Origin: Brevundimonas vesicularis NBRC 12165
Lineage (GTDB): Bacteria > Pseudomonadota > Alphaproteobacteria > Caulobacterales > Caulobacteraceae
Direction of reading: 5' to 3'
Length of the DNA: 64,000 bases
NCBI RefSeq assembly: GCF_001592205.1
Contig: NZ_BCWM01000008.1
Location: 62,001 to 126,000, forward strand
Below are positions 1 through 64,000 of this stretch, in pieces. The first letter of the stretch is position 1; each line of letters begins with the position of its first letter. Position numbers and translations under genes: made by a program. Below the pieces are notes generated by a model. The model was not told the origin of the DNA and did not search any database. It saw only the letters and a list, made by a program, of their open reading frames with translations.

Positions 1-565
1 CCTTGCTCTGCTCGCCCTCATCGCCCTGACCGCCAGCGTCCGCTCGGTCGCCGCTTTCAACGGCGAATGGCATGAGGGCGTCGAGACCCTGGGCCTGGCT
101 GCCATCATCGTCGCCATCGTCGGCCGCGCCTGGTGCTCGCTCTATATCGGCGGACGCAAGAAGGCCGAGATCGTCGACCGCGGCCCCTATTCCATCACGC
201 GCAACCCGCTCTATCTCTTCAGCTTCATCGGCGCCTTCGGCGTCGGCGCCCAGACCGGCAGCGTGACGATCGGCGCGATCTTCGCCGTGGCGACCTTCCT
301 GGTCTTCCTGCGCACGGTCGGTCGCGAAGAGGCCTGGCTGGCCGAACATTTCGGCGCGCCCTACGCCGCCTACTGCGCCCGCACGCCGCGCTTCCTGCCC
401 AATCCCGCCCGCTGGCGCGACGCCGAGGAACTGACCATCCGTCCCGCCTTCTTCGTCCGCACCCTGCGCGACGGCCTGGTCTTCCTCGCCGCCATCCCCG
501 TCATGGAGGGCATCGAGCACCTGCAGTCATCAGGGTTGATCGGCTTTCCGATCAGTCTGTTCTGA
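1..565 (+). CDS. Isoprenylcysteine carboxyl methyltransferase-family membrane protein (5' end cut by window)
   Basis: The frame is open from base 2, so the start codon lies before the window. The visible 187 residues contain hydrophobic membrane stretches and the C-terminal signature of the ICMT/phospholipid-methyltransferase fold: a GPYSITRNPLYL segment, then an EE pair (GREEAWLAEHFG), then AYCARTPRFLPN. In this fold these segments form the SAM-binding site next to the membrane. Bacterial members methylate lipids or small molecules and the substrate cannot be told from sequence. It ends 23 bases before the opposing tRNA gene. Confidence 0.8.
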   Translation, partial: LALLALIALTASVRSVAAFNGEWHEGVETLGLAAIIVAIVGRAWCSLYIGGRKKAEIVDRGPYSITRNPLYLFSFIGAFGVGAQTGSVTIGAIFAVATFLVFLRTVGREEAWLAEHFGAPYAAYCARTPRFLPNPARWRDAEELTIRPAFFVRTLRDGLVFLAAIPVMEGIEHLQSSGLIGFPISLF

Positions 566-588
566 TCCAGTTCGTGATCGACTTGAAA

Positions 589-675
589 TGGTGCGGGCGG
601 CCGGGCTTGAACCGGCAAGGACTTTCGTCCGGCAGATTTTAAGTCTGCTGCGTCTACCAGTTTCGCCACGCCCGC
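589..675 (-). tRNA. tRNA-Leu (anticodon TAA)
   Basis: On the minus strand the acceptor arms GCGGGCG and CGCCCGC pair at 669-675 and 593-599, and the 3' ACCA is encoded at 589-592. The anticodon stem-loop reads GCAGA-CTTAAAA-TCTGC, giving anticodon TAA for leucine UUA codons. A variable arm (CGGACGAAAGTCC) and a T-arm with GGTTCAAGCC follow, as in a class II tRNA. The length of 87 nt is right for tRNA-Leu. Confidence 0.97.
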
Positions 676-733
676 AGCCCGGTCTGGCCCGGTTTGGCTC
701 CTATAGACGGAACCGGGCCGGGTCTCCAAGTCG

Positions 734-2179
734 TCAGCGTGTCGGGGTCGCCGGCGTGGTCGCGGGCTTCATCGCCCGGAAGTCCACGTCGGAATCGGCG
801 ATCAGCCAGAGCAGGCCCGCCCAGGCGGCGACGTTCTGGTTCAGCTGCGCCGGGTCGATCTTGTCCAGCGTGTCGTTGGCGGTGTGGTGCAGGTCGAAAT
901 AGCGAGTTCCGTCCTGGGCCAGGCCGAAGAAGGGCACGCCCAGCGGGCCCATCGGTCCGACATCAACGCCGCCTTCGGTCTCGACGCGATCGGAGGCTAG
1001 GACGCCGATCGGATAGAGGACGCGGGTCGCGGCCTTCTGGAAGTCTGAGCCTTGCGCGCCGGCGGGCAGGCGCAGGGCGTAAACGCGGTCGGCGCCGAAA
1101 TCGCTCTCGCCGGCGATGATGTGCTTGTCCAGCGCCACGCCCTGGCCGCGCGCGTAGACGCCGCCGCCGTTGCCGGTCTGGGCGGTCGGCTGGGCCACTT
1201 CTTCCGAACCGTAGAAGATCACGCGCAGGGTGCGGGCCGGACGACGGCCGCTGTCGGCGATGGCCTTGGCGGCCGCGATGGTGATGGCGCCCCCTGCCCC
1301 GTCGTCGATGGCGCCGGTGCCCAGGTCCCAGCTGTCCATGTGGGAGCCCAGGACGATGATCTCGTCGGGGCGCGTAGCGCCCGGCAGATCGCCGATCACG
1401 TTCTGGCTGGTTGTGCGATAGGTGCGGGCGGTCGAGGTCAGGCGCATCCGCACCGGCTGGCCCAGGGCGACCAGGCGGCTGACCTGATCGGCGTCGGGCG
1501 CGGCCAGGGCGAAGGCGGGAATGGTCGGCTTTCCGTCGACATAGCGGGTGGTGCCGGTGTGGGGCATCCGGTCCTCGTCAGAGCCGACCGAGCGCATGAC
1601 GAAGGCCGCCGCGCCCTTGGCCGCCGCCACGCCGGGGCCGGCGCCGCGCACGCGGGTCTGGGGACCATAGCCCGAGCCGTCCTGCATCGGGTGCATCTGG
1701 CCCAGATCGACATAGACGATCTTGCCGCGGACGGCGGCCTCGGGCGCGGCCTGCAGGTCTTCAAACGTGGAGAAGCGCACGACCTCCGCCTCGACGCCGT
1801 TGCGTGGTGTGGCCGGAGAGTGGCCCAGAGCCGCAGCGACCAGGGCCTGGGCGTTGTCACCGACGATGGCGGCCGAGCTTTCGCCCCGCTCCCAGCCGAC
1901 CAGCGGGAACTCTTCGACGCGGACGTTCTGGAAGCCGTTGGCGCGCAGATAGTCAGCGGCCCAGGCGGCGGCCTGCTGCTCGGAGCGCGAACCCGCCGGG
2001 CGCGCGCCGAACCGCGTCGTCAGTTGGGTGACATAGTCCATGGCGATGTTCGAGCGCATCGCGGCGTCGCGCACCACGATCGCCTGCTGCACCGTCGCCG
2101 CATCCTGAGCATGGGCCGCGGGTGTAAACGCGACAAGACCCAGGGCGACGGCGCTGGCGGTCAGCAGACGGATGGACAT
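734..2179 (-). CDS. Exported M28-family zinc aminopeptidase/carboxypeptidase
   Basis: A 481-residue protein with an N-terminal Sec signal peptide ending near AHAQDA, so it is periplasmic or outer-membrane exposed. A PA-like insert occupies roughly residues 100-260. The co-catalytic zinc site of M28 peptidases follows: GSHMDSWDLG (His, Asp), AIDDGAGG (bridging Asp), YGSEEVAQ (catalytic Glu pair) and a distal DLHHTANDT histidine. The family removes N-terminal residues or acts as glutamate carboxypeptidase-like enzymes; the substrate is unknown here. It ends 58 bases beyond the tRNA gene and begins 43 bases after the DUF3297 gene stop, so co-transcription with that gene is possible. Confidence 0.9.
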   Translation of the reverse strand: MSIRLLTASAVALGLVAFTPAAHAQDAATVQQAIVVRDAAMRSNIAMDYVTQLTTRFGARPAGSRSEQQAAAWAADYLRANGFQNVRVEEFPLVGWERGESSAAIVGDNAQALVAAALGHSPATPRNGVEAEVVRFSTFEDLQAAPEAAVRGKIVYVDLGQMHPMQDGSGYGPQTRVRGAGPGVAAAKGAAAFVMRSVGSDEDRMPHTGTTRYVDGKPTIPAFALAAPDADQVSRLVALGQPVRMRLTSTARTYRTTSQNVIGDLPGATRPDEIIVLGSHMDSWDLGTGAIDDGAGGAITIAAAKAIADSGRRPARTLRVIFYGSEEVAQPTAQTGNGGGVYARGQGVALDKHIIAGESDFGADRVYALRLPAGAQGSDFQKAATRVLYPIGVLASDRVETEGGVDVGPMGPLGVPFFGLAQDGTRYFDLHHTANDTLDKIDPAQLNQNVAAWAGLLWLIADSDVDFRAMKPATTPATPTR

Positions 2180-2222
2180 AAGCAGGCTCCGGACTCAGAT
2201 GAGAGCCGGACCCTAGGTAGGT

Positions 2223-2462
2223 TCAGCCGTTCTGGAAATAGGGTTCGACCGGACCCTGCAGTTTCACGGTCAGGGCCTTGCCCTTGCGATCCACGCGGTT
2301 GCCGAGCGCCAGACGCACCCAGCCTTCGGACACGCAATATTCCTCGACATTGGTCTTCTCTTCGCCCTTGAAGCGAATGCCGACGCCACGTTGCAGAACC
2401 TCGGCGTCGTGATGCGGGCTGGACGGGTCGACCGAAAGGCGATCGGGGGGCGTGTCGGACAT
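2223..2462 (-). CDS. DUF3297 family small protein
   Basis: A 79-residue soluble protein whose whole length matches the DUF3297 pattern: a start like MSDTPPDRLSVDPSSPHHD, then GVGIRFKGEEKTNVEEYCVSEGW and a KLQGPVEPYF ending. The family is widespread in Proteobacteria and has no established function. It lies upstream of the M28 peptidase on the same strand. The ATG at 2462 is the only in-frame ATG that gives the family N-terminus. Confidence 0.85.
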   Translation of the reverse strand: MSDTPPDRLSVDPSSPHHDAEVLQRGVGIRFKGEEKTNVEEYCVSEGWVRLALGNRVDRKGKALTVKLQGPVEPYFQNG

Positions 2463-2559
2463 GGCGTTGGTCGGGTTCAGATCTCGGGAAAGGCGTGGTG
2501 ATAGACGCGCTGGCGCGCCCTGCCAATCCGAAACCGGGCCAAACCGGGCTCGAAGACCT

Positions 2560-2679
2560 TTAGGGCAGCAGGTGATAGTGCTGGGCGACGGCGGCCATCA
2601 TCACGGTTCCGACCGCCGGAACGGCGAGTATGATGGCCCTGCGCATGCGGTGCGCCACGTAAAGCAGTTCGCCGATCAT
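2560..2679 (-). CDS. Possible 39-residue membrane peptide
   Basis: A short minus-strand frame in the 324-base gap between the DUF3297 and MotE-like genes. It encodes 39 residues starting MIGELLYVAHRMRR, followed by one hydrophobic helix (AIILAVPAVGTVMMAAVA) and ending HYHLLP. A GAGGA ribosome-binding sequence lies about 8 bases before the ATG at 2679, and an earlier in-frame ATG at 2700 would add 7 residues. The charged start plus one helix is typical of real small membrane proteins, but there is no family match I recognise. The rest of the gap shows nothing else. Confidence 0.35.
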   Translation of the reverse strand: MIGELLYVAHRMRRAIILAVPAVGTVMMAAVAQHYHLLP

Positions 2680-2786
2680 GGCGCGGATCCTCGATGTCAT
2701 CGCTCTCTGACGGAGCGTTCGAAGATCATTGGTCGAACAGTGCGCGCTGTCGAGACGAAACGTCAGCGTCGAGATTACACTTAAGT

Positions 2787-3707
2787 TTACTGCACAGTTT
2801 GCCGGGGCTGGGCGTTGGGGGCGGCTGACGGCTGATAGGCCTGCGGGCCGGTCGCAGCGGGAGCGGCCGCAGGCGTGGCGGCAGGACGACGCGCCGGGGT
2901 CGCGGCCGGACGGGCCGCGGGTCGCGCAGCGGGACGGTTGGCGGCCGGGCGCGGCGTCGGACGGGTCGTTGGGGCGGCCGCAGGCTGAGCCGTCGGCGTC
3001 GCTGGCGGGGTCGTCGCGGCTGGCGCAGCAGCGGCAGGCGTAGCGGCCGGAGGCGGTGCGGCCTCGGCGGCGGCGGCGCGGGCGGCCATCTGCTGGGCCT
3101 GGAAGCGGGCGGCGAGCTTTTCGGTCAGCTCCTTGGCTTGCGGCGCGCTCATCTGGGCCATGATGGCGGCCAGGGTACGCGGACGCATGGCGGCGGCGAC
3201 CGGCAGGCGCACCCGGTCCTCCAATGCGGCCATGACCGGGGCGGCCTCCTTGGGACGCATGGCGGAATAGACCTGAACCAGACGATCGATCTCGGCCTTC
3301 TCGCGCTCATCGACTTGGCCGAGCATCTGCTTCATCTCGGCCTTCAAGGCTTCCAACGCCTTGACCTTGGCGTCCAGCTTCTGCTCGGCGGCGACCATCA
3401 GCGGCAGAGTAGTGGCGAAGTCCTGGTCACGCGCATCCAGCGCCGCGCGGCGCTGCGACAGCGACTGGATGATCTTCAGCTCGGCCGGCGAAATCCCGGC
3501 CTGCTGGGCCAGCTGTTCGGGAGACAAGGCGGAACAGGTGCCGGGCAGAACCGGCTTGGGCGGCGCGCCGGCCGCAGATGGAACCGCCTCCTCGGCCCAG
3601 GCCTTGGCCCCGTCGAACAGGCCAGGCGCGACGCCGACGGCGCGCACGGCGACGACCCCGCCGATGGCGATGGCGATCAGGGGCAGGATGCGGGGAAGGC
3701 GGGCCAT
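2787..3707 (-). CDS. MotE-like flagellar protein with Ala/Pro-rich tail
   Basis: 306 residues. An N-terminal hydrophobic segment (residues about 7-25) anchors or exports the protein. Residues about 60-200 hold a coiled coil (LDAKVKALEALKAEMKQML) followed by a MgtE-N/FliG-like helical repeat (VQVYSAMRPKEAAPVMAALED and the RTLAAIMAQMS segment), the arrangement of MotE, a periplasmic chaperone for the MotC stator partner in rhizobia. The last 100 residues are low-complexity Ala/Pro/Thr with PAARPAA repeats. It is the last gene of the fliL-fliM-DUF6468 run, 17 bases after its neighbour, which supports a flagellar role. The exact function in this lineage is inference. Confidence 0.75.
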   Translation of the reverse strand: MARLPRILPLIAIAIGGVVAVRAVGVAPGLFDGAKAWAEEAVPSAAGAPPKPVLPGTCSALSPEQLAQQAGISPAELKIIQSLSQRRAALDARDQDFATTLPLMVAAEQKLDAKVKALEALKAEMKQMLGQVDEREKAEIDRLVQVYSAMRPKEAAPVMAALEDRVRLPVAAAMRPRTLAAIMAQMSAPQAKELTEKLAARFQAQQMAARAAAAEAAPPPAATPAAAAPAATTPPATPTAQPAAAPTTRPTPRPAANRPAARPAARPAATPARRPAATPAAAPAATGPQAYQPSAAPNAQPRQTVQ

Positions 3708-3724
3708 GAAATGGGGTTCCGAAC

Positions 3725-4306
3725 TCAGGCGGCGAACAGGTCGTCGTCGAGATTACGACGCGCGGCGTTGAGGCTTTGTTTGGCGGAATGGTTAGCGGAG
3801 CGTCCGGCAGTCAGGGCCTGAACGATCGCGGCGACATTGTCGCGCCCGGCGGGCGCAGCCGCTTCATTACGACGGTTCGAAGAGGGACTGGCCAGTCCCT
3901 GGATGCGTTGAGCAAGGGCCGCCATGCGATCGGCCCGCTCCTCGTCTTCGGTCGCGGCCGGCGCTGGAGCCAGGGCGGCCGGGGCCGCGCGACGGACGGG
4001 TTCGTCCTCAACAATACGCGCCGGCGCCATGGCCGGCGCGCGGGCGATCAGGGTCTCCAGCTGCGCCTTGACCTCACGCGCCTTGATAATCCGGTCGTGA
4101 AGCAGATCCGTTTCCTGGCCCGAGGCCCGAAGGGTGGCCAGGGCGTTTTCGGCGCGGCCGGCGGCGGCGTTCAGTTCGGTGACGGCCTGGGCGAAGGCCA
4201 GCTGGCCGGCGCGCAGGGCAGCCAGCTTGCGTTCCAGCTTGATGCCGTAACCGACCGCCGCGATCAGCAGCACCATCAGCACGCCGTCCATGATCATCCC
4301 GGCCAT
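3725..4306 (-). CDS. DUF6468 protein, flagellar-operon membrane protein
   Basis: 193 residues with one N-terminal membrane helix (MDGVLMVLLIAAVGYGIKLERKL), then a long helical, probably coiled-coil region (residues 25-95) and a disordered C-terminal half rich in Ala, Arg and Pro. The N-terminal part matches DUF6468, which is found next to fliL and fliM in Alphaproteobacteria and has no biochemically settled role. Its ATG overlaps the fliM stop codon by one base, so translation is coupled to the switch protein. It is probably a basal-body accessory factor. Confidence 0.75.
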   Translation of the reverse strand: MAGMIMDGVLMVLLIAAVGYGIKLERKLAALRAGQLAFAQAVTELNAAAGRAENALATLRASGQETDLLHDRIIKAREVKAQLETLIARAPAMAPARIVEDEPVRRAAPAALAPAPAATEDEERADRMAALAQRIQGLASPSSNRRNEAAAPAGRDNVAAIVQALTAGRSANHSAKQSLNAARRNLDDDLFAA

Positions 4307-5349
4307 CAGACGTTCACTCCCAGGCGGGCGGCGACTTCCGGATTGACCGGCCCTTCGACGCGTATGGCGATGTGCTGGCCCTTGCGCCCCATGCGGCCGG
4401 TGGTCAGCGGAATGGAGCCGGCGCGGATCGAGACCTCGGAATCCGGCGTGGCGTTCAGCATCATCGTGTCGCCGACCTTGAGGTTCAGCACGCTGGACAG
4501 AGGCATCTGCTGTTCGTCCAGGACCGCGCGGACTTCGGTTTCGGTCGTCCAGATCTCGGTGGCCAAGTGGCCTTCCCAGATGTTGTCGCGGCCGAACTTC
4601 TCGCCCATGAACTGCTGCAGCAGCATCTTGCGGATCGGCTCCAGCGTCGCATAGGGCAGCAGCAGCTCGATACGGCCGCCGCGATCCTCCATGTCGATCC
4701 GCAGCTTGATCAGGATGGCGGCGTTGGCGGGACGCGCGATGGCGGCGAAGCGCGGGTTGGTCTCCAGCCGGTCCAGGTTGAAGTGGACCGGGGTCAGCGG
4801 CTCGAACGCCTGGCGAGCGTCGTTCAGCACGACCTCGACCATCCGCTGCACCAGCACCCGCTCGATGGTCGTGTAGGGCCGACCTTCTATGCGCAGCGCC
4901 GCCGTGCCGCGACGACCGCCCAGAAGCACGTCGACGATCGAATAGATCAGGTTGGAATCGACCGTCAGCAGGCCGTAGTTGTCCAGCTCCTCGGCGCGAA
5001 ACACCGCCAGGATGGCCGGCAGCGGGATCGAGTTCAGATAGTCGCCGAAGCGGATCGACGAAATATTGTCCAGGCTGACTTCGACGTTGTCGGAGGTGAA
5101 GTTGCGAAGGCTGGTCGTCATCAACCGCACCAGGCGGTCGAACACGATCTCCAGCATCGGCAGACGCTCGTAGCTGACGAGCGCGGAGTTGATGATGGCC
5201 CGGATGCCCGAGCGTTCTGAACCGTCGTCGTCGCCCAGGTCGAAGCCCAGCAGGCTGTCGATCTCATCCTGGTTCAGGACGCGTTCGGACAGGGCGTCGC
5301 CGGGATCGCCCAGACCGCCGAACGGATCGAGTTGCGCCGCGTCCGTCAT
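4306..5349 (-). CDS. fliM: Flagellar motor switch protein FliM
   Basis: 347 residues. The N-terminal LNQDEIDSLLGFDLGDDD is the CheY-P-binding peptide of FliM. The CheC-like middle domain follows, then a C-terminal SpoA domain (WTTETEVRAVLDEQQMPLSSVLNLKVGDTMML) that contacts FliN. FliM forms the C-ring that sets rotation direction and receives CheY-P. It sits 2 bases after fliL and one base overlaps the DUF6468 gene, in one operon. Confidence 0.97.
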   Translation of the reverse strand: MTDAAQLDPFGGLGDPGDALSERVLNQDEIDSLLGFDLGDDDGSERSGIRAIINSALVSYERLPMLEIVFDRLVRLMTTSLRNFTSDNVEVSLDNISSIRFGDYLNSIPLPAILAVFRAEELDNYGLLTVDSNLIYSIVDVLLGGRRGTAALRIEGRPYTTIERVLVQRMVEVVLNDARQAFEPLTPVHFNLDRLETNPRFAAIARPANAAILIKLRIDMEDRGGRIELLLPYATLEPIRKMLLQQFMGEKFGRDNIWEGHLATEIWTTETEVRAVLDEQQMPLSSVLNLKVGDTMMLNATPDSEVSIRAGSIPLTTGRMGRKGQHIAIRVEGPVNPEVAARLGVNV

Positions 5350-5351
5350 GC

Positions 5352-6026
5352 CTATTGCACCAGCATTTCTTCGATCAGCACGGCATCGACCTTGCCCGGC
5401 GCGGCGATCAGATTGACGCGGCGCAGTATCTCGGCGCGCAGCTGATAGGTGCCGGCCGAGCCGCTGAGGTCCTCGGGGCGCAGTTCGCGCACGAAGCCGG
5501 TGAACATGTCCTGCAGACGCGGCATCTCTTCCTGCAGGTGGGTCGCCACCTCGGCGTCCTGCATCTCCAGCGTCAGCTTCAGCTTCAGGAAGGTCGGACG
5601 GCCGTCGGGCGACTGGATGTTCATCACCATGTCGGGCAGGGTGTAGAAGGTGACACCATCCGGCCCCTCGGCGATGACGCCCAGCGCAGAATCGGCCTCG
5701 CCTTCCTTGCCGCCTCCGCCGTGACCGCCGCCTTCCTTCTTCTCTTCCTTGCCCTCGGCCTTCTTGTCGGCCTTCTCTTCTCCGTGGCCGGCTTCAGCCT
5801 CGGCGCCGTGCGCTTCGGCGGGCTTGGGCTTCAGCATGAAGAAGGCCGCCGCTCCCCCGCCGCCCAGCACCAGCAAGGCGACCGGCGCGATGATGAACAG
5901 CAACGGGATTTTCTTTTTCTTGGGCGCGGCTGCGTCACCGTCGGCGGCCTCGCCTTCGGTCACTGCCGGCAGGTTGGCGTCGGCGTCGGCCGCAGGCGCA
6001 CCCTTCTTCTTGCCGAACTTGAACAT
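5352..6026 (-). CDS. fliL: Flagellar basal-body-associated protein FliL
   Basis: 224 residues: a short cytoplasmic N-terminus, one membrane helix (IPLLFIIAPVALLVLGGGGAAAFF), an unusually long acidic/Lys/Gly/His-rich linker (about residues 75-115) and a periplasmic FliL domain (FYTLPDMVMNIQSPDGRPTFLKLKLTLEM). FliL surrounds and supports the stator and is needed for motility in Caulobacter. It is the first gene of its operon; the upstream intergenic region contains a CtrA-like box, consistent with the class II (early) flagellar genes of Caulobacter. Confidence 0.95.
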   Translation of the reverse strand: MFKFGKKKGAPAADADANLPAVTEGEAADGDAAAPKKKKIPLLFIIAPVALLVLGGGGAAAFFMLKPKPAEAHGAEAEAGHGEEKADKKAEGKEEKKEGGGHGGGGKEGEADSALGVIAEGPDGVTFYTLPDMVMNIQSPDGRPTFLKLKLTLEMQDAEVATHLQEEMPRLQDMFTGFVRELRPEDLSGSAGTYQLRAEILRRVNLIAAPGKVDAVLIEEMLVQ

Positions 6027-6072
6027 GCGCGCGCCCCGGAGACTCTCTCATGGCGAGGATCGTCCGGTTTGG

Positions 6073-6088
6073 TTAACGCGACGTTTAC
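6073..6088. promoter_or_regulatory. CtrA-like box, 16-bp element shared with the fliF upstream region
   Basis: TTAA-CGCGACG-TTTA matches the CtrA consensus TTAA-N7-TTAA with one mismatch. The 16 bases TTAACGCGACGTTTAC recur exactly (as reverse complement) at 39700-39715 upstream of fliF. It lies about 47 bases upstream of the fliL start and 119 bases upstream of flgF, so it could act on fliL. Binding by CtrA is inferred from the Caulobacter consensus. Confidence 0.6.
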
Positions 6089-6092
6089 AATG

Positions 6093-6106
6093 GGCAGGAT
6101 TTGCCG
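6093..6106. promoter_or_regulatory. Near-palindromic FlbD-like (ftr) site
   Basis: GGCAGGATTTGCCG is a GGCA-N6-TGCC dyad, and its minus strand (CGGCAAATCCTGCC) resembles the Caulobacter ftr elements bound by FlbD. It is centred about 70 bases upstream of the sigma-54 promoter of flgF, a suitable enhancer distance, and close to the fliL promoter region. A sister site, GGCAGAAAATGCCG, lies upstream of fliF at 39678-39691. The assignment to FlbD is inference. Confidence 0.5.
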
Positions 6107-6161
6107 GGTTGGAAGCGGCCCGATCCCGCTCAAACCCGCATCGCGCCTGAATTAACCCTGT

Positions 6162-6176
6162 TGGCACGGCCGTTGC
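6162..6176 (+). promoter_or_regulatory. Sigma-54 promoter of flgF operon
   Basis: TGGCAC-GGCCG-TTGC is a perfect match to the RpoN -24/-12 consensus TGGCAC-N5-TTGC. The predicted transcript start is about base 6188, just before the AAGGAG ribosome-binding site (6191-6196) and the GTG start of flgF at 6207. This fits the class III rod and ring genes of Caulobacter, which need RpoN and FlbD. Confidence 0.92.
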
Positions 6177-6206
6177 GAGAGGCTGAGGCGAAGGAGCACG
6201 CCTCTC

Positions 6207-6947
6207 GTGGAAAACGCCGCCTATATCGGACTGTCACGCCAGATGACGCTGCGTCGCGAACTGGACATCGTGGCCAACAACGTCGCCAACGCCAACACCA
6301 CCGGCTTCAAGGTCGAGCAACTGATGCTGGGCACCGAGATCGGGCAGCGGGCGCGCAACGACTCGATCCGCCCGTCGGCCAGCTTCGTGCTGGACAATGG
6401 CGTCGGTCGCGACTTCGGCCAGGGTTCGATGCAGCAGACGGGCCGCTCGCTGGACTTCGCCATTTCCGGCGAGGGCGCCTTCTTCACCGTGCGTGATGGC
6501 GCCAACGGCGAGGCCTACACCCGCGACGGCGCCTTCACCCTGGATCCGGAAGGCCGTTTGACCACCAAACAGGGTCAGGCCGTCCTTGGCGGCGGCGCGG
6601 AGATCGTGCTGGACCCCGCGCTTGGCGCGCCCAGCGTCGGCGCCGACGGCACCATCACCCAGAACGGACAGGTCACTGGCCGGCTGTCGGTCGTGCGTTT
6701 CGATACGCTGGGCGTGCTCGAAAAGGGGGGCGACAGCCTCTACCGCAATAAGTCCAACGCCCAGCCGATCGAGGCCGCAGACGCCCAGGTTCATCAAGGC
6801 TCGCTGGAGTCCTCCAACGTCAATCCGTTGATCGAAATCACCAATCTCGTCGAGATCAGCCGCGCCTACGAGAGCATTTCCAAGCTGATCGAAAACACCA
6901 CAGACCTGAGCCGTCGCGCCGTCGAGCGCCTCGGCAAGGCCGCTTAA
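6207..6947 (+). CDS. flgF: Flagellar basal-body rod protein FlgF
   Basis: 246 residues. The N-terminal MENAAYIGLSRQMTLRRELDIVANNVANANTTGFK is the export and rod-assembly signature of the FlgE/F/G family; the C-terminal YESISKLIENTTDLSRRAVERLG helix pairs with it. The start is GTG at 6207, chosen because an AAGGAG ribosome-binding site lies 10 bases upstream and it gives the conserved N-terminus. It builds the proximal rod in the periplasm and is first in a four-gene operon with flgG, flgA and flgH. Confidence 0.96.
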   Translation: MENAAYIGLSRQMTLRRELDIVANNVANANTTGFKVEQLMLGTEIGQRARNDSIRPSASFVLDNGVGRDFGQGSMQQTGRSLDFAISGEGAFFTVRDGANGEAYTRDGAFTLDPEGRLTTKQGQAVLGGGAEIVLDPALGAPSVGADGTITQNGQVTGRLSVVRFDTLGVLEKGGDSLYRNKSNAQPIEAADAQVHQGSLESSNVNPLIEITNLVEISRAYESISKLIENTTDLSRRAVERLGKAA

Positions 6948-6961
6948 AGGAGAGCCGGAAC

Positions 6962-7750
6962 ATGCGCGCTCTGAGAACCGCAGCCTCGGGCATGGCCGCC
7001 CAGCAGTTGAACGTGGAGGTTATCTCCAACAACATCGCCAACATGAACACGGTGGGCTTCAAGAAGCAGCGCGCCGAGTTCCAAGACCTGCTCTATCAGA
7101 ACGTCGAACGCATGGGGGCCCAGTCCTCGGCCTCAGGCACCGTCGTTCCGACCGGCATCCAGATCGGCGCAGGCGTCAAGGCCGGGGCCGTCTATCGGAT
7201 CACCGAACAGGGCACGCCCCAGGCGACCGGCAACCCGTACGACATGGCTATCGACGGCAAGGGCTATTTCCAGATCAGCCTGCCTTCTGGCGAAAAGGCC
7301 TACACCCGCGCCGGCAATCTACAGGTCAATCCAGAAGGCCAGATGGTGACCGACGACGGCTATTTGCTGGAGCCGGCGATCACCATCCCGCAGGACGCGA
7401 CCAAGGTATCGATCTCCAAGACCGGTCTGGTTCAGGTGACCCAGGCCGGACAGCCCGCCCCGACCACGGTCGGGCAGATCGAACTGGCCAGCTTCTTCAA
7501 TGAAGCCGGACTGGAAGCCATCGGCGACAACCTGTTGCTGGAAACCGCCGCATCCGGGCCGGCGATCGTCGGGACGCCCGGCGACGCGGGCTACGGCCAG
7601 ATCATGCAGTCGTACACCGAGGCGTCGAACGTCGACGCGGTCGCTGAGATCAGCGCCCTGATCGTGGCGCAGCGGGCCTATGAGATGAACTCCAAGGTCA
7701 TCAGCACCGCCGACCAGATGCTGTCCGTCGCCTCGCAAGTTAAGGGCTAG
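6962..7750 (+). CDS. flgG: Flagellar distal rod protein FlgG
   Basis: 262 residues, full length for FlgG. It begins MRALRTAASGMAAQQLNVEVISNNIANMNTVGFKK and ends with QRAYEMNSKVISTADQMLSVASQV, the paired D0 helices of distal rod subunits. A strong AAAGGAG site precedes the ATG. It follows flgF by 14 bases. FlgG polymerises through the P- and L-rings assembled with the neighbouring flgH product. Confidence 0.97.
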   Translation: MRALRTAASGMAAQQLNVEVISNNIANMNTVGFKKQRAEFQDLLYQNVERMGAQSSASGTVVPTGIQIGAGVKAGAVYRITEQGTPQATGNPYDMAIDGKGYFQISLPSGEKAYTRAGNLQVNPEGQMVTDDGYLLEPAITIPQDATKVSISKTGLVQVTQAGQPAPTTVGQIELASFFNEAGLEAIGDNLLLETAASGPAIVGTPGDAGYGQIMQSYTEASNVDAVAEISALIVAQRAYEMNSKVISTADQMLSVASQVKG

Positions 7751-7754
7751 GGCC

Positions 7755-8369
7755 GTGACCATGATCCGTTCCCTGCTGCTCGCCGCCGCCGTCAGCGCCT
7801 TCGCCGGCGCCGCCCTCGCCAACCCGGTCGTGCTGCGCGCCAACCCCGTGGACGACGACGGTCGCGTCACCCTGGGCGACATCTTCGAGGGCGCGGGCGC
7901 CGCAGCCAATGTCGCCGTCGCCGAACGCGTCGGTCCTTCTGTCGTGCTGGACGCCGGTCAGCTTCAGGCCCAGGCGCGTCAGGCGGGCCTTGACTGGAGC
8001 AATCCCAACGGCCTGCGCCGCGTCGCCGTGCGCCGTTCGGCCGGACCCGTTCAGACCGTGGCCGAGGCCGCGCCGACGGACGCCGTCCAGGCTGCCCAAC
8101 CTATCGCCCGCGCCGCCTATCGTCCCGGCGCCGCGCCGCAGGTCATCGCCCGCAACGATATGGTGCGCGTCACCTATCAGGTCGGCGGCGTGAACCTGGC
8201 CGTTATGGGTAAGGCCATGCGCAGCGCCGGTCTGGGCGAACCAGTGGCCATCATGAACACCACCTCCAACCGCGTCATCGACGCGGTCGCCTCCGGTCCC
8301 GGCCAGGCCATCGCCGGCCCCGGCGCCGACATGGCCCGCGCCAATCCCCAACAGTTCGCCGCCCGCTAG
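7755..8369 (+). CDS. flgA: Flagella basal-body P-ring formation protein FlgA
   Basis: 204 residues with a Sec signal peptide (LLLAAAVSAFAGAALANP). The C-terminal part has the SAF-like chaperone domain seen in FlgA (VIARNDMVRVTYQVGGVNLAVMGKAM ... VAIMNTTSNRVIDAVASGPGQ). FlgA helps P-ring protein FlgI assemble around the rod. The start may be GTG at 7755 or ATG at 7761, both within 12 bases of the flgG stop. It is followed 12 bases later by flgH. Confidence 0.9.
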   Translation: MTMIRSLLLAAAVSAFAGAALANPVVLRANPVDDDGRVTLGDIFEGAGAAANVAVAERVGPSVVLDAGQLQAQARQAGLDWSNPNGLRRVAVRRSAGPVQTVAEAAPTDAVQAAQPIARAAYRPGAAPQVIARNDMVRVTYQVGGVNLAVMGKAMRSAGLGEPVAIMNTTSNRVIDAVASGPGQAIAGPGADMARANPQQFAAR

Positions 8370-8381
8370 GGAATCCAAGTC

Positions 8382-9104
8382 ATGCGTAAAGCCGTCCTGA
8401 TCCTCGCCGCCCTCGCCCCGCTCGCTGCCTGCTCGACCGTCGCCGAAACGGTGCGCGGTCCGGAACTGGCTCCCATCGGCTATCCGGCCGCCCTGATCCC
8501 GGCGCAGCAGGCCTATCTGCCCGCGCGCGAGACCACGCCCGCCAGCGCCAACAGCCTGTGGCGCACGGGCGCCCGCACCTTCTTCGGCGACCAGCGCGCG
8601 CGCCATATTGGCGACATCCTAACCGTCAAGATCGACATCGACGACCGCGCCCAGACCCAGAACTCGACCCAGCGCTCGCGCTCCAACGAGATCAATGCCG
8701 GCGTCAGCAATCTGTTCGGCTTGGAAAGCAGCCTGGGCCGCGCCTTCCCCGGCGGCTTCGATCCGTCGAAGATGGTTGGCATGGAAGGCGATCTGAAGTC
8801 GTCGGGCAACGGTTCGGTCACCCGCGCCGAGAAGGTGTCGCTGACCATCGCCGCCGTCGTCACCGACGTCCTGGCCAACGGCAATCTGGTGATCCAGGGT
8901 CGGCAGGAAGTGCGCACCAACCGCGAGGTCCGCGAACTGACCGTCGCCGGCATCGTCCGCCCCGAGGACATCTCATCGGCCAACGCCATCAACCACACCC
9001 AGATCGCCGAGGCGCGCATCTCCTACGGCGGTCGTGGCGACGTTAGCCGTGTCCAGGCCCCGCCCGTGGGTCAGGCGCTGGCGGAACGCTTCAGCCCGTT
9101 CTGA
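8382..9104 (+). CDS. flgH: Flagellar L-ring lipoprotein FlgH
   Basis: 240 residues with a lipoprotein signal peptide (lipobox LAAC, Cys about residue 17) and the FlgH core: SLWRTGARTFFGDQRARHIGDILTVKIDIDDRAQ near the N-terminus and NREVRELTVAGIVRPEDISSANAINHTQIAEARISYGGRG near the C-terminus. FlgH forms the outer-membrane bushing of the basal body. It is the last gene of the flgFGAH operon. The next 139 bases hold no gene; an 8-bp stem (9184-9191 with 9208-9215) is present but lacks a T-run. Confidence 0.97.
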   Translation: MRKAVLILAALAPLAACSTVAETVRGPELAPIGYPAALIPAQQAYLPARETTPASANSLWRTGARTFFGDQRARHIGDILTVKIDIDDRAQTQNSTQRSRSNEINAGVSNLFGLESSLGRAFPGGFDPSKMVGMEGDLKSSGNGSVTRAEKVSLTIAAVVTDVLANGNLVIQGRQEVRTNREVRELTVAGIVRPEDISSANAINHTQIAEARISYGGRGDVSRVQAPPVGQALAERFSPF

Positions 9105-9243
9105 CGCGAGCTGGCCTGCGGGTTGAACTGCAGACGCATAACCGCGTTCAAAGTGAATGCGGTCGTCTGATCTTGCGGTCATAGCCGCGTCTGACGACAT
9201 TGAAGGCGACGCGGCGCTGCGCGTCGTCGGCGGGGGCTGACAC

Positions 9244-9672
9244 ATGATGCTGATTCTCTCCGCCCTGATGGCGGCCGCGATACAGACTGCGCCCGCCGCA
9301 GGCTGGACCTGGAGCCTGTACGAGGGCGAGGGACCGATGGTGCTGGCCAACGACATCCCCGACACGGCCAGCCTGCGCGCGACGCTGCAATGCCTGCCGG
9401 GTTCGGGCGCCGTTTCGGTCGCGGTCTATGGCGAGGATGCGTCCGCCGGCTTTGCGCGCATCACCTCAGGCGGGGCGACGGCGACCAGCGAGGCGCGCCT
9501 CGGGCGTGGCGGCAAGCTGGAGACGGCGATCCCCGTCGAACACCCCGCCTTCTCCGCCTTTGTATCGAACGGCCGGATGACGATCGCCGTCGGCGACGAC
9601 GCCAGCACGATCACCGTCGAACGTCCGCACATGGCCAAGCTGCGTCGCTTCGCCGATCGCTGCGCCGGCTGA
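9244..9672 (+). CDS. Secreted hypothetical protein, first of a tandem similar pair
   Basis: 142 residues with a short N-terminal hydrophobic export signal (MMLILSALMAAAIQTAPAAG). The mature part has two cysteines, one in LQCLPGSG and one four residues from the end (DRCAG), which could form a disulphide. I do not recognise a family. The order of features (C.PGS, then a R-I-SGG-T patch, then PAFSAFVSNG, then RF..C at the end) matches the next gene, so the two look like an old tandem duplication. Its function is unknown. Confidence 0.7.
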   Translation: MMLILSALMAAAIQTAPAAGWTWSLYEGEGPMVLANDIPDTASLRATLQCLPGSGAVSVAVYGEDASAGFARITSGGATATSEARLGRGGKLETAIPVEHPAFSAFVSNGRMTIAVGDDASTITVERPHMAKLRRFADRCAG

Positions 9673-9683
9673 GGGACTCACGC

Positions 9684-10184
9684 ATGCGTCTTCCATTGAT
9701 ATCAGCCTTGATCGCCGTGTCGGCGCTCGCCGCTTGCGCGACCCAGGCCCCGATGCCCGCAGCCGGCTCGGCAGCGACCGCATCGGCCCCCGCGCCCATG
9801 CCCGGTCACGACTGGTTCCTGAACACCGATGGGCAGGAGGCCATGCTGGCCTACGGCGTCGCCAACACCGACGAGGTCAAGCTGAAGCTGGCCTGTCAGG
9901 CCGGATCGAGCGCGCTGGAACTGACGGCCTCCAGCGACAAGCCGGGCCGCGAAATCTATCTGGAATCCGGCGGCGACACCGAGCGCTATCGCGCCGCATC
10001 CGAGCCAGCCGTCGTGCATGACGGCGAACTGCTGACGGCGCAGGCCAAGACCAAGGATCCGGTCTTCCAGCGCTTCCGACGTCTGGGCTGGATCGCCGCC
10101 TGGGCTGACGACGAACGTCACGTCTACGCCGCCCATCCCGCCGCAAAGGTGCAAATCGAGCGGTTCTTCACCGTCTGCGGTTGA
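9684..10184 (+). CDS. Hypothetical lipoprotein, second of a tandem similar pair
   Basis: 166 residues. The ATG at 9684 gives a lipoprotein signal peptide (MRLPLISALIAVSALAAC); upstream frame extension would overlap the previous gene. After an Ala/Pro linker comes a domain that parallels the preceding protein: LACQAGSSALEL, YLESGGDTERYRA, DPVFQRFRRLGWIAA and a C-terminal IERFFTVCG, again with one cysteine at each end. It starts 11 bases after the previous stop. Its role is unknown; the pair could be envelope-associated. Confidence 0.72.
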   Translation: MRLPLISALIAVSALAACATQAPMPAAGSAATASAPAPMPGHDWFLNTDGQEAMLAYGVANTDEVKLKLACQAGSSALELTASSDKPGREIYLESGGDTERYRAASEPAVVHDGELLTAQAKTKDPVFQRFRRLGWIAAWADDERHVYAAHPAAKVQIERFFTVCG

Positions 10185-10210
10185 CGCATCGGCTCTGCTC
10201 GGCTTGCGTG

Positions 10211-10229
10211 CCCCTCCTGACAGGAGGGG
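10211..10229. repeat. Perfect inverted repeat burying the ribosome-binding site of the DUF885 gene
   Basis: CCCCTCCTG-A-CAGGAGGGG is a perfect 9-bp inverted repeat around one base. Its right half is the AGGAGG ribosome-binding sequence, 5 to 10 bases before the ATG at 10234. As RNA the arms can pair (with a few bases opened for a loop) and would mask the site, so it could be a translational control element or an operator. No T-run follows, so it is not an ordinary terminator. Confidence 0.55.
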
Positions 10230-10233
10230 CGTC

Positions 10234-12021
10234 ATGAAGATTTCTTATCTGGCTATCGCAGCCATTCTTGCGGCTGGTTCGCCGATCGCGGTTGTCGCGC
10301 AGACGTTGCCTGCCGCCGTGGCAACCGCCCCGGCAGACGCCGCGCTGAACGCCGTCATCGCCGACTACGAGACCTATCTGAGGTCGGTCGATCCGATCTC
10401 GGCAGGCGGCGAGGGCGATGTGGAGGCGATGGGCCGCGTGCCTGACCTGTCGCGTGAGTTTGAACTGGCCCAGCGCGCGCCGCTGGAAGGGTTCGTGCGG
10501 CGGCTGACAGCCATCGACCCGGCAAGTCTTTCCCACGCCGGCGGCATCAACCACGCCTTCCTGCTCTATACGCTCAACCGCAGCCTGGAAGGGCTGGATT
10601 ACGACACCAGCCGCCTGGCGTTCGACTCCGAAGGCGGCCCGGGAACCTGGGCGCTCTACGTCGGCGGCAGCACGCGCCTGAACTCCGTCGCGGAGGCCGA
10701 GGCCTATATCAAGCGTATCCGGGGCTTCGGCCAAATCTACGCCCAGACGACCGCCAACGCCCGGCGCGGCCTGGACACCGGCTTGGTCCAGGCCCGATCG
10801 GTGACAGAAAGCGCCCTGACGCTGGCGCGAAACGATGTGGCGATCAAGCCGGACGCCGAGCCGCTGCTGAAGCCCCTGTCGACCCTGCCCTCGACAGTGT
10901 CTCAAGCGGATAAGGATCGCCTGACTGCAGAGGCGACGGCGGCGGTTTCTGAAACGATCCTTCCGGCGCGACGGGCTTGGCTGGCCTTCCTCGAAAGCGA
11001 CTACCTGCCCAAGGCGCCGGTCCAGCCGGGCATCGGCAATCGGCCCGGCGGCAAGGAACTCTACGCCTATCTGGTGCGCGGCCACACCACGACTGACCTG
11101 ACGCCCGACCAGATCCACCAGATCGGTCTGGACGAGGTCGCGCGCATCCGCGCCCGTATGGATTTGGAAATGACGGCGTCGGGCTGGACCGGCGACTTCG
11201 CCGGCTTCCTGAACTTCCTGCGCACCGATCCTCAGTTCTATGCAACCAGCCGCGAGGCCCTGTTGCAGCAGGCGTCGGAGATGGCGAAGCGTGCGGATGG
11301 CGGCCTGCCGCCCCTGTTCGCCACCCTGCCCCGCCTGACCTACGACGTGCAGCCCGCGCCGCCGCAGATCGAGGAAAACTACACCACCGGCCGCTACAAC
11401 GGCGGGTCGATGCAGAACGGCGTCGCCGCCCATTACATCGTCAACACGTCCAAGCTGGATCAGCGTCCGCTGTACGAGTTGCCCGCCCTGACCCTGCATG
11501 AGGCCGTGCCAGGCCACCACCTCCAGATCGCCTTGCAGCAGGAGGCGCCTGGCCAACCCTATTTCCGCCGCCAGGCCAACGTCAGCGCCTATACCGAGGG
11601 CTGGGGCCTGTATGCCGAATATCTGGGCGAGGAGATGGGCTTCTACCGCACGCCTTACGAACGGTTCGGCCGCCTGTCCTATGAGATGTGGCGCGCCTGC
11701 CGACTGGTCGCGGACACCGGCCTGCACTGGATGGGCTGGACCGAGGAACAGGCCCGCGCCTGTTTCCGCGACAACTCGGCGCTCGCGCCGCACAATATCG
11801 AGACCGAACTTCAACGCTACATCGGCTGGCCCGGTCAGGCCACGGCCTACAAGATCGGCGAAATCCGCCTGCGCGAGATCCGGGCGCGGGCCGAGCGGGA
11901 GTTGGGGCCCAAGTTCAACATTCGCACCTTCCACGACGCCCTGCTGGTCGAGGGCCCGCTGCCGCTGGCGCTGCTGGACCAGCGGATGGACGCCTGGATC
12001 GCGGAGCAGAAGGCGAAGTAG
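10234..12021 (+). CDS. DUF885 family exported metallohydrolase
   Basis: 595 residues with a signal peptide (MKISYLAIAAILAAGSPIAVVAQ). The family hallmark LTLHEAVPGHHLQIALQQE lies near residue 430, where the two histidines and glutamate are expected to bind zinc, followed by YTEGWGLYAEYLGEEMG. DUF885 proteins are thermolysin-clan-like peptidases of undefined substrate. I chose the ATG at 10234 over an upstream in-frame start at 10204 because it follows an AGGAGG site and begins the signal peptide. It is convergent with cysK, with a palindromic repeat between. Confidence 0.88.
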   Translation: MKISYLAIAAILAAGSPIAVVAQTLPAAVATAPADAALNAVIADYETYLRSVDPISAGGEGDVEAMGRVPDLSREFELAQRAPLEGFVRRLTAIDPASLSHAGGINHAFLLYTLNRSLEGLDYDTSRLAFDSEGGPGTWALYVGGSTRLNSVAEAEAYIKRIRGFGQIYAQTTANARRGLDTGLVQARSVTESALTLARNDVAIKPDAEPLLKPLSTLPSTVSQADKDRLTAEATAAVSETILPARRAWLAFLESDYLPKAPVQPGIGNRPGGKELYAYLVRGHTTTDLTPDQIHQIGLDEVARIRARMDLEMTASGWTGDFAGFLNFLRTDPQFYATSREALLQQASEMAKRADGGLPPLFATLPRLTYDVQPAPPQIEENYTTGRYNGGSMQNGVAAHYIVNTSKLDQRPLYELPALTLHEAVPGHHLQIALQQEAPGQPYFRRQANVSAYTEGWGLYAEYLGEEMGFYRTPYERFGRLSYEMWRACRLVADTGLHWMGWTEEQARACFRDNSALAPHNIETELQRYIGWPGQATAYKIGEIRLREIRARAERELGPKFNIRTFHDALLVEGPLPLALLDQRMDAWIAEQKAK

Positions 12022-12029
12022 CAGAAGCG

Positions 12030-12176
12030 TCGTCTCCTCCCCGCTTCGTGGGGAGGTGGCTCGGAGCGAAGCGGAGAGACGGAGGGGTTCTTAGCCGCAT
12101 CACAGGCCGCTTGTGGGACTTCAAGAGCCCCTCCACCGCTTTGCGGTCCCCCTCCCCACAAGTGGGGAGGAGACGA
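12030..12176. repeat. Palindromic intergenic repeat (REP-like nested element)
   Basis: A 147-base unit bounded by 13-bp inverted termini (TCGTCTCCTCCCC at 12030-12042 and GGGGAGGAGACGA at 12164-12176). Each end carries its own small hairpin (CTCCCC-gcttcgt-GGGGAG and CTCCCC-acaagt-GGGGAG), and an inner pair GGAGGGG (12082-12088) with CCCCTCC (12128-12134) closes a central arm. It fills the gap between convergent DUF885 and cysK genes. Elements like this are commonly multicopy in alphaproteobacterial genomes; only one copy was found in this window. It could also stop transcription from both sides. Confidence 0.8.
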
Positions 12177-12181
12177 TGGGC

Positions 12182-13180
12182 TTACGCCCAGTCCGGCTCC
12201 GGCAAACCCTTTGACCGCAGGAATTCCGGGTTGAACAGCTTGGACGCATAGCGCGAGCCGGGATCGCACAGGCAGGTCACGATGGTCTTGCCTGGCCCAA
12301 ACTCGCGCGCCAGCCGCACCGCGCCGGCGATGTTCACCCCCGCCGATCCGCCCAGCGACAGGCCTTCGTGCTTCACGAGGTCGAACAGGATCGGCAGAAA
12401 CTCCGCGTCCTCGATCCGATAGGCGTAGTCGGGTCTGAAGCCTTCCAGATTGCCGGTGATGCGGGCCACGCCGATCCCCTCGGTGATCGACGATCCCTCG
12501 CCCGTCATCTCGCCCTTGGTGAACCAGTTGAACATGGCCGCGCCCGCTGGATCGGCCAGGGCGATGCTCACATCCGGCTTCTGCTCGCGCAGATAGGCGC
12601 CGACGCCGGCGATAGTCCCGCCCGAGCCGACGGCCGAGACGAAGGCGTCGACCTGACCGTTTGTCTGCGTCCAGATTTCGGGGCCGGTCGTGTTGTAGTG
12701 GGCCTCGCGGTTGGCGGTGTTGTCGAACTGATTGGCCCAGATGGCCCCGGCCTCTTCGCTGTCGTTCAACTCGGCGGCCAGACGCCCGGAATAGTGGACG
12801 AAGTGGTTCGGGCTGGAGAAGGGCGCGGCGTCCACCTCGACCAGGCGGGCGCCCAGCGAACGGATGGCGGACTTCTTCTCTTCGGACTGCGTGCGCGGAA
12901 TGACGATGACGACCGGATGCCCCAAGGCGGCGCCGACCAGGGCCAGGCCGATGCCGGTGTTGCCGGCCGTGCCCTCAACGATCGTTCCGCCGGGTTTCAG
13001 CGCGCCCGACGCCCGCGCGCCCTGCACGATCGACAGGGCCGCGCGATCCTTGATCGAACCGCCGGGGTTCAGAAACTCGGCCTTGCCCAGGATTTCGCAG
13101 CCCGTCGCGTCGGACAGGCGGTTCAGGCGCACCAGCGGCGTATTGCCGATCAGGTCGATGACGGATGACGTAGCGGGCAC
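12182..13180 (-). CDS. cysK: Cysteine synthase A (O-acetylserine sulfhydrylase)
   Basis: 332 residues from GTG 13180. It converts O-acetylserine and sulfide to cysteine. Visible are the family start IDLIGNTPLVRLNRL, the PLP lysine in NPGGSIKDRAAL, the substrate loop EGTAGNTGIG, the phosphate-binding SAVGSGGTIAGVG and the C-terminal SLGGSAGVN. A longer frame to 13270 exists but its extra 30 residues overlap cysH and are unlike the family. It is the last gene of the sulfate-reduction operon, 26 bases after cysH, and consumes the sulfide made by cysI. Confidence 0.93.
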   Translation of the reverse strand: MPATSSVIDLIGNTPLVRLNRLSDATGCEILGKAEFLNPGGSIKDRAALSIVQGARASGALKPGGTIVEGTAGNTGIGLALVGAALGHPVVIVIPRTQSEEKKSAIRSLGARLVEVDAAPFSSPNHFVHYSGRLAAELNDSEEAGAIWANQFDNTANREAHYNTTGPEIWTQTNGQVDAFVSAVGSGGTIAGVGAYLREQKPDVSIALADPAGAAMFNWFTKGEMTGEGSSITEGIGVARITGNLEGFRPDYAYRIEDAEFLPILFDLVKHEGLSLGGSAGVNIAGAVRLAREFGPGKTIVTCLCDPGSRYASKLFNPEFLRSKGLPEPDWA

Positions 13181-13206
13181 GGTGAGGCTTTCAGGCGAAG
13201 GGCGGA

Positions 13207-14283
13207 TCAGGCGGCGGCCTGGCGTTGCCCTAAGTGGATGCCGCACTCGACCTTGTCCATGCCCGACCAACGTCCGGCGCGCGCGTCTTCGCCCTCCTGG
13301 ACCGCACGCGTGCAGGGCCAGCAGCCGATGGAGGCATAGCCCTGTTCAACCAGCGGATGACGCGGCAGGTCGCGCGCATCCAGCCAGGCCTCCACGTCGT
13401 CGGCGTCCCAGTTCGCTAGGGGATTGATCCGCAGCACCCCGTCCAACACCTCGAACGGCTTCAGCTTCGCGCGCGTCGCGGCCTGGTAGCGTTTCCGTCC
13501 GGTGATGAGCGCATTGAAGCCCGCCGTCGCCCGCGCCAGCGGCCGCACCTTCCTCAGGTCGCAGCAGGCGTCGGCGTCGGTCTTCCAAAGGTCGGCGCGC
13601 GCATCCAGCGTCGCCTTCTCGCCCGCATCCGGCGTCACCAACCGCACGTCGGTCAACCCCAGCGCCTTGGTCAGTTGCGTGCGATAGGACAGCGTCTGAA
13701 GGAAATGCTGGCCTGTCTCCAGAAACACCACCGGCACTGTCTTGTCCTCGCCAGCGATGATGTCCAGCAGGGCGGCGGACTCGGCGCCGAAGGACGAGAT
13801 GGCGCCGACCCGCAGGCCCAGCGCCGGATTTAACGCCGCCTTCAGGATTTCGGACGCGTCCCTGCCCGCCGTCTCACGGTTCAGCCGATCCGCCAGGGCG
13901 TCCAGATCGCGGTCGTTGGACGCCGCACGCCGCCGCTGCCAGATCGTCGGTGTGGGATCGACGGCGGGCTGGTAGGCGCCGCTGAACGCTCGGTCCATCC
14001 GCTCCCAGGCGGCCGGATCCGCACCCTCGGCCAGTTCCACCGCATAGAAGCCCGAACGCCGCAGGTGTCGCGCCTGATCCGGCAGCACCTTACCCGCGGC
14101 GATCAGACGCCCTCTGTAACCGCGCTCTCGCAGCACCGCCGCCAGCGAGAAGCCGCGCCCGTCGCGAAAGGCGTCGAACTCCAACACCAGCGTGTCTTCG
14201 CTTGCGGCGGCCGCCTCGACAGCCTCCAGCGGGGTCGTCACCGACAGGCGCAACCCGTTCTGTATGCCCTCAAGCCGTTGCAT
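13207..14283 (-). CDS. cysH: DUF934 domain fused to assimilatory APS/PAPS reductase (CysH)
   Basis: 358 residues from ATG 14283. Residues about 1-115 are a DUF934 domain (VLEFDAFRDGRGFSLAAVLRERGYRG ... DQARHLRRSGFYAVEL), normally a separate small gene beside cysI. From about residue 130 it is CysH: SSFGAESAALLDIIA P-loop-like motif, VFLETGQHF, the cysteine pairs CCDLRKVRPL and GCWPC expected for a [4Fe-4S]-containing reductase, and the catalytic ECGIHLGQ at the C-terminus. It reduces activated sulfate to sulfite. The start overlaps the end of cysI by 14 bases, so translation is coupled. The four Fe-S cysteines suggest APS use. Confidence 0.9.
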   Translation of the reverse strand: MQRLEGIQNGLRLSVTTPLEAVEAAAASEDTLVLEFDAFRDGRGFSLAAVLRERGYRGRLIAAGKVLPDQARHLRRSGFYAVELAEGADPAAWERMDRAFSGAYQPAVDPTPTIWQRRRAASNDRDLDALADRLNRETAGRDASEILKAALNPALGLRVGAISSFGAESAALLDIIAGEDKTVPVVFLETGQHFLQTLSYRTQLTKALGLTDVRLVTPDAGEKATLDARADLWKTDADACCDLRKVRPLARATAGFNALITGRKRYQAATRAKLKPFEVLDGVLRINPLANWDADDVEAWLDARDLPRHPLVEQGYASIGCWPCTRAVQEGEDARAGRWSGMDKVECGIHLGQRQAAA

Positions 14284-15937
14284 CGAGCGTCTCATAGATG
14301 GCGTCGCGGAAGGGATCGGGTCCGACACGGCGCACCGTGTCGATGAACCGCTCGCCGTCCGTGCGGATTTGCAGATAGCGGTCCAGAGTCCGCTGGATGG
14401 CAGGCGCGACCTCGTCGGCAGGCAGGCTCTTGCCGACGATGTCGCCCAGAGCCGCCTGCTCGTCGGGCGAACCGCCGACGGTGATCTGGTAGTATTCCTC
14501 GCCCTTGCGATCGACGCCCAGCACGCCGATGTGGCCAACGTGGTGGTGGCCGCAGGCATTGATGCAGCCGCTCATGTTGATGCGGACCGGCCCCAGCGTC
14601 TCCTGATAGTCCATGTCCGCCAAACGCTTGGACAGAGCCTGCGCCACCGGGATCGAGCGGGCGTTGGCCAGGCTGCAATAGTCCAGGCCCGGGCAGGCGA
14701 TGACGTCCGTCGCCAGATCGGCGTTGGCTGTCGCCAGCCCCGCGTCCCGCAACGCCCGCCAGACCGTCGGCACATCATCCAGCTTCACATGCGGCAGAAC
14801 CAAGTTCTGCTCATAGGCGGCGCGCAGTTCGTCGAACGAATAGCGCTGGGCCAAATCCGCCACCGCGTCCATCTGGTCCGCCGTGATGTCGCCCGGCACG
14901 CCGCCAACGGGCTTCAGCGACACCACCATTGAGGCGTAGCCAGACTGACGATGACGGCGGACGTTGTTGCGGGCGAACCGGGCGAAGTCGGGATCGGCCA
15001 GCAGGGCGCGGTCGAATGGGGCGCTGGTCTTGGGCTGGGCCTCGAACAACGGCGAGGCGAAATAGGCCTGGATGCGCGCGGCCTCGTCCTGCGGGATCTG
15101 CAAATCCTCGCGACGCAGGGTGGCATAGTGCCTGTCCACCTCCACGCGGAAGGCCTCGATGCCCAGCGAGGCGACCAGGATCTTGATCCGCGCCTTGTGG
15201 ATGTTGTCGCGCCGACCCAGAAGGTTCCAGGCCCGCAGGATGGCGGTCAGATAGGCCAGAAGGTCCGCCGCAGGCACGGCCGGGGCGATCTCCTGGCCGA
15301 TATGCGGCAGACGTCCCTGCCCGCCGCCGACGAAGACGCGGAAGGCGGTTCCGCCATCCTCGCCCTTGACGATCTGAAGGCCGACATCGTGGGTGCGGAT
15401 CGCCGCCCGATCCTTCTCGGCCCCGATCACCGCGATCTTGAACTTGCGCGGCAGGAAGCTGAACTCCGGGTGGATGGTCGACCACTGGCGGATGATCTCG
15501 CACCAGGGGCGCGGATCCTCGATCTCGTCGTCGGCGGCGCCGGCGAAGACGTCTGTCGTGGTGTTGCGGATGCAGTTGCCGCTGGTCTGGATGGCGTGCA
15601 TCTCGACCTCGGCCAAGTCGCTGAGGATCGCCGGCAGATCGGTCAGGGCCGGCCAGTTGTACTGGATGTTGCAGCGGGTGGTGAAGTGACCGTAGCCCTT
15701 GTCGTAGGTCCGCGCGATATGGCCCAGCCGGCGCATCTGACGACTGCTCATCACCCCATAGGGAATGGCGACGCGCAGCATATAGGCGTGCAGTTGCAGA
15801 TAGACGCCGTTCATCAGCCGCAGCGGCTTGAACTCGTCTTCGGTCAAGGCGCCGGATGCGCGCCGCGCCACCTGGTCTGAGAATTCCTCAACCCGTTCAC
15901 GCACCAAGGCGTGGTCGAACTCGTCATAGCGATACAT
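14270..15937 (-). CDS. cysI: Assimilatory sulfite reductase hemoprotein subunit (nitrite/sulfite reductase family)
   Basis: 555 residues. It has duplicated ferredoxin-like siroheme domains with MNGVYLQLHAYMLRVAIPYG near the start, QTSGNCIRNTTTDVFAG (siroheme contact), and the two Cys pairs CPGLDYCSLA and SGCINACGHHHVG that bind the [4Fe-4S]-siroheme centre. It reduces sulfite to sulfide in the cytoplasm with six electrons. Its ATG overlaps the DUF2849 stop by one base and its end overlaps cysH. Nitrite reductase is the alternative, but the cysH, cysK and cysG neighbours favour sulfite. Confidence 0.93.
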   Translation of the reverse strand: MYRYDEFDHALVRERVEEFSDQVARRASGALTEDEFKPLRLMNGVYLQLHAYMLRVAIPYGVMSSRQMRRLGHIARTYDKGYGHFTTRCNIQYNWPALTDLPAILSDLAEVEMHAIQTSGNCIRNTTTDVFAGAADDEIEDPRPWCEIIRQWSTIHPEFSFLPRKFKIAVIGAEKDRAAIRTHDVGLQIVKGEDGGTAFRVFVGGGQGRLPHIGQEIAPAVPAADLLAYLTAILRAWNLLGRRDNIHKARIKILVASLGIEAFRVEVDRHYATLRREDLQIPQDEAARIQAYFASPLFEAQPKTSAPFDRALLADPDFARFARNNVRRHRQSGYASMVVSLKPVGGVPGDITADQMDAVADLAQRYSFDELRAAYEQNLVLPHVKLDDVPTVWRALRDAGLATANADLATDVIACPGLDYCSLANARSIPVAQALSKRLADMDYQETLGPVRINMSGCINACGHHHVGHIGVLGVDRKGEEYYQITVGGSPDEQAALGDIVGKSLPADEVAPAIQRTLDRYLQIRTDGERFIDTVRRVGPDPFRDAIYETLDATA

Positions 15938-16212
15938 CAGCCCACGCCTCCGACGACGCTGTGACCGACGGTCGGCCCGGCCGAGCGGATGCGCTCCTTA
16001 AGTCGGTCACGGCCTGACGGCGTGCGGTCCTGAACGTCGAACAGATAGGGATTCACGAAGACGTCCGGCCGCCCGGCGACATCAGCCAGCACGACCTCGG
16101 CCGCTGTCTCGTCCAGCACCGAAGCCTGGTCGATGTGCTCGACCGGCTTGTTGCCGACGCCTGCATAGATGACGCGACCGTCCGACAGGCGGTTTGCGGT
16201 CACGATCTTCAC
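15937..16212 (-). CDS. DUF2849 domain protein of the sulfite-reduction operon
   Basis: 91 residues, starting GTG at 16212. The sequence MKIVTANRLSDGRVIYAG and the later VNPYLFDV match DUF2849, a small protein almost always encoded beside cysI-type sulfite reductase in Alphaproteobacteria. Its function is not established; a role as an electron-transfer or assembly partner of CysI is inferred only from context. Its start overlaps the cysG stop by 4 bases (GTGA) and its stop overlaps the cysI start by 1. Confidence 0.85.
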   Translation of the reverse strand: MKIVTANRLSDGRVIYAGVGNKPVEHIDQASVLDETAAEVVLADVAGRPDVFVNPYLFDVQDRTPSGRDRLKERIRSAGPTVGHSVVGGVG

Positions 16213-17591
16213 GCCGCGACCTCCGTCCGCGTCTCGACCGACGCCGAGAAGGCCGCCGTCTCGCCGACGAACAACAGGGCCGGGCCGGTCAGGTCGGCGC
16301 CGCGCACCAGGGCGCCCAGCCCGTCCAGACGCCCGGTCAGAACCCGCTCGTCCGGGCGGCTGCCGTTCTCGACAATGGCGACGGGCGTCGAGGGCGAGCG
16401 ACCCGCCGCAATCAGGCGCGCAGCCGTCTCCTCGGCTCGGTCCGTGCCCATATAGATGGCCAAGGTGTGGTTCGTTCCGGCCAGCCGCGTCCAGTCGGCC
16501 TCGACGCCGCCCGACTTGGCCTGGGCGGTCACGAAGGTGACGGCCTGGGCGTGGTCGCGGTGGGTCAGGGGGATGCCCGCCGAGGCCGCGCAGGCCAGGG
16601 CCGCCGTCACACCGGGCACCACGAAGACCAGCACGCCGGCCGCCCGCATGGCCTCCAGCTCCTCGCCGCCGCGACCGAAGACGAAGGGATCGCCGCCCTT
16701 CAGTCGCACGACCCGATGACCGGCGCGGGCCTCCTCGATCATCAGGGCCTCGATCTGATCCTGCGGCACCGAATGCTCGCCGCGCGCCTTGCCCACATAC
16801 AGCCGCTTGGCGTCGCGCCGCGCCCGTTCCAGCACCGCCTCGGGCACAAGACGGTCGTGGATGATGACGTCGGCGTCCTGCAACACCCGCAGCGCCTTCA
16901 GGGTCAGCAGTTCCGGGTCGCCCGGCCCTGCGCCGACGATATGGACCACGCCCGTCTCCGGCGCGGCGACGTTCAGCAGGCGCAGCATCTCGCGCCGCGC
17001 CTCGGCCGTCCGACCTTCCGCCGCCAGCGTCACGGCCGGACCCCGGAAGGCCTTCTCCCAGAAGCGACGGCGCGCCATGAAGTCCGGCACACTGGCCTTG
17101 ACCGTATCGCGCAACTCGCGCGCCAGCCGCGCCACATTCGCCAGTCCGGCGGGCAGCACGCCCTCGATGGCCGTGCGGATATCCCGCGCCAGAATGGGCG
17201 CCGATCCGCCGGTCGCCACGCCGATCACCACCTCGTCGCGGTCGATCAGGGCCGGGGTCTGGAAATCGCTCAGATGGGGCTTATCAACAACATTGACCTG
17301 GGCCCCTGCCGCCCGTGCGAGATGGCCCAGCCGCGTCAGCTCGTCCGCATCGTCCAGCGCCATAAACACCAGCCGTGCGCCGGCCAGTTCGTCAGCATCT
17401 GGCGCACGCAGCACCGGCTCCGGCGCCGTCAATGGCGTCTCGATCTTGGGCGGCGCGCCGTCGGGCGCGAACCACATCACCTCGGCGGGCGTGTTCAGGA
17501 ACAGTCGCAGCTTGGCCAACGCCGGCTCGCCGCCGCCGATGATCACGATCTTTGCGGCCTCCAGCGGAATGGAGGCGAGAAATACACGCAT
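16209..17591 (-). CDS. cysG: Siroheme synthase (multifunctional CysG)
   Basis: 460 residues from ATG 17591. The N-terminal part (about 1-200) is the precorrin-2 dehydrogenase/ferrochelatase module, with the NAD site KIVIIGGGEPALAKLRLF. The C-terminal part (about 215-460) is uroporphyrinogen-III methyltransferase: VHIVGAGPGDPELLTLKALRVL, VIIHDRLV and RLKGGDPFVFGRGGEE. It makes the siroheme used by cysI. It is the first gene of the cys operon, with a chain of overlapping starts and stops through cysH. It is divergent from a LysR-family gene. Confidence 0.95.
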   Translation of the reverse strand: MRVFLASIPLEAAKIVIIGGGEPALAKLRLFLNTPAEVMWFAPDGAPPKIETPLTAPEPVLRAPDADELAGARLVFMALDDADELTRLGHLARAAGAQVNVVDKPHLSDFQTPALIDRDEVVIGVATGGSAPILARDIRTAIEGVLPAGLANVARLARELRDTVKASVPDFMARRRFWEKAFRGPAVTLAAEGRTAEARREMLRLLNVAAPETGVVHIVGAGPGDPELLTLKALRVLQDADVIIHDRLVPEAVLERARRDAKRLYVGKARGEHSVPQDQIEALMIEEARAGHRVVRLKGGDPFVFGRGGEELEAMRAAGVLVFVVPGVTAALACAASAGIPLTHRDHAQAVTFVTAQAKSGGVEADWTRLAGTNHTLAIYMGTDRAEETAARLIAAGRSPSTPVAIVENGSRPDERVLTGRLDGLGALVRGADLTGPALLFVGETAAFSASVETRTEVAA

Positions 17592-17696
17592 CGTCTTGCT
17601 TTCTGGGCCGTCGGGAGAGGAAACAGGGACGACGGCAGGGCGCGAACCTTCGTCTTCCCCGTCCAGAGCCGCAAACCAGATTGCCTTTGTCTCGCT

Positions 17697-17711
17697 GATA
17701 GGATTTCTATC
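17697..17711. promoter_or_regulatory. Dyad upstream of the LysR gene, candidate operator
   Basis: GATAG-GATTT-CTATC is a 5-bp inverted repeat 4 bases before the ATG of the LysR gene and 105 bases upstream of cysG, in the 124-base divergent intergenic region. LysR regulators often bind dyads of this kind next to their own gene, but the motif here has T-N9-A spacing instead of the usual T-N11-A. It is a weak candidate. Confidence 0.3.
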
Positions 17712-17715
17712 CGCG

Positions 17716-18645
17716 ATGGCCCGTCCCCTGCTCCCGCTCAACGCCTTGCGCGCCTTTGAGGCCGCCGCGCGGCATCTGAACTTCTCGCGCGCCGCCGACG
17801 AGCTGTCGGTCACGCCCGGCGCGGTCAGCCAGCAAATCCGTCTGCTGGAAGACATCGTCGGCGGGCCGCTGTTCGTGCGCGAGGCGCGGGGCCTGCAACT
17901 GACCGACCTGGGCCGCTCGTCCGTGCCGCTGCTGCGCGAGGGGTTCGAGCGGCTGATGGACGCCTCGGCCCTGCTGCGCGAACCGCCGCGCAGGAAACAG
18001 GTGTCGATCAGCGTGGCGCCCGGCTTCGCCTCCAAATGGCTGATGCCGCGCATGGACGACTTCCATACCGCCCATCCCGAGATCGAACTGTGGATCTCGG
18101 CAGACATGGAGCCGGCGGACCTGAGCGAGGGCAAGGTCGATCTGGCGGTGCGCTACGGTCCCGGCGACTATCCCGGCCTGACGGTCGATCGGCTGATGAC
18201 CGAGACGGTTCTGCCTGTCTGCGCCCCATCGCTGATGGATGGCGAAAAACCAATCCGCAAACCGGCCGACCTGATCGGACATACTCTGCTGCATGACATG
18301 TCCAATGATGGCGACCCCAGCCGACCGGATTGGGCGATGTGGCTCAAGGCGCGGGGTATCCGTCACCCCGACCCGCGTCGAGGCTCACGGTTCAATCAGT
18401 CGGGCCTGCTGATCGAGGCCGCCATATCGGGGCGCGGCGTGGCTCTGGCTAAACGGACCCTGGCTCAAGCCGACTTGGCGTCCGGCCGTCTGGTCGCGCC
18501 CTTCCCTGACGGGTCCGAGGCGGTCGGCTTCGCCTACTATGTCGTGCAGCCCCGCGACCGGCCTCCGTCGCCCAGCGCCACCGCCTTCGTCGGCTGGCTG
18601 AAGAAACAGGCCGTGGATCACGACAATACGATGGGTCAGTTGTAG
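17716..18645 (+). CDS. LysR-family transcriptional regulator (GcvA-like)
   Basis: 309 residues. The N-terminal winged helix is clear (LNALRAFEAAARHLNFSRAADELSVTPGAVSQQIRLLEDIVGGPLFVRE), followed by the periplasmic-binding-like effector domain (KQVSISVAPGFASKWLMPRMDDFHTAHPEIEL), a pattern typical of the GcvA branch. It is divergent from cysG, so it may control the sulfite-reduction operon in response to a sulfur metabolite; that link is inference from position, and it is not a clear CysB. The ATG at 17716 gives the canonical start. Confidence 0.88.
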   Translation: MARPLLPLNALRAFEAAARHLNFSRAADELSVTPGAVSQQIRLLEDIVGGPLFVREARGLQLTDLGRSSVPLLREGFERLMDASALLREPPRRKQVSISVAPGFASKWLMPRMDDFHTAHPEIELWISADMEPADLSEGKVDLAVRYGPGDYPGLTVDRLMTETVLPVCAPSLMDGEKPIRKPADLIGHTLLHDMSNDGDPSRPDWAMWLKARGIRHPDPRRGSRFNQSGLLIEAAISGRGVALAKRTLAQADLASGRLVAPFPDGSEAVGFAYYVVQPRDRPPSPSATAFVGWLKKQAVDHDNTMGQL

Positions 18646-18691
18646 GGTTCATTGCACCGCAGACTGGCGGCGCAGAAAAGGGACATCCGCC

Positions 18692-19423
18692 ATGGCTGAC
18701 GACAAGGCCCCTCGCCTCGCGGTCCTGATCGATGCGGAGAATGCTTCCGCCCGCATCGCAGAGGCGCTGTTCAGCGAAATCGCCACCTTGGGCGAGGCCT
18801 CGGCACGACGGATCTACGGCGACTTCGCCAGCCCGCAGATCGCCGGCTGGACGCGGGTCCTGGCCCGTTTCGCCATCCAGCCCCAGCAGAATTTCGCCAA
18901 CACCAAGGGCAAGAACTCGGGCGACATCGCCTTGGTGATCGATGCGATGGACCTGCTGCATTCAGGGCGATTCGACGGTTTCTGCCTGGTGTCGTCGGAC
19001 GCCGACTTCACCCGACTGGCGGCTCGCATCCGCGAAGAAGGCGTCGATGTCTATGGTTTCGGCGAGCAGAAGACGCCCGAAAGCTTCCGTCAGGCCTGCA
19101 CCCGTTTCATCTATACAGAGAACCTGATTGCGCCGGTTCCGGTCGACGCCGGCGCCAAGTCGCCCGTCGCCGAAGCGCCGGCGACCAAGCGCAAGCCGTC
19201 CGAGGCCGCGCGCCTGATCGCAGCCATCATCGCCGACATGGACGAGGACGGCGACGGATGGGTCGCGGTGGGCGGTATCGGCAATCGGCTGCGCAACGCC
19301 CATCCCGACTTCGACCAGCGCACCTATGGCTACGCCAAGCTGTCGGACCTGATCCGCGCCACCGGCCGGTTCGAGGTGGAGACCGGCGAACGCGGGGCGA
19401 TGCGGATTCGCGACCGCGCCTGA
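18692..19423 (+). CDS. NYN-domain ribonuclease-like protein with C-terminal LOTUS domain
   Basis: 243 residues. Residues about 8-145 form a NYN (PIN-like, LabA/DUF88) domain: LAVLIDAENAS, KGKNSGDIALVIDAMDLL and FCLVSSDADFTRLA supply the acidic metal-binding residues. Residues about 170-243 form an OST-HTH/LOTUS fold (LIAAIIADMDEDGDGWVAVGGIGNRLRNAHPDFDQRTYGYAKLSDLI). The combination suggests RNA binding and cleavage in the cytoplasm, as predicted for this family; substrates are unknown. Its stop is 1 base from the convergent dxs stop. Confidence 0.87.
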   Translation: MADDKAPRLAVLIDAENASARIAEALFSEIATLGEASARRIYGDFASPQIAGWTRVLARFAIQPQQNFANTKGKNSGDIALVIDAMDLLHSGRFDGFCLVSSDADFTRLAARIREEGVDVYGFGEQKTPESFRQACTRFIYTENLIAPVPVDAGAKSPVAEAPATKRKPSEAARLIAAIIADMDEDGDGWVAVGGIGNRLRNAHPDFDQRTYGYAKLSDLIRATGRFEVETGERGAMRIRDRA

Positions 19424-19424
19424 T

Positions 19425-21335
19425 CTACGCTCTGGCGGCCTGACTGGCCGACACGCCCAGGGCCTGAAGCGCAGCGGCTGTGATGTGTTCGGCGTTCAGG
19501 CCGGCCTGGGCGTACATGGCCATCGGCGCATCCTGGTCCTGGAAGATGTCGGGCAGGTTCAGGGTGCGGATCTTGAGTCCACCATCCAGCGCGCCCTTTT
19601 CGGCCAGCAGTTGCAGCACGAAGGCGCCGAAGCCGCCCATGGCGCCTTCTTCGACCGTGATCAGGGCCTCGTGCTCGCGCGCCAGACGCAGGATCAGATC
19701 GGCGTCCAGCGGCTTGGCGAAGCGGGCGTCGGCGACGGTGGCCGACACGCCCTTGGCCGCCAGCATGTCCGCCGCCTTCAGCGATTCCTGCAGACGGGTG
19801 CCCAGGCTGAGGATGGCGACCGAAGTCCCCTCTCGCACGATCCGGCCCTTGCCGATCTCAAGCGGCGCAGCGAGTTCCGGGATCTCCACGCCCACGCCGT
19901 CGCCGCGCGGATAGCGGAAGGCGCTGGGCCGGTCGTCGATGGCCAGCGAGGTCGAAATTATCGCCGCCAGTTCGGCCTCATCCGCCGCCGCCATCAGCAC
20001 CATGCCAGGCAGCGCGCCCATGAAGCCGATGTCGAAGGATCCGGCGTGCGTAGCGCCGTCCGACCCAACCAGGCCCGCCCGATCCATGGCGAAACGCACC
20101 GGCAGCGACTGGATCGCCACGTCGTGGACCACCTGGTCGTAACCGCGCTGAAGGAAGGTCGAATAGATCGCGCAGACCGGCTTCATGCCGTCCGCCGCCA
20201 AACCGGCCGCGAAGGTCACCGCGTGCTGTTCGGCGATGCCGACGTCATACGTCCGCTCAGGGAAGGCCTGGCCGAACAGGTCCAGACCCGTGCCGGACGG
20301 CATGGCCGCCGTGATCGCCACGATCGACGGATCGACCTTGGCGTGTTTGATAAGCTCGGTTCCGAACACCTTGGTATAGCTGGGCGCGTTGGAGATGGCC
20401 TTGGCCTGCTTGCCCGAGACCACGTCGAACTTGACGACCGCATGCAGTTTGTCGGCGCTGCTTTCGGCGGGGGCGTAGCCCTTGCCCTTCTGCGTCACGA
20501 CGTGGACCAGCACCGGACGGTCCTCGATGGCGGCCGCCTTCTTCAGGATCGGGACCAGATTGTCCATGTCGTGGCCGTCGATGGGGCCGACGTAGTAGAA
20601 GCCCAACTCCTCGAAGAAGGTGCCGCCGGTGACCATGCCGCGGGCGTATTCCTCGGCCTTCTTGGCCGCCTTGCGGAAGGGGCGCGGCAGGTGCTGGGCC
20701 ACCGTCTTGCCCAGGCGGCGGACGTTCTGATAGGCGCCGCCCGACACCAGGCCGGCCAGATAGGCGCTCATCCCGCCAACCGGCGGCGCGATCGACATGT
20801 CGTTGTCGTTCAGGATGACCATCAACTGGCCGCTGGTGGCCTCGGCGGCGTTGTTCATCGCCTCATAGGCCATGCCGGCCGACATAGAGCCATCGCCGAT
20901 GACGGCCACCACGCGGTTCTTCTCGCCCTTCTGGTCGCGCGCGGCGGCGAAGCCCAGGGCGGCGCTGATCGAGGTCGAGGCGTGGGCGGCGCCGAACGGA
21001 TCGTATTCGCTCTCGCTGCGCTTCGTGAAGCCCGACAGACCGCCGCCCTGTCGCAGGGTGCGGATGCGGTCGCGCCGCCCGGTCAGGATCTTGTGCGGAT
21101 AGCACTGATGCCCGACGTCCCAGATCAGGATGTCCTTCGGCGTCTCGAACACATGGTGCAGCGCCGTGGTCAGCTCGACCACGCCCAGACCCGCACCCAG
21201 ATGGCCGCCGGTGACGGACACGGCGTCGATCGTTTCTGCCCGCACCTCCTGCGCCAGTTGTTTCAACTGGGCGATATCGAAGTCCCGCGTGTCGGCGGGC
21301 GTCTTGACGGTGTCGAGTAGCGGGGTGTCGGGCAT
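19425..21335 (-). CDS. dxs: 1-deoxy-D-xylulose-5-phosphate synthase
   Basis: 636 residues, full length. It makes DXP from pyruvate and glyceraldehyde-3-phosphate using thiamine diphosphate, the entry step of the MEP isoprenoid pathway. Motifs include [16 protein letters not shown], the ThDP/Mg site [17 protein letters not shown], the transketolase middle domain with [17 protein letters not shown], and the C-terminal transketolase domain. It lies downstream of ispA and xseB on the same strand, a common alphaproteobacterial arrangement that groups isoprenoid supply genes. Confidence 0.96.
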
Positions 21336-21395
21336 CAGCCGTAAAACCTTGGAAAGTCTGGTCGATCAACCCGCAGGTCGTTTCAACGTTTCGTA

Positions 21396-22310
21396 TCAGG
21401 ACCGGCGCTTTAGCACAAAGTCCACGCTGGCCCTGAGGATTTCGGCCTCCTCGCCGAACGGCTCCAAATGCGACCGGGCCTGGTTTGCGAGATGCGCGAC
21501 CCTTTGCCGCGCCGCCTCCAGACCAAGCAGGGTGACGAAGTTGGTCTTGCCCAGGGCGGCATCCTTGCCTCCGGCCGCCTTGCCCATTTCCTCGGCCGAG
21601 CCTTCGGCGTCCAGCAGGTCGTCGACGATCTGATAGGCCAGGCCGACATCGTGGGCGAAGTTGATCAGAGCATGGCGATGCTGGGCCGAGGCGTCGGCGA
21701 TGATCAGCGGGATTTCGAAGGCGTAGGCGAACAGGGCGCCGGTCTTCAGCCGCTGCATTCGCGCTACGCCGCCCAGGTCGTCGCGCACGCCCAGCAGATC
21801 GATCATCTGACCACCCGCCATACCCCGCGCGCCCGACGCCAGCGACAGCCGCGCCGCCAGTTCGCAGCGCACGGCCGCATCTTCGTGGGTGTCTTCGTGC
21901 AAGATGATGTCGAAGGCGGCCGTCTGCAGCGCATCACCGGCTAGCACCGCCGTCGCCTCGTCATAGGCCCGGTGAACGGTCGGCCGGCCGCGGCGCACGT
22001 CGTCGTCGTCCATGCACGGCAGGTCGTCGTGAACCAGGCTGTAGGCGTGCACGCATTCCAGCGCGCAGGCGGCGCGGAGGACCGACCGCTCATCGATGTC
22101 GAACAGGCGTGCGGCCTCCAATGCGAAGAACGGCCGCAAGCGCTTGCCAGGACCCAGCGCCGCATAGCGCATCGCCTCGGTCAGACGAGATTCCGGCCCC
22201 TCGGCGCGCGGCAGCAGTTCATCCAGCGCGACCGTGACCAGATCGGCGACCTCAGCCACGCGATCGATCACCGCCTGTTCCGGCGAGTTCGCGGCGATGA
22301 CGCGGTTCAC
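21396..22310 (-). CDS. ispA: Farnesyl diphosphate synthase (polyprenyl synthetase family)
   Basis: 304 residues, starting GTG at 22310. Both aspartate-rich motifs are present: first [19 protein letters not shown] and second [12 protein letters not shown], with [10 protein letters not shown] between and [16 protein letters not shown] near the start. It condenses IPP with DMAPP/GPP to farnesyl diphosphate, using the products of the pathway begun by neighbouring dxs. Short-chain length is inferred from size and family position; geranylgeranyl synthase is a less likely alternative. Confidence 0.92.
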
Positions 22311-22350
22311 GAGAACCGGCTCCAGACCAGGCTCGAAGACGACACTGGGA

Positions 22351-22602
22351 TCATTCGAATGACGCCGCCTCGATGCCCTTAGCCTGGCCGTCGGGGCCGA
22401 CCACGATCTTTTCCACCCGCAATTGAGCCGCCTTCAGCCGCGCCTCGCAGTGGGCCTTCAGCTTGGCGCCCTCTTCATAGAGGGCGATCGATTCCTCCAG
22501 CGGCGCCTGACCGGATTCCAGGCGAGAGACGATGGTCTCCAGGCGCTTCAGGGCATCTTCGAAGCTGAGATCGGCGGGGATGGCGGCGGCGGTGTCGGTC
22601 AT
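22351..22602 (-). CDS. xseB: Exodeoxyribonuclease VII small subunit
   Basis: 83 residues from ATG 22602. The XseB core is intact: [55 protein letters not shown], two helices that bind the XseA catalytic subunit. ExoVII degrades single-stranded DNA in repair. An upstream in-frame start at 22638 would add 12 atypical residues. The gene precedes ispA by 40 bases, a conserved pairing in many Proteobacteria. Confidence 0.95.
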
Positions 22603-22650
22603 GGCGCGGACCCTAGAGGCGCGCGCGGGGCGCATCAACGTCAGAAGCGG

Positions 22651-23313
22651 CTATCGCTTCTCGTAACGACGCTGCGACCAGTATTTGAAACCCTGGTTCT
22701 GGACCAGTTTCCAGCCGTCGGCCTTCAGCGCGCGGCCGACCATGTGGTTGAAATAGCCATGGGCGAAGACCAGCACGTCCTGCCCGCTTTCGGCGCGCGC
22801 AATCAGCTTTTGCGCCGCCTGATCGGCGCGCGCCTCGGCTTGGGCACGGGTTTCCTGGCCGCCGTGATGATCGAAGGCGTGCCACCAGAAGCGCGACACC
22901 ACGCCCCACCATTTGGGCGACAGCTTGATCCATTCCGGAATCGGAGGCGGCGGCAGGGGCGCCTCGATGAACATGACGTCGGCTGTGACCTCGCGCCCGG
23001 CGACGACCGCAGCGGCGGTTTCCTGGGCGCGCTGACGGGTCGAGGCGTAGATGGCCCCAGCCCCTTGGGCCGCCGCAACCAGTTCGGGCGGCGGCGTCTG
23101 ACCGGCCAGCAGGCCGCCGATCTCATACTTCGCCCACCAGTCGCCGTACTGGCGCGCAGAGATCAGGCATTTGCGCGACAACGCCGGCTCGCCATGACGC
23201 GTCAGGATGATGGCGCCGGGACGGACAGCGACAAGCGCGCCGACGGACGGCGCCGCATCTGGCGGGGACACGGACGGTTCGGTCGAATCGAGGGACAGGG
23301 CGGGGGCTGACAT
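22651..23313 (-). CDS. Histidine phosphatase family protein
   Basis: 220 residues from ATG 23313 (a start at 23340 would add 9). The catalytic ILTRHGEPALS (RHG motif) is near residue 35 and the second histidine lies in LVFAHGYFNHMVG in the C-terminal part. This is the phosphoglycerate-mutase-like superfamily, whose members dephosphorylate sugars, nucleotides or proteins through a phosphohistidine. The substrate is not predictable. It is upstream of xseB-ispA-dxs on the same strand and could be co-transcribed. Confidence 0.85.
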   Translation of the reverse strand: MSAPALSLDSTEPSVSPPDAAPSVGALVAVRPGAIILTRHGEPALSRKCLISARQYGDWWAKYEIGGLLAGQTPPPELVAAAQGAGAIYASTRQRAQETAAAVVAGREVTADVMFIEAPLPPPPIPEWIKLSPKWWGVVSRFWWHAFDHHGGQETRAQAEARADQAAQKLIARAESGQDVLVFAHGYFNHMVGRALKADGWKLVQNQGFKYWSQRRYEKR

Positions 23314-23354
23314 GACAAACGGACGGGCCTTTGGTTTCAAGGCGTTAAGCGTCC

Positions 23355-24278
23355 TCAGTCCTCCCCGAGCGCAGCGACGTGGGCGACCGCAGAGCGGCCT
23401 AGTCCTTCAAGGTCGTAACCGCCCTCAAGCGCCGACACAACCTTGCCCGAACAGGTCCGACGCGCGACCTCCAGAATCGCGCGCGTCGCCCAGGCGAAAT
23501 CTTCGGCCTCCAGCGACTGATGCGCCAGCGGATCGCGCCGGTGAGCGTCGAAACCGGCCGAGATCAGGATCAGGTCCGGCCGGAACGATTCCAGCGCCGG
23601 CATCAATCCGCCAGCGAAGGTCGCACGCCAGTTCTCGCGCGCCGCATGGGGCGCGACCGGGGCGTTGACGATATTGCCGACGCCCATCTCGGACGCCGCG
23701 CCCGTGCCGGGATAGAGCGGCATCTGGTGGATGGAGGCCAGGAACAGGCTGTCGTCGTCTTCGAACGCCGCCTGGGTGCCATTGCCGTGGTGAACATCGA
23801 AATCGACCACCGCCACCCGCGCCATCCCTCCGGCCTGAGCCGCACGCGCCGCAACGGCGACGGAGGAGAACAGGCAGAAGCCCATGGCCCGATCCGGCTC
23901 GGCATGGTGACCCGGCGGGCGCACGGCGGCGAAGGCGCGATCCATCTCGCCCCGCGCTACGGCTCGCACCGCATCGATCGCCGCCCCCGCCGCCAGACGC
24001 GCGGCCGGTACGCTGCCGGGCGACAGGACGGTGTCGGCATCGAGCTGGACCATGCCAGCGACCGGCGAGGCGTCCAGAAGGCGTGCGACATAGGCGGCCG
24101 GATGCACCCGCTCGAGATCCACAACCTCGGCCTGGGTCGCGACGCGCCGGTCGCGGACCAGGCCTGCGTCGTCCAGAGCATCCAGCACCGCCCTCAACCG
24201 CTCGGGGCTTTCGGGATGGCCCGCGCCCGGCGCGTGGGACAGCATGGACGGATGGGTGAAGATCGGAAGGTGGGTCAT
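23355..24278 (-). CDS. Histone deacetylase-family (acetylpolyamine amidohydrolase-like) enzyme
   Basis: 307 residues, full length. The zinc hydrolase motifs of the arginase-deacetylase fold are all visible: HPESPERLRAVLDAL near the start, RPPGHHAEPDRAMGFCLFSSVAVAA (catalytic His pair), VVDFDVHHGNGTQAAFEDD (zinc Asp and His) and LILISAGFDAHRRDPLA (second zinc Asp). Bacterial members deacetylate polyamines or other small amides, or act on unknown substrates. It is divergent from the oxidoreductase gene downstream. Confidence 0.92.
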   Translation of the reverse strand: MTHLPIFTHPSMLSHAPGAGHPESPERLRAVLDALDDAGLVRDRRVATQAEVVDLERVHPAAYVARLLDASPVAGMVQLDADTVLSPGSVPAARLAAGAAIDAVRAVARGEMDRAFAAVRPPGHHAEPDRAMGFCLFSSVAVAARAAQAGGMARVAVVDFDVHHGNGTQAAFEDDDSLFLASIHQMPLYPGTGAASEMGVGNIVNAPVAPHAARENWRATFAGGLMPALESFRPDLILISAGFDAHRRDPLAHQSLEAEDFAWATRAILEVARRTCSGKVVSALEGGYDLEGLGRSAVAHVAALGED

Positions 24279-24367
24279 GGCAAAGTCGTCATTTCTCAGA
24301 TGCGCCTTGCGGCCAGCCTATCGCAAACCGATTTGCAGGGCGACGAAGCAAGCTTGAGGAGATCGTC

Positions 24368-25372
24368 ATGAAGGCTATTGGCACGACCGGCCCCCGCCCC
24401 GCGACAGACCCTGCCGCGCTCACGCTCTTCGACACGCCCGAACCGGACCTGCGCCCCCGCGACCTGCTGGTTGAAGTAAAGGCGGTCAGTCTCAATCCGG
24501 TGGACACGAAGGTCCGCTCCAGCCGGACGCCAGAAGACGGTCAGCCAAGCATTCTCGGCTATGACGCGTCAGGGGTGGTGATCGACACCGGCGATGAAGT
24601 CAGCCTGTTCAAGGTTGGAGACGAAGTATTCTACGCCGGCCAGATCGATCGGCCGGGGTCCAACGCAGAGCGCCAAGCTGTCGACGAGCGGATCGTCGGC
24701 CCGAAGCCCAAGTCCTTGACGTTTGCAGAAGCGGCGGCCCTCCCGCTGACGGTGATTACGGCTTGGGAATTGCTGTTTGACCGCCTGAAGGCCGGCAAGG
24801 ATGAAGACGAGACCTTGCTGATCGTCGGCGGGGCGGGCGGCGTCGGCTCGGCCCTGATCCAGATCGCCCGCGCCGTCACAAGTTTGCGTGTTGTCGCCAC
24901 GGCCTCGCGTCCTGACACCCGCCAATGGTGTCTCGACCTGGGCGCGCACGCGGTGGTCGATCACTCCGGCCCGCTAGACGAGGCTCTAACTGCAGCTGGC
25001 GAACGCGCGCCCAAATATATTGCATCCCTGACCCACACGCAGGCGCATTTCGAAGCTCTTGCACGCGCGGTCGGCGTGCAAGGCGTGATTGGCTGCATCG
25101 ACGACTTCAAGGGGCTGCCGATCGAGCTCTTGAAACAAAAGTCGGCAGGATTTGTCTGGGAATTCATGTTCACCCGCTCCCTCGAACAGACGCCGGACAT
25201 GATCGCGCAGCACCAACTCCTATCGGAGGTCTCTCGCCTGGTTGATTCTGGCGCCTTGCGCACCACCCTGACCGAGAACCTGGGCCGGCTGTCGGTGGAG
25301 AATCTGCTTAAGGGGCACAGACAACTCGAAAGCGGATCAACCATCGGCAAGGTCGCGCTAGACGGTTTCTGA
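24368..25372 (+). CDS. Zinc-type alcohol dehydrogenase-like / quinone oxidoreductase (MDR family)
   Basis: 334 residues of the medium-chain dehydrogenase/reductase superfamily. The N-terminal GroES-like domain shows VKAVSLNPVDTKVR and YDASGVV; the NAD(P)-binding Rossmann domain shows LLIVGGAGGVGSALIQIARA. The structural zinc cysteines of true alcohol dehydrogenases are absent, so it belongs with zinc-independent quinone oxidoreductases (ZADH-like). A GAGGAG ribosome-binding site precedes the ATG. It is divergent from the deacetylase-like gene and followed 15 bases later by an acetyltransferase. Confidence 0.9.
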   Translation: MKAIGTTGPRPATDPAALTLFDTPEPDLRPRDLLVEVKAVSLNPVDTKVRSSRTPEDGQPSILGYDASGVVIDTGDEVSLFKVGDEVFYAGQIDRPGSNAERQAVDERIVGPKPKSLTFAEAAALPLTVITAWELLFDRLKAGKDEDETLLIVGGAGGVGSALIQIARAVTSLRVVATASRPDTRQWCLDLGAHAVVDHSGPLDEALTAAGERAPKYIASLTHTQAHFEALARAVGVQGVIGCIDDFKGLPIELLKQKSAGFVWEFMFTRSLEQTPDMIAQHQLLSEVSRLVDSGALRTTLTENLGRLSVENLLKGHRQLESGSTIGKVALDGF

Positions 25373-25387
25373 AGCTATTGGCGGATC

Positions 25388-25915
25388 ATGACCGAGATCG
25401 TGATCCGCCCTGCCCGCCCCGAAGACGCCGCCGCCTTGGGCGCCCTGGGCCGTCAGACCTTTATCGACACCTTCGTCGAGGGGTTCGGCATCCCCTATCC
25501 CGAGGCGGACCTGAACGCGTTTCTGGACGCCAGTTTCGATCTGGAACCGACGCTAAAGAAGTTGGCGGAGCCCGACTGCGCCTGGTGGGTGGCGGACCGC
25601 GACGGCGAGTTGCTGGCCTTCGCCAATGCGGGTCCCAATGGCCTGCCCCACCCCGAGGCCAGACCGTCGCACATGGAACTGCGCCGGCTCTACGTGTCCA
25701 AGGCGGCGCAAGGTCTGGGGCTGGGAACCAAACTGCTGAAGCTGTCTATGGACTGGATGCAAACCCACACGGACGGGCCGCTGTGGATCGGTGTCTGGAG
25801 CGGCAACGACAAGGCCCAGCGCCTCTACGCCGCCTACGGCTTCGAAAAAGCCGGAGAATATGACTATCCCGTCGGCGCCTGGCGCGACCGCGAGTTCATC
25901 TTGCGGCGCGGCTGA
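25388..25915 (+). CDS. GNAT family N-acetyltransferase
   Basis: 175 residues. Acetyl-CoA-binding motif A is seen in LRRLYVSKAAQGLGLGTKLLKL and motif B in NDKAQRLYAAYGFEKAGEYDYPVG. The family transfers acetyl groups to amines on proteins or small molecules; this branch resembles the TTR/RimI-like group of unknown substrate. It follows the oxidoreductase by 15 bases and is probably co-transcribed. Confidence 0.9.
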   Translation: MTEIVIRPARPEDAAALGALGRQTFIDTFVEGFGIPYPEADLNAFLDASFDLEPTLKKLAEPDCAWWVADRDGELLAFANAGPNGLPHPEARPSHMELRRLYVSKAAQGLGLGTKLLKLSMDWMQTHTDGPLWIGVWSGNDKAQRLYAAYGFEKAGEYDYPVGAWRDREFILRRG

Positions 25916-25935
25916 TCCCGGTTCACACCCCTCTT

Positions 25936-27114
25936 ATGCTCCTGCCCTTCTTTACCGCGCTGCGCGACGCCAAGGTTCCGGTGTCGATGAAGGAATGGCT
26001 CCATCTGATGGAGGCCATGGATCGCGACGTGGCCGGACGCGAGGTCGAGGCTTTTTATCACCTGTCGCGCGCGGTGCTGATCAAGGACGAGAAACACTAT
26101 GACCGGTTCGATCAGGTGTTTGGAACGGTGTTCAAGGGCGTCGAGTCCGTCGGAACGGGCGAAGACCTGACCACCGACATTCCCGAGGACTGGCTGCGGC
26201 TGCTGAACGAAAAATATCTGACCGACGAGGAAAAGGCCCAGATCGAGGCGCTGGGTGGGTTCGACAAGCTGATGGAGACGCTGAAGAAGCGTCTGGAAGA
26301 GCAGAAGGAGCGACACTCGGGCGGCTCGAAATGGATCGGCACGGGCGGGACCAGCCCCTTCGGACACGGCGGCTATAACCCCGAAGGCGTTCGCATCGGC
26401 GGTCCGGGCAAGCATGGCCGGGCGGTCAAGGTCTGGGAAAAACGCGAGTTCAAGAACCTGGACGACACGGTTGAACTGGGCACCCGCAATATCAAGGTGG
26501 CGCTACGTCGTCTGCGCCGTTTCGTCCGACAGGGGGCGCCCGACGAACTGGATATCGACGGCACCATCGACGGCACGGCGCGTCAGGGCTGGCTGGACAT
26601 CCAGATGCGGCCCGAGCGGCGCAATACGATCAAGGTGCTGCTGTTCCTCGACATCGGCGGGTCGATGGACGGTCACATCAAGCTGGTTGAGGAGCTGTTC
26701 TCGGCGGCCAAGACCGAGTTCAAGAACCTGGAGTTCTTCTACTTCCACAACTGCCTCTACGAAGGCGTCTGGAAGGACAATCGCCGCCGCCACACGGAGC
26801 GTATCCCGACGTGGGATCTGCTTCACAAATACCCCGGCGACTGGCGCGCCATCTTCGTCGGCGATGCGACGATGAGCCCCTATGAGATCACCATGCCTGG
26901 CGGCTCCGTCGAGCACTGGAACGAGGAGGCCGGCGCCGTATGGATGAAGCGGGCGCGCCAGCAGTGGGAGAAGTCGGTCTGGCTCAATCCCGTTCAGGAG
27001 CGGTACTGGGATTACACTGCCTCCGTCGGCCTGTTGCGCGAGGTCATGGAGCAGCGGATGTTCCCCCTGACGCTCGAAGGCCTCGACAAGGCGATGCGCG
27101 CCCTGACAAGGTAG
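25936..27114 (+). CDS. CoxE-like VWA domain protein
   Basis: 392 residues. An N-terminal helical region (MLLPFFTALRDAKVPVSMKEWLHLMEAM) is typical of the CoxE-like/VWA branch, followed by a Gly-rich loop (GTGGTSPFGHGGYNPEG) and a C-terminal von Willebrand A domain. The MIDAS motif reads DIGGSMD instead of DxSGSxD, a non-standard first loop. These proteins usually work with a MoxR-type AAA+ ATPase to remodel partners; no such ATPase is encoded nearby in this window. It is in the same direction as the acetyltransferase. Confidence 0.85.
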   Translation: MLLPFFTALRDAKVPVSMKEWLHLMEAMDRDVAGREVEAFYHLSRAVLIKDEKHYDRFDQVFGTVFKGVESVGTGEDLTTDIPEDWLRLLNEKYLTDEEKAQIEALGGFDKLMETLKKRLEEQKERHSGGSKWIGTGGTSPFGHGGYNPEGVRIGGPGKHGRAVKVWEKREFKNLDDTVELGTRNIKVALRRLRRFVRQGAPDELDIDGTIDGTARQGWLDIQMRPERRNTIKVLLFLDIGGSMDGHIKLVEELFSAAKTEFKNLEFFYFHNCLYEGVWKDNRRRHTERIPTWDLLHKYPGDWRAIFVGDATMSPYEITMPGGSVEHWNEEAGAVWMKRARQQWEKSVWLNPVQERYWDYTASVGLLREVMEQRMFPLTLEGLDKAMRALTR

Positions 27115-27160
27115 GGGAGATGTTCGGGCGACCGCCTGCAACTTCACGAAGGGTCCGACC

Positions 27161-27658
27161 ATGATCGCCGCCGCCTTCGCCTTGCTGATCCTCCAACAAG
27201 CTGCGCCGACGGTCGTGTGGGATGCGCCCGCGCCGGAGGCGGTCGATGAAACGCCGGCGCCGCCGATCGAGCACAATGTGCCTGCCTGGGGCCTGGCCGA
27301 TCCCTTTGGCTTCGAGCGCGCACGGTGCAGCCCGCTGGTGCGAGGCCAGAAGTCCATGGCCGAGTGTCAGACCGAGGTGCGCGAACAACTGGGCATCGCC
27401 ATGGGGTCAAACCTGCCTGAGGCCCTGCGTCCCAGCGGAATGGCCGGCGACTGCCAGATGATCCGGGCCAGCGCCGCAGGCTCGGACTATGCGGTCCAGT
27501 GCGGCCCGCAGTCTCGCACGGCGGCCGCGCCCTCGAGCCTGCGAGAAATGGATTGTCGTCCGCGTCCGGTCGAGGGCGGGTTCAGCTCTGAGTGCCGCCC
27601 GGTCGATGGAGCCGACAAGAAGGGGCTGTCGCTGACCCTGTGGGGCGACAAGGATTGA
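27161..27658 (+). CDS. Exported six-cysteine hypothetical protein
   Basis: 165 residues with a short signal-like start (MIAAAFALLILQQAAP) and no family I recognise. The mature part carries six cysteines, enough for three disulphides, as in small periplasmic proteins. A Ser/Ala-rich patch and a charged end (GADKKGLSLTLWGDKD) follow. It starts 46 bases after the VWA gene. Function unknown. Confidence 0.6.
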   Translation: MIAAAFALLILQQAAPTVVWDAPAPEAVDETPAPPIEHNVPAWGLADPFGFERARCSPLVRGQKSMAECQTEVREQLGIAMGSNLPEALRPSGMAGDCQMIRASAAGSDYAVQCGPQSRTAAAPSSLREMDCRPRPVEGGFSSECRPVDGADKKGLSLTLWGDKD

Positions 27659-27669
27659 TCGAAAAGAAA

Positions 27670-27697
27670 AGCGCCGCCCGCTTTCGCGGACGGCGCT
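27670..27697 (-). terminator. Rho-independent terminator of csbD (minus strand)
   Basis: Arms AGCGCCGCCCGC (27670-27681) and GCGGACGGCGCT (27686-27697) pair with one mismatch around a TTTC loop. On the minus strand the hairpin is followed by TTTTCTTTTCGATC, a U-rich tail, so it should stop transcription coming from csbD. It also lies just past the stop of the preceding plus-strand gene. Confidence 0.8.
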
Positions 27698-27724
27698 TCG
27701 CATCTTCGCGCATTCTAGGGAAGC

Positions 27725-27904
27725 TTAGGCCTTGTCGCGCAGGCTGTCCTTGACGCCGCCGACAGTATTCTGGACCTTGCCTTCGACCTGATCGGCCTTG
27801 CCTTCGGCCTGCATCTTGGTGTCGCCGGTCACCTTGCCGACGCCTTCTTTAATCTTGCCACCGATGTTCTTGGCGGCGCCTTCGATACGGTCATGGTCAG
27901 CCAT
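27725..27904 (-). CDS. CsbD family small stress protein
   Basis: 59 residues, too short to be called by long-ORF methods. The sequence MADHDRIEGAAKNIGGKIKEG followed by the repeated GK..GD and AEGKADQVEGKVQ pattern is the CsbD/YjbJ signature: a charged, probably intrinsically flexible helical protein. CsbD proteins are induced by the general stress response in many bacteria. An AGGAG site precedes the ATG at 27904, a perfect EcfG-type promoter lies upstream and a terminator follows. It is a complete single-gene unit. Confidence 0.95.
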   Translation of the reverse strand: MADHDRIEGAAKNIGGKIKEGVGKVTGDTKMQAEGKADQVEGKVQNTVGGVKDSLRDKA

Positions 27905-27956
27905 GGAAATCTCCTAATTTTCATCGCCGCGACGTAACGTTGCGGTTCGAAAAATA

Positions 27957-27981
27957 AACGACTTCGCTAATGGCCTGTTCC
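27957..27981 (-). promoter_or_regulatory. EcfG (general stress sigma factor) promoter of csbD
   Basis: On the minus strand GGAAC, 16 bases, CGTT: a perfect match to the alphaproteobacterial EcfG/SigT consensus GGAAC-N16/17-CGTT. It ends 52 bases upstream of the csbD ATG. This agrees with CsbD being a stress protein and places it in the PhyR-EcfG regulon by inference. Confidence 0.88.
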
Positions 27982-27988
27982 GTAAGGC

Positions 27989-28432
27989 TTAGCTTGGACG
28001 ACGTAGCCAGACGGCGACAGCCCAGGCGTGAGAATCGTGACGCAAGCGCGAGATGGCGAAGGTCGGATCCAGCCACACCAGCGTGTGATCGTCCTCACAT
28101 TTTGCATCGGGATTTTCGGCCGCCACAGTCGCCGTCCAGAAGCCGCCGACATTGTTCACCGGCTCGCGCGTCGAACGCACGAAGTACTGGCTGGCCTCGG
28201 CGATGCGGTTCAGCGGCGCGACCGTCAAGCCGGTTTCCTCGACGAATTCGCGGATCAGCGCCTGAACCTCGGTCTCTTCCAGATCCAAGCCGCCGCCGGG
28301 AAGATCGAAATAGGGGCCGGCCTCGCGTTCGACGCGCACACAGGCGATCAGGCCGTCGCGCTCGACGATGCCGAACGCGGTGGCGCGGTGACGATAATCC
28401 GAAGCGGGTTTGCGAACGCCGAACTGCAGCAT
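27989..28432 (-). CDS. NUDIX hydrolase
   Basis: 147 residues. The Nudix box GGLDLEETEVQALIREFVEETGL matches Gx5Ex7REUxEExGU and binds the catalytic metal. The enzyme hydrolyses a nucleoside-diphosphate-linked compound; the substrate is not shown. It ends upstream of the csbD promoter and lies just downstream of the receptor-kinase gene on the same strand, so it may be the last gene of that signalling operon. Confidence 0.92.
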   Translation of the reverse strand: MLQFGVRKPASDYRHRATAFGIVERDGLIACVRVEREAGPYFDLPGGGLDLEETEVQALIREFVEETGLTVAPLNRIAEASQYFVRSTREPVNNVGGFWTATVAAENPDAKCEDDHTLVWLDPTFAISRLRHDSHAWAVAVWLRRPS

Positions 28433-28446
28433 GATGAAAACCGACC

Positions 28447-29490
28447 CTAGAGGTCGAACGACAACCTAGCGCGCACACCCTTGTGGGCGCCGTCGAACTC
28501 GACCGCCGACCGCAGGCCAGACGCCATGGCGGAAATGATCTTGCCGCCCAGACCCGTGCCCTTTGGCGTTCCATCGCCCATGCCGGGACCATCGTCCTCG
28601 ACCGTCAGCATCACGCGATGGTCCGTCTCGCGGCGCAGATGGATGCGAATCTCGCCGCCCTGTCCCGGCGCATAGGCGTATTTGACCGCGTTGGTGACCA
28701 GTTCGGTGACGATGACGCCGATGGAGACGGCCTGATCGGTCGTGACCGACAGGGGTTCGGCGTCCAACGTCAGTTTGGGCGATCCTTCGTCTGGCCCGAT
28801 GGACTTGGACAGTTCGTCCATCAGCCCGACCAGATATTCGTCCATCGCCACGTGGCTCATGTCGCCGGACGTGTAGAGGCGGCGGTGAACATGGGCGACG
28901 GCCTCGATGCGCGCCTGCGATTCGCGCAGCGCGTCCTTGGCGCCCTGATCGGTGACGTGGCGCATCTGCAACGACATGAAGCTGGACACCAGCTGCAGCG
29001 AGTTGCCGACGCGGTGGTTCACCTCACGCAGCATCGCCTCGGCCCGATCGCGCGCTCGGCGGATTTCTTCCTGCGCCAGTTCGTTCTCGCGCTCCAGCCG
29101 ACGGCGCGACAGGGCGTCCTCGAGCGCCGAGCGCAACAGGGAGGTGAAATCCTCCGAGACGTCCTTGATCACGTAGTCCGCCGCGCCCGCTCGAAGGGCG
29201 GCGACGGCGATCCGCCCATCCTGCGCACCCGTCACATAGACGACGGGGGGCGGCGCCGTCAGGGCCAGAATGTCCGGCAGGACGTCCAGCCCGTCTCGCG
29301 TCGGCATATAATGGTCCAGCGCGCAGACGTCGAACTCGTCCTGCTGCAACAGATCCAGCCCCGCATCGCCGTCGGGCGCGCAGGTGACGGCGTAGCCGTG
29401 ACGCCCCAGTTCCTTCTCGACCAGTCGGGACAGACCCCGATCATCGTCGATGTAGAGCAGGCGGATGGGCTGGGACGCGTCGATCGTCAG
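28447..29490 (-). CDS. Hybrid receiver-HWE/HisKA_2 histidine kinase with a probable CTG start
   Basis: 347 residues if translation starts at CTG 29490. Residues about 8-120 are a receiver domain: acidic pair Asp15/Asp16, phospho-acceptor Asp59 (CALDHYMP) and Lys109. A coiled region leads to a HisKA_2 domain, [12 protein letters not shown], with phospho-His159 in an HRxxN motif, and an HATPase_c domain ([21 protein letters not shown]). No ATG, GTG or TTG occurs in frame between an upstream stop at 29554-29556 and TTG 29349, which would start inside the receiver. The CTG forms a 4-base CTGA overlap with the preceding response-regulator stop. HRxxN kinases often feed the PhyR stress pathway. Confidence 0.85.
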
Positions 29491-29909
29491 ATCTCCGGCG
29501 CCTGGATCACCGACAGGAACAGACCCAACTGACGGATGGCGCCGGCGAAGGATTCATAATCCACCGGCTTGGTGATGTAGACGTTGCAGCCCAGGTCGTA
29601 GCAACGCTGGATTTCGACCTTGTCGTCCGTGGTCGTCAGCACCACGACCGGAGCCCGCTTCAGACGGTCGTTGGCCTTCACCTTTTCCAGAATGTCCGTA
29701 CCCGACATATCGGGCAGGTTGAGGTCGAGCAGGATCAGGAGCGGGCCATTGGCGAGGATTTCGTCGCTGAACAGATAGTCGAGCGCCGCACCGCCCTCAT
29801 CGAAATGCTTGATCTCGTTGTTGATGTTGGCCCGGCGGATGTTCTTTTCGATCAGCTTGGCGTGGCCGTGGTCGTCTTCGACCATGATGATTTTGACGGG
29901 TTGCGTCAC
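29487..29909 (-). CDS. Single-domain response regulator (CheY/Rcp-like)
   Basis: 140 residues, a stand-alone receiver: acidic pocket VEDDHGH, phospho-Asp in [11 protein letters not shown], Thr in VVLTTTDD and Lys in YITKPVD. No output domain. Such proteins act as phosphate shuttles or allosteric partners between kinases. It overlaps the upstream sensor kinase by 4 bases (ATGA) and the downstream kinase by 4, forming a three-gene coupled signalling cluster. Phosphotransfer from the CHASE3 kinase to this protein is inference. Confidence 0.93.
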
Positions 29910-31432
29910 AGCGCGCCTCCGGGTTCAGACAGGATCAGTCGTTTGGGGAATTTCAGCAGGAAAGTCGAGCCTTTGCCCAGTTCGGACTCGACGTCGATGG
30001 TCCCGCCCAGGCGGCGCACGCTGTTTCTAACGAACGCCAGCCCCAGACCTTCGCCGGAACGGTCCTGTTTTCCCGAGCGGCGGAACAGCTCGAAGATCCG
30101 CTCATGGTCACGCGGGGCGATGCCCCGGCCGTTGTCGGCGACCCGGTAGACGACCCAGCCGCCCGGCACGTCTTCGCCCGACACGACAATTTCGCCTGGC
30201 CGGTCGTGATCCAGATATTTGACGGCGTTGTCGATCAGGTTGCCGACGATCTGCTCCATCGAAATACGGTCGCTTTCGATTTCGGGCAGCGACTGCACAT
30301 CGATGCGGGCGCCCGAGGCTTCGGTCTGGTGATGGACGCTGTTGGCGATGTTCTGAGCCATCGTCGTCATGTCCAGCGGTTCTGGAAGCAGGTTGCGGCG
30401 ACCTTCGCGCGACAGCTTCAGGATGGCGTTGATCAGCCGGTCCATCTTCTCGGTCGAGGCGCGGATGAAGCCGATCGCCTCAGGCATTTCCTCGCGGACG
30501 GCTGTGACGATCTCGGGATCGACCACGCGCGTCTTTTCCGCTTCGTAGATCGCCTTGTCGACGATCTTGCCCGCCTGCTCCAGTTCGGAGGTGTAGCCCA
30601 TCACGTTGACCAGCGGCGCGCGCAGGTCGTGGCTGACGATATAGGCGAAGCGTTGGATTTCCTCGTTCGCGCGCATCAGGTCGCCGGTGCGCTCGCGGAC
30701 CTTGTCTTCCAGGCTGGCGTTGGCGGCGTCCAGGGTCGCGCGGGCGGACTGGATCTCGGCCACGTAACGCCGCACCAGCCAGGCCGAGAGCAGAGCCAGA
30801 ACGAGAACCAGAAGCCCCGCGATGGCGTTCATCGTGACGGTCAGGAAGCCAAAACGCTCCGAGGCCCGACGTCGACTGTCGATCCTGTCGGACTTCAGCT
30901 TGTCGAACCTCTCGATGGCGGCTCGGAGTTCGTCCATATACTGTTTGCCTTCGCCAGACCGCACGGCCTGGATCGACTGCCCGATCCGACCCTGCCGCGC
31001 CAAGGCGACGGTGCGCTCCATCTCGTCCCATTTCCTGTCACCCAGACGGTGAATGGGTTCGACGGTGTCTTTCAGCGTCGGATCGAGGGCTGCGCCCTCA
31101 TCCAGAAACGCCAGAGCGGGCTCCATGTCGGCCCTGGAGTCACGATAGGGCTGTAGAAAATCGCTTCGCCCCGTCAGCAGAAAACCGCGTTGCGACGTTT
31201 CAGCGTTCAGGCTCGCAATGAGAACCGTGCGTGCGGCGCGCCGCATCTGCTGAGCATGCTCGATGGTCTTGTTCAACGCGACGGTGCGCTGGATCATCAC
31301 GAAGGTCGTCGCATTGACCACGATCAGCAATCCGAACGCCAGGATCAGCATGGCCGAGATCGACCGGGCCAACGACGGCGTACGCATGAAGTCGCGCAGG
31401 CGCGACCATTGGGATCGGGGGTTCGGACTCAT
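29906..31432 (-). CDS. CHASE3-domain sensor histidine kinase
   Basis: 508 residues. Two membrane helices (about 24-46 and 190-212) flank a periplasmic CHASE3 sensor domain. A coiled segment (LDAANASLEDKVRERTGDLMRANEEI) leads to HisKA with FAYIVSHDLRAPL (phospho-His) and HATPase_c with NLIDNAVKYL, VADNGRGIAPRDHERIFELF and GEGLGLAFVR. CHASE3 ligands are unknown. It is the first gene of the cluster and overlaps the receiver gene, a layout seen with bacteriophytochrome-type kinase/Rcp pairs. Confidence 0.94.
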   Translation of the reverse strand: MSPNPRSQWSRLRDFMRTPSLARSISAMLILAFGLLIVVNATTFVMIQRTVALNKTIEHAQQMRRAARTVLIASLNAETSQRGFLLTGRSDFLQPYRDSRADMEPALAFLDEGAALDPTLKDTVEPIHRLGDRKWDEMERTVALARQGRIGQSIQAVRSGEGKQYMDELRAAIERFDKLKSDRIDSRRRASERFGFLTVTMNAIAGLLVLVLALLSAWLVRRYVAEIQSARATLDAANASLEDKVRERTGDLMRANEEIQRFAYIVSHDLRAPLVNVMGYTSELEQAGKIVDKAIYEAEKTRVVDPEIVTAVREEMPEAIGFIRASTEKMDRLINAILKLSREGRRNLLPEPLDMTTMAQNIANSVHHQTEASGARIDVQSLPEIESDRISMEQIVGNLIDNAVKYLDHDRPGEIVVSGEDVPGGWVVYRVADNGRGIAPRDHERIFELFRRSGKQDRSGEGLGLAFVRNSVRRLGGTIDVESELGKGSTFLLKFPKRLILSEPGGAL

Positions 31433-31441
31433 GACGGCGGA

Positions 31442-31469
31442 GCTTTAGCGGGGTGCGTCGCCGCGTCAA
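31442..31469 (-). promoter_or_regulatory. Possible promoter of the two-component cluster
   Basis: On the minus strand TTGACG (31469-31464), 16 bases, TAAAGC (31447-31442). The predicted start is only a few bases from the ATG at 31432, so the message would be nearly leaderless, as is common in Caulobacterales. The -10 is weak, so this is a tentative call. Confidence 0.3.
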
Positions 31470-31494
31470 ACGTCAAACTGCCAAGTCGGCGGGA

Positions 31495-33612
31495 TCAGAC
31501 CTGGCCGAGGGTCCGCAACCGGGCCTTGGGGTGGATCTCGTTCTGGCTCATCACGACGGTCTGGCCGCGGAAGCGTTCGATGATCGAGCGCACATAGGGC
31601 CGCGTCATCGGCCCGGTCAGCAGCACCGGATTTTCGCCCGTCATGGCGATCCGCTCGAAGGTGTCGCGAACGGCGCGGATGAAGTCCTGAAGGCGCGACG
31701 GCGCCATCGCCAGCTGCTTGTCCTCGCCATTGCCGATCAGGCTTTCGGCGAAGGCGTTTTCCCATTCCGGCGACAGGGTGACGATGGGCAAGGCACCCTC
31801 GCCGTCCTTGTTCTGCCAGCACAGTTGGCGGCCCAGGCGCGCACGAACGTGTTCGACCAGGGTGGTGACGCTGGAACTGTGCGGCGCAGCCTCGGCAAGG
31901 CCTTCCAGAATGGCCGGCAGGTCGCGAATCGACACCTTCTCACGCAGAAGCGATTGCAACACCCGCTGCAGCGTCGTGACGGTGACCACGCTGGGCACCA
32001 GTTCTTCGACCAGCTTCTTTTCTTCGGCGCCCAGTTCCTTCAGCAGCTTCTGCACCTCCGCGTAGGACAGCAGATCGGCCATATTGTCTTTCAGGATCTC
32101 GGTCAGATGGGTCGTCAGGACCGTCGACGGATCGACCAGCGTATAGCCCCGGAACGTCGCCTCCTCGCGCAGACCTTCCTCGATCCAGGTCGCCGGCAGG
32201 CCGAAGGCCGGTTCGCGCATATGCTCGCCCGGAAGCTCGACCTGGCTCCCCGCCGGATCCATCGCCATCAGGTGGCCCAGCCGCACTTCGCCCGCGCCCG
32301 TCTCCATCTCCTTGATGCGGATGGCGTAACCCTGGGTCGGCAGGCGCATGTTGTCGAGGATGCGCACCTGGGGAATGACGAAACCGTATTCCTGGGCCAG
32401 CGACCGCCGCAGAGCGCGAATCTGATCGGTCAGGCGCCGCCCTTCAAGGTCGTTGATCAGGCTGAGAAGCGAATAGCCCAGTTCGATCTTCACCTCGTCG
32501 ATGGTGAGCACATTGGCGATGGGCTCTTCGACGTCCTCCTTGGGCTTTGCGGCCGCTGCCGCCGCCGCGATCTCCGCCTCTGTTGGCTGAGGCTTCAAGC
32601 GATTGCGGCCCAGCCGCCAGGCCATGAAGCCCGAGCCGATGGCCAGGGCCGCGAACGGGATCAGCGGCATACCCGGGATCAGACCGATCAGACCGGCGGC
32701 GCCCGACACCACGCCCAGCGATACCGGATTGGTCGCCAGCTGGGTGACCATGGCCTTGTCCGCCGTGCCTTCGACGCCCGCCTTGGACACCAGGAAGCCG
32801 GCGGCGATCGAGATGATGATGGCCGGCACCTGCGTCACCAGACCATCGCCGATGGTCAGCTGGACATAGGTGTTGGCGGCCTCCATCGCGGGCATGCCGT
32901 GTTGCAGCGTGCCGATCAGTATGCCGCCGATGGCGTTGATGAAGGTGATGATCAGACCCGCGACGGCGTCGCCGCGCACGAACTTGGAGGCGCCGTCCAT
33001 GGCGCCGAAGAAGGTTGATTCCTGCTCCAGCTCCTTGCGGCGCAGCTTGGCCTGGTCCTCGGTGATCAGGCCCGACGACAGATCGGCGTCGATGGCCATC
33101 TGCTTGCCCGGCATGGAGTCCAGGGTGAAGCGGGCGGACACTTCCGCGATCCGGGTCGAGCCCTTGGTGATGACGACGAAGTTCACCACCAGAATGATCG
33201 CAAAGATGATCACCCCGATGATGAAGTTGCCGCCCATCATCAGCTGACCGAAGGCGTTGATGACTTGACCCGCCGCATCGTGGCCTTCCTGGCCGTGGGT
33301 CAGGATCAGACGCGTGGAGGCCAGGTTCAGGCCCAGCCGGAACAGGGTCGAGACCAGCAACACGGTCGGGAAGATGGCGAAATCCAGCGGCCGTTTCATC
33401 ATCACAGCGGTCATCAGGATCAGCACGCTGGACACCAGCGAGAAGGCCAGCAGCAGATCCAGCAGGAACTTGGGCACCGGCAGGATCAGCAGCATGATCA
33501 CGCCGATCACGCCGACCGCCATCAGCACTTCGCCGCGGTTGACCCAGCCCAGGACGTCGCGACCCGTCGGGCGCGCCATGCCGTCCTTCATCATCACCGG
33601 CGTATCAGTCAC
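31495..33612 (-). CDS. flhA: Flagellar type III export protein FlhA
   Basis: 705 residues, starting GTG at 33612. The N-terminal half holds eight membrane helices with the FHIPEP-family hallmarks (FPTVLLVSTLFRLGLNLASTRLIL and TKGSTRIAEVSARFTLDSMPGKQMAIDADL). The C-terminal cytoplasmic domain docks export chaperones. FlhA is the core of the flagellar export gate. Its start overlaps the end of the beta-lactamase gene by 8 bases, so its translation may be coupled to that unrelated gene. Confidence 0.97.
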   Translation of the reverse strand: MTDTPVMMKDGMARPTGRDVLGWVNRGEVLMAVGVIGVIMLLILPVPKFLLDLLLAFSLVSSVLILMTAVMMKRPLDFAIFPTVLLVSTLFRLGLNLASTRLILTHGQEGHDAAGQVINAFGQLMMGGNFIIGVIIFAIILVVNFVVITKGSTRIAEVSARFTLDSMPGKQMAIDADLSSGLITEDQAKLRRKELEQESTFFGAMDGASKFVRGDAVAGLIITFINAIGGILIGTLQHGMPAMEAANTYVQLTIGDGLVTQVPAIIISIAAGFLVSKAGVEGTADKAMVTQLATNPVSLGVVSGAAGLIGLIPGMPLIPFAALAIGSGFMAWRLGRNRLKPQPTEAEIAAAAAAAKPKEDVEEPIANVLTIDEVKIELGYSLLSLINDLEGRRLTDQIRALRRSLAQEYGFVIPQVRILDNMRLPTQGYAIRIKEMETGAGEVRLGHLMAMDPAGSQVELPGEHMREPAFGLPATWIEEGLREEATFRGYTLVDPSTVLTTHLTEILKDNMADLLSYAEVQKLLKELGAEEKKLVEELVPSVVTVTTLQRVLQSLLREKVSIRDLPAILEGLAEAAPHSSSVTTLVEHVRARLGRQLCWQNKDGEGALPIVTLSPEWENAFAESLIGNGEDKQLAMAPSRLQDFIRAVRDTFERIAMTGENPVLLTGPMTRPYVRSIIERFRGQTVVMSQNEIHPKARLRTLGQV

Positions 33613-34510
33613 GGCCCAACGCCTTCAGCGCGCGACGCGTCGCCTCGGCGATCACGACCGCATTGGCGTCGTCCGATGTCGCCCGGGTGGCGTGGTAATA
33701 GGCGGCGACGATCACAGGTTGGCCGTTCGGCGGATACAGCAGGCCGATGTCATTGGTCGGCCCATAGCCCCCCGTCCCCGTCTTGTGCGCCACCCGCCAA
33801 TCCGCTGGCGTCCCAGCCCTAAGACGATTCTGACCCGTGGGCGTATCGGTCATCCACTGCAGCAACAGGGCGCGCGACGCCGCCGTCAGAGGCGAGGCCG
33901 GATCGAGGAAAAGACGGTTGAGATTGGCGACCGACTGGTTGGGAAGGATCGTATCCTTATCGCCGTCCAGACGATTCATCTCGGGTTCGAAACGGTCCGA
34001 GCGGGTGCTGCCGTCGCCGATGCCGCGATAGAAGGTCTGCATCGCCGACGGGCCGCCCATGGCCTTCAGCAGCAGATTGGCGGCGGGGTTGTCGCTGACC
34101 TCCACCGCGCCCTTCATCAACTGCTCGACCGTCAGGCTGGCGCCAACGGCGGGCTCGGTCACCGGAGCGTGGTTGATCATGTCCGCCGCCGTGATGGGGA
34201 TGCGGCGATCCAGTCGCTCCTGCCCGGCCTGCACCCGCAACAAGCTCGCGGCGGCCAGATACATCTTGAAGGTCGAGCAATAGACGAAGCGTTCGTCGCC
34301 GCGCCAAACCAGCTTACGGCCCGTCGCCGCGTCCTGAGCGACGAAGCCGAGACGGCCGCCATTGCGCGCTTCCAGGTCGGCCAGGTCAATAGCCTCGTCT
34401 GACAGACGGGCGGGCGCGACAGGGTGTGATTCCGCGCGCGGCGAACAGCCGACCGCGCTCAAGGCGGCCAGCCCCGTCAGGACGCATCGGCGCTGCACGG
34501 GTGCGCGCAT
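33605..34510 (-). CDS. Class A serine beta-lactamase
   Basis: 301 residues. Active-site motifs are complete: STFK (Ser70-x-x-Lys73), SDN (Ser130 loop, in VEVSDNPAANLL), EPEMN (Glu166 region) and KTG (HKTGTGGYG). The N-terminus RRCVLTGLAALSAVGC has a twin-arginine pair and a lipobox-like end, so Tat export or lipidation is possible. It hydrolyses beta-lactams; spectrum cannot be read. It sits between flbD (4 bases away) and flhA (8-base overlap), a position where a flagellar gene would be expected. Confidence 0.93.
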   Translation of the reverse strand: MRAPVQRRCVLTGLAALSAVGCSPRAESHPVAPARLSDEAIDLADLEARNGGRLGFVAQDAATGRKLVWRGDERFVYCSTFKMYLAAASLLRVQAGQERLDRRIPITAADMINHAPVTEPAVGASLTVEQLMKGAVEVSDNPAANLLLKAMGGPSAMQTFYRGIGDGSTRSDRFEPEMNRLDGDKDTILPNQSVANLNRLFLDPASPLTAASRALLLQWMTDTPTGQNRLRAGTPADWRVAHKTGTGGYGPTNDIGLLYPPNGQPVIVAAYYHATRATSDDANAVVIAEATRRALKALGRD

Positions 34511-34514
34511 GGGT

Positions 34515-35927
<1,413 letters not shown>

Positions 35928-35963
35928 CGTTCTTCTCCTCTAATCTTTAAAGCCGGTCGCCAA

Positions 35964-36296
35964 TCAGGCGCCCGAATCCTCGGCCTTGATGATTTCCGTC
36001 ATGGTCACGCCTAGCCGGTCCTCGACCACGACGACTTCGCCGCGTGCGATCAGCCGATTGTTGACGAAGATGTCGATCGCCTCGCCGACCTTACGGTCCA
36101 GCTCCAGCACCGAACCCTTGTTCAGCTTCAGCAGTTGGGCCACCGACATGTGCGACTTGCCCAGCACAGCGGAAATGTTGACCGGCACCTCGAACACGGT
36201 GGCCAGATCGGCGGCGCTCTTTTCGCCGGCGTCATCGAGGGGCGGGAGGCCCGAATTGCCGGAGAACTCCTCCAGCGCTAGGTCGTCGGATGCCAT
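35964..36296 (-). CDS. fliN: Flagellar motor switch protein FliN
   Basis: 110 residues. An acidic N-terminal stretch precedes the SpoA (CheC-like) domain: VFEVPVNISAVLGKSHMSVAQLLKLNKGSVLELDRKVGEAIDIFVNNRLIARGEVVVVEDRLGV. FliN forms the lower C-ring with FliM and docks FliH. It overlaps the end of flbE by one base and precedes flbD by 36 bases. Confidence 0.96.
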   Translation of the reverse strand: MASDDLALEEFSGNSGLPPLDDAGEKSAADLATVFEVPVNISAVLGKSHMSVAQLLKLNKGSVLELDRKVGEAIDIFVNNRLIARGEVVVVEDRLGVTMTEIIKAEDSGA

Positions 36297-36958
36297 CAGA
36301 GCATGCTCCTGTCGACGGGAAGGGTTTCGGCGTGTCCGGCTTCGGCGGCGAGGGCGGCCATCAGGGCCTCCGCAACGCGATCAGCCGAGCCTTGAGGATC
36401 GTGGTCGGCTCGCCCGTCCGCCCATTCAAGCTGGAACGCGGCCAAGGCCATGCCCGGCTCGTCACGGAACGCCACAACACCGGTGAAGCCGCTATCCGCA
36501 CAAGCGCGCTCGATCATCGATCGCACGTCTTCATCCAGCCCCGAGGTCCGAACGACCAGACGGGGCGAGGCGTCGATTTCCTGAGCCAGCATCTCAAGCG
36601 CGGCCTTCAGCGGCGCCTGGGGGAAACGCTCCATCGCAGCCCCGCCAATGGCGCGAGCGGCGGCCAGAGCCAGGTCGGCCGATTGTTCGCGATGCGCTTG
36701 AGCCACGGCCTTGAGCGTCGGCATGGCCGACGCAACCAACTGAGCGAGGCTGCTGAGAGCCATGGCGCGGATGTTCTCCACCTCGCCCAAGGCCTGCTCC
36801 CGGGCCTCAAGCCGCCCTTGCGCCACCAAGGCCTCGACCTCGGCCGGCAAATACGAGCGTTTGGCCGGTGTCCACGCGCTCTCGCGAACCACCGAGCCGT
36901 CGGCATCGAACTCGGTGTCGAAGGCGAACAGGCGCCGGATTTCGGGGGACTGGGTCAT
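36296..36958 (-). CDS. flbE: FliH-like export ATPase regulator FlbE
   Basis: 220 residues, mostly helical. The N-terminal region holds a coiled coil (EALVAQGRLEAREQALGEVENIRAMALSSL) and the C-terminal part resembles the FliH/HrpE domain (RLVVRTSGLDEDVRSMIERACADSGFTGVVAFRDEPGMALAAFQLEWADG). In Caulobacter the gene between fliG and fliN is flbE (fliH-type). It should link the export ATPase FliI to FliN. It starts just after fliG (1 base gap) and overlaps fliN. Confidence 0.85.
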   Translation of the reverse strand: MTQSPEIRRLFAFDTEFDADGSVVRESAWTPAKRSYLPAEVEALVAQGRLEAREQALGEVENIRAMALSSLAQLVASAMPTLKAVAQAHREQSADLALAAARAIGGAAMERFPQAPLKAALEMLAQEIDASPRLVVRTSGLDEDVRSMIERACADSGFTGVVAFRDEPGMALAAFQLEWADGRADHDPQGSADRVAEALMAALAAEAGHAETLPVDRSML

Positions 36959-36959
36959 G

Positions 36960-37994
36960 TCAGTAGATCAACTCGTCGTCCGAACCCTGCCCCGCCAGCA
37001 TGATCTCGCCCTTGGCGGCCAGATCCTTGGCGACCTGGACCATGGCCATCTGGGCGGCGTCCACGTCCTTCAGACGCACCGGACCCATCGACTCCATGTC
37101 TTCGCGCATGATCTTGGACGCGCGTTCGGACATGTTGGAGAAGAACATCTCGCGCAGCCCTTCCGACGCGCCCTTCATCGCAAGACCCAGCGAATCCTTG
37201 TCCACGGCGCGCAGCAAGGTCTGCACCCCGCCCGGATCCAGCTTGGACAGATCTTCGAAGACGAACATCAGGGCGCGGATGCGTTCGGCCGATTCACGAT
37301 TGCGCTCTTCCAGTGCGCCGATGAAGCGGGCCTCGGTCTGGCGATCGAAGCTGTTGAAGATGTCGGCCATCATTTCGTGGCTGTCGCGCTTGGAGGTCCT
37401 TGCCAGGTTCGACATGAACTCGGTGCGCAGCGTCGCCTCGATCTTGTCCAGGATCTCGCGCTGCACAGGCTCCATGCGCAGCATCCGCTGCACGCATTCC
37501 AGAGCGAAGTCTTCGGGCAGGCTGGTCAGGACACGGGCGGCGTGGTCCGAACGGACCTTGGACAGGATGACGGCGACGGTCTGGGGATATTCGTTCTTCA
37601 GATAGTTGGCGAGGACGGCCTCGTTCACATTGCCCAACTTGTCCCACATGGTGCGCCCAGCCGGACCCCGGATTTCCTCCATCAGGCCGTCGACGCGCTC
37701 CTTGGGCAGGAAGGCGGCCAGCAGCTTCTGCGTCTGTTCATAGCTGCCCATGACCGAGCCGGAGCCCGACAGGCCCGACACGAACTCGATCATCAGGGCC
37801 TCGACGGCCTCGGCGCTGACGTTGCCGAGCGTCGCCATGGCCTGGGAGATTTCCTTGACCTCGTCGTCGTCCAGCCGCTCCCACAGGGCGGTATGCTCCT
37901 CGCCCAGCGCCAGCAGGATGACGGCGGCCTTCTCCGGTCCCGACAGCTTGTTGGGATCGTCGATCGAGGCTTTCTTGTTGACCAGCTTCGCCAT
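36960..37994 (-). CDS. fliG: Flagellar motor switch protein FliG
   Basis: 344 residues, full length. The N-terminal domain ([26 protein letters not shown]) binds FliF and the C-terminal domain has the charged torque helix ([32 protein letters not shown] ... [24 protein letters not shown]). It converts stator force to rotation. It overlaps fliF by one base. Confidence 0.97.
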
Positions 37995-39634
37995 CAGCCT
38001 TCGGCCACCCAGGTCCGCAGGATGCCGGCCGCGTCATCGGGATGCGACTGAACGAAGTCGGCGACCTTCTTGACCGACGACGCCTTCACCTGACCCTCGA
38101 TGCGGGCGATGTCGATCTTCTGTTCCATCTCGCTGGGCGCCGGCAGCTGAACCAGCTGAGGCTGGCCGTCCGGGCCGATCACCGTGGTCGCCACGGTCGT
38201 GACCGGCACGCCGTTGACGCCCGCCAGCGCCGGCAGATTGGCCCCGCCGCCCGCTGCCGTCTTCAGCAGAGGACGCAGCACGAAGAAGATCAGCAGCAGG
38301 GCGACGACCGTCAGAATGCCCAGCTCGACGAAACGCATGATGTCGTTCTTGGAGAAGTCCAGCAGCGACGACTTGCCGTCCAGACCGCCCTCGATGCCGG
38401 TGTCGTGGTTGAAGCGGACGTTGATGACCTCGATCTTATCGCCGCGCGTCTCGTCGATGCCGGCGGCGGCCGCGACCAGCGACTTGATCTGGGCGATCTC
38501 CTCGGCCGTGCGCGGCGCATAGGTCGGCTCGCCCTTGCCGTCCTTGGCCGGCGTCCACTTGCCGTCGACCGCGACGGCGACGGCCAGCTTCTTGACCTCG
38601 CCCGGCTCCTTGGTCGTGGTCGTGGTGGTCTTGGAGATTTCGTAGTTGGTCGTCTCGGCGTTTTCCGAGTTGGTCGAACCGGCCGGCGTCGCGCCGGGCG
38701 CAGCCCCGCCGGGGATATTGTTCGTCGCGGTCACGCCGCCGTCGGGCTGGGCGCTGTTGTCTGCGGATTGCGAGCCGTTGGTCGTGGTCGATCGGACGAC
38801 CTGACCATCGGGGTCGAACTTCTCTTCCTGCGTCGTAGCGCGACTTTGGTCGATGTCGGCCGTGACCTGAACACGGGCGGCGCCGGCGCCGACGACGCCT
38901 TCGACGATGTCCTTGATGCGCGCTTGAAGCTGGCTCTCGGTATTGCCCTTGGCCTCGGCGGCGGACGCGGAGGTGAAGGTTCCGTCGTCGCTGCCGGCCG
39001 CCAGGGTGCGGTTCGTCTGGTCCGCCACGGTGACGCGGTCGGGCTTCAGGTTCGGCACGGATGAGGCCACCAGGTTGCGGATCGCCCGCACTTGGTCGCT
39101 GGTCAGGTCACGCCCGCCCAGGCCCACCAGAACGGCGGCGGTCGGTTCGCCGGCGGCCGAGGTGAACATCTCGCGTCGCGGCATGGTGATGTGGACGCGG
39201 GCGGCTGTGATGCCGCGCATGGACATTATGGTGCGCGACAGTTCGCCCTGCAGGGCGCGCTGTTCGTTCAACTGCTGCTGGAACTCGGTCTGGCCTAGCA
39301 CCGACTGGCTGTCGAACAGCTCGTAACCGACCGATCCGGATGTAACCAAACCCTTGCCCGCGACCAGCATCCGCGCCGTGCCGACCTCGTCGCGGTTGAC
39401 CATGATGGTCGAGCCGTCGCCCTTGGAGGAATATTTGATGCCGGCCTGATCCAGGGCGGCGCTGATCTCGCTGGCCTCGCGCAGATCCAAGTTGGAATAG
39501 AGGAGCGCGTCGGGCGCTTGGCCCATGCGCAGCATGATGGCGACCAGCACGGCGGCCACGCCTGCGGCGACGCCGAGGACCGCAGCCAGACGGCCGATCC
39601 CGAACTTCTGCAACGCCGCTGTGAAGCCGCCCAC
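37994..39634 (-). CDS. fliF: Flagellar MS-ring protein FliF
   Basis: 546 residues from GTG 39634, close to the Caulobacter length. Two membrane helices (near the start and about residues 430-450) flank ring-building motifs with [22 protein letters not shown], the [35 protein letters not shown] block and a Thr/Ser-rich periplasmic insert. The C-terminal tail binds FliG. A longer frame to 39772 would start inside the upstream hydrolase gene, so the internal GTG, preceded by a G-rich site, is preferred. It is the first gene of the early operon. Confidence 0.92.
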
Positions 39635-39677
39635 GCGTCCCCGCCCCCTACTCGCGGGAGACACGAACGCCCCGCTA

Positions 39678-39691
39678 GGCAGAAAATGCCG
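39678..39691. promoter_or_regulatory. FlbD-like site in fliF promoter region
   Basis: GGCAGAAAATGCCG, a GGCA-N6-TGCC dyad matching the fliL-flgF site (6093-6106) at 11 of 14 positions. In Caulobacter FlbD represses fliF through an ftr site near the promoter, which this location fits: about 45 bases upstream of the GTG start. Inference only. Confidence 0.5.
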
Positions 39692-39699
39692 CCTGGATG

Positions 39700-39726
39700 G
39701 TAAACGTCGCGTTAAGACCCGCTTAA
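39700..39726 (-). promoter_or_regulatory. CtrA box plus shared 16-bp element upstream of fliF
   Basis: TTAA-GACCCGC-TTAA at 39712-39726 is a perfect CtrA consensus TTAA-N7-TTAA. It overlaps the 16-mer GTAAACGTCGCGTTAA (39700-39715), so three TTAA-like half sites repeat every 11 bases. Caulobacter fliF is CtrA-activated. The box lies 78 bases upstream of the GTG start and covers the stop codon of the upstream hydrolase gene. Confidence 0.85.
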
Positions 39727-40748
39727 GGGCGAGCCCCGTCCGCCTGAAGCTGCGGCAAAACCGCCGGCGCACCCGACGGCAAGGGGGCTTTCGGATCTCT
39801 CAACCACGAGGCGACGTCGCGATATACGATCTCGGCGTCCAGATCGCGGTTCAGCAGATGCCAGCCGTTCGGATACCATGCGGTCCGCAGCGTCCCGCCC
39901 TCCCGCTCGGCCCGCTCCAGAGCTGCCTTCATCGGTCCCTTCTTCACCACCTCGTCGTGGGCGCCGTACATCAGGATGGCGTCGCCCCGAATGCGGCCCA
40001 GGCTGCGCGACGAGGCCTCCATCAGATCGACCAGCCCATAGACGGTGTCGAACCGGGTCGCGAGGATGCTCATCGGATCGCGCCCGTTGCGGATCAGCTC
40101 CAACGTATTCGAAGAGGCGTGGATGTCGCGCGTGATGAACTCCGGCGGCTCCAGCGCCACGTCGCCCAGCGCTCGAGCTGCGATGTTCAGCGCCGTGCTG
40201 TTCAACGGTCCTTGCGTCGACCAGCCCCATACGCCGGGCGCCAGCAGCACGATCCGGTCCGCATCCGGCGGATTGTCGGAGCCGAAGGCCGCCGCCGTCA
40301 CCGACCCGCCCATGCTCTCGCCCACCACAGCGATGACGGCATTGGGATAGCGGGCCCGCGCCATCGCGGTGATCTCGCGCAGATCATCGGTCATCCGCTG
40401 CTGCCCGGCCCATTCGCCCCGCCCCGGCGCCCCGCCGAAGCCGCGCTGATCGTAGGACCAGGTCTCGATCCCCTGCTCGGCCCACCAGGGGCCGGCCAGA
40501 CGGAAGCTGGCGTCGTGATCGTTCATGCCGTGCAGGGCCACGATCACCGCCCAAGGCGCCCCATCCTTTGGCCCCCAGTGCAGATACGGCAGGCGCGCCC
40601 CGTCCGACATGACTAGGGCGCGATCCTCGACATGGGCGCCGACAAAGCCCGGCGGCGGCTTCAAAGGCGGCTGGATATGAGGTGCGGCGCAGGCCGACAG
40701 AACGAGCGCGGCGGCCAGCGGCATAAGTCTGGAGGCGATCAAGGCCAT
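39723..40748 (-). CDS. Alpha/beta-hydrolase lipoprotein (monoacylglycerol-lipase-like)
   Basis: 341 residues from ATG 40748, preferred over a TTG at 40757. The start has a lipoprotein signal peptide (LMPLAAALVLSAC). The Ser hydrolase fold shows VIVALHGMNDHDASF (oxyanion loop), nucleophile elbow VVGESMGGS, then an Asp in LMYGAHDEVV and a His in YPNGWHLLNRD. It resembles lysophospholipases/MAG lipases, anchored at the envelope. Substrate unknown. Its stop codon overlaps the CtrA box upstream of fliF. Confidence 0.88.
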   Translation of the reverse strand: MALIASRLMPLAAALVLSACAAPHIQPPLKPPPGFVGAHVEDRALVMSDGARLPYLHWGPKDGAPWAVIVALHGMNDHDASFRLAGPWWAEQGIETWSYDQRGFGGAPGRGEWAGQQRMTDDLREITAMARARYPNAVIAVVGESMGGSVTAAAFGSDNPPDADRIVLLAPGVWGWSTQGPLNSTALNIAARALGDVALEPPEFITRDIHASSNTLELIRNGRDPMSILATRFDTVYGLVDLMEASSRSLGRIRGDAILMYGAHDEVVKKGPMKAALERAEREGGTLRTAWYPNGWHLLNRDLDAEIVYRDVASWLRDPKAPLPSGAPAVLPQLQADGARP

Positions 40749-40764
40749 GTGTCCCAAGCAGCGC

Positions 40765-41406
40765 TCACGATACCACCGGCAAGTCCTTCTCGCTGGAGCG
40801 AACGGCCGCCGGATTTGCTGAAGTCAGAATGCGCCGAACGCGTTCCCGCAGATGGGGAAGCACCTCCGCCTCAAACCACGGATTCTTCTTCAGCCAGGCC
40901 GTATTGCGCCAAGACGGATGCGGCAGCACCAGCAGATCCGGCGCATACTCCCGCCACGCTCGAACCGTTTCGGTCATGGTCCGCTTGGCCTTATCGCCTA
41001 GCGCCCATGCCTGGGCATAGCCGCCGACCAGCAGGGTCAGCTCCATCTGCGGCAGGGCGTCCAGCAACTGCGGTCGCCACAGTTCCGCACAGCGTGTCGG
41101 CGGCGGATAGTCGCCGCCTTTCGGCGCGGTGCCCGGATAGCAAAAGGCCTGGGCCGCCACCCCGATGCGCGGGTCGGCGTAGAAGGTCTCATAGTCCACG
41201 CCCATCCAATCACGAAGACGATCGCCCGAGGGATCCGTGAACGGCAGGCCGCTCTCGTGGACGCGTCGTCCCGGCGCCTGGCCGCAGATCAGCAGCCGCG
41301 TTTCGGGAAAGACCCGCACCACCGGGCGCGGCGTGTGCGGCAGGACGCCCGCGCAGGCGCGGCAGGCGCGGATGTCGTTCAGGATATCCTGGAGATCAGT
41401 CGTCAT
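40765..41406 (-). CDS. Uracil-DNA glycosylase superfamily protein
   Basis: 213 residues. The N-terminus has a CRACAG pair of cysteines, then LICGQAPGRRVHESGLPFTDPSGDRLRDWMG, which follows the UDG-fold family 4/5-like pattern GxxPG and the substrate loop, and a late LPHPSWRNT segment in place of the usual HPS motif. It probably removes uracil or a related base from DNA, but a specific family cannot be fixed. It overlaps the DUF3253 gene by 11 bases. Confidence 0.8.
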   Translation of the reverse strand: MTTDLQDILNDIRACRACAGVLPHTPRPVVRVFPETRLLICGQAPGRRVHESGLPFTDPSGDRLRDWMGVDYETFYADPRIGVAAQAFCYPGTAPKGGDYPPPTRCAELWRPQLLDALPQMELTLLVGGYAQAWALGDKAKRTMTETVRAWREYAPDLLVLPHPSWRNTAWLKKNPWFEAEVLPHLRERVRRILTSANPAAVRSSEKDLPVVS

Positions 41407-41698
41407 CGCCCTCGACGACCGGCGGACGGCGGCTCAGCGCCAGGGCCGTTTCTTCCTCGGTCGCCTGGCGCAGGCGCGTGACGCCGCGGAAATTATCCGG
41501 ATCGACCGCCTTGCCCTTCTTGGTGATGGTCAGCTTGCCTTGGCGCATCAGGCCCAAAGCGGTCGCGCGGACCTTGGGCAGCATGCGCTGCCACTGCTCG
41601 GGCTGTAGCTCTTTGGCCACTTCCGCCGGCTCAATGCTCTTGCCGGGCTCAAGCGCGGCGATTTTGTTCAGGATTGCGGTTTCGATCGGGTCGCTCAT
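41396..41698 (-). CDS. DUF3253 family small protein
   Basis: 100 residues from ATG 41698 (a longer frame to 41716 adds 6). A winged-helix-like region is visible: PIETAILNKIAALEPGKSIEPAEVAKELQPEQWQRMLPKVRATALGLMRQGKLTITKKGKAVDP. The family often sits beside DNA-repair or photolyase genes and is predicted to bind nucleic acid. It overlaps the UDG-like gene by 11 bases, so the two may act together; that is inference. Confidence 0.85.
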   Translation of the reverse strand: MSDPIETAILNKIAALEPGKSIEPAEVAKELQPEQWQRMLPKVRATALGLMRQGKLTITKKGKAVDPDNFRGVTRLRQATEEETALALSRRPPVVEGDDD

Positions 41699-41745
41699 TG
41701 CGCCTATATGCTGCAACGCACGCCCATAAGTAAGGCCGAGTCTGC

Positions 41746-42180
41746 ATGCCCAAGAAAATCACCATCACCGAGGGCGAGTTCGCCGGCTGGCAGACCTATG
41801 ATCTGCACGACACCTTCGACACTGTCGTCGGCCCCTTTTACGGCAAGCCCGACCCGGACGGCCACATGCGCTGCGCCTTCCGCGCCGAGCAGAAGCACAT
41901 GAACGCCGGCGGCCGGATGCACGGCGGTTGCCTGATGACCTTCGCCGACATCGCCATGTTCCAGATCGCTTATCAGGAGATGGAAGGCGCCTCGGGCGTC
42001 ACGGTCCAGCTGGACTCCACCTTCATCGACGGCGGATATGTCGGCGAACTGATCGAAGCCACCGGCCAGGTCACCAAGGCCGGCAAGAGCCTGATCTTCG
42101 TGCGAGGTCAGATCAATACCGGCGAGCGCCTGCTGATGACCTTCTCCGGCGTCATCCGCAAGTTCACGCCGCGCGGCTGA
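41746..42180 (+). CDS. PaaI-family hotdog thioesterase
   Basis: 144 residues. The hotdog helix and active site are seen in NAGGRMHGGCLMTFADIAMF, with HGG as the acyl-thioester contact, followed by VTVQLDSTFIDGGYVG and the closing strand LLMTFSGVIRKF. Members hydrolyse acyl-CoA thioesters. It is a single plus-strand gene, whose last 17 bases overlap the convergent DUF1275 gene. Confidence 0.9.
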   Translation: MPKKITITEGEFAGWQTYDLHDTFDTVVGPFYGKPDPDGHMRCAFRAEQKHMNAGGRMHGGCLMTFADIAMFQIAYQEMEGASGVTVQLDSTFIDGGYVGELIEATGQVTKAGKSLIFVRGQINTGERLLMTFSGVIRKFTPRG

Positions 42181-42802
42181 AGCGCGCGATCACCGAGAGC
42201 GTCACGGCCAGTCCCGCAGCCGGCCATAACGCCGCCAACCCCAGCCATTGATAGGTCAGAGCGCCTAGGACCGCCCCTACCGTCAATCCGGCCCACAGGG
42301 CGAGATAGGGACGATAGGCGGTACGGTCGCGCCCGGTCGCAGCGGCGGCCAAGGCTTGCCCGAGCTTGACCAGAGTGCCGGTCATATAGGTCAAGCTGAC
42401 GCCGACCTCTCCATTTCGCAGGAAGACCGAGTTCTCCGCCCCCATTGCCGCGACCATCAGCAGGATGGCCAGCGGCGTCAGACCGAACGCCGCGGCCAAG
42501 GCCGCGCAGGCCAGCAACAGTCCTTCGAACAATAAAACGCGGCTGCGTGACCGCGCGCCCTCACCCCCGGCGATCAGCGCCCCGAGGAACGACCCAAGCA
42601 CGAAGACCGCGAGAATGGCGGCCAGATGCCCAACGGCCAGCCAGTGTCCAGAAGCCAGGTTGGCGGCCAGCCGCGTGGAGTTGCCGCTCATGAACGACAC
42701 GAAGACGCCGCCAAGCTGCAGGAAGCCCAGACTGTCCACATAGCCCGCAAGACCCGCCAGCAGCAGCGCCAGTCCACGGTCCAGCGGGGCAAGCGCGCGC
42801 AT
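42164..42802 (-). CDS. DUF1275 (YoaK-type) membrane protein
   Basis: 212 residues with about six membrane helices. The pattern GLAGYVDSLGFLQLGGVFVSFMSGNSTRLA and MGAENSVFLRNGEVGVSLTYMTGTLVKLGQAL is the DUF1275 signature. The family is predicted to be a transporter with no proven substrate. It overlaps the thioesterase end by 17 bases and starts 16 bases after the stop of the nucleoside transporter gene. Confidence 0.88.
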   Translation of the reverse strand: MRALAPLDRGLALLLAGLAGYVDSLGFLQLGGVFVSFMSGNSTRLAANLASGHWLAVGHLAAILAVFVLGSFLGALIAGGEGARSRSRVLLFEGLLLACAALAAAFGLTPLAILLMVAAMGAENSVFLRNGEVGVSLTYMTGTLVKLGQALAAAATGRDRTAYRPYLALWAGLTVGAVLGALTYQWLGLAALWPAAGLAVTLSVIARFSRAA

Positions 42803-42818
42803 CGGATCTAGGCCCGCC

Positions 42819-44093
42819 TTAGAGCCCGAACACCGCCGCCGGCATCGCGCCGACGATGGCCGCGGTCATCAAGGTGGCCAGGAAGCCGGCGAAGAGGCCC
42901 TTCCAGACCATGCCCAGCACCTCCTCGCGGCGTTCTGGCATCAGGACCGACAGGCCGGTGACGGTGATGCCGACCGAGCCGATGTTGGCGAAGCCGCACA
43001 GGGCGTAGGTCATCAGCATCCGCGTGCGCTCGGTCATCTCGGCGGCCGGCACCTTGCCCAGGTCGATGAAGGCGACGAACTCGGTCAGGGTCAGTTTGAC
43101 GCCCAGCAGCCAGCCGGCGACGTCGGCGTCCTTCCACTCCACCCCGATCAACCAGGCGACCGGCGCGAAGATCCATCCCAGCATCCGCTCAACGGTCAGG
43201 GGCGCATCGAACACGACGAACCCGCCCAGCATGACGTTGACCAGGGCGACCAAGGCCACGAACACGATCAGCACGGCCGAGATATTCAGCACGACCATCA
43301 GGCCGTCGGACGTCCCTTTGACGATGGCGTCGATAGCGCTGTCGTATTTCAGGGCCGAGTCATAGTCGGCGACGGCGCCGCCCATCCCTTCTTTCTCGGG
43401 GATGATGATCCGCGCCAGCAGCACGCCGGCCGGCGCCGAAACGATCGAGGCCACCAGCACGTGGCCTGCCGCATTGGGCAGCACCGGCGACAGGATCGTC
43501 GCATATGCCACCATGGTCGAACCGGCGACCGTCGCCAGGCCCACCACCATCATCAGGAAGATCTCGGACCGCGTCAGCTTGTCCAGATAGGCGCGGATCA
43601 CGATCGGGCTCTCGATCATGCCCAGGAAGATGTTGGCCGCGACCGCCAGGGCCGAGGCGCCGCCCAGACCCATCGTCTTCTGGAACAGGAAGCCGAAGCC
43701 CAGCGTGATCCACTTCAGGATCTTCCAATGCCAAAGCAGGGCCGACAGGGCGGAAATCACCAGGATCAGCGGCAGAACCTGGAAGGCGAAGGTGAAAAGC
43801 GCGCCCTGGTTCGAGACCGTATAGGGCTGGTCCCCGCCGGCCAGATAGCCGAAGACGAACTTGGTCCCCTCGGTCGTGGCGACCGCCAGACCGTCCACTG
43901 CGCCCGTCACCGCCGCCAGCACCGCCTGCGAACCCGGAATGGCGAACAGGGCGAGCACCAGCCCCGCCTGCACCAGGATCGCGCCGATCGTCAGCCGCCA
44001 GGGGAAGGCCTTGCGGTTTTCCGAGATCGCCCAGCAAACCGCGACGATGACGACCAGACCCAGAAGGCTCTGGAGGTTCAGGAGGCTGAACAT
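42819..44093 (-). CDS. Concentrative nucleoside transporter (NupC/CNT family)
   Basis: 424 residues from ATG 44093 (44111 would add 6). Multiple membrane helices with CNT signatures: LNLQSLLGLVVIVAVCWAISENRK near the start, LGGASALAVAANIFLGMIESPIVIRAYLDKL with the conserved ESP motif, and MTYALCGFANIGSVGITVTGLSVLMPERREEV at the end. It imports nucleosides with protons or sodium. The direction matches the upstream ilvE, but a terminator lies between them. Confidence 0.93.
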   Translation of the reverse strand: MFSLLNLQSLLGLVVIVAVCWAISENRKAFPWRLTIGAILVQAGLVLALFAIPGSQAVLAAVTGAVDGLAVATTEGTKFVFGYLAGGDQPYTVSNQGALFTFAFQVLPLILVISALSALLWHWKILKWITLGFGFLFQKTMGLGGASALAVAANIFLGMIESPIVIRAYLDKLTRSEIFLMMVVGLATVAGSTMVAYATILSPVLPNAAGHVLVASIVSAPAGVLLARIIIPEKEGMGGAVADYDSALKYDSAIDAIVKGTSDGLMVVLNISAVLIVFVALVALVNVMLGGFVVFDAPLTVERMLGWIFAPVAWLIGVEWKDADVAGWLLGVKLTLTEFVAFIDLGKVPAAEMTERTRMLMTYALCGFANIGSVGITVTGLSVLMPERREEVLGMVWKGLFAGFLATLMTAAIVGAMPAAVFGL

Positions 44094-44179
44094 GAAAAAC
44101 GATCCCCGCACTCGGCGCGCCTGCCGGTCTGTATTCGCTTCAAGGACAAAGTGACGCGGCTGGCAAGCGAAACGAAAAA

Positions 44180-44203
44180 GGGCGGCCCCTTAAGGGACCG
44201 CCC
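44180..44203 (-). terminator. Rho-independent terminator after ilvE
   Basis: Arms GGGCGGCCCC (44180-44189) and GGGACCGCCC (44194-44203) around TTAA, one mismatch. On the minus strand the stem is followed by TTTTTCGTTTCG. It stands 24 bases past the ilvE stop and separates it from the nucleoside-transporter gene. Confidence 0.85.
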
Positions 44204-44226
44204 TCATCCTGTCGTCGCGCCTCGGC

Positions 44227-45105
44227 TTACAGTTGGCCGCGCACCAGCTTGCCGTAGTGATCCATCAGATCCAGCGACAGCGCGCCGGGAGTGAATCGAT
44301 ATTCACCCACCTCGGCGACCGGGGTCACCTCGACGGCCGTGCCGGTCAGGAAGCATTCGGTGAAGTCCGAAAGCTCATCCGGCTTGATCTCACGCACCAC
44401 GACCTCAATGCCCTTTTCGCGGGCGATCTCGATCACGGTCTGGCGGGTGATGCCGTCCAGAATGTGCTCGACGTTCGGGGTGTGGATAACGCCGTCCTTG
44501 ACGAAGAAGACGTTGGCGCCGGTCGCCTCGGCGACATAGCCGCGCCAGTCCAGCATCAGGGCGTCGGCAAAACCGCGACGCTCGGCGGCGTTCTTGGACA
44601 TGGTGCAGATCATGTACAGACCCGCCGCCTTGGCCGTCGTCGGGGCCGTCGCCGGATCGGGGCGACGCCACTTGGACCATTCCAGACGCAGGCCGCGGGC
44701 CTTGACCTCGGGGTCGAAATAGCTGGGCCAGTCCCACACGGCGATGGCCAAGTGCACCTTGTTGTTCAAGGCCGAAACGCTGGTCTGTTCCGGGCCGAGG
44801 TAGGCGACGGGACGCACATAGCAGTCCGTCAGACCGTTCTTGGCGCAGGTTTCCTTACAGAAGGCGTCGATTTCAGCGACGCTGTAGGGTATCTCGAAAT
44901 CGAGCAGGTTGGCGGACCGCTTCAGGCGCTCGGAATGTTGCGTCAGCTTGAAGATTTCGCCGCCGTACATACGCTCACCCTCAAAGACCGACGAGCCGTA
45001 GTGAAGGGCATGGGTCAGAACGTGCGTTTTCGCTTCCCTCCACGGGACGAAATCGCCATTCACCCAGATGAAGCCGTCACGATCGTCGAAAGGAACGAAG
45101 GCCAT
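44227..45105 (-). CDS. ilvE: Branched-chain amino acid aminotransferase
   Basis: 292 residues, full length for class IV PLP aminotransferases. Key stretches: HALHYGSSVFEGERMY near the start, YVRPVAYLGPEQ, AAGLYMICTMSKNAAERRGFADALMLDWRGYVAEATGANVFFV, the cofactor-phosphate region ITRQTVIEIAREKG, and FLTGTAVEVTPVAEV. It transfers the amino group between glutamate and Leu, Ile and Val. It is monocistronic, with its own terminator, and is divergent from the OmpR-type regulator gene 82 bases away. Confidence 0.95.
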   Translation of the reverse strand: MAFVPFDDRDGFIWVNGDFVPWREAKTHVLTHALHYGSSVFEGERMYGGEIFKLTQHSERLKRSANLLDFEIPYSVAEIDAFCKETCAKNGLTDCYVRPVAYLGPEQTSVSALNNKVHLAIAVWDWPSYFDPEVKARGLRLEWSKWRRPDPATAPTTAKAAGLYMICTMSKNAAERRGFADALMLDWRGYVAEATGANVFFVKDGVIHTPNVEHILDGITRQTVIEIAREKGIEVVVREIKPDELSDFTECFLTGTAVEVTPVAEVGEYRFTPGALSLDLMDHYGKLVRGQL

Positions 45106-45187
45106 TGAAATACGTCTCCCGCGAAACTGACGGTCTTAGAGCCGCACGAATCGCTCAGGTCAACGCCGCAAGCGGGGGAAACGTCGC

Positions 45188-45925
45188 ATGAGCATGACGG
45201 AATCGCGTTCGCATGGCCGCTCAGGCCCCATCGCCGGCCCCGGCGTCGGCCGCCATTTGCTGATTGTCGACGACGACGATCGTATCCGCGAACTGCTGAA
45301 GGAATTCCTGGCGCGCGAAGGCTATCGCGTGACCGGCGCCGCGCACGCGGCCGCCGCCAAGCGGATGATGGAGCTGATCGAGTTCGACCTGGTCGTGCTG
45401 GACGTCATGATGCCGGGCGAAAGCGGCCTGGACCTGACCAGCTGGGTCCGCAACAAGGCCGAATTGTCCAAGACGCCGGTCCTGCTGCTGACCGCGCGCG
45501 GCGATCCCGAGGACCGGATCGAGGGCCTGTCGCGCGGCGCCGACGACTACATGTCCAAGCCCTTCGAACCGCGCGAACTGGTGCTCCGCATCGACGCCAT
45601 CCTGCGTCGCACCGGCGGCAAGCCCATCGGTCCCAAGGAGATCAAGCTGGGCACCGCCGTCTTCGACATGGAACGGCTGGAGCTGAGCCGTGACGGCGCG
45701 CCCCAGCGCCTGACCGAAGCCGAGGCCCAGTTGCTCAAGACCCTGGCGCTTCACGCCCATGCGCCGGTCGAGCGGATGAGCCTGTCGCCGGACACCGCCG
45801 ACATCACCGGCCGCGCCGTGGACGTCCAGGTGACGCGCCTGCGCCGCAAGCTGGAGGTCGATCCCAAGAACCCGCGCTATCTCCAGACGGTGCGCGGCGT
45901 CGGCTATATGCTGGCTCCCGACTGA
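45188..45925 (+). CDS. OmpR-family response regulator
   Basis: 245 residues. The receiver domain has VDDDDRIRELL, phospho-Asp in VVLDVMMPGESG, Thr in LLLTARGD and Lys in DYMSKPFEP. The C-terminal winged helix (RLTEAEAQLLKTLALHAHAPVERMSL ... AVDVQVTRLRRKLEVDPKNPRYLQTVRGVGYMLAPD) binds DNA. The alternative start at 45194 would drop two residues. It precedes its kinase by 4 bases, so the two form a pair. Confidence 0.94.
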   Translation: MSMTESRSHGRSGPIAGPGVGRHLLIVDDDDRIRELLKEFLAREGYRVTGAAHAAAAKRMMELIEFDLVVLDVMMPGESGLDLTSWVRNKAELSKTPVLLLTARGDPEDRIEGLSRGADDYMSKPFEPRELVLRIDAILRRTGGKPIGPKEIKLGTAVFDMERLELSRDGAPQRLTEAEAQLLKTLALHAHAPVERMSLSPDTADITGRAVDVQVTRLRRKLEVDPKNPRYLQTVRGVGYMLAPD

Positions 45926-45929
45926 GCCG

Positions 45930-47297
45930 ATGCGGCTTCTGCCCGCCTATCTGTGGCCGCGCTTTCTGAAGCGGCGCCTGCCGACCTCGCTATGGGGCCG
46001 GTCGCTGCTGATCATCGTCCTGCCGGTGCTGGTCATGCAAATGGCGGTGACCTGGGTGTTCTTCGACGCCCACTGGCAGACGGTGACCGCGCGCCTGTCC
46101 GAAGGCCTGGCGGGCGACATCGCTTGGGCCGTCGAGAGCTATGAGGACGACCCCAGCCCGGCCAACCTGGACAAGCTGGCCAATCGCGCCGAGCGATCCA
46201 TGTCCCTGTCCATCGTGCTTCAGGATGGGCGCACCCTTCCGACGGAAGAACGCCGCGGCGCCATCGGCGTGGTGGACCGTGTGCTGGACAAGGCCTTGGA
46301 TGCGCGTCTGGACCGCCCCTACTGGTTCGACACCACCCGCTATCCCGCCTACGTCGACATTCAGGTGCAGGAGCCGCAAGGGGTGCTGCGCATCATCGCC
46401 CCGCGCGAGCGCGCGGTGGCGACCCAGGCCCATATCTTCGTCCTGTGGCTGGCGGTGGCGACCGTCCTGCTGATGGGGGTCGCCATCCTGTTCATCCGTA
46501 ATCAGGTCCGCGCCATCGAGCGTCTGGCCGACGCCGCCGAGGCCTTCGGACGCGGCGAGACCGTGCCTCGGTTCAAGCCGCACGGCGCACGCGAGGTCCG
46601 CGCCGCCGCCGTCGCCTTCATGGCCATGCGCGACCGGATTCAACGCCACATCGATCAGCGCACCGCCCTGCTCGCCTCGGTCAGCCACGACCTGCGCACG
46701 CCCCTGACCCGTCTGCGTCTCGAACTGGCTCTGGCTCCACCCTTCAAGCGCCAGTCCGCCATGCGCGGCGACCTGGACGAGATGGAGCATATGATCGACG
46801 AATACCTCGACTTCGCCCGTGGCGAAGCTGGAGAGCCGCCCAAGCCGGTGTCGATTTCCGACCTGCTGAAGGCGGCCGGAGAGGATGCGAAACGCGCCGG
46901 CGCCGAGGTCGAGGTGGTGGTCGCAGAGGGCCTGACCGCCTCGGTTCGCCCCCTCGCCTTCAAGCGCGCCCTGGTGAACCTGGCCGGCAACGCCGCCTCT
47001 CACGGCGAGCACGTGCGGCTGTCGGGCCGCGCCCTGGCGTCGGGCGGGCTGGAGATTATCGTCGAGGACGACGGGCCCGGCATTCCCGAAGCCATGTATG
47101 ACGAGGCCTTCCGACCCTTCTCGCGCCTGGACGAGTCCCGCAACCAGAACCGCAAGGGCGTCGGTTTGGGCCTGGCCATCGCGCGCGATGTGGCGCGCGG
47201 CCACGGCGGCGACGTCACCCTGGATCGCAGCGAACTGGGCGGGTTGAAAGCGACGATCCGCATCCCCGGCGCGGTCACCGTTGCCGAGTCCGCTTAA
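45930..47297 (+). CDS. EnvZ-like sensor histidine kinase
   Basis: 455 residues. Two membrane helices (about 25-45 and 170-190) bracket a periplasmic sensor; a HAMP domain follows, then HisKA with LASVSHDLRTPLTRLRLEL (phospho-His) and HATPase_c with NLAGNAASHG, VEDDGPGIPEAMYDEAFRPF and GVGLGLAIARDVARGHGGDV. The HAMP-HisKA layout is that of EnvZ, and the partner regulator lies 4 bases upstream. The input signal is not known. Confidence 0.93.
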   Translation: MRLLPAYLWPRFLKRRLPTSLWGRSLLIIVLPVLVMQMAVTWVFFDAHWQTVTARLSEGLAGDIAWAVESYEDDPSPANLDKLANRAERSMSLSIVLQDGRTLPTEERRGAIGVVDRVLDKALDARLDRPYWFDTTRYPAYVDIQVQEPQGVLRIIAPRERAVATQAHIFVLWLAVATVLLMGVAILFIRNQVRAIERLADAAEAFGRGETVPRFKPHGAREVRAAAVAFMAMRDRIQRHIDQRTALLASVSHDLRTPLTRLRLELALAPPFKRQSAMRGDLDEMEHMIDEYLDFARGEAGEPPKPVSISDLLKAAGEDAKRAGAEVEVVVAEGLTASVRPLAFKRALVNLAGNAASHGEHVRLSGRALASGGLEIIVEDDGPGIPEAMYDEAFRPFSRLDESRNQNRKGVGLGLAIARDVARGHGGDVTLDRSELGGLKATIRIPGAVTVAESA

Positions 47298-47382
47298 GGC
47301 ATGAAAGCTTTCGTCGGCAGGGTCTGGCGGAACGGCGCTGCAAGGGTCATCTTGAGGGCGACAGGGCTTGGAGATGATTTCG

Positions 47383-47859
47383 ATGCGTAAACTCGCCTTC
47401 TTTGCACCTCTGGCCGCGACACTCGCCATCGCCGCCATGGCTCAGGCTCAAGCGCCGACGGTGAACGTCACGGTCGGGCCGCAGCTTCAGCGCGAGGTCG
47501 AAAAGCTCGGCGACCGCGAGGTCAACGAACAGATCGCCGGCCTTCAGGCCGAGGTCGGCAAGGCCTTGGCCCAGCGTTATCCAGGCGCGACCGCCAATCT
47601 GGTCCTGGTCGACCTGAGGCCCAACCGGCCGACGTTCGAACAGGTCCGTCAGACGCCCGGCCTCGACCCGATCCGCAGCGTGTCGATCGGCGGCGCGGCC
47701 ATCAAGGGTGAGATCGTGATGGCGGACGGGGTGACGCGGCCCGTGGACTATTCCTATTTCACGCCCAGCATCAACGACGTCTGGGGCTACAGCGTCTGGC
47801 GCGACGCTGACCGCGCGTTCGAGCGCTTCGGCGATCAGATTGAGCGCGGACGCTTCTAG
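47383..47859 (+). CDS. Exported hypothetical protein
   Basis: 158 residues from ATG 47383, with a GGAG sequence 9 bases upstream and an obvious Sec signal peptide (MRKLAFFAPLAATLAIAAMAQAQA). The mature protein reads TVNVTVGPQLQREVEKLGDREVNEQIAGLQAEVGKALAQRYPG and later VDYSYFTPSINDVWGYSVWRDADRAFERFGD; I do not recognise a family. It is followed by a 4-base overlap with the convergent proC gene. Confidence 0.75.
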   Translation: MRKLAFFAPLAATLAIAAMAQAQAPTVNVTVGPQLQREVEKLGDREVNEQIAGLQAEVGKALAQRYPGATANLVLVDLRPNRPTFEQVRQTPGLDPIRSVSIGGAAIKGEIVMADGVTRPVDYSYFTPSINDVWGYSVWRDADRAFERFGDQIERGRF

Positions 47860-48662
47860 CCCATCTCGCGGTTGCGTCTGACCGCCGCCGCGACCGTGTC
47901 GTCCAGCATCGCCGTGAGGCGGCCGTCCCTCGCCATGGCGTCAAGCCCGGCGCGGGTCGAGCCGCCAGGCGAGGCGATGCGGCCGATCAGGGCCTCCAGC
48001 CCGTCGTCACCCATGGAGTCGGCTGCGGACCTCAGGGTCGCGCGCGCCAGCACATCGGCCGTCGCCGCATCCAGACCCGCCGCCTCCCCGGCCCGCGCCA
48101 GCGCTTCGGTGAAGGCGTAGAAATAGGCTGCGCCCGAGCCGGCCACCGCTGTCGCCGCATCCATCAGCGCCTCGTCGGCCAGCACGACCGTCTCGGCCAT
48201 CGGCTCGAACAATGCCCGCCCGATGCCCTCGGCGCGCGTATCCGCCGACCAGACCGAGGCCACGCCGCGCCCGCGCGACACACCGGTCGTCGGCATCACC
48301 CGCACGATGGGCCAGCCTCCCAGGCCTTCGGCCAAAGTCGGCGCCGTCACGCCCGCCATGACCGACAGGATGACGGCCCGGTCGTTCAGGAACGGCGCCA
48401 GCGGAGCCATGACCTCGCGCCACATGGCCGGTTTGACCGCCAGAACGATTACCGCCGCCTCGGTCAGGACCTCCAGCGGCGGATTGACCCGCGCGCCCTT
48501 GGCCCGCGCCATCTCGGCCGCTGGCTTTTCTGACGGGCTGAGAATGACCAGGTCGGATGCCGCCACCGTCTCGGTCAGCAGCCAGCCTTCCAGGATGGCC
48601 GAGCCCAGCCGGCCGCAGCCGACCAGAACAACGGGACCCGGCACAGATGCCGCGCTTGGCAT
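47856..48662 (-). CDS. proC: Pyrroline-5-carboxylate reductase
   Basis: 268 residues. The N-terminal Rossmann motif is VVLVGCGRLGSAILEGWL; the catalytic C-terminal dimer domain shows ATAVAGSGAAYFYAFTEALARAGEAAGLD and IASPGGSTRAGLDAMA. It makes proline from pyrroline-5-carboxylate with NAD(P)H. It overlaps the YbjN-like gene start region by one base and the exported hypothetical gene by four, as a tight convergent pair. Confidence 0.92.
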   Translation of the reverse strand: MPSAASVPGPVVLVGCGRLGSAILEGWLLTETVAASDLVILSPSEKPAAEMARAKGARVNPPLEVLTEAAVIVLAVKPAMWREVMAPLAPFLNDRAVILSVMAGVTAPTLAEGLGGWPIVRVMPTTGVSRGRGVASVWSADTRAEGIGRALFEPMAETVVLADEALMDAATAVAGSGAAYFYAFTEALARAGEAAGLDAATADVLARATLRSAADSMGDDGLEALIGRIASPGGSTRAGLDAMARDGRLTAMLDDTVAAAVRRNREMG

Positions 48663-49168
48663 CAGGCGGTGCCGACGGTCTCGAACAGGCAGGCGTCGAT
48701 CGCCTCCTGGGGCTTCTTGTTCCCGCGCACCATGAAGTCGAAGGCGGGGTAGTAGCGATCCGAAGCCTCGATGGCCGCGTCGATCATCGACGCAGCCTGA
48801 GCCAGGGTCGGGCGCTCGCCCATCGGCAAGGCCAGCGAATGACGGAAGACGATCTCCCCGTCCTCGGCCCAGACTTCGAAATGGCCCATCCAGGTGCGCT
48901 GGTTGATCAGACCGACCAGTTCATAGGCCGCCGTCTTGCGGCTCTTGGCCACCTTCAGATCCAGCGCGCAGCACAGCTGAAGACAGTCGCCCTCGGGGCG
49001 CCAGGCGAACCATAGCTCATAGTCCTTCCAATCGCCGGCCAGAGCAAAGGCGAGGTCGCCGTCGTCGGTGCGGTCGAACGGAAGATTCTCGGCCGTGAGC
49101 ACATGCTCGACGACCTCAAGCGGGTCGAAGGGCACGTCCACTTCCTCGGGCCGGGCGATGTCCATCAA
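48662..49168 (-). CDS. YbjN-domain protein
   Basis: 168 residues, soluble. The YbjN pattern is recognisable in VVEHVLTAENLPFDRTDDGDLAFALAGDWKDYELWFAWRPEGDCLQLCCALDLKVAKSRKTAAYELVGLINQRTWMGHFEVWAEDGEIVFRHSLAL. The family is linked to motility, biofilm and stress phenotypes in enterobacteria, with no clear biochemistry. It overlaps proC by 1 base and is separated from ubiK by 70 bases with no gene. Confidence 0.88.
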   Translation of the reverse strand: MMDIARPEEVDVPFDPLEVVEHVLTAENLPFDRTDDGDLAFALAGDWKDYELWFAWRPEGDCLQLCCALDLKVAKSRKTAAYELVGLINQRTWMGHFEVWAEDGEIVFRHSLALPMGERPTLAQAASMIDAAIEASDRYYPAFDFMVRGNKKPQEAIDACLFETVGTA

Positions 49169-49238
49169 GTGTCTTTCACGCTGCGTCCGCGAGAATCGCG
49201 GGCGTTAACAGAACGGTAAGCCTGTTCGCAGATTCGGC

Positions 49239-49526
49239 TCAACCGGCTGCGTCCCCGGGTTGAGTTCCATCTGTGGACGTTCCTTTCACGGGCTTTTCAG
49301 CCGGCTTTTGGGCGGCCTTCAGCTCTGCGATCTCAGCCCGCAGAGCCGCGATCTCGTCCTTCAGAACATCAAACTCGTCGCGACGGACCAGGTCCATTTC
49401 AGCGGCGATCCGGTCGGCCTGGGCGCGCCAGGCGGTCTTGGCCTCTTCGCCTGCGGCCTGCGCCAGGCCCATGGCGCCGGTCGTCAGCTTGGCGAACTCG
49501 TCCAGAATGGGATTGCGGGTCTGCAT
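49239..49526 (-). CDS. ubiK: UbiK-family accessory factor
   Basis: 95 residues: an amphipathic helical N-terminus (NPILDEFAKLTTGAMGLAQAAGEEAKTAWRAQADRIAAEMDLVRRDEFDVLKDEIAALRAEIAELKAA) with the VRRDEFDVLK motif of the BMFP/UbiK family, then a disordered tail. UbiK assists ubiquinone biosynthesis, or membrane binding, in E. coli. The tail with AQKPAEKPVKGTSTDG is a local variation. The gene is divergent from lgt, with a 173-base promoter region. Confidence 0.85.
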   Translation of the reverse strand: MQTRNPILDEFAKLTTGAMGLAQAAGEEAKTAWRAQADRIAAEMDLVRRDEFDVLKDEIAALRAEIAELKAAQKPAEKPVKGTSTDGTQPGDAAG

Positions 49527-49699
49527 GGCGGCTCCGACCTCAACGTCGTTAACGAAGGTTCACCGACTATGGTGAACGAAACCTTTCTTTCTGCTGCTTC
49601 GCGGGCGCCATCAAGGCGTCGTGATGCGTCTTCACAGGCGACGACGGCGGCGACGCTTGCTAAACCGCTGTCAAAGACAGTCCCGCACAGGAACGCCCA

Positions 49700-50575
49700 T
49701 TGCCCTTTCCCGAATTCGATCCGGTCCTGATCCACCTCGGACCGCTTCCGATCCGCTGGTACGCCCTGGCCTATGTCGCCGGCATCGTGCTGGGCTGGTG
49801 GTACGCCGCCCGTCTGGCCAAGACCCAGCGGCTGTGGGCGCCCGGCAAGCCGCCCGTCACCACGACGCAACTGGACGACCTGGTGCTGTGGATCGTGCTG
49901 GGCATCATCCTGGGCGGCCGCCTCGGCTACGCCCTCTTCTACAAGCCGGCCATGTACGGCCAGCTGTTCACCGGCCAGACGCTCGGCGAACGGTTTGAAC
50001 TGTTCCAGCTGTGGACCGGCGGCATGAGCTTCCACGGCGGCTTCCTGGGCGTCTGCCTGGCCATCGTCCTCTATGCCCGGTCGCAGAAGATCGACATGCT
50101 GCGCCTCGGCGATCTGGTCGCGCCCGTCGTGCCGATCGGCCTGATGTTCGGTCGCCTGGCCAACTTCATCAACGGCGAGCTGTGGGGCCGCGAGACGACC
50201 GTCCCCTGGGCCGTGCGCTTCTGCAACGCCCGCATCGAACAGATGTACGGCTTCTGCCCCGCGGGCGATGCGCCCCGCCACCCCAGCCAGCTCTATGAGG
50301 CGGGTCTTGAGGGGATCATCCTCTTCTCCGTCCTTTCGATGGCGATCTGGAAGTTCGGCCTGCTGAAGAAGCCCGGCTATATCACGGGCCTGTTCCTGGT
50401 CGGCTATGGCGTCTGCCGTGCGGCGCTGGAGAATGTGCGCGAGCCGGATATCGGCATGCCAGATTTCCCGTTCGGCCTGACCATGGGAATGATGCTGTCG
50501 ATCCCGATGATCCTGGTCGGCGCCTGGCTGATCTGGCGCGCGTGGAAGCGTCCGCCGGCTGCCGCCGACGCATGA
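49700..50575 (+). CDS. lgt: Prolipoprotein diacylglyceryl transferase
   Basis: 291 residues starting TTG at 49700, with AGGAA upstream and the family start FPEFDPVLIHLGPLPIRWYALAYVAG. Several membrane helices hold the lipoprotein-modifying signature: HGGFLGVCLAIVLYAR, GRLANFINGELWGRETTVPWAVRF and the RHPSQLYEA turn. It attaches diacylglycerol to the lipobox cysteine; at least three lipoproteins are encoded in this window. It overlaps the methyltransferase gene by 4 bases. Confidence 0.95.
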   Translation: MPFPEFDPVLIHLGPLPIRWYALAYVAGIVLGWWYAARLAKTQRLWAPGKPPVTTTQLDDLVLWIVLGIILGGRLGYALFYKPAMYGQLFTGQTLGERFELFQLWTGGMSFHGGFLGVCLAIVLYARSQKIDMLRLGDLVAPVVPIGLMFGRLANFINGELWGRETTVPWAVRFCNARIEQMYGFCPAGDAPRHPSQLYEAGLEGIILFSVLSMAIWKFGLLKKPGYITGLFLVGYGVCRAALENVREPDIGMPDFPFGLTMGMMLSIPMILVGAWLIWRAWKRPPAAADA

Positions 50576-51657
50576 GCGAGGCCGAAACCCTCAAAGCCCG
50601 TCTGGCGCGCGAGATCGCCCTGACGGGTCCGATGACGGTCGCCGACTACGTGACCCGCTGCCTGCACGATCCCAAGGGCGGCTACTATGCATCGCGTCCG
50701 GACTTGGGCGCGCGTGGCGACTTCATCACCGCCCCTCTGGTCAGCCAGATGTTCGGCGAACTGATCGGACTGTGGGCGGTCGAAACCTGGAACCGGCTGG
50801 GCGCGCCCGAGCGGTTCCGCCTGGTCGAGGTCGGCCCTGGCGACGGCACATTGATGAGCGACGCCTTGCGCGCTGCCCGCCTGGTCCCGGGCTTTCTCGA
50901 AGCCTGCGATCTGATCCTGATCGAACCCAGCGCCCCCTTGCGCGACCTCCAGGCCAGGGCCCTGGCCGACGCCGACCTGTCGCCGCGCTGGGTCCGCAGC
51001 CTGACGGCGATCGAGACCGACGCCCCTGTCATCTTGATTGCCAACGAAGTGTTGGACTGCATGCCCGCCCGCCAGTTCGTCCGCACCGACGGCGGCTGGG
51101 CCGAGCGCCGCATTGGCGTCACAGACGAAGGCGACCTGATGTTTGGCCTGACCGCCATTTCCGGCGGTTTTCAGAAGCCGGACTTCGAGATCGCGCCAGG
51201 CGGCATTCTGGAAATTTCGGATCAGCAGGCGGTCTTCGGCCGCGACCTCGGCCTGTTGATGAAGGCCGCCTCGGGCGCCGCTCTGCTGATCGACTATGGC
51301 CGCGCCCGCCCCGAAGCCGGCGACACGCTCCAGGCCTTGCGTCGTCACCAGAAGGTCGATCCCCTCGCAACGCCAGGCGAAGCCGACCTGACCCAATGGG
51401 CCGACTTCCCCCTGGTGCTGGAAGCCGCGGTGCGAACCGGCGCCGACGTCACCGGCAGCCTGCCCCAAGGCGAGTTCCTACGCCGGCTGGGCATCGAGGC
51501 GCGCGCCGAGGCGCTGAAAGCCGGCCGGCCCGCCGCCTCCGGCGTCATTGCGCGCCAGCTGGATCGGCTGACCGGCGACGACCAGATGGGAACCCTGTTC
51601 AAGGCCGCCGCCATCTTCGCCCCCCGATCCCTGGTCGTCCCCGGCTGGGACGCCTGA
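50572..51657 (+). CDS. MidA/NDUFAF7-type SAM-dependent methyltransferase
   Basis: 361 residues from ATG 50572, which forms an ATGA overlap with the lgt stop. The DUF185/MidA pattern is visible: GPMTVADYVTRCLHDPKGGYYASRPDLGARGDFITAPLVSQMFGELIGLW, then the SAM-binding EVGPGDGTLMSDALR and the late LIDYGRARPEAGDTLQALRRH. NDUFAF7 homologues methylate an arginine in complex I subunits. Target here is inferred from the family. Confidence 0.88.
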   Translation: MSEAETLKARLAREIALTGPMTVADYVTRCLHDPKGGYYASRPDLGARGDFITAPLVSQMFGELIGLWAVETWNRLGAPERFRLVEVGPGDGTLMSDALRAARLVPGFLEACDLILIEPSAPLRDLQARALADADLSPRWVRSLTAIETDAPVILIANEVLDCMPARQFVRTDGGWAERRIGVTDEGDLMFGLTAISGGFQKPDFEIAPGGILEISDQQAVFGRDLGLLMKAASGAALLIDYGRARPEAGDTLQALRRHQKVDPLATPGEADLTQWADFPLVLEAAVRTGADVTGSLPQGEFLRRLGIEARAEALKAGRPAASGVIARQLDRLTGDDQMGTLFKAAAIFAPRSLVVPGWDA

Positions 51658-51670
51658 TATAGGTGGGGGC

Positions 51671-52441
51671 ATGAGCGATCTGGCCCCCATCACCCACCCG
51701 CTTTTGACCGCCGCCGGCATCGCCCACGGCTTCTTCACCCGTGCGGGCGGCGTCTCGACCGGCCTCTATGAAGGGTTGAACGCCGGCGTCGGCTCCAAGG
51801 ACGACCCAGCCGCCGTCGCCGAAAACCGCCGGCGTGTCGCGGGCCATTTCAACGCCGACCCGGACCATCTGAATGGCTGCTATCAAATCCATTCCGCCGT
51901 GGCGCGTGTGGCGGAAGGTCCCTGGCATGGCGACCGGCCAGAGGGCGACGCCGTCGTCTCGGCCGAGCCCGGTCTGCTGTGTTCGGTCCTGACCGCCGAC
52001 TGCGCGCCGATCCTGATGGCCGATCCCGAGACGCGCATCGTCGCCGCCGTCCACGCCGGCTGGAAAGGCGCGCTGGGCGGCGTCATCCACTCCGCCGTTT
52101 CCGCCATGCAGGCCCTGGGCGCCGAGCCTCGGCGGGTGGTCGCCGCCGTCGGCCCCTGCATCGCGCCCGCCAGCTATGAGGTCGGCGTCGATTTCGAAGA
52201 TCGCTTCACCCACCACGATCCTGGCAGCGACCGCTTCTTCCACCCCGGAGAGACCGCTGACAAACGCCAGTTCGACCTGCCCGGCTTTGTCCTTTGGCGG
52301 CTGCAGCAGGCGGGGGTCGGCCAGGCCGTCTGGACCGGGCACGACACCTGCGCGGACGCAGAGCGGTTCTATTCGAACCGTCGCGCCTTCCAGCACGGCG
52401 AGCCGGACTTCGGTCGATTGATTGCGGTGATCGGGGCTTAA
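51671..52441 (+). CDS. pgeF: Peptidoglycan editing factor PgeF (polyphenol-oxidase/YfiH family)
   Basis: 256 residues. The zinc-binding histidines and cysteine of the family are present: HSAVARV, TADCAPILMADP, VAAVHAGWKGALGGVI and the late HDTCADAERFYS. PgeF removes wrongly placed amino acids from peptidoglycan precursors; other members act as purine nucleoside enzymes. It follows the methyltransferase by 13 bases and overlaps convergent lpxC by 4 bases. Confidence 0.92.
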   Translation: MSDLAPITHPLLTAAGIAHGFFTRAGGVSTGLYEGLNAGVGSKDDPAAVAENRRRVAGHFNADPDHLNGCYQIHSAVARVAEGPWHGDRPEGDAVVSAEPGLLCSVLTADCAPILMADPETRIVAAVHAGWKGALGGVIHSAVSAMQALGAEPRRVVAAVGPCIAPASYEVGVDFEDRFTHHDPGSDRFFHPGETADKRQFDLPGFVLWRLQQAGVGQAVWTGHDTCADAERFYSNRRAFQHGEPDFGRLIAVIGA

Positions 52442-53370
52442 CCCGCGCGCGCCAGCTCCGGCACACGGGTCACTTCACGCCAGGCGTGCGGGGCGGCGAG
52501 CAGGGCGCGGACCAGCTTGTTATTCAGGGCGTGACCGGCCTTGTAGCCTTCGTAGCGACCCAGCAGCGGCGCGCCGAGGACATACAGGTCGCCGATGGCG
52601 TCCAGCGCCTTGTGACGGACGAACTCGCGTTCCATGCGCAGGCCGCCGGGATTCAAAATCTCGTCGCCGTCGATGACCACGGCGTTCTCCAGCGAGCCGC
52701 CCCGCGCCAGACCCGCCTTGCGCAACGCCTCGACCTCATGGGCGAAACCGAAGGTGCGGCAGGCCATGATCTCCTTGCGGAAGGTCGGTTCGTCCACGAC
52801 GAAGTCGATCACTTGATTGCCGATCACTGCCGAGGGGAAGTCGATCTCGAACCGCATCTCGTAGCGGTCGCACGGCATCAGGGCCGCATGCTTGTCGCCC
52901 TCGACGACATGGACCGTTTCCAGGATCTCGATATAGCGCTGCGGCGTCGGCTGCGGTCGGAAACCGGCCCGATCCAGCAGCTTCACAAACTCCAGCGCCG
53001 AACCGTCCAGGATCGGCAGCTCCGGTCCGTCGACCTCGACCACGGCGTTCGACACGCCCAGTGCGGCGAAAGCGGCCATCAAATGCTCGATCGTCGACAG
53101 GCGAACGCCCGCGCCATTCTCGATCATGGTGTTCAGGCGGGCGTCAACGACGGCCTCGCCCGACACCGGAATGCGGTTGTCGCCGTCGGTGATGTCGGTG
53201 CGCACGAAGACGATGCCCGTGCCCGATGGCGCAGGCCGAACCGCCAGCCGCACCCGGCGGCCGGTGTGCACCCCGACCCCAGCGATGATGGCCGGGGCGA
53301 CGATGGTGCGTTCGTGATGGTCGCTTCTGACCGACAAACCTGAACTCGCTCTTTCCTTTGCGCGCCGCAC
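52438..53370 (-). CDS. lpxC: UDP-3-O-acyl-N-acetylglucosamine deacetylase
   Basis: 310 residues. The zinc deacetylase motifs are intact: GVGVHTGRRVRL near the start, LSTIEHLMAAFAALGV (zinc His and Glu), FVRHKALDAIGDLYVLG (His and Asp) and YKAGHALNNKLVRALL (catalytic His). It commits lipid A synthesis and is essential. The exact start is unclear: GTG 53370 gives a 17-residue leader, and a downstream TTG is possible. It lies 153 bases downstream of ftsZ with a terminator between. Confidence 0.94.
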   Translation of the reverse strand: MRRAKERASSGLSVRSDHHERTIVAPAIIAGVGVHTGRRVRLAVRPAPSGTGIVFVRTDITDGDNRIPVSGEAVVDARLNTMIENGAGVRLSTIEHLMAAFAALGVSNAVVEVDGPELPILDGSALEFVKLLDRAGFRPQPTPQRYIEILETVHVVEGDKHAALMPCDRYEMRFEIDFPSAVIGNQVIDFVVDEPTFRKEIMACRTFGFAHEVEALRKAGLARGGSLENAVVIDGDEILNPGGLRMEREFVRHKALDAIGDLYVLGAPLLGRYEGYKAGHALNNKLVRALLAAPHAWREVTRVPELARAG

Positions 53371-53474
53371 GCCGTGCGGATTGCGCCCTGGGTTTCATCT
53401 AGCGGTCATGCCGCAAGCGCGAAATCAAAGTCCGGTTTCGGATTGTTTCGGTCTGAGACACATCCGAGAACGAG

Positions 53475-53505
53475 AAACGCCCCGGAGGCGGACTCCGGGG
53501 CGTTT
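53475..53505. terminator. Strong bidirectional terminator after ftsZ
   Basis: A perfect 13-bp stem, AAACGCCCCGGAG (53475-53487) with CTCCGGGGCGTTT (53493-53505), and a 5-base loop. It follows the ftsZ stop by 18 bases on the minus strand and precedes lpxC. The T at both ends permits activity in either direction. Confidence 0.85.
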
Positions 53506-53523
53506 GGTCGTCATTTGGGACGT

Positions 53524-55110
53524 TTAGTTGGCCAGACGGCGGAGAAAGGATGGGATTTCCAGGTCGTCATCGGCCTGTCCCGCCTCCGGTTCTGGGTGTT
53601 GGACCGGTTGAGCCGAAGAGCGCGCCTGATGCGACGATTGCGGCGCATAGGACATATCTTGCTGAGGCTGGGTGCGCTTGCCGCGACCAAACAGGCTCCA
53701 GCCGCTGCGGCGGTGGTCACGGTCGTCGTAACCATCGTCGGCTTGGGGCTGCTGGGCCGCAGGCGCGGAGCGCTCATAGAGATCGCCTTGCGGCGCGACG
53801 CGCGGGGCCGGCGCGCGGGTTTCATATTCCTCGACCCAAGGATCAACGATGGGGTCCAGAGCGCGCGGCTGCGGCTCGGCGACGCGGATCACCGGCTCGG
53901 GGCGCGGTTCCGGTTCGCGAGCGGCAGGGGTCTGAAAGGTCGGCACAACCGGCGCCGCCTCGATGCGGGGCTCAGGCGCGCGCGGGGCTTCTGCGCGAAC
54001 GGGCTCGCGATAGGTGTCGCGGGTCGGTTCCGGGGCGCGCGAGGCTTGCGTGCCATACAGACCGCCAGCCGAGCGGCGCGCGTCATGACCGGCCAGCGGC
54101 GCGCTGACGGCCGGCGGGGCGATGGGTTCGATGCGACGCACTTCGCCCTCGTCCATGCCGGTCGCGACGACCGAGACGCGGATCTTGCCATCCAGGGCAG
54201 GGTCGAAAGCGGCGCCGAAGATGATGTTGGCGTCGCCGTCCACTTCCGCGCTGATGGCGTTGGCGGCCTCGTCGACTTCCAGCAGCGTCATGTCCAGACC
54301 GCCGGTGATGTTCACCAGCACGGCCTTGGCGCCCTTCAGGCTGGTCTCGTCCAGCAGCGGGTTGGCGATGGCGTTCTGGGCCGCCAGCAGCGCGCGGTCG
54401 TCGCCGGTAGCCTCGCCCGTGCCCATCATCGCCTTGCCCATCTCGGACATGACGGCGCGCACGTCAGCGAAGTCCAGGTTGATCAGGCCCGGCAGGATCA
54501 TCAGGTCGGTGATCGAGCGTACGCCCGAGTGCAGGACCTGATCGGCCATGCCGAAGGCGTCGGCGAAGGTCGTGCGCTCATTGGCGACGCGGAACAGGTT
54601 CTGGTTCGGGATGACGATCAGGGTGTCGACATAGCGTTGCAGCTCGGCGACGCCCGCGTCGGCCAGACGCATGCGGTGACGCCCTTCAAAGGTGAAGGGC
54701 TTGGTCACGACGCCGACGGTCAGGATGCCGCGATCACGCGCGCATTTGGCGATGACAGGGGCCGCGCCGGTGCCGGTGCCGCCGCCCATGCCGCAGGTGA
54801 TGAAGACCATGTGCGCACCTTCCAGGTGCTGATGGATCTCGTCAGCGGACTCCTCCGCGGCGTTCATGCCGACTTCGGGGTGGGCGCCGGCGCCCAGGCC
54901 TTGGGTGATGGTCTCGCCCAGTTGGATACGGCGATCGGTCTTGGCGAAGCTGAGGTGCTGCGCGTCGGTGTTGGCCACGACGAACTCGACCCCTTCAAGG
55001 CCGGCGTCGATCATATTGTTCACGGCGTTGCCGCCAGCGCCGCCGACGCCGAACACGACGATGCGGGGCTTCAGTTCAGTGTGTTGCGGCTTGACCAATG
55101 AGAGCGACAT
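53524..55110 (-). CDS. ftsZ: Cell-division GTPase FtsZ
   Basis: 528 residues. The tubulin-like core is clear: [16 protein letters not shown] (nucleotide loop), [24 protein letters not shown] (tubulin signature) and the T7 loop in [16 protein letters not shown] long, proline- and arginine-rich linker (about residues 330-500) with [12 protein letters not shown] leads to the C-terminal peptide [14 protein letters not shown] that binds FtsA. It forms the Z-ring. It is separated from ftsA by a TonB-receptor gene, and the upstream region has CtrA- and CcrM-type sites. Confidence 0.97.
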
Positions 55111-55163
55111 TTTCTGTTTCCGACCTGCTGACCCGCCCCTTCAAACCAACCGACCGCCCCGCC

Positions 55164-55239
55164 GAATCGCTTTGGTTATGAGCGCGTTAAGGATTGCGCC
55201 CATGAAGGTTAAGAGAAGGTTACGGCGATAATGTGAGTC
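55164..55239 (-). promoter_or_regulatory. ftsZ upstream region: CcrM GANTC sites and CtrA-like box
   Basis: GAATC (55164-55168) and GAGTC (55235-55239) are CcrM methylation sites, and TTAA-GAGAAGG-TTAC (55209-55223) matches CtrA's TTAA-N7-TTAA with one mismatch. In Caulobacter, ftsZ transcription responds to CtrA and to GANTC methylation through GcrA, so this layout supports cell-cycle control. The 265-base region between ftsZ and the receptor terminator otherwise holds no gene I can support. Confidence 0.6.
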
Positions 55240-55325
55240 GGACCGAAGAACACCCCAAACCGGAAGCGTTGCCGCTGATTTGTCGAAAATCGTGAAGTCG
55301 TTCGGCTGATGGTCGCAATTGAAAA

Positions 55326-55355
55326 TGGGCGGAAGACGTTTCCGTCTTCCGCCCA
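55326..55355 (-). terminator. Rho-independent terminator of the TonB-receptor gene
   Basis: A perfect 12-bp stem, TGGGCGGAAGAC (55326-55337) with GTCTTCCGCCCA (55344-55355), and a 6-base loop. On the minus strand it is followed by TTTTCAATTG. It is 20 bases past the receptor stop and insulates ftsZ. Confidence 0.87.
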
Positions 55356-55375
55356 CTTCAAGAACCTACGACAGC

Positions 55376-58300
55376 TTAGAAGCTGACGCGCGCGCCCATC
55401 ACGAAGCGACGTCCCAGGCCATCATAGACAGCCGGTTCGGTCGTCCAGCCGGTCGGTTGGCCATAGCCTTGGCCAATATAGACATACTCATCGAAGATGT
55501 TGTCGACGCCGGCGAAGACCGTGGCCTTCGGCGTGACGGCGTAGCGAACCTGCAGATCCGAGAAGGTCTTCAGGCCGATGTAGCCGCTGACATCGTTGTC
55601 GGCGCAGTCGTCGAGGTCGAAGTAGCAGCTTTCGCCGACGAACTGGGTTTGCCACGACACCGTCAGAGCATTGCGACGGTACAGCAGATCCAGTTGAGCC
55701 TTGTTCTTCGACAGGCCCGTGGTGCCTGCCGACTCAACCAGCTCCGCACCCGGCAACGGCGAAGTCTTGTACTCGTCGAGGTGCTGATAAGTCAGGCTGG
55801 CGACAAGCGTACCCCAGTTGCCACCGAAGTTGCGGGTGACGGGGAAGTTGTCGAAGTCAAACGTGTAGCTGGCCTGAACGTCGATACCGCTGGTCTTGAA
55901 CGTTCCCAGGTTCTGCGTTTGGGAGTTCAGTTCACGCATTGCGCCGACCTGCGCCGTACCAGATGCGTAACGAATGACGGACTGACAGAACGGGCTGGAC
56001 GCGTTGTAGACGCCGCCGCTGTTGACATAGCATTCGTTCAAGCTGGTGCCGCGCGCCAAGTTGGCGATGATGTCGTCGATTTCGATGTTGAAGTAATCGA
56101 CCGACAGCGAGAAGGGCGACAGCCAGTCATACCAATCCGCATTGAACAGAACACCGCCGGTGATGCTGGTGCTCTTTTCTTGGCTCAGGTTCGGGTTGCC
56201 GCTGTTGAAGCCGCCCGTGCCTTGTGCCTCGGCTTGGGTTTGAGCGAACACGCCGTCACGGGCGACACGCGCCGCCAGGGTAGGATCCGCCAAGCAGGCC
56301 CGGGCCTGATCGCTTCCGATCGTCGATGCATTGACACCACTGGCGGCGACGTTCGACGGGTTGGCGATGTCCACACGCGTGTTCGTAAACGCAGCTTGGC
56401 CACCCGAGGTCGTCAAACCGCGGCAGGGATCAAGGTTGGTCGGGAAGGTCTGCGACCGGCCCGAGAACAACTCGCTGATGTTCGGGGCACGCACAGCGAC
56501 CGAATACTGCGAGCGGAACTTAATCCAGTCCGTTGGCATATACTCCAGCGACGCAGCCCAGGCTTCGGTGTTGCCGACGGTCGAATAATCCGAGAGGCGG
56601 CCCGACAGGTTCAGGTCGAGTTGATGCGCGAACGGCATGTCGCGAAGCAGCGGCACGCGCAGTTCGGCGAAGCCTTCGATGACCTTGAAATCACCCTTGG
56701 TTTCAGGGGCGATGTTGCCGCTGGCCAAGCCTTGCTGAAGCGTGGAGTCAGGTGTGTTGCGCGACTCTTCACGACGGTATTCCGAACCCACGACGAACTG
56801 GATGGGACCAGCCGGCAGTTCGAAGAGATCGCCGCTCAGGAAGCCGTTCAGAACCTTCTGATCGACGAAGGAGTCGAACGAGTTCTGAACCTTGATGTAG
56901 TTGACCACGCCCTGCGACGCGCCACCTTCCTCGAAGATACGGAACGGCGTACAGCCACGAGCACGCTCTGCGATATTGCGGCAAGCCAGCACGCCGCCGC
57001 CCGTGTCGACCACGTCGAGCGTATTGATCAGGCGATCCTTGAGAATACCGCCGTTCGTGAGCTGCTGCTCCGAGCTGCGGCCCCAGTTACCGCTGATTTC
57101 ATACTTGAGGTTCATCGAACCCGGAAGCTCGCCCTCCAGGCCAGCAACGACGCGGAACAGGTCGCGGGTCGCTTCGTTCTGACGGTTGCCGAACTCGGTC
57201 ATGCGGCGTTGGAAGCCAACGACGCGCTGAGCGTCGGTCAGACCGGGAGTGCGATCACGAACCGCTTGACGGATGGACTCGGGAACGATCGCGCTGACCA
57301 GGGGAATACCATAAAGGCAGCCGGTGGCCGAGCACTGCGGGTTCAAACCAACGTCTTGCGCGTCGCGGAAGATGTCTGCGCCTGAAACGGGGCTCGGCTC
57401 GATGTCGCTCTTGGTTTGGCCGCGGTAGTACGACCCTTCGAAGAAGAAGCGATTGTTGTCGTTGAAGTCATACAGCGCCTGGCCGGAGAACTGCAGCGCC
57501 GTATTCGGCACGTACAGCTGACGGGAGCCCTGACGGTTAAAGCCGTCGGTGGCAGCAGCATACGGGCGTTGAGCGCCAGTCGTCGGCTCATAGACGCGGT
57601 TCGAGTTGTTCAGGCCGATGCCGGGGACAATCGCCACGCCACGCGGAATGAAGCTCGAACCAAAGAAGTAGCGCGTTTCGCCGAAGGTGCCGTCCGCGAA
57701 GTTCAGACCACCTAGGCCGTCACGATCCATGCCACGGTCGGCGCGATCACGGGCGTAGACGGCCTTGTTTTCCTGATAGGACAGGGTGCCGACGAAATTG
57801 CCGCGATCATCGGCGAAGTTCGAACCAAACTTGGTGCCAACCTTGTAGTTCTCGCGATCGCCACGATCGGTGATGCCGTACTGACCGAAGAGTTGGAACC
57901 CTTCGTAATCCTTGTCCGTGATGATGTTCACCACGCCGGCCAAGGCGTCAGAACCATAGATCGAGGAGGCACCGCCGGTGACGACGTCAACGCGGTCGAT
58001 GAACTCGGTCGGCAGGCTGTTGAAGTCGACAACTTGCGTGCCCGGCAGACCGGCAACGAAGCGACGGCCGTTCACCAGAACGAGGGTGCGGTCTTCGCCG
58101 AGGTTGCGAAGGTTGACCGTCGCAACGCCGTTGCCTTGCGTGAAGAAGTTGGAATTGGTGGGCGTCAGCGAGGAAACGCCTGCGGCGGGCAAGGTGCGGA
58201 GGATTTCGCCCAGGTTCACTTCACCCGTGTTTTCGATGGCCTCGGACGACACGACCTGCACCTGGGTAGGCGCGTCTTGGTTCGGGCGGACGATGCGCGA

Positions 58301-58435
58301 ACCGGTGACGACGATTTCGCCGACTTCGGTTGCGTCTTGGCTGCCGGAGGTCGATTGCGCGAACGAAGGCGCAGCGACGGCCAGAACGCCGGCAAGAATC
58401 GTCGTCCCAAAAAGATATTGTCGTTTCAAATGCAT
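55376..58435 (-). CDS. TonB-dependent outer-membrane receptor
   Basis: 1019 residues from ATG 58435, with a signal peptide (MHLKRQYLFGTTILAGVLAVAAPSFAQ). The plug domain is at residues about 35-170: EIVVTGSRIVRPNQDAPTQVQVVSSEAIENTGEVNLGEILRTLP and DRVDVVTGGASSIYGSDALAGVVNIITDKDYEG. The rest is a 22-strand beta-barrel ending in VMGARVSF, with the terminal Phe that aids barrel insertion. Such receptors import siderophores, glycans or other large substrates. Its base composition looks less GC-rich than its neighbours. It is placed between ftsA and ftsZ. Confidence 0.94.
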   Translation of the reverse strand: MHLKRQYLFGTTILAGVLAVAAPSFAQSTSGSQDATEVGEIVVTGSRIVRPNQDAPTQVQVVSSEAIENTGEVNLGEILRTLPAAGVSSLTPTNSNFFTQGNGVATVNLRNLGEDRTLVLVNGRRFVAGLPGTQVVDFNSLPTEFIDRVDVVTGGASSIYGSDALAGVVNIITDKDYEGFQLFGQYGITDRGDRENYKVGTKFGSNFADDRGNFVGTLSYQENKAVYARDRADRGMDRDGLGGLNFADGTFGETRYFFGSSFIPRGVAIVPGIGLNNSNRVYEPTTGAQRPYAAATDGFNRQGSRQLYVPNTALQFSGQALYDFNDNNRFFFEGSYYRGQTKSDIEPSPVSGADIFRDAQDVGLNPQCSATGCLYGIPLVSAIVPESIRQAVRDRTPGLTDAQRVVGFQRRMTEFGNRQNEATRDLFRVVAGLEGELPGSMNLKYEISGNWGRSSEQQLTNGGILKDRLINTLDVVDTGGGVLACRNIAERARGCTPFRIFEEGGASQGVVNYIKVQNSFDSFVDQKVLNGFLSGDLFELPAGPIQFVVGSEYRREESRNTPDSTLQQGLASGNIAPETKGDFKVIEGFAELRVPLLRDMPFAHQLDLNLSGRLSDYSTVGNTEAWAASLEYMPTDWIKFRSQYSVAVRAPNISELFSGRSQTFPTNLDPCRGLTTSGGQAAFTNTRVDIANPSNVAASGVNASTIGSDQARACLADPTLAARVARDGVFAQTQAEAQGTGGFNSGNPNLSQEKSTSITGGVLFNADWYDWLSPFSLSVDYFNIEIDDIIANLARGTSLNECYVNSGGVYNASSPFCQSVIRYASGTAQVGAMRELNSQTQNLGTFKTSGIDVQASYTFDFDNFPVTRNFGGNWGTLVASLTYQHLDEYKTSPLPGAELVESAGTTGLSKNKAQLDLLYRRNALTVSWQTQFVGESCYFDLDDCADNDVSGYIGLKTFSDLQVRYAVTPKATVFAGVDNIFDEYVYIGQGYGQPTGWTTEPAVYDGLGRRFVMGARVSF

Positions 58436-58619
58436 TTTGTGGCCCCAATGGAATGTAGCGAACAACAGCAATCCACACCCCAATCCCGGATGCGCGCTTG
58501 AGCGTCTCGTCTAATGCATTCCAACGGAACGGCAAGCTTTGTGACCGAAATCCGGCCACCACGCGTCGGGACTGTTACAGTCGAGCAACAGTTTGATTTC
58601 GGAAAAATGCAATCGGATT

Positions 58620-58638
58620 GCGTGTACAGCGTACACGC
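58620..58638. promoter_or_regulatory. 19-bp palindrome upstream of the TonB receptor, candidate operator
   Basis: GCGTGTAC-AGC-GTACACGC is a perfect 8-bp inverted repeat about 185 bases upstream of the receptor start, in the 277-base gap after ftsA. A GTAC-N3-GTAC core suggests a dimeric repressor of the GntR or LacI type; no such regulator is encoded in this window. The gap holds no other gene that I can support. Confidence 0.5.
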
Positions 58639-58712
58639 AGCCGGTGTTTGCCGTGACGCCTCAAAAGATTATCGGCGCCCTCACGAGGAGCGCCAAGCGC
58701 CAAGTGCTCGTG

Positions 58713-60047
58713 TCAGAGATTATCTCTGAGCCAGCCAGCCACACGTCCCACCACGTTTCCACGGTGGATTCGCGGCGCATCCGCAGCGGTGATCTGGCGC
58801 GCCATCAGCTTCCTGGCCGACACCGCCTCGCGCGGGCCGTAGGCGGCGCGGAGAAGGACGCCCGCGGTGGCGCAGAAGGCGGGGCCGGAGGCGGCGTCGG
58901 CCAAATGTGGCGCCCGTTGGGGTTTTCCGAGGCGGACGGGACGGTCGAAGACGCGTACCGCCAGCTCACGCACGCCGTTAAGCTGGCTGGCCCCGCCTGT
59001 CAGAACGAGGCCCGCGCCGGGCTCCAGGCCGACGCCGGCATTTTTCAGCCGATCACGGAGCAGTTCGAGGGTTTCCTCGACGCGGGGGGCGATGACGGTC
59101 TTCAGCATGGCGCGCGGGACGATGACGGGTCCCGCCGAGGCGTCCTCGCCGCGCGGCGGGGCCTCCAGCATTTCGCGGTCTTCGTTGGCGCTGGCCATGG
59201 CCGAGCCGTGAAGGGTCTTGAGCCGTTCGGCGCCGGCCTTGGACGTCGACAGGCCGCGCGCGATGTCCGAGGTGACGTGGTCGCCGCCGACGTTCAGACT
59301 TTCGATATGCAGCAGGGAGCGGCCGCCCCAGACGGCGGCGCTAGTCGAGCCGCCGCCCATGTCGATGCAGACGGCGCCCAGGTCCATCTCGTCCTCTTCC
59401 AGCGCGGCCAGGGACGAGACGACGGGTGCGGCGGCGACGCCTTGCAGGTCGAGGTGAGCCAGCTCCAGGCAGTGGCTGAGGGTCGTAAAGACGTTCTCGG
59501 CCATCGAGACGACCAACAGATCAAGCCCCAGAGAACCGCCCCGCATCGAACGCGGATCATGCACGCCCCGCGCGCCGTCGACCGACCAGGCGATGGGCAG
59601 GACGTGGATCGGGCGACGGTTGGGCAGGCGGATCTGGGCCAGAGCCATGCCGATGGCGCGCGCCAGATCGGCGTCGCCGACCGGATTGGCGCCAAGCGAG
59701 ACGCGGGCCTGCACCCGGTGGCTGGCCATTTGGCCGATAGCCGTGGTGACGACGACGCCGGAAACCGGGCTCTGGGCGGCGCGCTCGGCGCGTTCGACGG
59801 CGTGACCGATGGCCTGGGCGGCCTCATCCATGTTGATGATCGCCCCGCCCCTCACGCCCTTGGACTGGACGTGGCTGGCGCCCGCGACGCGGATGGTGCG
59901 GTCTGCGTGACGCACGCCGTCCGGCTTCATGATGAAGCACGAGACCTTGGACTGGCCGATGTCCAGCGCAGCGACCACGGGCGCACGACCGGCGCGAGGA
60001 TCAATGCCCCGACCGTGATCATTCGCCGCGCCGCGTTGCTTGGTCAT
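58713..60047 (-). CDS. ftsA: Cell-division protein FtsA
   Basis: 444 residues from ATG 60047; upstream frame extension lies in ftsQ. The actin-like fold motifs are seen in VVAALDIGQSKVSCFIM (phosphate loop), GAVCIDMGGGSTSAAVW and VLTGGASQLNGVRELA. The C-terminal amphipathic helix VGRVAGWLRDNL anchors the protein to the membrane. It links FtsZ to the membrane and recruits the divisome. It starts 13 bases after the ftsQ stop. Confidence 0.95.
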   Translation of the reverse strand: MTKQRGAANDHGRGIDPRAGRAPVVAALDIGQSKVSCFIMKPDGVRHADRTIRVAGASHVQSKGVRGGAIINMDEAAQAIGHAVERAERAAQSPVSGVVVTTAIGQMASHRVQARVSLGANPVGDADLARAIGMALAQIRLPNRRPIHVLPIAWSVDGARGVHDPRSMRGGSLGLDLLVVSMAENVFTTLSHCLELAHLDLQGVAAAPVVSSLAALEEDEMDLGAVCIDMGGGSTSAAVWGGRSLLHIESLNVGGDHVTSDIARGLSTSKAGAERLKTLHGSAMASANEDREMLEAPPRGEDASAGPVIVPRAMLKTVIAPRVEETLELLRDRLKNAGVGLEPGAGLVLTGGASQLNGVRELAVRVFDRPVRLGKPQRAPHLADAASGPAFCATAGVLLRAAYGPREAVSARKLMARQITAADAPRIHRGNVVGRVAGWLRDNL

Positions 60048-60060
60048 GTCTCTATGGTCC

Positions 60061-60948
60061 TTAGGCGTCGCCGGCGGGTCGCACGGCGACCTCGTCGGGG
60101 GTTCTGAGATCGACGCGGGCGAAGCCCAGGTCGAGCAGGCGTTCGCGCTGGTCCAGCGCATCGAGGCGGATCAAAGCCGCCTCCTGTTCGGTGGCAGGCA
60201 GTTGGATCAGGCTGCCGTCCTTCAGACGCAGGTCCCAGCGGCGCTCGTCCACGCGCACCAGGGCGTCCACCATCCCCATCAGTCGCGGGCGTTGGGCCAG
60301 CAGTGGCAGGATTTCGCCCGCCGCCACATCGGCGCCCTTGCCCACGACGAGCGGCAAGGTCGGATAGCGACGCGCGTCCGCGCCGTCGATGACTTGGCCC
60401 CGGTTGTCGATGACCTTGATCTGACCGGCCTCCTGCCAGACGGCCAGGCGGTCGTGTTCCTTGACCTCGATGATCAGAGTGTCGGGCAACAGGCGCACCA
60501 CGCGCGCTTCCTTGACCCAACCCACGCCCTGAACTCGCGTGCGAATGGCGTCCAGATCCAGGCTGGTGATCGGCTGACCAGAATACAGGCCGAGCGCGCG
60601 CTGGATCGCCGGCTCGGCCTCGGGCGAGGCGCCGGTGATGTGCACCCGCTTGAGCGTCAGGCCCATGCCGGCCGTCACATTATCCAGGCCATGCGAAACC
60701 GAGGCGCCGATCCGCTCGGCGCGGGCGCCCGTGGCCAGAACCCCGACCAGCAGCAGCGCGCCGGCGCCCAGGGCGATCACGGCGGTGCGTGGCGAAATAT
60801 CGACACGGCCGATGGCGGCCATCTTGCCGGGAACGGCGGACGCGTTCTGGGCCCCGCTGCGCGACCGTCCCCCGCCTTTGGAAGCCGAACCGCGCTGTGG
60901 AGCCTGATTAGAACCCTGTCGCCGACCGCCGCGAACTACCGCGGGCAT
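60061..60948 (-). CDS. ftsQ: Cell-division protein FtsQ
   Basis: 295 residues from ATG 60948. A basic, disordered cytoplasmic N-terminus (about 1-45) is followed by one membrane helix ([21 protein letters not shown]), the POTRA domain ([73 protein letters not shown]) and the beta domain. It links the divisome complexes in the periplasm. It overlaps ddl by 13 bases. Confidence 0.95.
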
Positions 60949-61877
60949 GAGGCGTCCTCCACCATCCACCGAACCAGATCGTCATAGCTCATCCCGGTAT
61001 GGGCGGCCTGCTCGGGCGCGAGCGAAGTCGGGGTCATGCCGGGCTGGGTATTGACCTCCAACAGGACCAGATCGTCCTTAACATCATCATAACGGAAGTC
61101 GGATCGCGACACGCCGCGGCAGCCCATGGCGACATGCGCCGCCTCCGCCTGACGCAGCGCCTGTTCGAACACATGCGGCGGCAGGACGGCCGGCAGGACG
61201 TGCACCGATCCGCCCGGCGCATACTTGGCCTCATAGTCATAGAAGCCCTTGGTCGGGGTGATGTCGGTGACCGTCAGGGCGCGCGGTCCGGCCGGTTCGC
61301 CCAGCACGGTGACGCACAGCTCCTTGCCGGCGATATAGGGCTCGACGACGACCTGCTCGCCGTAAGCCCAGCCCGGCTCCCCCACTTCGGAAACCGGACG
61401 GTTGGCGCCTTCGCGCACCAGGAAGACGCCGACCGACGAGCCCTCGGCATTCGGCTTAACCACATAGGGCGGGTCGATGACGTGGCGGCTGGCGACTTCG
61501 TGACGATCGTAGAGACCACCGCCCGGCACCTTAATGCCGGCCGCCCGCAGCACGGCCTTGGACTTGTCCTTGTCCATCGCCAGGGCAGAGGCCAGCACGC
61601 CGGAATGGGTGTAGGGAATCCGCAGGGTCTCCAGCACGCCCTGAACACAGCCGTCTTCGCCCCAAGCGCCGTGCAGACAGTTCAACACCACATCGGGCTT
61701 GATCAGACCCGAAAGCACATTGGCCAGGTCGCGCCCGGCGTCCACACGACTGACGCGCACGCCCTGCCGCTCAAGCGCCTGCGCGCACTGCTCGCCCGAC
61801 GAGAGGGACACCTCCCGCTCTGCGGAAAGGCCGCCCAGTAGGACGGCGACATGAAGATCTTTGAAATCGCGGGCCAT
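60936..61877 (-). CDS. ddl: D-alanine--D-alanine ligase
   Basis: 313 residues of ATP-grasp fold: [79 protein letters not shown] and [21 protein letters not shown]. It makes the D-Ala-D-Ala dipeptide for peptidoglycan. It is followed by ftsQ with overlap and sits 78 bases after murB, with a hairpin at the murB end. Confidence 0.95.
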
Positions 61878-61945
61878 GACGCCTTGGATTGGGGCCTACA
61901 TGTTTAACAGGCCGTCAACCATTCACGTCCGCCGGCTATTTTTGC

Positions 61946-61964
61946 GCGGGATTTTTTATCCCGC
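61946..61964. other. Hairpin at the end of murB
   Basis: GCGGGAT-TTTTT-ATCCCGC, a perfect 7-bp stem; the right arm covers the last codons and stop of murB. No U-run follows on the murB strand, so it may attenuate transcription or protect RNA ends in the 78-base murB-ddl gap, not fully terminate. The rest of the gap holds nothing. Confidence 0.45.
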
Positions 61965-62858
61965 TCGGCCGATCCGCTTGATTTCCCACTCCAGCTGAAC
62001 GCCGGTCTTGGCCAACACATCGGCGCGAACCGCCTCGCCCAGGCCTTCGATGTCGGCGGCTGTCGCCTCGCCGGGATTGATAATGAAGTTGGAGTGCAGT
62101 TCGCTGAACTTGGCCCCACCGCCCGTCTCGGTGTGCAGCTTGCCGCGCCATCCGGCCTCATCCACCAGCTTCCACGACGAATGGCCCTCGGGGTTCTTGA
62201 ACGTCGAGCCGCCCGTCTTCTCGCGGATCGGCTGGGTGGTCTCGCGACGGCTGGTGATCTCGGAGATCCGGGCCGCTACCGCCTCGGGTTCGTCAGCCGC
62301 GCCGCGATAGGTCGCCTCGATCCAGACGATGTCGGCCGGCGCCCGGGAATGGCGATAGGTGTAGCCGAAGTCGGCCAGATCGTAATCGACCCGCTCGCCC
62401 GCCCGCGTCAGGCCCCAGGCCGAAACCAAAACGTCCTTGGTCTCGGAGCCGTAGCAGCCGGCGTTCATGGTCAGGGCGCCGCCGATCGTTCCCGGAATGC
62501 CGGCGTAGAATTCCAGCCCGGCAATCCCCGCCTTGGCGCTGGCCTTGGCGACCATCGAGTCCAGCGCGCCCGCGCCGGCCGTGACCGTGTCGCCGTCCGT
62601 CGTGATCTGCGCCCACGGGCGGCCCGCCAAGCGGATCACCACGCCCTCGACCCCGCCGTCACGGACGATGACGTTCGATCCGACGCCTAGAACCGTCACC
62701 GGCACGGCCGGGTCCAACGCCTTCAGGAAATCCGCCAGATCCGCGGCGTCCGCTGGAATGAACAGGGCCTCGGCCGCGCCGCCTACCCGGAACCAGGTAT
62801 AGGGCGCCAGCGGCTCGTTCCGCAGCAGCTTGCCGCGCACTTCGAGCAGAGCGATCAC
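61956..62858 (-). CDS. murB: UDP-N-acetylenolpyruvoylglucosamine reductase
   Basis: 300 residues. FAD- and substrate-binding motifs: [74 protein letters not shown], and late [26 protein letters not shown] with the catalytic Ser/Glu region [22 protein letters not shown]. It reduces the enolpyruvyl group of UDP-GlcNAc-enolpyruvate. Its start overlaps murC by 4 bases. Confidence 0.95.
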
Positions 62859-64000
62859 GCCAGGGTCTCCAACTGCGCCGGCAGGCCATAGGCCCAGCTG
62901 GTGATGTCGCCGGCGCCCAGCAGCACGACGACGTCGCCGGACTTGGCCTCATCCTTGATCAGGCGAGGCAGCACAGCGGCGTTCTCCAAGGCCTGGACGT
63001 GACGGTGGCCGTAGCGGCGCACTCCGTCGGCCAGGGCGTGCTTGTCCACACCTTCGATCGGTTGTTCGCCGGCCGGATAGACGTCGGCGACGATCACGCT
63101 GTCGGCGTCCGAGAAGCAGGTCGAGAACTCGTCCATCAGATCGCGCAGACGCGTGTAGCGGTGCGGCTGAACCACGGCGATAACCCGTCCGTCCGTCACC
63201 TGACGGGCGGCCTTCAGCACGGCGGCGATCTCGACCGGGTGGTGGCCATAGTCGTCGACGATTCGGACGCCGCCCACGACGCCCGTCGTGGTGAAGCGGC
63301 GCTTGACCCCGCCGAAGCCGGCCAAGCCGGTGCGGATCGCGTCGTCCGACACATCCAGTTCGCGCGCCACGGCGATCGCGGCCAGGGCGTTCGACACATT
63401 ATGCCAGCCGGCCATCGGCAGATGGACGCCGGAGATCACATGGGTTTCGCCATTCTGGATGACCACGTCGAAGCGACAGCCGTCCGGCCCCATCTCGACA
63501 TTGTCGGCCCGCACCATCGCCTGCGGATTGACGCCGTAGGTCACAAGCCGCCGGTTATCGATGGCCGCGACCAGCTTTTGAACCTCCGGATGGTCTAGGC
63601 AGACAGCGGCGAACCCATAGAAGGGTATGTTCTCGACGAAATCCACGAACGCCTTCCGCACCCCGTCGAAGTCGCCGTAGTGGTCCAAATGTTCGGGGTC
63701 GATGTTGGTGACGATGGCGACCGTCGATTTCAGGCGCAGGAAGCTGCCGTCCGACTCGTCCGCCTCCACCACGATCCAGTCGCCGTCGCCGACCTTGGCA
63801 TTGGTGCCATAGGCGTTGATGATGCCGCCGTTGACCACTGTGGGATCCAGGCCCGCCGCATCCAGCAGGGCCGCCACCATAGAGGTCGTCGTCGTCTTGC
63901 CGTGCGTGCCGCCAACCGCGATCGAGAACTGCAGCCGCATCAGCTCGGCCAGCATCTCGGCCCGGCGCACCAGCGGGATGCGGCGCTCGCGGGCCGCCTT
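62855..64000 (-). CDS. murC: UDP-N-acetylmuramate--L-alanine ligase (N-terminus outside window)
   Basis: The frame is open from the window edge for 381 residues and the beginning is missing. Present are the ATP site [60 protein letters not shown], the central substrate region and the C-terminal [18 protein letters not shown] segment. It adds L-alanine to UDP-MurNAc, the first step of the stem peptide. It heads the visible dcw genes. Confidence 0.96.

Follow-up and report, generated by a model that had tools for sequence, protein, structure and literature searches.

The closest described counterpart of the locus considered here is the fliF promoter of Caulobacter crescentus, which is controlled by CtrA and by FlbD. 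FlbD is reported to bind the site ftr4 and to repress fliF (PMC3930126), and deletion of fliX is reported to raise fliF-lacZ expression and to lower that of fliK-lacZ (PMC3096577). The full CtrA site is described as TTAA-N7-TTAA, lying near -35 in activated promoters (PMC4287350, PMC6180460). Variants of this box are known at other early flagellar genes of C. crescentus. For example, CTAA-N7-TTAA has been footprinted at the class II promoter of fliQ (PMC3751295, Table 2), and AAAA-N7-TTAA is reported at -35 of fliL (PMC11264516). The genes flgB and fliO are divergent, and one shared CtrA site is described as repressing flgB (Boyd and Gober 2001, cited in PMC6180460). How fliQ and fliL stay repressed during most of the C. 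crescentus cell cycle was called unknown in a 2024 paper (PMC11264516). A data set of FlbD binding in C. crescentus has also been described (Fumeaux et al., cited in PMC12421884).

The Brevundimonas fliF promoter would share with that of C. crescentus the gene, both regulators and a dyad so positioned that its occupation would block the core promoter. The likeness to ftr4 concerns gene and placement rather than sequence: the dyad arms read GGCA/TGCC in Brevundimonas, in contrast to GGTA or GGAA/TGCC at 33 of 34 fliF promoters from other genera. A more distant parallel is the fliL2-fliF2 region of Rhodobacter sphaeroides (PMC6180460), whose divergent promoters share one CtrA site; the fliL-flgF region of Brevundimonas likewise has a CtrA box between two flagellar promoters that point away from each other. 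That study, however, reports neither FlbD there nor a role of RpoN in fla2, whereas in Brevundimonas the box appears to belong to fliL and the dyad to a sigma-54 promoter of flgF.

The fliF promoter and the fliL-flgF intergenic region

The window, meaning the whole stretch of 64,000 nucleotides that was analysed, holds two exact copies of the 16-mer TTAACGCGACGTTTAC, at 6073-6088 on the plus strand and at 39700-39715 on the minus strand (Table 1). Both are intergenic by the reading frames, falling into the gaps 6027-6206 and 39635-39722. The initial annotation had described identical 16-mers outside genes, each followed by a dyad in the same order when read toward flgF and fliF, and this description is accurate. 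It had miscounted the dyad as GGCA-N6-TGCC at a distance of 4 or 7 bases; the sequence is GGCA-N5-TGCC, 13 bases long, and the gaps are 4 and 9 bases. Dyads of the NtrC type often have a 5-base centre of this kind. Each 16-mer fits the published CtrA box with one mismatch. The 11-base spacing of TTAA-like half-sites had been taken for extended CtrA binding, yet this period is ordinary because TTAA-N7-TTAA is itself the full CtrA site. The more general proposal, of flagellar promoter regions under CtrA and FlbD, has fared better: both regions are flagellar, and these two regulators are the best candidates.

Table 1. Features of the fliF and fliL-flgF regions, in window coordinates
Feature	Position	Strand	Remarks
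CtrA box TTAACGCGACGTTTA of the fliF promoter; promoter-proximal half TTTACCAT	39701..39715	-	Presumed to lie over -35; TTAA-N7-TTAA with one mismatch
FlbD-type dyad GGCATTTTCTGCC, presumed ftr4-like operator	39678..39690	-	Overlaps the inferred fliF -10
TAGCGGG directly 3' of the dyad, inferred fliF -10 region	39671..39677	-	TAGCGG in 26 of 29 aligned fliF regions
Third TTAA half-site, judged incidental	39723..39726	-	Shares bases with the stop codon of the hydrolase gene upstream
fliF, GTG start at 39634	37994..39634	-	TIGR00206, 258.1 bits (cut-off 129.75)
flbD, fifth gene of the minus-strand run fliF-fliG-fliH-fliN-flbD (34515-39634)	34515..35927	-	NF050807 (FlbD), 799.5 bits (cut-off 750)
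CtrA box, read toward fliL as TAAACGTCGCGTTAA followed by CCAAA	6073..6087	-	TGGTTAA on the plus strand in 73 of 73 genomes
FlbD-type dyad GGCAGGATTTGCC, presumed flgF enhancer	6093..6105	+	All 73 genomes have an exact dyad
Sigma-54 promoter TGGCACGGCCGTTGC of flgF	6162..6176	+	Exact consensus match; 69 of 73 relatives have the strict form at nearly the same position
flgF, GTG start	6207..6947	+	TIGR02490, 192.5 bits (cut-off 178.5)
fliL	5352..6026	-	NF009420 (FliL) match, 1.1e-40, below the curated cut-off
fliM, next after fliL	4306-5349	-	341.8 bits (cut-off 219.6)

The fliF promoter consists of the CtrA box, 10 bases, the dyad and TAGCGGG. The FliF encoded here shares 99% of its residues with the protein of Brevundimonas vesicularis S00192 and all of them with the one from Brevundimonas sp. 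ASV9, which places the window in Brevundimonas; the fliH match in the same run falls below its curated cut-off. A full CtrA site of the form TTAA-N7-TTWA and the dyad are both found at fliF in all 73 Brevundimonas genomes, with 25 bases from box start to dyad start in 72 of them and 24 in one. The core sequences were taken from all 73 genomes and the flanks aligned for 29, in every one of which the FliF N-terminus lies directly 3' of the site. Across 27 thinned fliF regions, the columns of the dyad have a mean conservation of 0.96 and those of TAGCGGG 0.97, whereas the upstream columns reach 0.42. Because the box and the dyad arms were found by pattern, their conservation in the aligned regions is partly a product of selection; TAGCGGG lay outside every search pattern.

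With TTTACC taken as -35, a spacer of 17 bases leads to the conserved TGCCTA, and the dyad would therefore overlap the fliF -10. This spacing is suggestive only, and the -10 position inferred from it is provisional. The place of the third TTAA reads TTAA in one, GTAA in four and TTTA in three of the 29 aligned regions, and TTAA is found there in four of 31 named loci (L193-L195 and L207). An extended array of three CtrA half-sites was rejected on account of this poor conservation (1/29).

The flbD gene lies within the window, its model match exceeds the cut-off, and its product is the presumed ligand of the dyad. Exact GGCA-N5-TGCC occurs twice in the window, at 6093-6105 and 39678-39690, where 2.1 occurrences are expected by chance; the dyad alone is thus not significant, its conservation being what counts.

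At the second locus, curated models place flgF-flgG divergently from fliL-fliM. Sigma-54 matches with at most one mismatch number 22 in the window against 25.4 expected, so that the flgF match taken alone carries no significance. From dyad start to sigma-54 element start, the distance is 67-69 bases in 69 of 73 genomes, 81 in three and 89 in one, and the spacer between the two has a mean column conservation of 0.50 across 37 thinned genomes. The fliL-side half of the CtrA box, TTAACCA toward fliL, is invariant, whereas the dyad-side half varies: it reads TTTA in 48 of 73 genomes, and a full TTAA-N7-TTWA is present in 51 of 73. This asymmetry is that of the C. crescentus fliL site, which is reported in the same orientation (PMC11264516), and the box therefore most likely serves fliL, while the dyad most likely serves flgF. 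The common order of box and dyad that had drawn attention to the two loci arises because the CtrA box is nearly symmetric.

Two further elements were noted in this region. A CtrA-type half-site, TTAAC, stands at 6152-6156, its first base 10 bases ahead of the sigma-54 element of flgF. In 60 of 73 Brevundimonas genomes TTAAC occurs in the 16 bases preceding this element, and CtrA may thus possibly act on a class III promoter. A GANTC (CcrM) site within 6027-6068 lies close to where fliL transcription is expected to start, 29-32 bases downstream of the first base of the CtrA half-site of fliL, and 33 occurrences of GANTC fall at these offsets in the 73 genomes.

Repeats of the fliF module at fliQ and flgB

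A fixed-register search of the window strain's own genome, allowing at most two mismatches, returned three places, all with zero or one mismatch; the reversed control gave two matches. The module pattern, TTWA-N10-GGHANWTNNTGCC, has exactly three sites in the same genome, at fliF, flgB and fliQ, of which the last two lie outside the window. Both genes were identified above cut-off (FlgB, 144.6 bits against 142; FliQ, 126.6 bits against 104). All three sites have the same dyad, GGCATTTTCTGCC, and the 24 bases ending in the dyad are identical between fliF and flgB. Judged by sequence, the true repeats of the fliF module are those at fliQ and flgB, and not the arrangement at fliL/flgF.

The same pattern was scanned in 46 of the 73 Brevundimonas genomes, where it has 129 sites: 46 of the fliF type, 42 at fliQ, 39 at flgB and two elsewhere. 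Sites were assigned to fliQ or flgB when they lay at most 150 bases upstream of a FliQ or FlgB match. Of the 46 sites of the fliF type, 25 have a neighbouring gene that was itself read, three have one known from named records, and 18 were assigned by site type. The site rows of the 46 genomes agree with the per-genome counts (sum 129). The reversed pattern matched once in these genomes and three times in all 80 genomes scanned. In the 46 genomes scanned, this 27-base pattern of fixed spacing thus resembles a precise promoter code that marks almost exclusively early flagellar operons.

All three genes carry the module in 35 of the 46 genomes, and the pattern is absent from fliQ in four and from flgB in seven. 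Upstream regions of fliQ and flgB were read for 20 genomes each. Eight of the 11 cases missed by the pattern have an in-register dyad or near-dyad; no dyad was found in the other three, namely at fliQ of G083 and at flgB of G219 and G177.

These observed sequences, with their positions, conservation and genome-wide specificity, can be assembled into a proposed mechanism. CtrA bound at TTAA-N7-TTTA over the -35 would switch on the run from fliF through fliG, fliH and fliN to flbD. When the basal structure has been finished, FlbD, itself a product of that run, would bind the 13-base dyad over the presumed -10 and shut the promoter off, closing a negative feedback loop; at the same time, it would activate the sigma-54 gene flgF from the upstream dyad. 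The rigid layout of proximal CtrA half-site, 10 bases and dyad recurs at fliQ and flgB, and all three operons would consequently shut off together. We are fairly confident of the overall reading: a class II fliF promoter turned on by CtrA and off by FlbD, a layout shared by fliQ and flgB, and two 16-mers that converged, the second being the CtrA box of fliL next to a dyad that acts as flgF enhancer. In Brevundimonas, the module, which stands almost only 5' of three early flagellar operons, probably shuts them off after the flagellum base has been built.

As the principal alternative, the dyad may bind a protein other than FlbD, such as another NtrC-type activator or a MucR-type repressor, but its distribution makes this unlikely. 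As would be expected of an FlbD site, the dyad of the module keeps almost entirely to flagellar genes and stands near a sigma-54 element or over a presumed core promoter: 127 of the 129 module sites are at fliF, fliQ and flgB, and a further dyad lies in the fliL-flgF region beside the flgF sigma-54 element. This confinement, the proximity to sigma-54, the presence of flbD in the fliF run and the reported repression of fliF by FlbD at ftr4 (PMC3930126) together point to FlbD as the ligand.

Identity of the two 16-mers

The identity of the 16-mers calls for an explanation of its own. In the window, TTAACGCGACGTTTAC has no third place at three or fewer mismatches, shuffled sequences giving a mean expectation of 0.19. 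Two or fewer mismatches yield just two places in the whole genome of 3,358,429 bases, with no match for the reversed control. Thus, the many copies at unrelated genes that the initial annotation had named as grounds against it do not exist. That the match is not due to chance holds if the two are treated as anonymous 16-mers, but not if they are treated as two CtrA boxes, in which case it is mostly explained.

The initial annotation had proposed one composite module used twice, and a duplicated CtrA-FlbD module working in the same way at fliF and at flgF/fliL would account for 16 identical bases, for a dyad that comes after the box in both places and for the occurrence of only two copies genome-wide. 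Nevertheless, this explanation is very improbable. The loci differ in the orientation of the box, in its spacing to the dyad and in the presumed role of the dyad. Box start and dyad start are 25 bases apart at fliF and 20-21 at fliL/flgF, the other half-site is the conserved one, and the inferred promoter direction is opposite. Moreover, the fliF and fliL boxes are identical within only 12 of 73 Brevundimonas genomes, all of them close relatives of the window strain with at least 90% FlgF identity.

Copies of one module would also be expected to be closer to each other within genomes than between them, with the same spacing and orientation. The mean distance between the fliF and fliL boxes of one genome is 3.52 bases across the 73 genomes, against 3.64 for shuffled pairs, and 385 of 5000 shuffles were as low. 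Since the similarity within genomes is so little above that of shuffled pairs, the 16-mers are not regarded as copies, and duplication or gene conversion was rejected on the same comparison. The boxes are constrained at both loci: 9 of 16 columns are invariant among the 28 distinct fliF boxes of the 73 genomes, and four are invariant among the 30 distinct fliL boxes, with five more alike in at least 28 of 30. Identical cross pairs between distinct fliF and fliL boxes number five of 840. The identity is most likely a convergence, within one clade, of two CtrA boxes whose ends are mostly fixed.

Also very improbable is a shared SciP half-site in the CtrA spacer serving repression in swarmer cells. 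The 16-mer does include GCGAC, the SciP half motif given in PMC4287350, but among the 73 genomes just 15 have GCGAC in the fliF box and 16 in the fliL box, which led to its rejection as the cause of the identity. SciP motifs are, moreover, reported in that source mainly at -60 to -90 rather than within a -35 box.

Distribution across genera and other candidate sites

The fliF element extends beyond Brevundimonas. All 34 fliF regions from other genera have a GG[TAC]A-N5-TGCC dyad with a CtrA-like box at the same offset, matching 6-8 of the 8 half-site letters. The mean CtrA half-site score at that offset is 6.76 of 8, compared with at most 4.62 at other offsets between -60 and +29; where a region had more than one candidate, the dyad with the best CtrA score was picked, which biases this comparison toward the reported register. 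The consistent presence of the dyad at fliF in these 34 genomes suggests that it is the same element as ftr4 of C. crescentus. Among named fliF loci, 30 of 31 have the dyad, including one from a Ponticaulis; the dyad of L214 is one base short, and the box of L213 is one base closer.

At fliQ and flgB, the genera differ. Nine genomes of the groups g22 (probably Caulobacter, judging by the published fliQ site) and g6 (Phenylobacterium) have one module site each, accounted for by fliF. No dyad was found at fliQ in the eight of these nine genomes read there, where a CtrA-like box is present, and none at flgB in the six read there, which have a different CtrA box. The published C. crescentus fliQ site, CTAACGCCCTGTTAACCA, occurs in one genome (G077). 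Brevundimonas likewise has a CtrA box at fliQ, but with the dyad added in 42 of 46 genomes. Its flgB region is also divergent and furnished with CtrA boxes, as in C. crescentus (the frame at L243 was read as FliO by eye); unlike the repressed C. crescentus flgB, however, it has an activator-type layout with the dyad in 39 of 46 genomes.

Some other genera occupy an intermediate position. In g14 (Asticcacaulis), related composites stand at fliQ and at a rod gene read as flgB (L003-L024). The groups g3, g7 and g9 have a dyad or near-dyad at flgB, and two g3 genomes have the module just upstream of fliQ. A stricter CtrA-dyad composite was found in 26 of 226 genomes from other genera, chiefly g14, the genes being read for L003-L024; single matches occur in G010, G053, G214 and G215. 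The distance of the flgF dyad also differs by genus; outside Brevundimonas, the flgF region was retrieved from 26 of the 33 genomes that had given a match. As a separate observation, the g14 composite (L003-L024) recurs 5' of a conserved gene of about 285-315 residues to which no family was given.

This distribution raises the idea that FlbD feedback spread from fliF to fliQ and flgB in Brevundimonas, and partly in Asticcacaulis and a few neighbouring genera, having stayed confined to fliF in Caulobacter and Phenylobacterium. Completion of the basal structure would then, at a single stroke, stop three operons and start the flgF rod genes, and the one dyad between fliL and flgF would both enhance flgF and restrain CtrA at fliL. 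We put this extension forward tentatively, with slightly less belief than doubt. If true, it would explain in Brevundimonas the kind of fliQ and fliL shut-off left unexplained in Caulobacter (PMC11264516). In Brevundimonas, though not in Caulobacter, the dyad at fliQ is a concrete candidate for how that gene is repressed, and the repression of fliL could perhaps be explained likewise. The differing presence of the module at fliQ and flgB among related genera may reflect a rewiring of the assembly checkpoint. Among the papers listed by full-text searches of open literature, none has a title or abstract opening on an FlbD site at fliQ or flgB; the primary ftr papers lie outside that set, and such sites may already be known.

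Within the window strain's own genome, no pair of exact dyad and sigma-54 element exists besides that of flgF, and other FlbD enhancers must therefore be degenerate, of which one imperfect case was seen. A genome-wide scan gave 17 sigma-54 sites against 10 for the reversed control, and many of them are thus probably chance matches. By our own reading of gene names, an upstream dyad or near-dyad together with a plausible flagellar gene is found only at flgF and at a divergent pair by a flgK-like gene. The two sigma-54-like sites of this pair (L227 and L228, G000:C1:214054-214231) share one imperfect dyad, GGCAAAAAGTGGC, in the manner of a shared FlbD site; one precedes the rod-domain (flgK-like) gene and the other a second large frame.

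Three observations from elsewhere in the window may be added. A beta-lactamase-family gene (PF13354, 140 bits) at 33605-34510 stands between flhA and flbD, within the flagellar run. Two CtrA-like boxes at 55176-55223 lie just upstream of ftsZ (53524-55110, minus strand). Finally, a CtrA-like site at 61078-61092 lies inside ddl; its reverse complement, TTATGATGATGTTAA, closely resembles TTATGACGACATTAA, the CtrA site published for ftsQA of C. crescentus.
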